Shown here: positions 1 through 37,535 of the stretch, one piece after another | Layout of the letters: the number at the start of each line of letters is the position of its first letter | Position numbering within the stretch: the stretch's first letter is position 1 | Assembly (NCBI GenBank): GCA_946415545.1 | Contig: CAMKSY010000005.1 | Coordinates: 1-37,535 of the forward strand | Source of the DNA: an uncultured Pelosinus sp. | GTDB lineage: Bacteria > Bacillota > Negativicutes > DSM-13327 | Reading direction: 5' to 3' | Length of the DNA stretch: 37,535 nucleotides | Program-made: the position numbers and the translations under genes | Notes under the pieces: generated by a model | The model's database searches: none | What the model was told of the DNA's origin: nothing | What the model saw: only the letters and a program-made list of their open reading frames with translations

Positions 1-1250
1 TGACTGCTGTTGGTATTATTGTAGTAATTGTTACAGTTTATTTCTTAATCAAGCGCTATGATGCGCGACTGGTATTATTAGCTTCTGGTATTATAATGGC
101 TTGTGTGGCGGGGACGCCGATGGTTTCTTTAAATGCTTTTGCAAAAGAAATGACCAATAGTGGACTGATTCAAGCAGTATGTTCCGTTATGGGTTTTGCA
201 ATGGTAATGAAGTATACAGAATGTGATAAACATTTAATTAATTTTATGGCAAATGGTCTTTCTAAAGTTCGACCACTTTTGATTCCGGGAGTGGTTTTGG
301 CTACCTATGCAGTCAATGTAGCACTACCAAGTGCTGCGGGAACGGCAGCGGCTGCAGGGGCCATCTTCGTACCGTTGATGATGTCGGCAGGCGTACATCC
401 GGCGATGGCGGGGGCAGCGGTAAAATGCGGTACATATGGCAGTATGTTGAATCCAGGTCTAGCACATAACCCATTTGTAGCCAAAATTGCCGGTGTGAGT
501 GTTATGGAAGTTATCGCATTTCACTTTAAAGCGAATATTGCCTCTTTGCTTACAGCAACAATTTTGATTACGTTGATTGCTTATTACAAAAAGGAACATA
601 AAGGGTATAAAGCTGAAGGCTTTGAGGCTGAGGCATCTTTCAAGGTAAAACATTTATATGCGTTGATGCCGATTTTTCCGATTGTAATTTTAATTTTAGG
701 TGCAACGGCAATTGTTCCGGCATTTAAGATGGATGTTCCACAAGCCATGGTTATCGGTTCTTTAGTTGCGCTACTAGTTACTAGAAAAAATCCTGTTAAC
801 TTGAGCAATGCATTCTTCGATGGTATGGGAAAAGCCTATGGTGAAATTCTTGGCATTATCATTGCGGCGGGTGTATTTGTCTCAGGGTTGACAGCAATTG
901 GACTTGTAAAAGCTTTTACCGATTCAATGCTGAATAATCCTGCAATTGTTAAGGTTTGTGCAGCAGTTGGTCCATTTATTTTGGGACTGGTTGTTGGTTC
1001 CGGCGATGCGGCAACATTTGCCTTCAACCAGGCTATTACACCACATGCGGCAGATTTTGGTATGTCAGTGGTACAAATGGGCAGCATGGCCACACTCGGT
1101 GGTACATTAGGGCGCACGATGTCACCAATAGCAGGTGCCACAATTATCATAGCAGGTATTGCTGGTGTTAACCCAATGGAAATCGCAAAGCGCAACGGCT
1201 TGCCGATGGTAGGTGCTATGATTGTTGGTATGTTATTCTTATTAGCATAG
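1..1250 (+). CDS. C4-dicarboxylate anaerobic carrier, DcuC-like (5' end outside window)
   Basis: Reading frame is open upstream of the listed Met at 96 (from base 3: TAVGIIVVIVTVYFLIKRYDARLVLLASGIIMA...); polytopic membrane protein with a DcuC-like N-terminal pattern and LPSAAGTAAAAGAIFVP motif. Confidence 0.75.
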   Translation, partial: TAVGIIVVIVTVYFLIKRYDARLVLLASGIIMACVAGTPMVSLNAFAKEMTNSGLIQAVCSVMGFAMVMKYTECDKHLINFMANGLSKVRPLLIPGVVLATYAVNVALPSAAGTAAAAGAIFVPLMMSAGVHPAMAGAAVKCGTYGSMLNPGLAHNPFVAKIAGVSVMEVIAFHFKANIASLLTATILITLIAYYKKEHKGYKAEGFEAEASFKVKHLYALMPIFPIVILILGATAIVPAFKMDVPQAMVIGSLVALLVTRKNPVNLSNAFFDGMGKAYGEILGIIIAAGVFVSGLTAIGLVKAFTDSMLNNPAIVKVCAAVGPFILGLVVGSGDAATFAFNQAITPHAADFGMSVVQMGSMATLGGTLGRTMSPIAGATIIIAGIAGVNPMEIAKRNGLPMVGAMIVGMLFLLA

Positions 1251-1304
1251 AATTCGTCATCCTTAATTTGGAACAATAATTTTAAAAAGAGGTGTTGAGT
1301 TGTT

Positions 1305-2603
1305 GTGGCGAAAATTACTATTGTAGCAGCAGGAGACTCTTTCATTACGCAGCGTTTACCGCAAGATGATCATTTTACTGCATTGAAAAACTACATAGAA
1401 GCGCATGATGCTCGATTTACAAACTTTGAGATTTTATTACATGATTTTGAAGTGTATCCCGCTCCATCAAGTGGAGGTACATGGGCAGTTGCACGTCCCG
1501 AAGTTCTGCAGGATATCAAGCAGCTTGGTTTTAATATGATGTCCTGGGCAAATAACCATACAATTGATTGGAATATTGACGGTGTTTTAACGACGATGAA
1601 GCATCTAGAAAACCATAAATGTATCCACGCTGGCGTTGGCAGAAATCTCGCAGAGGCCTCGCAACCGCGATATCTTGATACCCCTCAAGGAAGAGTTGCG
1701 CTGATTGGCATTACATCTACGATATCGGAGTGGGGTATGGCAAGTGCGCAAAGACCTGATGTGCTTGGCCGACCGGGGGCAAATGTCCTTCGTTATCAGT
1801 CGATTCACAAAGTACGTCAGGAAGACTTTAAGAAGCTAAAGGAAATCGTTGAGCAGACAGAGATAAATTCCAATAGAATTCTAAATGAAAAAGAAGGATT
1901 TACAAAACCCGTTAAAGGCGGCTATTATGTTGGCAACATCAGATTTGAACAAGGTGATGAGCCAGGGACGGTAACCAAGATGAATTCCAAAGATGCCGAA
2001 CGCATAGTCCGATCAATTCGTGAAGCAGCACGGCAGGCGGATGTTGTCTTAGTAAGTCATCATACACATGAGCGTAAAGGCTTGGAGAAAGACCGTCCAG
2101 CGGATTTTGCCCGTGATTTTGCAAAGCTGTGTATTGACAGCGGCGCTCATGCGTATATTGGCCACGGCCCGCATATTTGGCGAGGTATTGAAATTTATAA
2201 AAACCGTCCAATTTTTTATAGCCTTGGTGATTTCATTTTCCAAAATGATTCCGTGGAACGACAGCCAACTGAGTTTTACGACCTTTATGATTTGGGCGTA
2301 GAAAATACCGTATCTGATGGATTGGATGCTCGCAGTGCCAATGAAACAAGAGGACTGGTTGTCGATCCTAAAGTATTTGAATCGGCCATGGTTTCTTTTG
2401 CTGTTACGGATGGGGAAATTGATGAAATCACTTTAAAACCGCTTTCACTGGGATTTGAATATGGCAGAGCGCGTCGCGGTCGCCCTCAATTCTCCGATAA
2501 AGAAAACGGAGAACGAATTCTAGGTGATATTGCTGATTTATCCGGAGAATTTGGCACAAAAATTTCGATAAAAGATGGCATAGGAACAATTAGATTAAAA
2601 TAA
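1305..2603 (+). CDS. CapA/PGA_cap-family metallophosphatase-like protein lacking an N-terminal membrane anchor
   Basis: GTG start with RBS-like AAGAGGTG; motifs AGDSF, NFEI, WANNHTIDW, SHHTHERKG, GHGPHIWRGIEIYKNRPIFYSLGDFIFQN typical of the CapA family. Confidence 0.85.
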   Translation: MAKITIVAAGDSFITQRLPQDDHFTALKNYIEAHDARFTNFEILLHDFEVYPAPSSGGTWAVARPEVLQDIKQLGFNMMSWANNHTIDWNIDGVLTTMKHLENHKCIHAGVGRNLAEASQPRYLDTPQGRVALIGITSTISEWGMASAQRPDVLGRPGANVLRYQSIHKVRQEDFKKLKEIVEQTEINSNRILNEKEGFTKPVKGGYYVGNIRFEQGDEPGTVTKMNSKDAERIVRSIREAARQADVVLVSHHTHERKGLEKDRPADFARDFAKLCIDSGAHAYIGHGPHIWRGIEIYKNRPIFYSLGDFIFQNDSVERQPTEFYDLYDLGVENTVSDGLDARSANETRGLVVDPKVFESAMVSFAVTDGEIDEITLKPLSLGFEYGRARRGRPQFSDKENGERILGDIADLSGEFGTKISIKDGIGTIRLK

Positions 2604-2640
2604 GGTGTTCTGCCATTATAGCGATCTTGGTCAAATGTGA

Positions 2641-2687
2641 AACAATAGTAGCCTGCAATCAGTCGATGGTTGCAGGCTACTATTGTT
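2641..2687 (+). terminator. Perfect 18-bp inverted repeat (11-nt loop), likely terminator after the capA-like gene
   Basis: aacaatagtagcctgcaa / ttgcaggctactattgtt, directly read; about 40 bp after the stop at 2603. Confidence 0.7.
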
Positions 2688-2760
2688 GTATAATTGAATA
2701 TCATAAATATATATAGTTATACTTTTAGAAAACAGTTTCTTTCTTAATCAGGTAATAACA

Positions 2761-3180
2761 TTATACGGGAATTTCCTGGGCCTGGTGCGCGGTGATCCAG
2801 CTTTGGCATTCGCCCTGTGTGGCGGGAATAATGAGGATATTGTTGATGTTAGGCATCTGATCAATTTGATTGAGAAGAACCGGGTTGGGATGAATGGCCA
2901 GTATGCTGCCAGTATGATCCACCGGGAAATGATTCTTAGTGGTCATAATCTTAAGTGTGACAGTGCCGATTTTAAATTCGTCATCAAGGATGGATTCCCG
3001 AATCTGAAATTGAGCTAGTTCCGAATCTGGTAAGGCGGCTTCCAGGGAACTATTATGGATGCCGGGGAAGATGCCATGATGCGGGATATGGTAAATACAT
3101 TGTCTTGTCAGCCATATTATGCCAGCGTTGATAGCTTCTGGATGAGAATTGTTATTAATATAATAATATTGCATATTCAT
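2761..3180 (-). CDS. Hypothetical protein (139 aa)
   Basis: ORF with upstream AGGTGAA Shine-Dalgarno-like sequence; no family recognised. Confidence 0.55.
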   Translation of the reverse strand: MNMQYYYINNNSHPEAINAGIIWLTRQCIYHIPHHGIFPGIHNSSLEAALPDSELAQFQIRESILDDEFKIGTVTLKIMTTKNHFPVDHTGSILAIHPNPVLLNQIDQMPNINNILIIPATQGECQSWITAHQAQEIPV

Positions 3181-3524
3181 TTCACCTCATATAGTCTCAT
3201 AAAAGATTATCAGGACCTCGTTCTAAAAAAAGTATATCAAGTACCATGAATATGTCAATCATTAAAGTTCAAATTGTGTTATAAAGGGTAATTTGTGTCA
3301 ATAAGACGAGTGTCAAGGGAACAGAGTATTATCAAATCATGTAGAATGGAATAAATCATTCGATGCTATTTTAATAGGGTGTCCAGATGGGAGGAATTCA
3401 TGTATTAAAATCGAAGTAAGTGCCAAGATATCCAAAGAGCTATGCGGCTATGCCCTGCCCTTACAACTCAGCAGTAATGGTATTACCGCTCTAAGGAAAC
3501 TGATATTGCAATAAAGCAAATTTA

Positions 3525-3572
3525 AGAAACGCTGTCCACATACTTAGTTAGTAATTGGGCAGCATTTCTTTT
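3525..3572 (+). terminator. Intrinsic terminator-like hairpin
   Basis: aagaaacgctgtcca ... tgggcagcatttctt followed by tt; the two non-Watson-Crick positions are G-U in RNA. Confidence 0.5.
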
Positions 3573-3621
3573 CATTGACATAACAATAAAATAAGGAGCC
3601 TGTTGCTATTTGTGAAGAAAC

Positions 3622-4401
3622 TTATTCTCCTTTAAAATGTGCCGGGCGTTTTTCTAAAAATGCAGTAATTGCTTCTTCATAATCATGGCTATCGTAAACC
3701 TTACGCCGCATTCCCTGTACTCGTTCAAAAGCAGATGGAGTGATAGCATATGCTTTTGATAGAACACGGAACTGTTCTTTAATGACCTCAATGGATAGTA
3801 TCGAGCGGGTGCTAATTGTCGCAGCTAAATTTAAAGTGAAAGAAAGAAGTTCTTCTTCAGCAACTAAATGGTTGACAATGCCTACCTGCAAAGCACGTTC
3901 AGCAGGCACTAATTCAGCCGTAAAAAACATCTCTTTAGCTATATTAATTGGTAATCGATTCATAAAATGTAAAATACCTGTGGAATTGTAGGGAACCCCA
4001 AGCTTAGCAGGAGTCATGGCAAACTTAGCAGTCTTATCCGCGATCACCATATCACAAGTCATGATTAAGTCGCAAGCACCACCATAGACACTGCCGTGTA
4101 CCATTGCAATAACCGGACCGGGATATTCTTCCACAGCTCGTAAAAGAACTTCAAGTGAATCGTAATAACTCAGCGGGTCTCTCATTTTTAATGGTAATTC
4201 TTTAACATCATGACCTGCTGACCATACCTTTGAACCTTCCGGAGCACGTAGAATAATAATATGGATCTTCTGTTTTTGAAAATTATCAAGTGCTTCAATA
4301 ATATCATCGACGAGCTGAGCACTTAATGCATTTAGCTTCTGGGCATTATTTAGCGTAATAATACCAATTTTTCCTGATAATTCTACCTTGACTAATGACA
4401 T
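3622..4401 (-). CDS. scpB: Methylmalonyl-CoA decarboxylase (crotonase superfamily, ScpB/YgfG-like)
   Basis: Crotonase fold motifs SAGHDVKELP, MVHGSVYGGACDLIMTCDMVIAD and C-terminal FLEKRPAHFKGE resemble ScpB. Confidence 0.8.
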   Translation of the reverse strand: MSLVKVELSGKIGIITLNNAQKLNALSAQLVDDIIEALDNFQKQKIHIIILRAPEGSKVWSAGHDVKELPLKMRDPLSYYDSLEVLLRAVEEYPGPVIAMVHGSVYGGACDLIMTCDMVIADKTAKFAMTPAKLGVPYNSTGILHFMNRLPINIAKEMFFTAELVPAERALQVGIVNHLVAEEELLSFTLNLAATISTRSILSIEVIKEQFRVLSKAYAITPSAFERVQGMRRKVYDSHDYEEAITAFLEKRPAHFKGE

Positions 4402-4831
4402 AATGAAATCCTCCTACATAAAGTAAAAATTATAAACCGTTTGTATTACTCTGTTGTTATAGGTTTTAGAAGGCGATAGATAGGACATAGCAGTCATACA
4501 TTCTCTTAAAGAAATCTCTGCTTGCCGACCTGCCCAGGTACGAATGGAGTATATCGGATTTTAAATGTATTTAAAATGCAGTATACTGAATACGAAGTGT
4601 ATTTTTATCTTTATTATATTCCTGCTATGAAGATAATTGAAATATTGAATAATCATGATATGATAACTATAGGTTATCATTATAATGGCTTTAAGATGCT
4701 ATCTTTACAGAATAATGATTCCCTGTTATAATTTAGTAAAAATAGAATTATGGAAATTTTATAAATATGGCAGAAGTCATATTCTAACCTTTCGTAATAC
4801 ATAACTATATAGATTTAAAACTGTGGTATGA

Positions 4832-4875
4832 AACCATTGGGGAGAACGCTTGCCCTGGTTTTCTGCTACATTTTT
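4832..4875 (+). terminator. Hairpin plus T-tract in the ABC importer leader (terminator or attenuator)
   Basis: gaaaccattggggagaacgcttgccctggttttc followed by tgctacattttttttt. Confidence 0.4.
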
Positions 4876-4945
4876 TTTTGCAAAAAATAAAAAATAGAAG
4901 AAAGCCTGGAGATTAATTGTTTTAAAACGTTTGAAAGGAGGTAAT

Positions 4946-5017
4946 TTGTCGGGTATTTCTATTATTGCATATAGCAAAGCAAGATACAGTGTAAAAAAGG
5001 TTTGGAGGACAGTATGA
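4946..5017 (+). CDS. Possible 23-aa leader peptide MSGISIIAYSKARYSVKKVWRTV, stop overlapping the next start codon
   Basis: AAAGGAGGT upstream of TTG; TGA at 5015 overlaps ATG at 5014 (ATGA). Confidence 0.3.
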   Translation: MSGISIIAYSKARYSVKKVWRTV

Positions 5018-6618
5018 AGAAAAAAAGATATTTAGCATTGTGTTTAATAATAATGATGTTATTTTCATTAGTTGGCTGTAGTAAAGCGGATAAGGCTGAC
5101 GCAGGTAGCACGACAAAAGATAGTGTCGTTATTGCCATGGATGTCGAATCAGAGCCTGCTGCCGGATTCGATCCGATTATGGGCTGGGCTGCTGGTGAGC
5201 ATACACACGATCCTTTACTTCAAAGTACCTTATTAATTACAAAAGATGATATTACGATTGGGTATGACTTAGCAAAAGAGTATACGATTTCGCCAGATGC
5301 TCTCACCTGGACTTTTAAAATTCGTTCTGATGTAAAATTTACGGATGGTGTGCCACTTACTGCAAAAGACGTGGCTTTTACCTATAATAATGCTATGAAG
5401 CAAGCCACCGAGACAGATTTATCTATGCTAAAATCGGTAGAAGCCACTGATGATACGACTGTGGTTTTTCATTTTAATACACCTTACTCGGCATTTGCTT
5501 ATACGGCTGCTGTTGTTGGTATTGTTCCCGAGCATGCTTATAATGCTGCAACCTATGGAAAAAATCCGATTGGTTCCGGTCGGTATATTCTGAAACAATG
5601 GGATAAAGGTCAGCAAGTAATTTTAGAAGCAAATCCGAATTACTATGGCGAAAAAGCAAAAATGAAAAAGGTCACGATTGTATTCATGTCGGAAGATGCT
5701 TCCTATGCGGCGGCTCAAGGTGGGCAAGTAGATGTCGCCTATACAGCTCCGTCTTATACGGTCAATCCGATTAAAGGATATAATATCCTTTCGTTCAATA
5801 CCGAAGATATTCGTGGACTGAATCTTCCTACTGTTCCTGCAGGGAATAAGACACCTGCCAAGAGAAATGGTGAAACCTATCCTGCCGGCAATAACGTTAC
5901 TTCTCAGCTAGCGATCCGCCAGGCAATTGCTTACGCGATTGACCGGGAGAGCATCGTAAAGAATGTTTTAAACGGTTATGGCTCAGTAGCTTATAGTGAC
6001 AGCGTCAATGAACCCTGGGAAAATGAGGCTATGAAAGTAGCGTATGATCCCGCAAAAGCAAAAACCATATTAGAAGCAGATGGTTGGAAATTAAATGCCG
6101 AAGGTATATATGAGAAACAGGGACTAAAAGCCGAGTTCAATCTTCTCTATATTTCATCAAACTCTGTTCGTACAGGAATTGCTATGGTTGTGAAAGAAAT
6201 GCTAAAACCGATAGGGATAAAAGTAAATCCGATAGGCTCGAGCTGGGATCAAATTGCAACTTTATGCTATGAGACACCTCATGTTTTCGGTGCCGGATCC
6301 CATTCTCCTACTGGCGTTAGGAGTCACTATTATACTGGTAAAAACTATGCCTCTTATTCCAATTCAACCGTAGATACATACATTGACGAAGCATTGGCAG
6401 CTACTTCAGTGGAAGCTTCGTATCCATTATGGAAAAAAGCACAATGGGATGGTGCTTCTGGTGTGACTCCTCAAGCGGACTCCCCGTGGGTATGGCTGGT
6501 GGAAATCAAGCATATTTATTTCGCCAGAGAAAATTTAAATGTAATTGATAAAAAAATTCATCCTCATGGTTATGGCTGGACAATTATTAATAATGTTCAC
6601 CAATGGTCTTGGAAATAA
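5014..6618 (+). CDS. ABC transporter substrate-binding lipoprotein, SBP_bac_5 family (nickel/oligopeptide/opine type)
   Basis: Lipobox LVGC; motifs WTFKIRSDVKFTDGVPLTAKDVAFTYNNA and AIRQAIAYAIDRESIVKNVLNGYG; GGAGG before ATG at 5014 (the track start 5002 is a TTG). Confidence 0.85.
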   Translation: MKKKRYLALCLIIMMLFSLVGCSKADKADAGSTTKDSVVIAMDVESEPAAGFDPIMGWAAGEHTHDPLLQSTLLITKDDITIGYDLAKEYTISPDALTWTFKIRSDVKFTDGVPLTAKDVAFTYNNAMKQATETDLSMLKSVEATDDTTVVFHFNTPYSAFAYTAAVVGIVPEHAYNAATYGKNPIGSGRYILKQWDKGQQVILEANPNYYGEKAKMKKVTIVFMSEDASYAAAQGGQVDVAYTAPSYTVNPIKGYNILSFNTEDIRGLNLPTVPAGNKTPAKRNGETYPAGNNVTSQLAIRQAIAYAIDRESIVKNVLNGYGSVAYSDSVNEPWENEAMKVAYDPAKAKTILEADGWKLNAEGIYEKQGLKAEFNLLYISSNSVRTGIAMVVKEMLKPIGIKVNPIGSSWDQIATLCYETPHVFGAGSHSPTGVRSHYYTGKNYASYSNSTVDTYIDEALAATSVEASYPLWKKAQWDGASGVTPQADSPWVWLVEIKHIYFARENLNVIDKKIHPHGYGWTIINNVHQWSWK

Positions 6619-6644
6619 TCAATAGATTAGCAATTTATTTCTGT

Positions 6645-6684
6645 TCTATGGTACAGAACAATAAGATATTTTCTGTACCATAGA
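6645..6684 (+). promoter_or_regulatory. Intercistronic 14-bp perfect inverted repeat between substrate-binding protein and permease genes
   Basis: tctatggtacagaa - caataagatatt - ttctgtaccataga. Confidence 0.65.
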
Positions 6685-6712
6685 CTTATTCTTTTTAAAT
6701 GAGGTATTTCTT

Positions 6713-7720
6713 ATGGATATAGAACCTTATTCCGGCATTTTAAAATATATCGGAAAGAGTATAATCAAGATAATTTCACTGTTATTTGCCGTAAGCATTC
6801 TTTCTTTCGTCCTGGTTTCAGCATCGCCTGTTGATCCAGTTCGTTCATACATTGGTGAAGTTGGTATAGCCAATATGAGCGCGGAAAACCTGGCTAAACT
6901 CGAAGCCTATTTTGGCACAAACACACCGCCAATCGAAAGATACTGGAATTGGTTTACCGGATTTATTCAGGGAGATATGGGATCATCGCTGCTCTATCGT
7001 CAGCCTGTTTCTAGTGTTATCCAGGTAAAATTTATGAACTCAATGGTTCTTATGATGACTGCATGGATTTTCTCAGGCGCATTGGGATTTATACTTGGGA
7101 TTACTGCTGGTTTATATCGCGACCGATGGATCGATAAGGCCATTAAAGGCTACTCATTACTGATTGCCAGTATGCCAACTTTCTGGCTGGCATTGGTGTT
7201 AGTGATGATTTTTTCTGTATGGCTGCAGATCTTGCCCATTGGATTGAGTGTGCCAATTGGAGTAAATGCTGCAGAAGTTTCAATTTTTGACAGCATAAAA
7301 CATTTGATTCTGCCTGCTTTAACGTTGAGTGTAATTGGAATTGCCAATATTACTCTGCATACTAGAGAAAAAATGATCGATATTATGGGAGAAGACTACA
7401 TACTTTTTGCTAAAGCGCGAGGGAAAAGCAGATTTTCGATTATACGGAATCATGCTCTTCGTAATATTATGCTTCCAGCCATAACTCTTCAATTTGCATC
7501 GATCAGTGAAATTTTCGGCGGTTCTGTTCTGGTGGAACAAGTTTTTTCCTATCCGGGTTTAGGGAAAGCTGCTGTTTCTGCTGGTTTAGGCGGGGACGCA
7601 CCTCTTTTACTTGGTATTGCGGTGATCAGTGCAGCGTTAGTATTTGGCGGTAATCTAGTTGCAAATCTTTTATATGGAATGATTGACCCTAGAATAAGGC
7701 GGGGAAGCGCATATGAATAA
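6713..7720 (+). CDS. ABC transporter permease, DppB/NikB type
   Basis: Polytopic protein with the DppB-type C-terminal pattern (EQVFSYPGLGKA...); same operon as the substrate-binding gene. Confidence 0.85.
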   Translation: MDIEPYSGILKYIGKSIIKIISLLFAVSILSFVLVSASPVDPVRSYIGEVGIANMSAENLAKLEAYFGTNTPPIERYWNWFTGFIQGDMGSSLLYRQPVSSVIQVKFMNSMVLMMTAWIFSGALGFILGITAGLYRDRWIDKAIKGYSLLIASMPTFWLALVLVMIFSVWLQILPIGLSVPIGVNAAEVSIFDSIKHLILPALTLSVIGIANITLHTREKMIDIMGEDYILFAKARGKSRFSIIRNHALRNIMLPAITLQFASISEIFGGSVLVEQVFSYPGLGKAAVSAGLGGDAPLLLGIAVISAALVFGGNLVANLLYGMIDPRIRRGSAYE

Positions 7721-8579
7721 TACCGGCTCTGTAACTGTGTTGCAGAAATATCCAAGAAAGCGATTAAATCAACGAAGTCAGACCCTGATGGCTCTGGCTT
7801 TCGGCAGCATCTTTTTAGTGGCCATTACAGTGATTGGCACTATGGTAGGAGATATCGCGATAACAACGAACTTTACCCAGAAAAATTTCTTGCCGCAGAT
7901 GGCTCATCCTTTCGGTACTGACTGGCTGGGCAGAGACATGCTCGCACGTACCTTAAAAGGAATGTCTATCAGTATCTATATTGGACTATTTGCTTCGGTG
8001 ATCAGCGCGGTTATAGCAGGGATTTTGGGGGCAGCTGCTGCAACGTTAGGCAAGAAGGTAGATGCCGTCATAACCTGGTTTATCGACTTAGTAATGGGTA
8101 TTCCTCACCTGCTACTGCTAATTTTGATTTCCTATGCTATCGGAAGAGGTACATTTGGTGTCGTTGTCGCTGTTGCCATAAGCCACTGGCCCGTTCTGAC
8201 CAGAATCATCCGGGGAGAAATTCTTCAGCTAAAAGAATCAAATTATATAAAGATTGCTGGGAAGTTAGGGCAAAGCAAAATGAAAATTATCGTGAAGCAT
8301 ATGATCCCTCATGTATTTCCACAATTTTTGGTTGGATTAGTACTGCTTTTTCCCCATGCCATATTACATGAGGCAGCTCTTACCTTCCTGGGATTTGGTC
8401 TGCCGCCAGAACAGCCTGGTATTGGAATCATTTTGTCGGAAAGTATGAAGTATTTATCACTGGGAATGTGGTGGTTGGCACTTTTCCCTGGAATGGTCTT
8501 GATGACTGCAGTGTTACTTTTTGATTTGGTCGGGGGAAGTTTGCGTAAGATGATTGATCCTCATAGTGCCCAGGAGTAA
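7713..8579 (+). CDS. ABC transporter permease, DppC/NikC type
   Basis: HPFGTDWLGRDMLARTLKGMSIS motif; overlaps the previous gene. Confidence 0.85.
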   Translation: MNNTGSVTVLQKYPRKRLNQRSQTLMALAFGSIFLVAITVIGTMVGDIAITTNFTQKNFLPQMAHPFGTDWLGRDMLARTLKGMSISIYIGLFASVISAVIAGILGAAAATLGKKVDAVITWFIDLVMGIPHLLLLILISYAIGRGTFGVVVAVAISHWPVLTRIIRGEILQLKESNYIKIAGKLGQSKMKIIVKHMIPHVFPQFLVGLVLLFPHAILHEAALTFLGFGLPPEQPGIGIILSESMKYLSLGMWWLALFPGMVLMTAVLLFDLVGGSLRKMIDPHSAQE

Positions 8580-8592
8580 GGAGGTAGAAAGG

Positions 8593-9528
8593 TTGTCCTG
8601 CATGAACAATAAATACATTTTGCAGATAAAAAATCTGTCTGTTTCTTTTACGCAATATGAGAAAGGATTGCGTAAAATCGATTTAAAAGTCATTCGAAAT
8701 TTGAATGTTTCTGTGGGCGAGGGAGAGCTTGTTGCTGTAGTAGGATCCAGTGGCTCGGGTAAAAGCCTGTTAGCTCATGCTATTTTAGGGATTTTGCCGC
8801 AGAACTGTGATGCTGAGGGTAATATTTGGTTTGAGGACGAATTGTTATCGCCAAAACGTATCGAGGAACTACGTGGGAAAAAAATCGTTTTAGTTCCGCA
8901 GAGTGTGACCTATCTTGATCCTTTAGAAAAAGTTGGAAGGCAAGTGAGGAAAGAGCAAAACGAAGAGAATGTTCACAAAAAACAAGAAGAATTATTCGAT
9001 TTTTATAAGCTGTCACCAAATACTGCTGATCTGTATCCTTTTGAATTATCAGGCGGTATGGCTCGCAGAGTTCTTCTTACTACCGCAATGATGGAAAGTC
9101 CGCGTTTGATCATAGCCGACGAACCTACGCCTGGGCTTCATCTAGAAGCAGCTAAAAAAGCCATGAGTCATTTTCGTGAGTTTGCCGATAAGGGTAACGG
9201 TGTGCTTCTCATTACCCATGACGTTGAATTGGCGTTAGAAGTAGCTGATCGCATTGCTGTTTTTTATGCGGGAACCACGGTGGAAGAGGCTCCAGTATCG
9301 GACTTCCAATCAGTTGATACACTTCGGCACCCGTATACAAAAGCATTGTGGCGAGCTTTACCACAAAATGGATTTCATCCTTTTCCCGGAAAACAGCCAT
9401 ATGCAAAAGATATGCCCAATGGTTGTCCTTTTGGTCCTCGGTGTTCTCAGCTTACACCGGAATGTGAAGGGAGTATTCAGGAACAGTTGATACGCTTCGG
9501 AAGAGTTCGCTGTATCCATGCAAAGTGA
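8593..9528 (+). CDS. ABC transporter ATP-binding protein, DppD/NikD type
   Basis: Walker A GSSGSGKS, signature LSGGMARR, Walker B LIIADEPT, oligo_HPY-like GCPFGPRC; likely TTG (8593) or ATG (8602) start after AAGGAGG. Confidence 0.85.
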   Translation: MSCMNNKYILQIKNLSVSFTQYEKGLRKIDLKVIRNLNVSVGEGELVAVVGSSGSGKSLLAHAILGILPQNCDAEGNIWFEDELLSPKRIEELRGKKIVLVPQSVTYLDPLEKVGRQVRKEQNEENVHKKQEELFDFYKLSPNTADLYPFELSGGMARRVLLTTAMMESPRLIIADEPTPGLHLEAAKKAMSHFREFADKGNGVLLITHDVELALEVADRIAVFYAGTTVEEAPVSDFQSVDTLRHPYTKALWRALPQNGFHPFPGKQPYAKDMPNGCPFGPRCSQLTPECEGSIQEQLIRFGRVRCIHAK

Positions 9529-9535
9529 GGGAGGG

Positions 9536-10150
9536 ATGACCATGATGTTAGAAGCAAAGGGGATATCTTTCGGTTACAAAAAAGGTATAAATATACTCGA
9601 TCAGTTTCAGATTAGGATAGAAAGTCATGAACGAGTCGGTATTGTCGCACCCAGCGGTTTTGGAAAAACTACGCTGTGCCAAATTTTATCAGGCTATATA
9701 AAGCCTGCAAGTGGACAGGTGCTCCTAGACGGAGAAGATCTTCACAGAATCCAAGGCTATTGCCCGGTACAGATGATTTGGCAGCATCCGGAGAAAGCGG
9801 TTAATCCAAGACTGCGCATGAAATCCATAATTGAGGAAGGCGATCAAATCGAGGAGCGAATTATAGATGGATTGGGGATTGAACGAGATTGGCTTAATCG
9901 TTTTCCTGGGGAATTATCTGGAGGGGAGATGCAGCGTTTTTGTATTGCCAGAGCGTTGGGCAAGCGGACAAAGTTTCTCATTGCTGACGAAATCAGCACA
10001 ATGCTTGATCTAATAACCCAAAGTCAAATATGGAACTTCCTGTTAGCTGAAGTAACGGAAAGAAAGATTGGACTGATTGTTGTAACTCACAGCCATTCCT
10101 TAATGGAGCGCATTGCTACGCGGCAAGTAGTATTAGATACCCGAATATGA
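9536..10150 (+). CDS. ABC transporter ATP-binding protein, DppF/NikE type
   Basis: Walker A APSGFGKTT, signature LSGGEMQR, Walker B FLIADEIS; GAGGGAGGG upstream of ATG at 9536. Confidence 0.8.
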   Translation: MTMMLEAKGISFGYKKGINILDQFQIRIESHERVGIVAPSGFGKTTLCQILSGYIKPASGQVLLDGEDLHRIQGYCPVQMIWQHPEKAVNPRLRMKSIIEEGDQIEERIIDGLGIERDWLNRFPGELSGGEMQRFCIARALGKRTKFLIADEISTMLDLITQSQIWNFLLAEVTERKIGLIVVTHSHSLMERIATRQVVLDTRI

Positions 10151-10442
10151 TGTGCTACAATAGCGTGAGCCTTTCTTGTTGTCAATTGCTTACAGCCGCC
10201 AGATCCTGGTTTACTCATCAGGCTAACTTCCTTTGATTGATTAATGTGTATAGAATTTCCCTATGATGGAAGAATAAATACTATATTGGCAAACAATATG
10301 GGAACTGCTGAATACTAACAAACTAGCAATTAATTTTATGGCGTGATCGGGCGCTCCTAAGTCGATTCTTAATTAGCTCTGGCCATAATTCTCGCCCTGT
10401 GATTGCCTGAAAGCATTCCCGTCGAATAGGAAAGCGTGTAGA

Positions 10443-11225
10443 ATGACTAAAAAAAAACAGCACGAATTAATTAAAAACTTACGCCGTCCGAAGGGAATCG
10501 TGAGTCCGATGGCTATAAATTTCATCCACCTTAGAACGCCGTGGGTGATAGCCTGGTGGTCAGCTTCATATCTTGGCTATGCCTATATGAGTCTGGGAAA
10601 TTATGTAAAAGGATTTATTTTAATATTCCTGGAAGTTTTTATAAATGTCAATTCTAAAATCAATTTAGGGATACTTTATAGTTTCACAGGGCGCTTTGAG
10701 ATGGCAAAACAGGTAGTAGATACCAATTGGCTGCTCCTTTATATACCGATATATATCTATTCCATTTGGGGAGGATACGGGCTTGCTGTTGACCTAAATA
10801 AATATTCCATTCTCGCTGATAGGGAAAATTCCAGCATGATACCCTTTAAGATCAGTAATTGGGAAATTGCCTTCTTAGATAAGCGGAAGCCCTGGATGGC
10901 GATAGCTTTGTCCCTTTTAATTCCAGGCCTGGGACATTTATACGCTCATAAAATCCCCACCAGTTTTTATACGCTGGCCTGGTGGACTTTCATCGCTTAC
11001 AAGGGAGAACTTCTTCCATGCATTCATCTTACTGCAATGGGTGACTTTGCTGGCGTGGCCATGGCAGCTGATCCTTTATGGCTGATGTTTCTGCCTTCCA
11101 TTTACGTGTTTGCAATTTATGATTCTTACGTAAATACAGTAGAGTGTAATAGATTGTTCGAGCAAGAACAGAAGCGATTCTTAAGTGACAACTATCAAAG
11201 TGGGAATTTTCCAGTACCAGAATAA
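10443..11225 (+). CDS. Unknown integral membrane protein, paralog A
   Basis: 260 aa; strong full-length similarity to 11761..12555 (RRPKGIVS, AFLDKRKPWMA..PGLGHLYAHKIPTSFY, YDSYVNTVE). Confidence 0.8.
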   Translation: MTKKKQHELIKNLRRPKGIVSPMAINFIHLRTPWVIAWWSASYLGYAYMSLGNYVKGFILIFLEVFINVNSKINLGILYSFTGRFEMAKQVVDTNWLLLYIPIYIYSIWGGYGLAVDLNKYSILADRENSSMIPFKISNWEIAFLDKRKPWMAIALSLLIPGLGHLYAHKIPTSFYTLAWWTFIAYKGELLPCIHLTAMGDFAGVAMAADPLWLMFLPSIYVFAIYDSYVNTVECNRLFEQEQKRFLSDNYQSGNFPVPE

Positions 11226-11243
11226 ATATAAGGTGGGTTCTAA

Positions 11244-11780
11244 TTGTACGTTTACGCGTCTTTTGACTATTCGGCTTTCCTTGAATTGGCCATAACCGAT
11301 CTGGAAAAGCGCGGGATCGCCAGAGAACATATCTTGGCAGTTACTTTGGACAAAAGGGTTGAGGAAAGAATGGTCCTGGATACCATTCATCGGGCAGATG
11401 GAATGAGCTTATTTGATGGAGCCATGGTTCTGGGGGCAATACTCATGGAGCTAGGCGTTATATATGGCTTTATTTTAGAGTGGGGGCCGATTATCTGGGG
11501 ATTGATAGGACTACTGAGCGGAGCAATTATCGGCTTCCTGCTTGATTACTTTTATGGAAGGATATTCGGGAACAAGAAGACAAAATCACCCCGCAACCGT
11601 GTCGAAGCCGGGGAATGCAATAACACAGAAGTAGTATTGACTGTTTACTGTAACAACAGTCAATACGAAATGGTAGAGAAAGTGCTATGGGACAATATGG
11701 CCTTTGGAGTAGGCAAGTTGGATCGGCTCCGTAATACGTCAGGAAATGGGGCGACAAGTGATGGAAAAGAAACAAATTGA
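11244..11780 (+). CDS. Unknown protein with central glycine-rich transmembrane segment
   Basis: TTG start with RBS-like AAGGTGGG; hydrophobic core GPIIWGLIGLLSGAIIGFLLDYFYG between two soluble segments; overlaps the following gene. Confidence 0.7.
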   Translation: MYVYASFDYSAFLELAITDLEKRGIAREHILAVTLDKRVEERMVLDTIHRADGMSLFDGAMVLGAILMELGVIYGFILEWGPIIWGLIGLLSGAIIGFLLDYFYGRIFGNKKTKSPRNRVEAGECNNTEVVLTVYCNNSQYEMVEKVLWDNMAFGVGKLDRLRNTSGNGATSDGKETN

Positions 11781-12555
11781 GTCCATAAGAAATCAACGCC
11801 GTCCTAAAGGAATTGTGAGCGAGCTCACTGTTAATCTGCTTCACCTAAAAAACCCTTGGATAACAGCTTTCTGGTCAGCAATATTCCCGGGATTAGGATT
11901 CCTGATCATGGGGAGTTATATAAAAGGGTTTCTGTTAATTATCGGGGCGACCATCGCAAATTCTATGGGACATATTAACCAGGCAATTATCTATGGGCTT
12001 ACTGGTCAAGCAGAATTGGCTAAACAGATTCTTGATACCAGGTGGCTGCTTTTTTATGCTCCTTTGCAGATTTTTGCTACTTGGAGCAGCTACCATCTTA
12101 CTGCTGATTTAAACAAATATGCAATTCTTGCCGCACGAGAAGGTTCGGGAATTATTCCTTTTAAAATTGGTACATGGGACATAGGATTCCTCGACAAACG
12201 AAATCCCTGGGTGGCAGTAGCCTGGTCCCTTCTCATGCCTGGTCTGGGCCATCTTTATAGCCACCGAATCCCTACCAGTTTTTATTTGCTGACCTGGTGG
12301 ATCGGCATGTCATATATGGCTCATCTCCTTCCGGCCATTCATCAGACATTTCTGGGAAATTTTTCTGAGGCTATTGCCACTATCAGGCAGGAATGGTTCT
12401 TGTATCTGGTAGCAATTTATCCCTATTCTGTCTATGATGCCTATGTTAATACGGTTGAGTATAATATACTTTTTGACCAGGAACAGAGCCAGTTCCTCAT
12501 TGATAATTATCAAAATTGTAAGTTTCCTATGCCCGCAATGGATAACAGGCATTAG
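11761..12555 (+). CDS. Unknown integral membrane protein, paralog B
   Basis: Paralog of 10443..11225; probable ATG at 11761 (MEKKQIESIRNQRRPKGIVS). Confidence 0.8.
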   Translation: MEKKQIESIRNQRRPKGIVSELTVNLLHLKNPWITAFWSAIFPGLGFLIMGSYIKGFLLIIGATIANSMGHINQAIIYGLTGQAELAKQILDTRWLLFYAPLQIFATWSSYHLTADLNKYAILAAREGSGIIPFKIGTWDIGFLDKRNPWVAVAWSLLMPGLGHLYSHRIPTSFYLLTWWIGMSYMAHLLPAIHQTFLGNFSEAIATIRQEWFLYLVAIYPYSVYDAYVNTVEYNILFDQEQSQFLIDNYQNCKFPMPAMDNRH

Positions 12556-12760
12556 AAAAGAAGCTGCTCTTAAACTACAATTGGTAGATTTATGAGTAGC
12601 TTCTCTTTAGGTTGAAGCAGGATTTAGCATTTATAAAGAGAAGCTACCATAATAAATTAGTTAATGTATGGGAAGCTTCTCTTTTCGTGACATAGCGAAA
12701 GAAAGAGAATAAGAAAGTATCGGTTTGGAATGGGACAAGGGGCCTGTCCCCATGTTCCAC
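12556..12760 (+). repeat. Composite intergenic hairpin element, copy 1 (two AGAAG...CTTCT hairpins plus GGGACA module)
   Basis: aagaagctgctc...gagtagcttctcttt; aaagagaagctaccata...tatgggaagcttctcttt; tggaatgggacaaggggcctgtccccatgttcca. Confidence 0.65.
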
Positions 12761-12793
12761 TTAAATGAATCATAGAGGGGAGTTGCATTCATA

Positions 12794-13378
12794 ATGAATG
12801 AGACAATTAAAACCATTCTAACACGAAAAAGTATACGATCTTATAAGGAAGAGCAAATTTCAGATTCAGATCTGGAATTGCTTATTGATGCAGGGATTCA
12901 CGCACCTACCGGGGGTAATTCCCAAAGCTGGAACTTTACAGTTATACAAAACAAAGAAAAGCTTTTGGAACTTAACAGATTGGTAAAAGAATCGTTTGCG
13001 GAACTCATCGTGGATGAGAACACCTATCGTTCTAAGCGAGCAGGAAAAATTTCGTCTCAGCAAGAGACCTACAGCTTTTATTATAATGCACCTACATTAA
13101 TCCTTGTGTCCAATGCGAGAGAATACTCGAATGCCATGGCAGATTGTTCGGCTGCAATTGAAAATATTATGCTGGCTGGTAAGTCATTAGGGCTGGGTTC
13201 TTGCTGGATCAATCAGCTAACTTGGTTTTGTGATGAAGAGAAAGTGAGGGCAACTTTAACTCATTATGGCATTCCTGAGAACTATATAGTTTGTGGTGGG
13301 GTTGCTCTTGGTTATTGTGCGTCCAATACTGACAAACTAGTGCCACGAAAGAAAGCGGATGTGAATATTATACGATGA
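12794..13378 (+). CDS. Nitroreductase family protein
   Basis: N-terminal ILTRKSIRSYKEEQISDSDLELLIDAGIHAPTGGNSQSW; C-terminal VALGYC.. Confidence 0.85.
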   Translation: MNETIKTILTRKSIRSYKEEQISDSDLELLIDAGIHAPTGGNSQSWNFTVIQNKEKLLELNRLVKESFAELIVDENTYRSKRAGKISSQQETYSFYYNAPTLILVSNAREYSNAMADCSAAIENIMLAGKSLGLGSCWINQLTWFCDEEKVRATLTHYGIPENYIVCGGVALGYCASNTDKLVPRKKADVNIIR

Positions 13379-13393
13379 GGTGTTTTTAACGGA

Positions 13394-14140
13394 ATGGATT
13401 ATGCCGAGAAAGTTGTTTTAGTAACGGGTGGTGCTAATGGAATTGGCAAGTCTGTCAGCTGCGAATTTTTAGCTGCAGGAGCTACCGTTATTATTGCCGA
13501 TATTGATGAGAAAAAAGGTGAAGTATTAGTTCGTAAATGGAAACAAAATAACTATAAGGCAGTTTTTTATAAAATAGACTTAACAGATGTTTCAGCGATT
13601 AGAACCATGTATCAATTTATAGTTGGGAGCTATAAGAAGCTCGATGTTCTGATTAATAATGCAGGAAAAGGAGTTTTTAAGCCGATTTGTGAACTGAAAA
13701 TTGAGGAATGGAACGAGGTTATTCAGCTTAATCTTAGGGCTGCATTTGTTACTGCCCAGGAGTTTGCAAAATACCATAAGAGTAATAGTTATGGACGGAT
13801 CATTAATATCGCCTCTACTCGCTATGCTATGTCCGAACCGAATTCTGAAGCGTATGCCGCTTCCAAAGGTGGTATCGTAGCGCTTACTCACGCATTAGCG
13901 CTTTCACTTAGTGCCAAGAATTTTACGGTTAATGCCATCAGCCCGGGGTGGATTGCGAATCATCAATATGAGAAACTAAGTGTGGAAGATCATGGGCAGC
14001 ATCCCTCTAAGCGAGTAGGAAAGCCGGAGGACATCGCTAGAGCGTGTCTATTCTTAGCTGATGACCAGAATGACTTTATAACCGGCCAGAATATTGTAAT
14101 TGATGGCGGTATGACCAAAAAGATGATCTATATTGAATAG
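13394..14140 (+). CDS. Short-chain dehydrogenase/reductase
   Basis: TGGANGIGKS cofactor motif, NNAGKG, catalytic YAASK, C-terminal GQNIVIDGGMT. Confidence 0.9.
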   Translation: MDYAEKVVLVTGGANGIGKSVSCEFLAAGATVIIADIDEKKGEVLVRKWKQNNYKAVFYKIDLTDVSAIRTMYQFIVGSYKKLDVLINNAGKGVFKPICELKIEEWNEVIQLNLRAAFVTAQEFAKYHKSNSYGRIINIASTRYAMSEPNSEAYAASKGGIVALTHALALSLSAKNFTVNAISPGWIANHQYEKLSVEDHGQHPSKRVGKPEDIARACLFLADDQNDFITGQNIVIDGGMTKKMIYIE

Positions 14141-14158
14141 GGAATTGATAAAACTTGT

Positions 14159-14866
14159 TTAGTTTGGTTTGCTGTTAACATGGAAAGGGGAGATAGATAC
14201 TTGCCGATTGTCGTCCACAGTGGCAAAAAAGACGGCTTTAAAGGTATCAATTCCCTGGTTTTTTAATTGCCCATAAAGCCAATCCTCTGATAGCTGGAGG
14301 TCATGTAATACCTGCTGTAATACCCTGCCTTCCATAATTACCGGATAGGAAATTCCACTGCTTGGTTTTGTGATGCTTAAATCCTGAAGATTTACCGGCG
14401 CCAGTTCCGGTTTTTTATAAACTGATAATCGTCCGTTTGCTTCGATTAGTGCGATGCTGACCTCTGTTATATTAAAAATCCCATATTCTCTTAATAACTC
14501 TAAAATATTTTCCAGTGAATACTTTATTTTCCTGATGTTCTTTACAATTAAATTTCCGTCTTTTATTACAACGATTGGATCAAACGTTGTTAACCCTTTA
14601 AATGTCTGATTTCGGATTACAAGTTCCGCGAAAAGCTTTTGCAGAATTCCAATTACTACAACCGCAAAGGCAATATAGAAATGGTTGATTTCAGGCTCGG
14701 CAATGTCTGCACCTACTACAGAACCTAGGGTGATAATGATCAAGTAGTCGAAAACAGGCAGTTCTCCGACGGATCGTCTACCCATAAATAAGGTTACGAT
14801 TAGCATCAGTGGCAAAATTGTAAAGATCCGTACAGCTATTTTGAATAAATCAGATGCAATTTCCAT
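14159..14866 (-). CDS. DUF421 (YetF-like) membrane protein
   Basis: N-terminal transmembrane region with MGRRSVGELPVFDYLIIITLGSVVGADI; C-terminal YPVIMEGRVLQQVL typical of DUF421. Confidence 0.8.
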   Translation of the reverse strand: MEIASDLFKIAVRIFTILPLMLIVTLFMGRRSVGELPVFDYLIIITLGSVVGADIAEPEINHFYIAFAVVVIGILQKLFAELVIRNQTFKGLTTFDPIVVIKDGNLIVKNIRKIKYSLENILELLREYGIFNITEVSIALIEANGRLSVYKKPELAPVNLQDLSITKPSSGISYPVIMEGRVLQQVLHDLQLSEDWLYGQLKNQGIDTFKAVFFATVDDNRQVSISPFHVNSKPN

Positions 14867-14917
14867 GGCTGCGTACTCCTTCTTCTAAGTAAACTTTTCC
14901 TTTTTCATTTACCCAAA

Positions 14918-14964
14918 AGGGCGTGTCGCTTTGCGTTTAAAAAAAACATTTTGCGACACGCCCT
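14918..14964 (-). terminator. 12-bp inverted repeat, likely rubrerythrin gene terminator
   Basis: agggcgtgtcgc ... gcgacacgccct; followed by tttt on the minus strand, downstream of the rubrerythrin stop. Confidence 0.55.
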
Positions 14965-15030
14965 AAGTGGCATTATGTTCATAATGTGTAAAAGTTCTGT
15001 TCCGTTTGTTATTAAAGTAGGATCACGCTT

Positions 15031-15624
15031 CTATTTTCCAAATGGCGAGTCCTCTCTGCGAACAAAGAATCCCTGATTATGGCTGCAAACCGGGCAGATT
15101 TGCGGCGCCCCGGCACCTTTATGGATGTGGCCGCACTGTAGACAGATATATTCGGTGGGGGTGTCATTTTTAAATAAGTTATTGTTCTGCATTAACTGTG
15201 CATACCGAGAAAAACGCTGACTATGTATATTTTCAATTTCAGCGATCATATAAAAAGAATTTGCGATATTGGCAAATCCCTCCTCCTTAGCCTTGTCACC
15301 GAAAGAACTGTAAATCGTGTCATGTTCGGCAGCTTCATGCTGGGCGGCAAGCTGCAAAAGCTCTAAGAGGTTATTTGAATTATCGATGGGATAGTTGGCG
15401 CTTATCGAGATTTCCTGTCCATGAAACTCCTTTAAGTGATTGTAAAATATCTCAGCGTGTTCCTTTTCCTGGCTTCCAGTATAGTGGAAAAGCCAGTATA
15501 AGACCTCAAGGTTTTGTGTTTGTGCCTGAGTCGCGGCAAATTCGTAGCGCCGCCAAGCTTGGCATTCTCCTGCAAAAGCCTTTAAAAGATTCTCTTTTGT
15601 GATGCTGTCTTTCAGTGCAACCAT
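15031..15624 (-). CDS. Rubrerythrin
   Basis: Diiron helices (FAGECQAWRRYEFAATQA, EKEHAEIF, AAEHDTIY, IAEIENIHSQRF) plus C-terminal rubredoxin-like CLQCGH...CPVCSH. Confidence 0.93.
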   Translation of the reverse strand: MVALKDSITKENLLKAFAGECQAWRRYEFAATQAQTQNLEVLYWLFHYTGSQEKEHAEIFYNHLKEFHGQEISISANYPIDNSNNLLELLQLAAQHEAAEHDTIYSSFGDKAKEEGFANIANSFYMIAEIENIHSQRFSRYAQLMQNNNLFKNDTPTEYICLQCGHIHKGAGAPQICPVCSHNQGFFVRREDSPFGK

Positions 15625-15828
15625 TTTTTATTCCTCCTAATTTCTTATAGCATTAGTATTATCAATTATTCCATGGATTATAAGAAAAGAATGGAACGTA
15701 TGATAACCTTCTACGAGACAGCATAAATAGGAGTACAAATGTGCATCCCCTAGGTGAATTTTACTGGATTTTATTTCAATGTATATGTAAAAATGGTGGT
15801 CGTGGCTATCAGCGTAGGAGGAATATAT

Positions 15829-16341
15829 ATGATTATTAGACCAATAATAGACGATAATATAGATGATATTGCTAAAATTTATACTGATAATTGGAAAGCC
15901 ACATATCAAGGGATTTTACCAGATTCTTTTTTGAAAGGTTTAACATATGAGCATTCAAAGAAAAAGTGGCTGTCGTATATTCATAAGGATAAGCAAGGAG
16001 CCTTTGTTGCAGTAGCTGAAAATGATATGATAGTTGGTTTTGCTGCATACAAGCCATATGAGGATTTGAAGCAATGTTTGTTACTTGATTCATTGCACGT
16101 TTTACAATCCGTGCAAGGTAGTGGAATTGGGAAAAATTTAATTTTTACAATTGGTAAATATGCTTACAATAACGGGTATGAAAAAATGTCTATCTGTATT
16201 GTAAAAGGAAATGATCGGGCTGAAGAAATATACACCTTTTTAGGTGCGAAGCCCTACAAAGATTTTATTGATGATTTTGAAGGAACTCCATCTAATTCAT
16301 CGGTTTTACTATGGAATGATTTGAATATGTTTGTTTTTTGA
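15829..16341 (+). CDS. GNAT family N-acetyltransferase
   Basis: GTAGGAGGAATATATATG start; IRPIIDDNIDDIAKIYTDNWKATYQGI and VQGSGIGKNLI acetyl-CoA motif. Confidence 0.85.
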   Translation: MIIRPIIDDNIDDIAKIYTDNWKATYQGILPDSFLKGLTYEHSKKKWLSYIHKDKQGAFVAVAENDMIVGFAAYKPYEDLKQCLLLDSLHVLQSVQGSGIGKNLIFTIGKYAYNNGYEKMSICIVKGNDRAEEIYTFLGAKPYKDFIDDFEGTPSNSSVLLWNDLNMFVF

Positions 16342-16443
16342 ATAACGCTTCAATCGTATAATCACGCTGGAAGAATGGTTAGCTTATTACACTAACTTAT
16401 GTCAGGTGCTTCAGATGCCATGTAGTTAACTATCATAATAAAA

Positions 16444-16486
16444 ATAGAAACAGTCAGCATTCCAGTGATATGCTGACTGTTTCTAT
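16444..16486 (-). terminator. 17-bp perfect inverted repeat with T-tract on the minus strand
   Basis: atagaaacagtcagcat - tccagtgat - atgctgactgtttctat; minus strand continues ttttattatg. Confidence 0.6.
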
Positions 16487-16625
16487 AATGTATACGGGCT
16501 TCAGTGAAAATCCTTTCGATAACATGCTGAACCCTTAGGGGGATTTAAGGGAGACAGTACTTTGATCCAACCATCCAAGGCTTCATTGAATTCCGGCTGC
16601 ATCTTAACGTCTTCGTGAGATTTCT

Positions 16626-18230
16626 CTAGGATGGGGGTTTAATCTTCATGTAATTATAAAGCCTTTTTTGTTTTTCAGTAATTTCGCTTAAGTAATAGCA
16701 CTTTCCGGATTGATGATAATACTCAATGCCATCCAACTCATCAAGCAATCCTTTTATTGTATAGTTTTTAAAAAGACCATTATCGTCCATAGCTTTCTTT
16801 ATGTAGGAAAGATAAATGAGAGCCACAAACTGGACGAACAGCTTGTCTTCCAAATTTTCCTCAGGAGCTGCCGGCATGCGGCACATGCTCAACCGCTCAT
16901 TGAGATTCCCAAAAGCCTCTTCAATGAGATCTTTCGTGCGGTACATTTTTAACGCTGCAGCAGGATCTTTTATTACATTCGACAACAGAACAAAGAAACC
17001 ATAACTCTTTTCCACTTGATGGATTGCATCCTGCTTTGGAATGATTTTTCGGCCACGCACCGGAGTTTCCAGAACATCATAATATCTTTGGTAAAGCTTT
17101 TCGTGCTCAGGCTTTTCTCTCCCGCTGAGAAGTTCTTCTTCTAGAGTATCAAGGAGCTGATTGAACTGTTTTTTGTCATCTGTGGCAATCTGGTCATTAT
17201 AGTAATAGTGAACGTAAATTCTTCTTTTATCGATAATCACTTCTCCGGTTCTCGGCTTTATTTCCTTGTAGTCCCACTCTTGGGTAAAGCTTCTGATATA
17301 GAGCTGGTTCTCGGAATTATAGTGTTGTCGGGAAACAAAACCATCTCTGATTTCATTCAGTTTATTGCGAATCAGCTTCAGCGATATTTTTCCACCTATA
17401 AGAAACTTATGATGTTTCCGAAAGAGTTCGTTAATGTTTGCTTCGCTATAAAAACCGCGGTCCATTACCAGATTCAACTTTTCCGTCTTTAGGATGTCGA
17501 TATCCTTGACCAGATTTTCAGCGGTCTTTACATCCGTAATGTTATCAGCAACTCTTTGGTAATATACGGGAAGACATGACGATTTTCCGTATAACAGAGA
17601 AAGGTTAAGTTGAGACGGACATTCATGCTCCTTGTTGCTGTTCGACTTAACCTGGTTTAGGCTTTGGGAATAGGAGGAGATAGAGGGGCTGTCATAGACC
17701 AGATATTCCTGCTCAAGTCTTCGATTGGACTGGAGTGCAAAGAACTTCATCTTCTGCTCTTCCAGTATGCGTCCAAAAAGCTTAGTGCTGCGTTTCGATG
17801 GCATGTCAAATCGAAAGGGGTGAACATGCGTAACCGCCCATTTGTGAAATCGGTAAATGGAAGTATTCTCTTCGAGCACCAAGAAATAAGCCAGTGATAG
17901 TATTTCTTTATAATCTGCCGGAAAACATTGCTTCAAATCTTCTATGATGCCTGTAGTTTGGCCGATGGCATCGAGAAGATACATTGCACCGTAAAACAGT
18001 CTTTTGCATTCGGCTGCTGGTACCGGTTCAGGCTTTGCTTCTGCTTCTGCGGTAGCATGCTCAAGCTGTTGCTGAAGTGTATATTTCTTATTTGGCACAA
18101 ATAGTCCCTTGACGTTTTTGCCGATATAATTGCGCTTTTGTTCAGAACGTTTTTTAGCAGAATTCCAAATCGAAATGTACTCGTAAACATATTCCGTGCC
18201 ATTAATATTTTGTGTACCTCGGACAGGCAT
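16626..18230 (-). mobile_element. IS1634-family-like DDE transposase
   Basis: MDRGFYSEANI, SYGFFVLLSN, MYRTKDLIEEAFGNLNERL signatures; terminal inverted repeats not identified. Confidence 0.8.
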
Positions 18231-18463
18231 GTCATCACCTCATAGATATATTTCATATCGAGATAAGATGAAATGCAAATTCTAAACCGCTTATTTTATA
18301 AAGTTCGGCGGAATGCTAGATATAATTTTGGGGGGACTTTAGGCTGCATTTATACATCTTGACTCTTTATAAAAATAACTTTACAATAAGAATCAAATCG
18401 CGTCTAATATATAAATAGTGCTTTTCTAAGTCGAAAAGCGACTTAATTAGGAGGAATCATTCC

Positions 18464-19345
18464 ATGGAACTGCGTCAGCTTGAATATTTCACAGCTGTGG
18501 CGGAAGAATTGCATTTTGGCCGTGCTGCTATGCGTTTACAGATGACACAGCCACCTCTAAGTCAGCAAATTTTGCAACTTGAACAAGAGCTTGGAGTAAA
18601 ATTGTTAAAGAGAACCAAACGGCATGTAGAGCTTACAAGCGCAGGAAAGGTTTTCTTGCGCGAAATTCGCAACGTTCTTACTCAATTAGAACGGGCTAAA
18701 AATGCAGCGCAAAGGGCAGAGATGGGAATGCTTGGCAGGTTAGTTCTGGGCTTTGTCGGATCTGCAACATTTGATATTCTTCCAATCATTGTCCGAGCAT
18801 TTCAGGAACAATTTCCGTACGTAGATTTGGTTTTTCAGGAGATGTCTACACCGATGCAAATTGAGGCACTTCACAATAAGGAAATCGACATTGGGTTTGT
18901 CAGAACTCCTGTGGCAGATCCGTTTATATCGCTCTGTTCAGTTCATCAAGAAACATGTATTGCCGTCGTACCAAGGCTGCACTCACTTGCCCAGCGTGCA
19001 TCTATATCCATGGGTGATCTAAAAACGGAACGATTTATATTAGTAGAGAGGGAGGTTTGGCCAAGCTGGTACGATGATATCCTCTCGAAGTGCCGTGATG
19101 CTGGGTTTAGTCCAATCGTTCGCCAGCATGTAAAAGAAATTCAAACCATTGTTGGGTTGGTAGCGGCAGGACTGTGTATAAGCATCGTACCAAAATCAAC
19201 GGAGAAATTACATGCGCGGGACGTGGCGTATGTTAACATCGAGGGAGAAGCCCCACGCGTAGAAATGAGTATTGCTTGGAGAACGGATGACAGTTCCCCT
19301 TTGGTAAAACAATTACTTGATACAGCAACGCGACTCATGGGTTAA
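18464..19345 (+). CDS. LysR-family transcriptional regulator
   Basis: MELRQLEYFTAVAEELHFGRAAMRLQMTQPPLSQQILQLEQELGVKLLKRTKRHVELTSAG; AGGAGG upstream. Confidence 0.93.
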   Translation: MELRQLEYFTAVAEELHFGRAAMRLQMTQPPLSQQILQLEQELGVKLLKRTKRHVELTSAGKVFLREIRNVLTQLERAKNAAQRAEMGMLGRLVLGFVGSATFDILPIIVRAFQEQFPYVDLVFQEMSTPMQIEALHNKEIDIGFVRTPVADPFISLCSVHQETCIAVVPRLHSLAQRASISMGDLKTERFILVEREVWPSWYDDILSKCRDAGFSPIVRQHVKEIQTIVGLVAAGLCISIVPKSTEKLHARDVAYVNIEGEAPRVEMSIAWRTDDSSPLVKQLLDTATRLMG

Positions 19346-19387
19346 TAATGAACAAGTATATAATTTCTGCAAGGCTTTTGTAACTAC

Positions 19388-19522
19388 AAAAGAGAAGCTG
19401 CCATAATAAATTAGCTAATAATTTATTATGGCAGCTTCTCTTTTAGTTGATATAGAAATGATGACTATTAAGAAGAAGGTTTCATTTTAAAATGGGACAA
19501 GGAGCCAGCCCTTGTCCCATTT
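19388..19522 (+). repeat. Composite intergenic hairpin element, copy 2
   Basis: 26-bp perfect inverted repeat 19388-19413/19419-19444; 13-bp perfect inverted repeat aaatgggacaagg/ccttgtcccattt at 19490-19502/19510-19522. Confidence 0.8.
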
Positions 19523-19534
19523 GTTATGCTTTTC

Positions 19535-20431
19535 TTATTTATTGCGCCATAACTGATCAGCAAAAGCAGACAAAGATGCTTTTGTATCTTCAGTCAGCGC
19601 CGTCAGAGGTGCTTTGCAGTTTTCCTGCATACCTGTGCCTAATTCTGCCATAGCCCATTTCATCACAGGATTAAATGGTGTATAGACTTCGTAAAAACGC
19701 ATTCTTTCATCAAGCAATCGTTGCGCTTTTGAAATTCGGCTCAAATCTTCGTCGCGAAGAGCTTTTATAGCCTCAGCACATAGCGATGGATATACATTAG
19801 ATAATGCACCAATACAACCGTCGCCGCCGGAAATAACCGTTGGAATGCAATTATTATCATAACCAGTATAAACAATAAAATTAGGATATTTAGTTTTTAC
19901 GAGTTGAATATACTTTTGCGTATGTCGAAGTACTGCATGTGTGTCTTTCATACCCTCCAGATGATCATGCTTAGCTAATAAGCGTAAAAAGGTGTCTACA
20001 GTTACATCATAACCAGTACGATCTTCATAATTATAGATATAAAATGGTCCTTTTACATCTGTTAAGAGATTATCATAATAGTTAAATACATCTTCTTGGT
20101 TGCAAGCACTATAATATGGACCTACTACAAGTACTGACGCTGCACCCGCTTTTAAAGCCAGATTTGATAAATCTACAGTTTCCTTGTAGACCATACGTCC
20201 CGTACCTGCCATCACAATGGCTCGTTTGCCAATATAAGATATCGCATCCAAGATAAATTCTTTAATCTCTTCATACGTAAAAGCATAGAACTCTCCCGAA
20301 CTGCCTCCAACCAAGATTCCATCAATACCTGCATCAATCAATGTGTCGTAAAGCTTATGCATCGTTTCATAATCTACCGTACCATCGTCATTGATCGATG
20401 TCAAAATCGGACTAATATATTTACAATTCAT
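19535..20431 (-). CDS. DHDPS/NAL-family aldolase, YjhH/YagE-like (2-keto-3-deoxy sugar acid aldolase)
   Basis: GILVGGSSGEFYAFTYEE, PFYIYNYEDRTGYD, GMKDTHA (Schiff-base Lys region); adjacent to YjhG-like dehydratase. Confidence 0.85.
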   Translation of the reverse strand: MNCKYISPILTSINDDGTVDYETMHKLYDTLIDAGIDGILVGGSSGEFYAFTYEEIKEFILDAISYIGKRAIVMAGTGRMVYKETVDLSNLALKAGAASVLVVGPYYSACNQEDVFNYYDNLLTDVKGPFYIYNYEDRTGYDVTVDTFLRLLAKHDHLEGMKDTHAVLRHTQKYIQLVKTKYPNFIVYTGYDNNCIPTVISGGDGCIGALSNVYPSLCAEAIKALRDEDLSRISKAQRLLDERMRFYEVYTPFNPVMKWAMAELGTGMQENCKAPLTALTEDTKASLSAFADQLWRNK

Positions 20432-20507
20432 TCCAAATCCTCCTATATCCTACAATTTAGTATTTATTTTATTGCTTACCAATAAGATAAATATCAATTT
20501 CAAGTAA

Positions 20508-21851
20508 CTATTTAATTATTGCATCTAACGCCAAAATAAATATCAGACCTACAACAGAGGTAATCGTTGACAACATTGTCCAGGTAGCAAACGTTTCTTT
20601 CAAGGTTAAGCCGAAGTATTCCTTAACCATCCAAAATCCAGCGTCATTGACATGGGATGCAATCGCACTGCCGCAACCCGTTGCAAGAGTGACCAATGCC
20701 AAATTAGCATCATATTGGGCTAACATGGGAATAACAAGACCAGCCGTCGAAATCGCTGCAACAGTTGCCGATCCTAATGAAACACGCAATATCGCAGCAA
20801 CAATCCATGCTAAAAGAATGGGAGACATCGATGTTCCAGCAAATATAGCTGCTATATACTTGCCGACTCCACCATTAATAAGCACCTGCTTAAAAGCTCC
20901 ACCGCCACCAATAATCAATAACATCATACCGATAGAGGCTGCTGCTGATGAACAAGATTTGGTAATTTCTTTAATGGATATATTTCTGTTAATCCCCATA
21001 GTATACACTGCGATTACTAAAGAAATTAGCATTGCTACGGAAGGATCACCAATGAATGCAATCAACTTAAATACAAAACCTGTGCCAGCGTTGCCGACTA
21101 CCATCTTTACACCAGTAGCGATCAGCATTAGAATCACTGGAAACATGGCTGTTAACAAACTAATATTAAAACTTGGCGTGTCAGCAAGGTTAAATACCTT
21201 TTGTTCGCCCAAAGAATCGATACTACCTCTTTTTTCAAATGCTGAAGGAACTATTTTTCTCGCGAATCGAGTATAAAGTGGACCGGCTATCAGAACAGTG
21301 GGAATAGCAACAATAATACCATATAACAAAACTGTTCCAATATCAGCACCATACTCCCCGGCAATTACCGTAGGACCTGGATGTGGCGGAAGAAAGCTAT
21401 GCGTGGCTAATAATGCTGCCAGCATTGGAATACCCAAAGATAATAGCGATACCTTCATTTCTCTTGCAATTGAGAAAACAATTGGGATCAATAATACTAA
21501 CCCAACTTCGAAAAACATTGCGATTCCAACAATGAATGAGGCAACTACGACGGCCCATTCGATTTTAGTCTCTCCAAATTTATGAATTAATGTCATTGCG
21601 ATTCGTTGTGCACCACCGGCATCAGCTACTAGTCGGCCCAACATAGCACCCAAACCAAATATGAGCGCAATATGCCCTAACGTTCCGCCAATACCAGTTT
21701 CTATTGTGGAAACGACTTTTTCCATCGGAACACCCAGTGTTAATGCTACACAGAATGATACGATCAGGAGTGCAATAAATGTATTTAGTTTAAATTTGGA
21801 AATTAAAATAATTAATAGAATAACGCCGATTGCTACAATTAATAATGGCAT
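20508..21851 (-). CDS. GntP-family gluconate/sugar-acid permease
   Basis: VPMEKVVSTIETGIGGTLGHIALIFGLGAMLGRLVADAGGAQRIA, HSFLPPHPGPT, SHVNDAGFWMVKEYFGLT. Confidence 0.92.
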   Translation of the reverse strand: MPLLIVAIGVILLIILISKFKLNTFIALLIVSFCVALTLGVPMEKVVSTIETGIGGTLGHIALIFGLGAMLGRLVADAGGAQRIAMTLIHKFGETKIEWAVVVASFIVGIAMFFEVGLVLLIPIVFSIAREMKVSLLSLGIPMLAALLATHSFLPPHPGPTVIAGEYGADIGTVLLYGIIVAIPTVLIAGPLYTRFARKIVPSAFEKRGSIDSLGEQKVFNLADTPSFNISLLTAMFPVILMLIATGVKMVVGNAGTGFVFKLIAFIGDPSVAMLISLVIAVYTMGINRNISIKEITKSCSSAAASIGMMLLIIGGGGAFKQVLINGGVGKYIAAIFAGTSMSPILLAWIVAAILRVSLGSATVAAISTAGLVIPMLAQYDANLALVTLATGCGSAIASHVNDAGFWMVKEYFGLTLKETFATWTMLSTITSVVGLIFILALDAIIK

Positions 21852-21963
21852 GGATTTACCTCCTAAATTTTACTGAAACCATTATTTACTTGGAATCAGA
21901 AAACATAGCATTTTCTGATCCCAAGTAATAATAACTAGGGTTTCTACGACGCCTGAGTACTTA

Positions 21964-23943
21964 TTAAAAACCAAGTGTTTTCTTATCTGCTAAAGCTTTT
22001 TTCCCAGCTTCAATAACCTCAATGATTTTATCCGCATCATAGACACAGCCTTTCCAGATTCCACCGCTAATGGACTGTAGTTCTGCCCATAATCTAGTAT
22101 CATCAGGCAAATCCTTATCTGGCTGCAATCCTGGATATATTTCTCGGTTGTTTAATACCTCAGCGGCTTCATCATAGGAAAGCTGCTTTTCTTCTGTTCC
22201 GATAAAATTAAGTGAGCCTTCAAACTGATTTCCATCAACAATAATTTCTATCAAATCTCCATCCCGCAACTTACCTAATGGACCGCCAACCAATGCTTCG
22301 GGGCCAACATGTCCAAAGCAGGCTCCAGTAGAAACACCAGAAAATCTAGCATCTGTAATCAGAGAAACATGCTTGCCAAAAGGCAGTTTCTTCAATGCTG
22401 AAGTCAACTGGTACGTTTCCTCCATACCGGTTCCCTTCGGGCCGCCGCCCATAACAATCATAATATCGCCAGCTTGTATTTTTTTATCTTTTATGGCCTT
22501 AATAGCTGACTTTTCGGATGTAAATACCTTCGCCTTTCCAGTGTGTCTGAATACGCCATCTTCATCAATTACCGTTGGATCAATGGCTGCCGATTTCACA
22601 ACAGACCCTTCCGGTGCGATGTTCCCAACTGGAAAAGTTACGGTAGATCGCAATCCCTTTTCTCTAGCTTTGGCAGGGGTCATAATTACATCGTCAGGAT
22701 TTACTCCATCTAATGCTTCTAAACGCTCTCTACATTTTTTACGTCTTTCTGATTTTTCCCACCAATCCAAGTTAGCTCCTAACGTTTCACCTGTAACTGT
22801 CATAACATCTTCATGCAGCAAACCAAGTTTTCTTAAATGAAGCATAACCTCTGGAACTCCACCAGCTAAAAAGACGCTTACAGTTGGATAGTTAACAGGG
22901 CCGACTGGCATAACGCTTACTAAACGAGGAACCTTTTTATTAATAGCAGCCCAATCATTTACTGTAGGCACTTTACAATTTGCCGCAAAAGCAATTGCTG
23001 GCAGATGAAGAAGTAAATTTGTTGAGCCACCAAATGCCGCATGTAGAACCATTGCATTTTCAATCGCCTTATCAGTAATAATATCGCTTATTTTAATGCC
23101 TTTTTCCTTTAATTTTATTAAAGCTCTAGCAGACTGTCTTGCAACTTCTTCCCAAATAGGCTGTCCGGAAGGTGCTAGGGCAGAATGTGTAATTGCAAGT
23201 CCCAGAGATTCCGCTATCATTTGAGAGGTACCTGCAGTTCCAAAAAATTGGCACCCACCACCGGCTGATGCACAAGCTCTGCAACCTACTTCTGCCGCTT
23301 CATCAAAAGAAATTTCATCACTAGCAAATCGAACACCTATTGTCTGAACTGTTCCAGCATCTTCCCCTTTTACGGGTTGAAGGGTTGCACCTCCTGGGAC
23401 AAGTACAGCAGGCAAATCATGCATCGATGCCAGTGCCATCATCATCGCCGGCAATCCCTTATCACAAGTAGCAATACCCATTACCGCTTTTCTTGTGGGA
23501 AGAGAGCGCGCCAGCCGTCTAAACACGATGGCAGCATCATTACGATAAGGCAATGAGTCAAACATTCCAGTAGTTCCTTGGCTTCTTCCGTCACATGGAT
23601 CTGTAACATATGCCGCATAGGGTACAGATCCATGGTGTGCCAACTCTTCTGCAGCTGCACGCATCTGCAAGCCTAATTCGAAGTGCCCTGTATGAAGACC
23701 TACAGCTATAGTGCTGCCGTCTTCACCACGGATACCCCCTTGCGTACTTAAAATGAGTACATCATCATCATTCAGTTTTTCTGGATTCCAACCCATACCA
23801 GCATTTAAAGTCATTCCAAAAATATGTCCACTTGGAGATTCTCTTAAAAACGTTTCACTAAATGGCAACTTTCCCTTTGGCCCCTCAGCATGAGTGTAGA
23901 TGTTATATAAAGATACATCTTTTTCATCATAAATTGATTCCAT
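21964..23943 (-). CDS. yjhG: YjhG/YagF-family D-xylonate dehydratase
   Basis: Extensive recognisable match to E. coli YjhG/YagF ([44 protein letters not shown], CKACASxGGGCQF-like, [36 protein letters not shown]); ATG 23943 follows AAGGAGGG; track ORF begins at 24021. Confidence 0.9.
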
Positions 23944-24076
23944 TGACAAATCAGTTCCCTCCTTAAATTTCATTGAATGCAAAGACCACAACCTACACAT
24001 TGAGATAGTATCTTCTGTCAACCACTCCTTTTATACAATTTAAATTGAAGAACAGTAATCATAGATCATATCTATT

Positions 24077-24111
24077 GTTCTTATATACAAACTAAATTTG
24101 TTTATAAGAAC
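24077..24111. promoter_or_regulatory. Palindromic candidate operator in the yjhG-iclR divergent region
   Basis: gttcttatatacaaac-taa-atttgtttataagaac, 14 of 16 positions symmetric. Confidence 0.55.
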
Positions 24112-24280
24112 TATTAACTAGATAATAGCACATTAATGTAATTATTCGCAATAGTATTTTAACTTTTAATTATTTGCTATTATACTTGGCTAATCAATTA
24201 TAATTCATATTTAAGTAGACATTCTTTTTAGAAATCAATAAAATGGTAGTATACAAAAACTATTTATATAAGGAGTATTT

Positions 24281-25030
24281 ATGCCTCATAAACCTACAGA
24301 GCGAGTATTAAATATATTAAATCTTTTATCTGTCAATGCAGTTGGATTAACTCTTACGGAGATATCTAAAGCTATCTCGGTTCCAAAGAGCACGCTTTAC
24401 CCCATTTTGCAAACGATGACCGATATGAATTACATCCAACTCAGTAAATCTTCTTTTCGTTATAAGCTAGGCATTTCCACCTTTTGCATTGGTTCTTCTT
24501 ATTCGCAAGATGAATATATGCTTGAATTTGCAAAGTCGATAATGAAAAATGTCGTTGCCGAAATTAAAGAAATCTGCCAAATGGGAGTTTTAGAAGGAAA
24601 CAACGTTTTATACGTATTAAAAGAGGAACCCGAAGTAGGCTTGGATATCCGCATTATCTCGCGTGTAGGAAAACGACTTCCCGCATATTGCACCGCATTA
24701 GGAAAAGCTTTATTGAGCAACTATAGTATGGAAGAGCTGAAAAAATTATACCCAAAAGGCTTAATTCCTTACACCGAGAATACAATTACGGATTTTGATG
24801 TTTTAAATAGTCAGCTATTAACCATTAGGCAAGAACATATTGCTAAAGAGTATGAAGAAATTACCAATGGCCTATGCTGCTATGCTGTACCTTTAGAGTC
24901 CAACGGTAATATAATTGCCGCCCTAAGCGTTAGCGTTCCTAATTTTCGAGCGACTCAAGAAAAATTAAATTTAATAACCGAATTGCTGCTAAATGCCCGC
25001 AGACAGTTCGGTAATGTTAATTTCAAGTAA
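24281..25030 (+). CDS. IclR-family transcriptional regulator
   Basis: N-terminal wHTH (RVLNILNLLSVNAVGLTLTEISKAISVPKSTLYPILQTM) and IclR effector domain (LPAYCTALGKALLS). Confidence 0.9.
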   Translation: MPHKPTERVLNILNLLSVNAVGLTLTEISKAISVPKSTLYPILQTMTDMNYIQLSKSSFRYKLGISTFCIGSSYSQDEYMLEFAKSIMKNVVAEIKEICQMGVLEGNNVLYVLKEEPEVGLDIRIISRVGKRLPAYCTALGKALLSNYSMEELKKLYPKGLIPYTENTITDFDVLNSQLLTIRQEHIAKEYEEITNGLCCYAVPLESNGNIIAALSVSVPNFRATQEKLNLITELLLNARRQFGNVNFK

Positions 25031-25044
25031 ATCAAATCTATAAG

Positions 25045-25086
25045 AACAAGCGTATTGTTTAATTTGAACAATACGCTTGTTTTCTT
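25045..25086 (+). terminator. Intrinsic terminator of iclR
   Basis: 15-bp perfect inverted repeat aacaagcgtattgtt/aacaatacgcttgtt followed by ttctttt. Confidence 0.8.
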
Positions 25087-25160
25087 TTATCGAGAAGCTG
25101 CTATAATGGATTACTCTATACAAAAGACATGAGAACGATAAGCTAACTGACAGATGTAAA

Positions 25161-25191
25161 AAACCGCTGCCTATTGTAAGAACAGCGGTTT
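25161..25191 (-). terminator. Terminator of the GGDEF gene
   Basis: aaaccgctg...cagcggttt; on the minus strand followed by a T-run. Confidence 0.65.
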
Positions 25192-25289
25192 AAAGAATCC
25201 AGCAGCCCAACTCTATGGAATATAGGCTGCATTTTTAGTGTTGTTATTTCCTTATCTCGTTTTTAACATCATAATAGTTGTTGTCCTAT

Positions 25290-26459
25290 TCATTTACAGA
25301 CTGATTTGGCCTGAACAATCTGGTTCCGTCCATTTTTTTTCGCTTGTAACAAAGCTTCGTCTGCCTGCTTAATTAAATTGTCCATTTCTGTAAGTGCTGC
25401 TGGAACCATAGTGGCTGTGCCAATACTAACCGTATATTTAGGAATTGTTGTATCATTGGCAAAAGGCAGCGCTAGGTTTGCCTGGAGTTTCTGTCCGAGG
25501 ATGAGTGCATCTTCAGCCGAGGTGTTGGGGGCAAAGATAATAAACTCTTCGCCACCGTATCTGCCCAATATATTTTCGATACCAATGATGCTTTGCGTCT
25601 CACGGCTAAAATGCGCCAATACCTTATCGCCAACGATATGACCATACGTGTCATTAATAACCTTGAAATAATCGAAGTCAATCATAAATATTGTGGCTGG
25701 TTTTTGCTGATGGATCATCAAGGAGAAAAGCTTCTCTGACAGCTGCAGAAAATACATACGGTTATAAATACCTGTCAGATAATCTTTCGTAGCCGCTTCT
25801 TTCAGCTTGATGTCAATAACCTCACGAGTCATTAGCAAATATGCCATGGTGCTTATTAGCATATGTACATATATACTTATAAACGAAATCGTCTGTAATA
25901 ATGAAGCCGTGAATAATGTATAACTCTCACCGATTAGAAAGCCATCCAACGCACGAATGATCTGATATATAGCTAAAATTACAAAAAAGAATGCTAATAT
26001 TTTTCGTAATTTTGTAGCACCATTGTGGAAAAAAAGCCCGATCGCTGCTGTTAACGAATAGAGCCCTAAGACCATAGCGCTGAAAAAGACTCTAAACCCC
26101 ATGCTTACTCCTGCTAAATAAAGCAGTGTAAATGCTAAGGTGATGGCGGCTACTACCTGTATCCACCGTTTGGTTACGTTTTTAAGGGGCGCTCTATCAA
26201 CATGAACGATACAGTAAACTTCCAAGGCCACGCCAATAAAGACGGCACTATTGCCCACGATAATAGAGAAATCAATCGGTACGATACCTCTAAAAAGACC
26301 TAAAGCAGCACCAATGGTTTGCAGTAGTTTCCCATATATATAATGTTGGATTAAACCTTTAAAGCTGGTAGTCTTTGCGAAAATAACCAGCAGCAAAAAC
26401 ATAACAATATTTCCCAAAAAGGTAAGAAAATAAACAGTATATGTATCCAATAAAGACAA
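25290..26459 (-). CDS. Membrane-anchored diguanylate cyclase (GGDEF domain)
   Basis: Several transmembrane segments then DYLTGIYNRMYF, MIDFDYFKVINDTYGHIVGDKVL, GRYGGEEFIIF (GGEEF active site). Probable TTG start 26459 after GAGGTGAGC; track ORF starts 26483. Confidence 0.9.
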   Translation of the reverse strand: MSLLDTYTVYFLTFLGNIVMFLLLVIFAKTTSFKGLIQHYIYGKLLQTIGAALGLFRGIVPIDFSIIVGNSAVFIGVALEVYCIVHVDRAPLKNVTKRWIQVVAAITLAFTLLYLAGVSMGFRVFFSAMVLGLYSLTAAIGLFFHNGATKLRKILAFFFVILAIYQIIRALDGFLIGESYTLFTASLLQTISFISIYVHMLISTMAYLLMTREVIDIKLKEAATKDYLTGIYNRMYFLQLSEKLFSLMIHQQKPATIFMIDFDYFKVINDTYGHIVGDKVLAHFSRETQSIIGIENILGRYGGEEFIIFAPNTSAEDALILGQKLQANLALPFANDTTIPKYTVSIGTATMVPAALTEMDNLIKQADEALLQAKKNGRNQIVQAKSVCK

Positions 26460-26621
26460 CGCCAGCTCACCTCGACAATGCATTCATCGCTAATTATTTC
26501 TCTTGCATAATAATATACCATGATGCAAGAAATATTACTACAAGCTAGGGGAATGCAAGGGGGCTTAATTTGTCACACGATTTTGCTATGGACAGATAGA
26601 ACTGTGACAGAATTGCTTGAG

Positions 26622-27476
26622 TCAATTGTTAGGTTCTTTTAGAAAGGACAAACTGACTACGCCTACACCGAGTAATAAAATAAAACCTAAGAACAATGGA
26701 CCGATGAAGGGAATGTTGACTGTCAAAGCAACAACCGTGGCGCCATAGAGGGTCTGCAGCCAGGCGGGTCGATCAAATTCACCGGTCTTGCCTGCAATCC
26801 ATTCGCCGATGGACAGGCATACGCCACTGGCGCCGAAAATGGCAATGATAAGAAAAGACATTCCAACTAAGAAGGCCAGAGGCAATCCTACGACACTGAG
26901 AATCAATAAACTAACCAACAGCACAAAGGCCAGACCAGAAAGCATGCCTAAAGTTGCCGCTTTGCCGCCAGCGGATTGGCATATTTCTGCAAGCTGCCAG
27001 CAGCGGGAACGAAAGCCCCATGACAAGGCCGGAAGGATGAGCAGCAAAGCAACTGTTACGACTAACTGCATAAAGCCAAAAAGCAATAGCAATAGTACAG
27101 CCAACATGATACTTGCTATATTGCTGGAAGTTGCCTCAAGATTCACAACTCCTTCTTTAATAACAGCGTCGGCTTCTTTCGTTAAATGACCTCCTAGAAT
27201 AAAGACATGTTTATCAAGTTTCGCTGAGGATAGCAAAGTCAGATTGCCGTTAATGACGACCACTTCATCAGTTACTTCACCGCCAATCGTTACATCGCCA
27301 CCGATGACCACCACATGATCAACTACCGTAGCATGGGGGATGAATACATCTTTAAAATCAATAATATCAGGCGATGGTGATGAATGACTGGCTGTAGTTG
27401 CGGAATGCAGAGCCAAGGAAAGACCAATGAATAGAGCCAAGGATAGAATGATAAAAAACAGAAAAACTTTTTTCAA
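26622..27476 (-). CDS. Membrane protein with bactofilin-like repeat segment
   Basis: Signal peptide; repeated beta segments VDHVVVIGGDVTIGGEVTDEVVVINGNLTL...; C-terminal multi-TM region; downstream of anti-sigma gene. Confidence 0.65.
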   Translation of the reverse strand: MKKVFLFFIILSLALFIGLSLALHSATTASHSSPSPDIIDFKDVFIPHATVVDHVVVIGGDVTIGGEVTDEVVVINGNLTLLSSAKLDKHVFILGGHLTKEADAVIKEGVVNLEATSSNIASIMLAVLLLLLFGFMQLVVTVALLLILPALSWGFRSRCWQLAEICQSAGGKAATLGMLSGLAFVLLVSLLILSVVGLPLAFLVGMSFLIIAIFGASGVCLSIGEWIAGKTGEFDRPAWLQTLYGATVVALTVNIPFIGPLFLGFILLLGVGVVSLSFLKEPNN

Positions 27477-27494
27477 AAGGAAAACCTCCCGTGA

Positions 27495-27989
27495 TTAAGC
27501 AATACAACGCATAGCCAGGCGACGTATGGATACCAGTACAATAAACAAGAGTGCAGTTAGTATTGTACCACTGATGATTTGCAGCAGGGGTGCGGTTTTT
27601 ATCACTAAAGCTCCTTGCTGCACAAGTGTAAAAAGAATATTGGCGGAGAGCCAAAGCAAGCTGATAAAGATCGGGCTGATGATTAGTAATCCGATAAGCA
27701 AAATAATAATCAGAATCAAAATAATACCGATTATTGGTTTTAGAGTAGAGGCCGGTTCGGTTAGCGTGATTTTGTCCAGTGTTTCCTGGACAAAGGAGTG
27801 GTCCGACTGAAGCAGCGGCATATGTGTATGGAGGAAGCGGGTGGTTGCGGTGGTGGTGTCTAGCTCTTCGCGGCAGGATGAGCAACACGCTGTATGCTCA
27901 TCTACTTGCGCCAGCAAGTCTTTCTCTAAATCGTCTACACAATATGCCCACAGCAAAGCCTTGCAGGTTTTGCAATCCATGTTTGTCAC
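27495..27989 (-). CDS. Anti-sigma factor with zinc-finger (zf-HC2-like) N-terminus and two TM segments
   Basis: H-x3-C-x2-C motif HTACCSSC; 4-nt overlap with the sigma factor stop. Confidence 0.8.
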   Translation of the reverse strand: MTNMDCKTCKALLWAYCVDDLEKDLLAQVDEHTACCSSCREELDTTTATTRFLHTHMPLLQSDHSFVQETLDKITLTEPASTLKPIIGIILILIIILLIGLLIISPIFISLLWLSANILFTLVQQGALVIKTAPLLQIISGTILTALLFIVLVSIRRLAMRCIA

Positions 27990-28531
27990 AACCTTTCTGG
28001 TGCCAGAATATTGTACAAGCGTGATCTGGCAGCGTTAATACGAGATTTGACTGTTCCAAGCGGAATACGAAGGATTAAGGCAATTTCTTCGTAGGACAAA
28101 TCCTGAAATTCTCGCAATACCAATACCGTTCGCTGTTCTAGGGTAAGACGGTCCAAAGCCGCAATCACCAGTTTTTGCTGTTCGCGCTGTTCCGCTATTT
28201 TTTCCGGTGATTGGGTTGAAATAGCAAGGGGGAGAGCTGTTTCCAAGGGCTTGACCCAGCGTAAGGAATTAGCTGTTTTTTTGTCAATACTTAAATTGAC
28301 TGTAATTTTGACTAGCCAGCGATAAAAAGCTTTGGCACTAGATAGGCGCTTAATCGACAGAAAGGCCTTAAGAAAAGCTTCTTGCGCAATATCTTCTGCA
28401 TCTTGAGCATTGCCCACAATACCGAAAGCAATGTTTAGTATATGGTCCTTATACCGCCAGACCAACTTGCTGAAGGCTGCCTTATCCCCAGTCATGGCCT
28501 GCTCAATTACTAGCGATAAATCTTCCGTCAA
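27986..28531 (-). CDS. ECF RNA polymerase sigma factor (sigma-70 family)
   Basis: FSKLVWRYKDHILNIAFGIVGNAQDAEDIAQEAFLKAF and LTLEQRTVLVLREFQDLSYEEIALILRIPLGTVKSRINAARSRL; probable TTG start 28531 after AAGGTGG (track 28564). Confidence 0.9.
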   Translation of the reverse strand: MTEDLSLVIEQAMTGDKAAFSKLVWRYKDHILNIAFGIVGNAQDAEDIAQEAFLKAFLSIKRLSSAKAFYRWLVKITVNLSIDKKTANSLRWVKPLETALPLAISTQSPEKIAEQREQQKLVIAALDRLTLEQRTVLVLREFQDLSYEEIALILRIPLGTVKSRINAARSRLYNILAPERL

Positions 28532-28698
28532 AGCGGATATCACCACCTTAGGCGTAGCACGCAAAAATTAAAGTATTGGCTTTCGATCGCAATGAAACAA
28601 GCGTCAAGCATAAAATCTCTTCCTATAGTATACACCCGGAATTAATATTGTTATATAATGCTTGTTTTATGCTATTAAGAGCCTCGACACATTGAGTA

Positions 28699-28739
28699 AG
28701 AAAACAGACCTCCACCTCACTAGAAGCAGGGTCTGTTTT
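28699..28739 (-). terminator. Hairpin downstream of cbiK
   Basis: aaaacagacc...ggtctgtttt, 10-bp perfect inverted repeat. Confidence 0.6.
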
Positions 28740-28755
28740 ATAGTATTTTAAGATA

Positions 28756-29715
28756 TTAGTCGATAATAGGAATCGGCGGACGGTCTTTGCCGCGCTCGGT
28801 ATAGTTGCTTTCAATGGTATCTTGCACGTGCTGAACAAATATATCTTGGATCATAGTATTCTCGCCTAATCCTTGAATATAGGCTTCTACCTTAAATCCT
28901 TCCTGAATGAGCTTGGTTTTTGCAGAATCTTCTTCGTCGCCGCCTATATCATTATTCGCGTGATCTCCAGCGACCAGCATCAGCGGCATTAAGATGACGT
29001 TCTTAATTTTTTGTTCTTTTAGCTTTACTATAACAGATTCTAGGGAAGGGTAACCCTCTCCGTCAACGGTATTTATAAAGACATTTTTAGCACCAGCATC
29101 TTTGAATCTGGCTTGCAGCGCAGCATAAGCTGCATTAGCAGGATGCACACCGCCATGACCGATAAGGACAACGGCATCATTGCGACCCAGTTTGGGGAAT
29201 TGGCTCTGCAGGGCTTTAATAGCGGTTAAGTAATCGTCCGGCCGTTCTTCCTGACCGGAAAAATAAATCAGTGGTCGTCCCAATACGATTCTGTCAAAAG
29301 ATTTGTTTTGGGCATAAACATCAACTGTACGGCGTACTTTATCATATTCATCACCGGCTACCATATGGAGCGGCTGTACAATGACTTCGCTATAACCTTC
29401 AGCCTTCAGCTTATCTAAAGCCTGTTTCTCCGTATCGATTTTTAGTCCTTCGTTTTCAGCGATACGTTTGAGAATGATGCGGGAAGTAAAGGCACGGCGG
29501 ACTTCATAATCTGGGAAGGAAGACTTGATCTTGTTCTCTACGCTTTCAATATTCAGTGTACGAGCATCCTGAAATGTAGTACCGAAGCTGACTACCAGGA
29601 TGGCTTTTTTCCCGGTTGTAATTTCTGCTGCATATGTTTTTGATTCGTAAGAAAACATACCTAAACAGACTGCAAATAAAAATGTTGTCATTAATAACCA
29701 AATGCTTTTTTTCAT
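28756..29715 (-). CDS. cbiK: Sirohydrochlorin cobaltochelatase CbiK with N-terminal signal peptide
   Basis: MKKSIWLLMTTFLFAVCLGMFSYESKTYA signal-like N-terminus; KAILVVSFGTTFQDAR, EVIVQPLHMVAGDEYDK, GHGGVHPANAAY, LMPLMLVAGDHANNDI. Confidence 0.9.
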   Translation of the reverse strand: MKKSIWLLMTTFLFAVCLGMFSYESKTYAAEITTGKKAILVVSFGTTFQDARTLNIESVENKIKSSFPDYEVRRAFTSRIILKRIAENEGLKIDTEKQALDKLKAEGYSEVIVQPLHMVAGDEYDKVRRTVDVYAQNKSFDRIVLGRPLIYFSGQEERPDDYLTAIKALQSQFPKLGRNDAVVLIGHGGVHPANAAYAALQARFKDAGAKNVFINTVDGEGYPSLESVIVKLKEQKIKNVILMPLMLVAGDHANNDIGGDEEDSAKTKLIQEGFKVEAYIQGLGENTMIQDIFVQHVQDTIESNYTERGKDRPPIPIID

Positions 29716-29887
29716 TATAATAATTTTCCTCCTATATAGTTAAATTGAACCAGTTTAACTCTGGATGTACACCTCCTAACGTGGATTCAGTATAGAGACT
29801 TTTCCTAAGAACTCTCTAGAATGGCTTGTCCATATCTAGAAGGTCTGACTAGCGAAGGCGAAAGGAAGTAGAACACAATAAGAAATG

Positions 29888-29963
29888 AAAACCTTCCCTG
29901 CTTTTGGCAAGGAAGGCTAATCGTTACAGAGAAGCCGATGTATTAAAATCCATCGGTTTCTCT
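29888..29963 (-). terminator. Two hairpins between riboswitch and cbiK, the second terminator-like
   Basis: Minus strand: agagaaaccgatg...catcggcttctct (29928-29963), then ccttccttgc-caaaa-gcagggaagg-tttt (29892-29916 plus T-run). Confidence 0.65.
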
Positions 29964-29999
29964 AATTCCCTTCCCATCGCTCGTGGGTTAAACGGTAAT

Positions 30000-30163
30000 T
30001 AACGATAGGCAGTTCTTCTGGCTTTGGATCATTACTTAGCCAAACCTTCCCAGGATTTGTATCCCAGTGGTATTCTATGGCTTCGCTCCCCACTACAGTG
30101 GCGGGACCGCGTCGGCTTTAACCGACTTCTCTGTTAGGCCCTTTCGGGCACCTATCTAACTAT
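30000..30163 (-). promoter_or_regulatory. Cobalamin (B12) riboswitch upstream of cbiK
   Basis: Minus strand shows ataggtgcccgaaagggcctaa...agaagtcggttaaagccgacgcggtcccgccactgtagtggggagc...ccactgggatac...cctgggaagg...aagccagaagaactgcctatcg, i.e. B12-box and core elements in the right order. Confidence 0.9.
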
Positions 30164-30422
30164 ATGCAATTATAATAGTTCAACCAATCTTAAAAGACGG
30201 TTTAAAATGCAAAAAGTTCACTAATATTAAAAAAAATAATAAAAGGCGTATAAGGAGAGGTTTAGGCTGATATGGACACAAGAACGTGGAGAGTGATACA
30301 ATCAGATCATAAAGGAAATATGCCTTAGCCTCATTAATTGTGTATGACTTGTTCTTCCGTCTCCGCGATTCCTTAGAGAACGTATCCTGAACCTATGAAT
30401 TTACTAAAAAGAGGTATTTTTT

Positions 30423-30965
30423 ATGATGAAAATAGAAACAGAAAGATTGGTTATCAGAAATTTCAAAGAGAATGATGCAGCGGCATTATGGGATTATCTC
30501 TCACATCCACGTGTAAATTGCTTTCTTAATGAAAAGCTCAACACATTTGAGGATGCTATTGCTGATGCTCTGAAAAGAAGTAAAGATGAATCACAGTTCG
30601 CTGTTTGCTTGAAAGAAAGTGATACAGTTATTGGGAATATATTCGCTGCAAAAGATGAACCAGATACCTACAGTGTTGGTTGGCAGTTTAATGAAAAATA
30701 TGAAGGAAAAGGATACGCAAGTGAATCAGCAAAGGCATTTTTAAACTTTCTATTTAATGATAAGAATGCAAGACGGATTTATGCTTATGTTGAGGATTAT
30801 AATGTTCGCTCACAAAAACTCTGTGAGCGGCTCGGTATGCGTAGAGAAGCATATTTCATAGAGTTTATATCTTTCACCCAGAACCCAGATGGAACACCGA
30901 AGTACGAAAATACGTTTGAATACGCTATTTTGAAAAGGGAGTGGAAAGAAAAGACAGGCTTGTGA
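30423..30965 (+). CDS. GNAT family N-acetyltransferase (RimJ/RimL type)
   Basis: IETERLVIRNFKENDAAALWDYLSHPRV; EGKGYASESAKAFLNFLF; LCERLGMRREAYF. Confidence 0.9.
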   Translation: MMKIETERLVIRNFKENDAAALWDYLSHPRVNCFLNEKLNTFEDAIADALKRSKDESQFAVCLKESDTVIGNIFAAKDEPDTYSVGWQFNEKYEGKGYASESAKAFLNFLFNDKNARRIYAYVEDYNVRSQKLCERLGMRREAYFIEFISFTQNPDGTPKYENTFEYAILKREWKEKTGL

Positions 30966-31140
30966 CAAAAGTAAAAGTAGCAGCCGCTTAAGCTAGCTTC
31001 TGTGAATCCTTCAATAAGCCGTAATGCAATTGCTTGTTTACTAGAGGGCATCCCTCGGTATTAGACAAGAAAGGGAATGAATCGGTCTCCTTTTGACAAT
31101 CAAGGTTTCCCATCATTCTCATGCTATAGGAGGAACTGAT

Positions 31141-31776
31141 ATGTTGTATAAATGTATACTATTTGACATTGATGGAACAATTCTTGATACTGAGAAAGCT
31201 GTAATCGGTTCATTACAAAAGTTATTACAAGCAGAGACCGGTATAAAATATTCACCCGACGAGCTTGCTTTTATACTAGGAATTCCAGGAGCAGTAGCCT
31301 TAAAGAAGTTTAATATTTCAGATATTGAGGCAGCACTACAAAAATGGGATCAATATTTAAAAGAGTTTTATAGCAATATACATGTATTTCCCCATCTTAG
31401 ACAAGTAATAAAAACAATTTACAGCTTAAAAATAAAGACTGGTATAGTAACATCAAAAACGAAACAAGAACTAATTGATGATTTTTACCCATTTGGAATG
31501 CATCATTATTTTGATTACATAGTTTGCGCTGATGATACAACAAGGCATAAACCGGAGCCGGACCCTATTTTGAAATGTTTAAGTCTTACAAAATCGTCTT
31601 TTAGTGATACAATTTATATTGGTGATACTTTATACGACATGCAATGCGCAGAGAGTGCTGGAATTGATTTTGCTCTTGCCCTATGGGGAACAAAGACCCC
31701 TAATTTGAATGCAACAGTAAAGTTAAGTCACCCGGAGCAGATCTTAAGTCTTATAAAAGGCCAAACCATTCCGTGA
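31141..31776 (+). CDS. HAD-superfamily hydrolase (phosphoglycolate phosphatase/PpaX-like)
   Basis: FDIDGTILDTEKA, GIVTSKTK, KPEPDPILKCL, YIGDTLYDMQCAESAG; AGGAGG before ATG 31141. Confidence 0.9.
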   Translation: MLYKCILFDIDGTILDTEKAVIGSLQKLLQAETGIKYSPDELAFILGIPGAVALKKFNISDIEAALQKWDQYLKEFYSNIHVFPHLRQVIKTIYSLKIKTGIVTSKTKQELIDDFYPFGMHHYFDYIVCADDTTRHKPEPDPILKCLSLTKSSFSDTIYIGDTLYDMQCAESAGIDFALALWGTKTPNLNATVKLSHPEQILSLIKGQTIP

Positions 31777-31833
31777 TAAAGGGACGTTTCTTCTTGGACT
31801 ATATTGACTTTTAGATTAATGTATTATATTATT

Positions 31834-31852
31834 TAGTTGTCAATGACAATTA
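31834..31852. promoter_or_regulatory. Candidate MarR operator, site 1
   Basis: TAGTTGTCAATGACAATTA containing the palindrome TTGTC-AAT-GACAA, immediately upstream of the marR RBS. Confidence 0.75.
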
Positions 31853-31868
31853 TCTAGAGGAGAAAAGC

Positions 31869-32312
31869 ATGTATATTTTAAATGATGCCATTAGTTTTAT
31901 CATGAGTAGAACATATTCTAGGATGAAAAATATATTTTTAAAAAAATTAAAAAAATATGAAATTACTCTTGAGCAATGGGTTTTACTTGCTCAACTTTCG
32001 GAGAAGGAAGGAATTTCACCAACTGACTTATCTTTAGTATCACTTAGAGATAAGCCATATACGACAAGGCTTATTGATCGATTAGAAGAAAAAAAATTTA
32101 TCATTAAGGAAGACAGCAAGGTTGACAAGCGTTCCTCATTAATTTATCTGACACAACAGGGAGTGGAATTAAAAAAAGAGATTATTCCTATCGCGGATAA
32201 AATTAATGAATGGCTAGTTGAGAACATGGATGAGAAAGAAGTAAAAACCCTCAAGGTTTTATTGCATAAAATGTATAAGAACATTCAATCACATAGCCAT
32301 GATAGCGAATAG
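31869..32312 (+). CDS. MarR-family transcriptional regulator
   Basis: LEQWVLLAQLSEKEGISPTDLSLVSLRDKPYTTRLIDRLEEKKFIIKEDSKVDKRSSLIYLTQQG wing pattern. Confidence 0.9.
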   Translation: MYILNDAISFIMSRTYSRMKNIFLKKLKKYEITLEQWVLLAQLSEKEGISPTDLSLVSLRDKPYTTRLIDRLEEKKFIIKEDSKVDKRSSLIYLTQQGVELKKEIIPIADKINEWLVENMDEKEVKTLKVLLHKMYKNIQSHSHDSE

Positions 32313-32345
32313 CAAAAAATGGAGCTTTAATTTTTTCTACGCATA

Positions 32346-32364
32346 TAGTTGTCAATGACAATTA
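32346..32364. promoter_or_regulatory. Candidate MarR operator, site 2 (identical 19 bp)
   Basis: TAGTTGTCAATGACAATTA upstream of the HXXEE gene. Confidence 0.75.
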
Positions 32365-32449
32365 AATAAGAGGAGTTAGTATAAATATGATACTTTTTCT
32401 CCATGCTTATGAGAGTAATGAAAATTAGTTAAAAAAGAGGCGTGATGTT

Positions 32450-33082
32450 ATGAATTATTTAAGACATTATTGGCAGGATATTGGTGGTATTGTAGGGGTG
32501 GGAGTATGTATTGTTTTGTTTTTTCAATATCAACACATGCAAGAACTTCAAGTGATTTTATGCCTGAGTTTTGTTGCAATTCTTTTCCATCAGTTTGAGG
32601 AGTATCGCTGGCCAGGCTATTTTCCCGGTGTTTTTAATGTCGTCATATTCAAAAGTGCAAATCCAGATAAGTATCCGTTAAATAGCCACTCAGCGATGGT
32701 TATTAATCTATTAATTGCCTATACTTTTTATTTGCTTCCCATATTTTTTATAGATCAAATATGGATGGGGTTAGCGCCAATATTTATGGGCTTTTTCCAA
32801 TTGATATGGCATGGTGTGTTCGCTAATTCCAAAATTAAAGGTATTTATAATCCTGGCTTGGCCGCGGTTGTTTTGTTGCATTTGCCAATAGGGGGATGGT
32901 ATATGAACTATATTATGGTTCATAATTTAGTAACTTTGTATGACTGGATATTGGGAGTTGCATATTTTATTATAGCTACTTATGTATTCATTGTTAAAGG
33001 GAATATGTGGATGAAAAATGAAAAATCAATTCACAGTTTTAATCAAAAACAACTGGGGCCTTTTCAAACAAGTATAAGCTAG
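32450..33082 (+). CDS. HXXEE-domain membrane protein
   Basis: FHQFEEYRWPGYFPG (H-x-x-E-E) plus several transmembrane segments. Confidence 0.8.
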   Translation: MNYLRHYWQDIGGIVGVGVCIVLFFQYQHMQELQVILCLSFVAILFHQFEEYRWPGYFPGVFNVVIFKSANPDKYPLNSHSAMVINLLIAYTFYLLPIFFIDQIWMGLAPIFMGFFQLIWHGVFANSKIKGIYNPGLAAVVLLHLPIGGWYMNYIMVHNLVTLYDWILGVAYFIIATYVFIVKGNMWMKNEKSIHSFNQKQLGPFQTSIS

Positions 33083-33261
33083 TCATTCATGTCCGATCAT
33101 ATGTGCCTCCCAGTCTAGGGAACGCCTGCCCAAATTAATCCGTTGTGTGCATCGTAATTTTCCGGCTGTACATTTTCTTGTTGGAAGACTCATTCTATGA
33201 TACTATTTGGGCAGAGCGCAAACAGATGGTGCTGGAGCATAAGAAGAAAGAGAGAGGTCAA

Positions 33262-34539
33262 ATGAATAACGTAAGTAACGGAGTATTATTTTCAAATGAG
33301 CTATCACAAGAAATAAAAGAATGTTTCTATTATGTAGATAATGACCCAATTCTCGGCGAACGACTTTTTTTTGCCAATGCAGGAGGCTCATTCAGACTCA
33401 AAAGCGCAGTAGATACATTTGCGAGAAATGATTCTATTCCAGACTATCCAGGCCTCCTTCATGAGAGGGCACGATATTTAGAGAAACTACAAAAAGATGG
33501 ACTGGATGATATCAGAATTATCTTAAATGCAAAGGATGGCAGTATCTTAACAACACTTACAGCATCACAAGCTATGTTCGACATGGTGAGGGCGATTGCT
33601 GAGAATAGCAGTGGGACAAATATGGTAACATCCATACTTGAACATCCTTCGGCATATGATTCCATGGAGTATTACGCTGATAGATTGCAAAAGGAATTTA
33701 GAGTAGCAAAAAGCAATCCTGCTACCGGCGGTATAGATGTTGATGAAATTATTAAACTGGTAGATAAAGATACATGCCTCCTAAGTGTAATGTATGCATC
33801 TAACATTTCAGGTGCAATTATCGACATTGAAACGATCGTAAGAAAAGCTCGTGCTATTAAACCCGATTTATATATTATTGTAGATGCAGTACAACATACT
33901 CCTCATAGTGTAATCGACCTTCAGAAGATTCCTGTGGATGGTATTAATTTTTCTCCCTACAAATTTTTCGGATGCAGGGGGTTGGGGATTGCTTGGTTAT
34001 CGGAACGAGCTGCCTTGCTGCCACATCATAAAATGGCTGCTAAAGGAGCAAATGTATGGGATCTTGGCAGTCCTGCTATCTCACAATTTGCTGTAGTTAC
34101 TGAAATTGTCAATTATGTGTGCTGGATCGGCACAAAATTTATAAATAGCAATGACAGACGTGGATTATTTGCTTATGGCATGGAAAGGATTGCCTTACAC
34201 GAAAGAGCTTTAATGGCTAGAATGCTGAATGGTAGCGACGAAATCCCTGGACTTCGTAATATAAAAGGGGTTAAAGTATTCTTAGATCATGAAGACCTTA
34301 CCAAAAGAGATTTCATAGTAGCAATGGGATTTGAAAATTTGGGATATGAGCAAGCAGTTCAAGAGTATAATAAAAAAGGAGTCATAGTATATGAAAGATT
34401 GACTTCTAGTCCCTATTCAAAGAGAATGCTTGATTCCTTCAAATTAGAAGGTGCCCTTAGAATTGCACCGCTGCATTGCCATTCAGTTGAGGATATTGAT
34501 AAATTCTTAATAGCAACAATGGAGTTGTCTCGGTTATAA
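33262..34539 (+). CDS. Class V PLP-dependent aminotransferase / cysteine desulfurase-like
   Basis: IIVDAVQHTPHSVIDLQKIPVDGINFSPYKFFGCRGLGIAWL (PLP Asp and Lys motifs); ATG 33262 after AGAGAGGTCAA; track start 33145. Confidence 0.85.
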   Translation: MNNVSNGVLFSNELSQEIKECFYYVDNDPILGERLFFANAGGSFRLKSAVDTFARNDSIPDYPGLLHERARYLEKLQKDGLDDIRIILNAKDGSILTTLTASQAMFDMVRAIAENSSGTNMVTSILEHPSAYDSMEYYADRLQKEFRVAKSNPATGGIDVDEIIKLVDKDTCLLSVMYASNISGAIIDIETIVRKARAIKPDLYIIVDAVQHTPHSVIDLQKIPVDGINFSPYKFFGCRGLGIAWLSERAALLPHHKMAAKGANVWDLGSPAISQFAVVTEIVNYVCWIGTKFINSNDRRGLFAYGMERIALHERALMARMLNGSDEIPGLRNIKGVKVFLDHEDLTKRDFIVAMGFENLGYEQAVQEYNKKGVIVYERLTSSPYSKRMLDSFKLEGALRIAPLHCHSVEDIDKFLIATMELSRL

Positions 34540-34547
34540 ACACATAG

Positions 34548-34668
34548 GAAAGAGAAGTGGCGTATAATCTACCTTGTTAGTAGATTATGCGCCACTTCTC
34601 TTTTAGTTTGAAACGATAGAACACGTATCGATTTAAAATGGGACAAGGAACCTGTCCCCGTGTCCCGA
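34548..34668 (+). repeat. Composite intergenic hairpin element, copy 3
   Basis: 24-bp stem (one G-U) aaagagaagtggcgtataatctac/gtagattatgcgccacttctcttt then tttaaaatgggacaaggaacctgtccccgtgtccc. Confidence 0.8.
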
Positions 34669-34693
34669 ATCATATTCTAAGACACGCGCTTTG

Positions 34694-35098
34694 TCATTTC
34701 ATTTTATATCGTTCTAGCCTCTGAGAAAGTGTTCCGGTGTGGATCTCAAACAAATGATTGTCGAAGTCATAAAAATACAAGGATTTGCCTTCCCCTTCTA
34801 CGCGTGGCCGGGGTGATTTAAAATCTACTCCCAGTCGTCGAATGCGTGATTTATATGTTTCGAAATCTGCTTCTGCTATTTTAAATGCGATGTGGTTGTA
34901 TGTACGAGTCGAAAGAGACTCTCCTTCCATAATTGCGATCCATTGCTCGCCAATCATGAAGAATTTCTCTCTCGATATCGAGAATGTATTATCTCCGCTA
35001 GAGTAAACTTCTTCTGCTTCAAAGATTTGTTTGAAAAATTTAGTCGCAAGTTCAAGGTCTTTAACAATAAAGGTAAGGTGACTGATGCCTTCTATCAT
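34694..35098 (-). CDS. fosX: Fosfomycin resistance hydrolase FosX (VOC/glyoxalase superfamily)
   Basis: ISHLTFIVKDLELATKFFKQIFEAEEVYSSGDNTFS...RTYNHIAF...RPRVEGEGKSLYFYDFDNHLFEIHTGTL; His7, Glu44, His69, Glu118 fall at the positions expected for FosX metal ligands and base. Confidence 0.92.
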   Translation of the reverse strand: MIEGISHLTFIVKDLELATKFFKQIFEAEEVYSSGDNTFSISREKFFMIGEQWIAIMEGESLSTRTYNHIAFKIAEADFETYKSRIRRLGVDFKSPRPRVEGEGKSLYFYDFDNHLFEIHTGTLSQRLERYKMK

Positions 35099-35193
35099 AG
35101 TATTTCATCCTCCATTTATCACTGGGCGTCATGCCAAGTGTACGAACCTCGTTCGCCTTTGAATCGTATTTATTGCCTGAAGACACGCCCTAG

Positions 35194-36054
35194 CTATCCT
35201 ATGGACAATGCTCCCAGCCCAATGACCATCGCGCTTGCGCCGATAACTCGAATCTTTATATTTCCTTCTGATAGCAGTCGGGCTCCCATTGCAGTGCCTA
35301 TTAAAATGCTGATTTCTCTCGCTGGTGCGATATAACTTACAGGGCTAAATACCATAGCAGTTAAAACCAAAATATACGCCAATGGACATAGAATAGCAAC
35401 ACTAATCGCTTCGGTTTTGTGAATGTCCCACTGGTGTTTTACTTCGTCCCAATTTTTAAATGCATATGGAGTTAGGAGAAATACACGGCCTAAATTTGCC
35501 GACCAATCAAGAACTAAAGGCGGTATCAGGAAGGTGCTGACAGCTAATTTGTCTAAGAGCGTATATCCCGCAATCATAGTGCCGCAGAGTATTGCAAATA
35601 TCATTGGCTTGCGGGCTGCAGGTTCGGCCAGCGTAAAGGGATTCCCCGTGATTACAACAATCCCTAATCCAATCAATACTGCTCCGGCAAGGGCTGCTGC
35701 GGAAGGATGTTCGCCTAAAAGAACAATGGCTGCAATTGTCGACAGCATTGGACCCGTACCGCGAGCAAGAGGATAGATGACCGATAGATCACCAATCCGA
35801 TAGCCTTTATCTAACAGGATATAATATAAAGAGTGCAATATAGCGCTGCCTAGTATAAACCCTAATTGATGCCATCCGATAATCGGCTTTTGTACGACGA
35901 TGATCCATAAAGCTAACGGGAAATAAAACAAAGTGGAAAGAGTAGCGAATAACCAAATAAAGGCTGTACCACCGCATGCTTTTTTGGCTAGATAATTCCA
36001 GGTAGCATGACCGAAGGCAGCAATCAGGATAAGAACAATAGCTGATCCTGTCAT
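35194..36054 (-). CDS. EamA/DMT-superfamily transporter
   Basis: Ten-TM-like pattern with two EamA repeats (AFGHATWNYLAKKA; YPLARGTGPMLSTIAAIVLLGEHPSAAALAGAVLIGLGIVVI). Confidence 0.85.
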   Translation of the reverse strand: MTGSAIVLILIAAFGHATWNYLAKKACGGTAFIWLFATLSTLFYFPLALWIIVVQKPIIGWHQLGFILGSAILHSLYYILLDKGYRIGDLSVIYPLARGTGPMLSTIAAIVLLGEHPSAAALAGAVLIGLGIVVITGNPFTLAEPAARKPMIFAILCGTMIAGYTLLDKLAVSTFLIPPLVLDWSANLGRVFLLTPYAFKNWDEVKHQWDIHKTEAISVAILCPLAYILVLTAMVFSPVSYIAPAREISILIGTAMGARLLSEGNIKIRVIGASAMVIGLGALSIG

Positions 36055-36060
36055 ATAATC

Positions 36061-36195
36061 CCTCCAATGAGAATAATCATTTGACGATTAGCCTTATTAA
36101 TGATAATTGTACATATATAGAATAGTATTGCAAATTTCAAGTATTTTGCAATGTATATTAATTATTTCTATATATTAAACGGTACTTTTATGTAC
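36061..36195. repeat. Diverged promoter-region repeat, copy A
   Basis: cctccaatgag...ttattaatgataatt...tatattaattatttctatatatt...atgta, aligned to 37401..37535. Confidence 0.7.
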
Positions 36196-36299
36196 TCCCG
36201 GAGTTGTGGAAAGATAAGATGCTCTTTGGCGGCAAACTTAAATCTTACAGGTCAGTGACTCACCGTTAAGTCTGGCAATTAGTGCTGCTGAAGTATAAG

Positions 36300-37277
36300 T
36301 CAATTTCTTATGCCGCCTTTATATTCCATGTTAAATAGCTGATTAAGCTTGCTTTCAGGCTCTTCGCCATTCTCTACACGCTTTATATTATTCACAAAGA
36401 AATCATATCTTTTTTTATGAAATTTGAGACCGTCAGGCATGCCTGCCGTATGGGGAGTAAGAATCACATTACTCAAACTCCGGAGCTCACTATCGATTGG
36501 AAGCGGCTCCGATTCAAACACATCTAGGCATGCGCCTGAAATATCTCCGTTTTTTAATGCATCAATTAAGTCTCTTTCATTTACGATCCCGCCGCGAGCT
36601 GTATTGATAAATAGTGCGGTATTCTTCATTTTCTTGAATACCCCTTTGTTGATCAGCTGTTTGGTCTGCTGATTCAGGGGTATATGGACACTTACAATAT
36701 CCGATGCGCTTACAAGATTATCAAAATCCGTCATTTTCACGAAAACGTCAGACTGTTGAGCGGGATTCCTAGCATAAGCCAGCACATTCATATCAAAAAC
36801 CCTGCAGAACGCAGCTACTTTTTTACCGATGGCACCCAATCCGATAATTCCAATCGTTTTACCCTTTAATTCACTCCCTACATAGTCCAAATGATTTGTA
36901 TCCATCCTGTTTTTCATGAAAGCATCAAGAAACGGTATGTTTTTATAATAAGACAATAGCAATGCCAATACGTGTTCAGCCACTGCCTGTGCATTCACTC
37001 CTGCAGCATTGGCCGCCCAAATGCCGAGCTGCGTACAAGCATTGATATCTACATTATCAAATCCTGCACCCGTCTGTACCAATTTTAGTTTTCTTGCCAT
37101 AGAAAGCAGGCTGAGGTCCACTCTAACATGCTCAGGTATAATTACCCGGCAATCTTCAATATGATGCAGCATTTCTTTTCCGGGCGGGACAATGACAATA
37201 TCCCAGTCTTGGGGAAAATGCCTTTTAATAGTTGATTTTGATGTCTCAGTAAAATAGCCGACGATGAGAATCTTCAT
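36300..37277 (-). CDS. D-isomer-specific 2-hydroxyacid dehydrogenase
   Basis: GKTIGIIGLGAIGKKVAAFCRVFDMNVLAY Rossmann motif; NTARGGIVNERDLIDAL; GACLDVFESEPLP; LTPHTAG. ATG 37277 after AAAGGTGG (track 37295). Confidence 0.92.
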   Translation of the reverse strand: MKILIVGYFTETSKSTIKRHFPQDWDIVIVPPGKEMLHHIEDCRVIIPEHVRVDLSLLSMARKLKLVQTGAGFDNVDINACTQLGIWAANAAGVNAQAVAEHVLALLLSYYKNIPFLDAFMKNRMDTNHLDYVGSELKGKTIGIIGLGAIGKKVAAFCRVFDMNVLAYARNPAQQSDVFVKMTDFDNLVSASDIVSVHIPLNQQTKQLINKGVFKKMKNTALFINTARGGIVNERDLIDALKNGDISGACLDVFESEPLPIDSELRSLSNVILTPHTAGMPDGLKFHKKRYDFFVNNIKRVENGEEPESKLNQLFNMEYKGGIRN

Positions 37278-37400
37278 TACTAAACCACCTTTCATGTTTT
37301 ATACTATTCCTCGAAGAAAACCTGTTAGATGCTTGCAACTGCAATTCCGGAATCTCAAAATGGTTCTATCTTCCTCTTTGTTATACGATATAGAGTCCTC

Positions 37401-37535
37401 CCTCCAGTGAAAAAACCTTTGACCATTGTCTCTATTAATGATAATTTTAAACATAAAGAATGATGTTGTAAAACTCAAATATTTTGTGAACTATATTAAT
37501 TATTTCTATATATTGAGAGGTGTTCTATGTATTTT
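37401..37535. repeat. Diverged promoter-region repeat, copy B (ends at the window edge with a possible + strand ATG at 37527)
   Basis: cctccagtgaaaaa...ctattaatgataatt...tatattaattatttctatatattgagaggtgttctatgta. Confidence 0.7.

Follow-up and report, generated by a model that had tools for sequence, protein, structure and literature searches.

A three-gene Pelosinus locus as the local form of an unnamed, widespread two-protein membrane complex of endospore-formers, probably made in the forespore

What do three closely packed genes for membrane proteins of no evident family encode in an uncultured Pelosinus sp., and do their products belong together? We addressed this for a locus within a 37,535-nucleotide stretch of DNA (the window; contig CAMKSY010000005.1 of assembly GCA_946415545.1), which a preliminary description had presented as two full-length paralogs bracketing a third protein in what might be a hetero-oligomeric membrane complex. 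We refer to the three genes and their products as A, M and B, and the features discussed here are as follows (positions are those of the window).

10248..10277, + strand: candidate sigma-F-type promoter GTATAG-N14-GGAAGAATAA, 165 nt 5' of A, moderate score
10443..11225, + strand: A, polytopic membrane protein of 260 aa, the first paralog
about 10518–10838 and 10860–11207, + strand: tandem repeats of A, each with an NPW...PGxG(H/Q)LY-type element
11244..11780, + strand: M, membrane protein of 178 aa with a TTG start
about 11247–11348, 11409–11579 and 11628–11720: segments of M (beta-alpha-beta, Gly-rich TM hairpin and beta-alpha-beta, respectively)
11761..12555, + strand: B, 264 aa, second paralog of A and a lineage-specific duplicate

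Judging from the comparative sequence evidence, we consider the coding status of A, M and B to be beyond doubt, since the same proteins are found in the same order across the Bacilli, Clostridia and Negativicutes. The TTG start of M at 11244 is preceded by an AAGGTGG ribosome-binding site, an alternative in-frame ATG start is possible for B at 11746, and the junctions are as tight as first described, with an intergenic gap of 18 nt between A and M and an overlap of 20 nt between M and B. Minus-strand open reading frames within the locus (11527–11844 and 12310–12552) were discarded as shadow frames. We note that the sequence GAAAG(C/T)GTGT lies immediately 5' of the A start in the window (10429–10441) and in loci L008, L010 and L014, and that it has been kept among the Sporomusaceae despite divergence of the remainder of the leader; it may be a translation signal or some other element. 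Inverted repeats read by eye 3' of B (12556–12690; gaagctgctct / gagtagcttctc, then gagaagctacc / gggaagcttctctttt) are probably terminators.

The paralogy proposed for A and B held over their full length, with every motif cited for it present and 53% identity over 257 aligned residues without gaps (E=8e-107). Each of these proteins also contains an internal tandem duplication, and the halves of A align with a probability of 99.8 (E=8e-28). M was found to have the soluble N- and C-terminal parts flanking a Gly-rich hairpin that had been seen at the outset, as well as a conserved loop (D-T-I-H-R-x-D-G-x-S-x-x-D) ahead of the TM hairpin.

None of the three proteins matched a Pfam or NCBIfam model above the model's own cut-off, the A and M profiles found no convincing PDB relative by sequence, no phage homologs were found, and the literature searched, which covers part of the journals, contained no account of A or M. 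The early opinion that no characterised family is involved agrees with this, and the HMM match to a well-characterised family which might have overturned it did not appear in the Pfam and NCBIfam searches. Weak matches in these searches (A to TPR, and M to SpoVAB, VTT and RnfD) were judged to be spurious or confined to glycine-rich helices; that between M and SpoVAB (PF13782) scored 18.7 bits against a cut-off of 25 and was restricted to the glycine-rich hairpin region, and no spoVA genes were adjacent to A–M. A, B and a group of half-length relatives described below also match, below threshold, the PGxGxLY element of DUF6677 and DUF5683, which are TM2-like membrane proteins (B scored 23.6 bits against a cut-off of 24.3 for DUF6677 and 19.7 against 26.7 for DUF5683, and the L115 protein 25.0 against 26.7 for DUF5683). 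A and B differ from both families in having two PGxGxLY repeats and long additional helices, and they miss both cut-offs.

We then compared 84 loci from plasmid and genome scans. The best genome-scan match was Pelosinus fermentans UBA6563 (87%), and the window lies in a 3.9-Mb genome assembly of the Sporomusaceae. In 73 of the loci M lies immediately 3' of A, at a median distance of 3 nt, and in a further seven both share a single reading frame as a fusion, so that the two are adjacent or fused in 80/84. Of the four exceptions, two are trivial, namely one locus that stops at a contig border (L041) and one in which A is split across two frames with M still adjoining (L062); the others are two Priestia plasmid loci in which A has no adjoining M (L002 and L003). 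The fusions occur in Paenibacillus, Niallia, Brevibacillus, Ruminiclostridium and Clostridium, and also in Negativicutes genomes. Conversely, of the 42 strong M matches (E below 1e-25) in 161 Negativicutes genomes, every one either adjoins an A match or is contained in it; in one case that A is truncated. The preliminary description had allowed that homologs might occur solely as unlinked single genes, and this is not what we found, as A and M are near-universally adjacent.

The position of B is different. An A–M–A' layout was seen in the Sporomusaceae and in one Syntrophomonadaceae genome (L008, L009, L010, L014 and the window), an A–A–M layout in Alicyclobacillus and Gracilibacillus (L051, L053 and L054), and two A–M units facing each other in L012. 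In a phylogenetic tree the copies in first and in third position of the A–M–A' layout each form one clade (support 100/100), which shows that B arose through one old duplication. The conserved order first imagined for all three genes is therefore retained in part: A and M are linked in relatives, but the third gene is a lineage-specific paralog. Half-length relatives of about 160 aa are also found in spore-formers (L007 at 9696–10160, L101, L127, L128, L136, L141 and L142), each consisting of one A repeat plus an M-like glycine-rich TM hairpin without the ferredoxin-like halves, and no clear promoter motif was seen for them; from their sequences, we read these as a second trace of the A–M association. 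It should also be noted that L025 (JAGGRA010000010.1), which bears the label Pseudomonas sp. ISL-84, has an A–M unit nested among those of the Bacillaceae, and this genome is probably mislabelled or contaminated.

An AlphaFold model of the fused L068 protein (mean pLDDT 89, pTM 0.85; four rows of the alignment were natural fusions and the remainder unpaired) predicts A and M as a single body. Linkage, gene fusion and modelling together make an A–M complex very likely, and we regard it as well supported that A and M form a membrane complex. The hetero-oligomeric complex originally suggested thus stands for A and M, on the basis of adjacency, natural fusions and the single-body model, but not for A–M–B as a conserved unit. 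When M was modelled alone, it was predicted to be a beta-alpha-beta unit, a hairpin and a second beta-alpha-beta unit, and the top Foldseek neighbours were ActD subunits of Alternative Complex III (8k9e_D with probability 0.99 and E=1.3e-3; also 6lod_D and 6btm_D). PII proteins formed a second group of neighbours with E near 1, sharing the common ferredoxin-like fold. A fold search with the fused model gave useful probability solely for the PII-like domain of M, and found no solved relative of A.

M shares with ActD (PF11821) the order beta-alpha-beta, two TM helices, beta-alpha-beta, with both termini on one side; in ActD these termini form a cytoplasmic sheet (PMC5928083). ActD packs against a polytopic partner (PMC5928083) and, from our models, M is predicted to do likewise. 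However, M has no PF11821 match at E<=1 and is found in a spore-former distribution, whereas ActD is reported to be exclusive to ACIII (PMC5928083), and the Act cluster (ActA, ActB, ActC, ActE and ActF) is absent from the window and from the recurrent A–M neighbours. The M profile also reached YflT-domain stress proteins over near full length (E about 1e-6 to 1e-7). These proteins (PF11181) have the same beta-alpha-beta, Gly-rich hairpin and beta-alpha-beta arrangement, but M has no PF11181 match and is tied to A, whereas the YflT-domain genes we found were solitary, between dut-like and dapB-like genes. These genes, from Negativicutes (L197 at 1450–2229, + strand, and L200 at 1706–2383, - strand), encode proteins with a long N-terminal stretch of low complexity, whose matches are weak to the M profile and just under the cut-off to the ActD model. 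Given the ActD fold neighbours, the YflT profile match and the YflT proteins that touch the ActD model, M is ActD/YflT-like in architecture, yet it belongs to neither family by any curated test. The view that M falls in no characterised family survives in that no curated family matches, but has to be qualified by this shared architecture.

A restriction to spore-formers had been raised as a possibility for the locus, and our survey bears this out in the Negativicutes, a class in which sporulation has been lost repeatedly. Full-length A was found in 25/52 SpoIVA-positive but in only 1/109 SpoIVA-negative genomes (Fisher p=8e-14, ignoring shared ancestry), with the positive genomes spread over nine families as grouped by the survey tool and the single exception, G005, being an 83% complete genome. 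In a phylum-wide sample of 300 genomes, all 15 clear A carriers were SpoIVA-positive, as were 83% of the sample, and SASP genes were present in all 25 A–M genomes examined. Within the spore-formers, A–M units are patchy, often multi-copy and sometimes plasmid-borne.

De novo analysis of the regions 5' of A in 72 non-redundant loci found a spaced motif, GNATAA-N14/15-GGAAANNTA (consensus GNATAA-N14/15-GGAAA(A/C)TA), whose end mostly lies 25–45 nt ahead of the A start and which has a good match at only about half of the loci. In four-fold held-out scoring the motif told these regions apart from 432 further upstream sequences taken from those loci (p=2.5e-12), while random control sets taken through the same procedure gave p=0.12–0.77. 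GNATA–GG pairs at spacings of 14, 15 and 16 occurred in 10, 14 and 11 of the 72 loci, compared with 0–6 at other spacings and a flat profile in controls, and the motif also scored above controls in A loci from a separate search (p=9e-6, a few of them repeating loci of the training set). Promoters for sigma-F and sigma-G are alike, and those for sigma-F retain a G upstream of the -10 (PMC3789822). The motif also has this G, and it is supported computationally as a sigma-F type promoter with the layout of forespore promoters. Strict sigma-F, G, E and K consensus patterns were not enriched 5' of A, since the -10 core begins with A or G rather than C. In several SASP genes of the genomes concerned, a similar -35 occurs in the same register but with CACATNCTA; the motif matrix performed no better than background on SASP genes and did not match spoIIR, a sigma-F gene, which indicates that it is not a generic forespore detector. 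Together, the distribution and the promoter motif make a forespore role for A–M likely.

In the window, the motif fails within the nearest 130 nt upstream of A (score -1.0), and the candidate at 10248..10277 keeps its position in the close relatives L008, L088 and L089 and matches a strong site in Anaerospora (L014). The window's own site is a weak, distal sigma-F candidate, and we count this against the forespore reading.

Other genes recur beside A–M to a limited extent. A CBO0543-family gene (NF041644), unrelated in sequence to A and M, lies directly 3' of M on the same strand in 22/84 loci (including L004, L016, L023, L035 and L054), making it a frequent third gene of the A–M operon. Genomes with A–M have 1–13 copies of the family, and the 14 control genomes, among them that of B. 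subtilis, have none. CBO0543 is an uncharacterised, expanded family of A–M-bearing spore-formers, named in one paper of the literature searched; standalone copies showed no convincing promoter enrichment (4/19 vs 49/432). Ger-type receptor genes were found in seven A–M loci and DUF3231 genes also in seven, and no text linking DUF3231 with the spore was found in the literature searched. Linkage to Ger and CBO0543 genes is partial among loci, and there is none in the window, where the neighbours include an oligopeptide/nickel-type ABC transporter, a nitroreductase, an SDR-like gene (by our own reading) and, 1.6 kb downstream of B, a gene for a YetF-like DUF421 membrane protein (14159–14866, - strand); none of these are recurrent A–M neighbours elsewhere. 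The DUF421 family includes the spore inner-membrane proteins 2Duf and YetF. Further along the window are a gene matching a DDE transposase domain (16626–18230, - strand) and an ordinary cobalamin riboswitch (29991–30168, - strand) upstream of a CbiK cobalt chelatase gene (28756–29715, - strand).

We conclude that the three genes are the local form of an unnamed membrane complex of two proteins that is widespread in endospore-formers, and think it reasonably probable that A–M, with B where present, is a forespore-made complex, most likely of the spore inner membrane, which affects spore properties. A and M, with the duplicate B added in this lineage, would be produced by the forespore in the course of endospore formation and most likely placed in the spore inner membrane. 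A and B, as duplicated PGxGxLY proteins, would provide the membrane-embedded body, and M a regulatory or coupling subunit whose split ferredoxin/PII-like domain would lie at the core-facing (inner) surface of the membrane, with the TM hairpin fixing it to A in the manner of ActD on ActC. Both termini lying on one side, the basic residues after the hairpin and the analogy with ActD suggest that M most likely has its soluble halves turned towards the inside of the forespore. The complex may then tune a spore property such as inner-membrane permeability, resistance or germination, and we suggest tuning rather than building of the spore because the units are unevenly distributed, often multi-copy, sometimes on plasmids and often accompanied by a CBO0543-family gene.

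The main alternative, which overlaps this but takes transport as primary, is that A is a forespore-membrane transporter or channel gated by a PII-like M binding a nucleotide or metabolite, much as GlnK gates AmtB, and carrying a solute across that membrane in one direction or the other. Although the rank of PII proteins among the structural neighbours of M and its tie to a polytopic membrane protein fit such a role, we think it unlikely, as A matches no transporter family or fold, the PII matches extend only to a common fold, and a nucleotide-binding T-loop motif was not identified in M. A general envelope-stress or starvation complex, expressed vegetatively and confined by chance to sporulating lineages, seems quite improbable: the M profile does reach YflT-domain stress proteins, and sigma-B and sigma-F are related sigma factors, but the literal sigma-B pattern occurs in 0/72 upstream regions, the motif has A rather than T at the third position of the -35 and the fourth of the -10, and it is difficult to account for the absence of A from 108/109 SpoIVA-negative Negativicutes genomes unless sporulation is involved. 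Mere co-transcription of A, M and B without a complex is less probable still, as the Priestia plasmid loci which would favour it are set against independent-looking fusions in several genera and the Negativicutes, the lack of any strong M match without A in the Negativicutes genomes, and the high-confidence joint model.

Returning to the forespore complex, a bolder and distinctly tentative extension is that A–M, with CBO0543, is an unrecognised and partly mobile sigma-F-regulon module of many Bacillota, with an ActD/PII-like sensor that adjusts dormancy, resistance or germination. Its role would then be comparable to that of spoVA2mob, though the proteins are unrelated. According to PMC10126465, PMC5133452 and PMC12548441, spoVA2mob, 2Duf/YetF and GerA-type proteins are accessory, unevenly distributed spore-membrane proteins that alter resistance or germination; some A–M units are similarly plasmid-borne and some are near Ger genes, but there is no sequence relation.

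Spore inner-membrane proteins govern permeability, heat resistance and germination, and what is understood of them comes mostly from a few model species. A–M points to a spore component that has apparently gone unstudied, and as a conserved forespore-type complex found in Bacilli, Clostridia and the diderm Negativicutes but lying outside the curated families, it would be a missing part of the spore, whose uneven distribution makes it a candidate cause of strain differences in spore behaviour.
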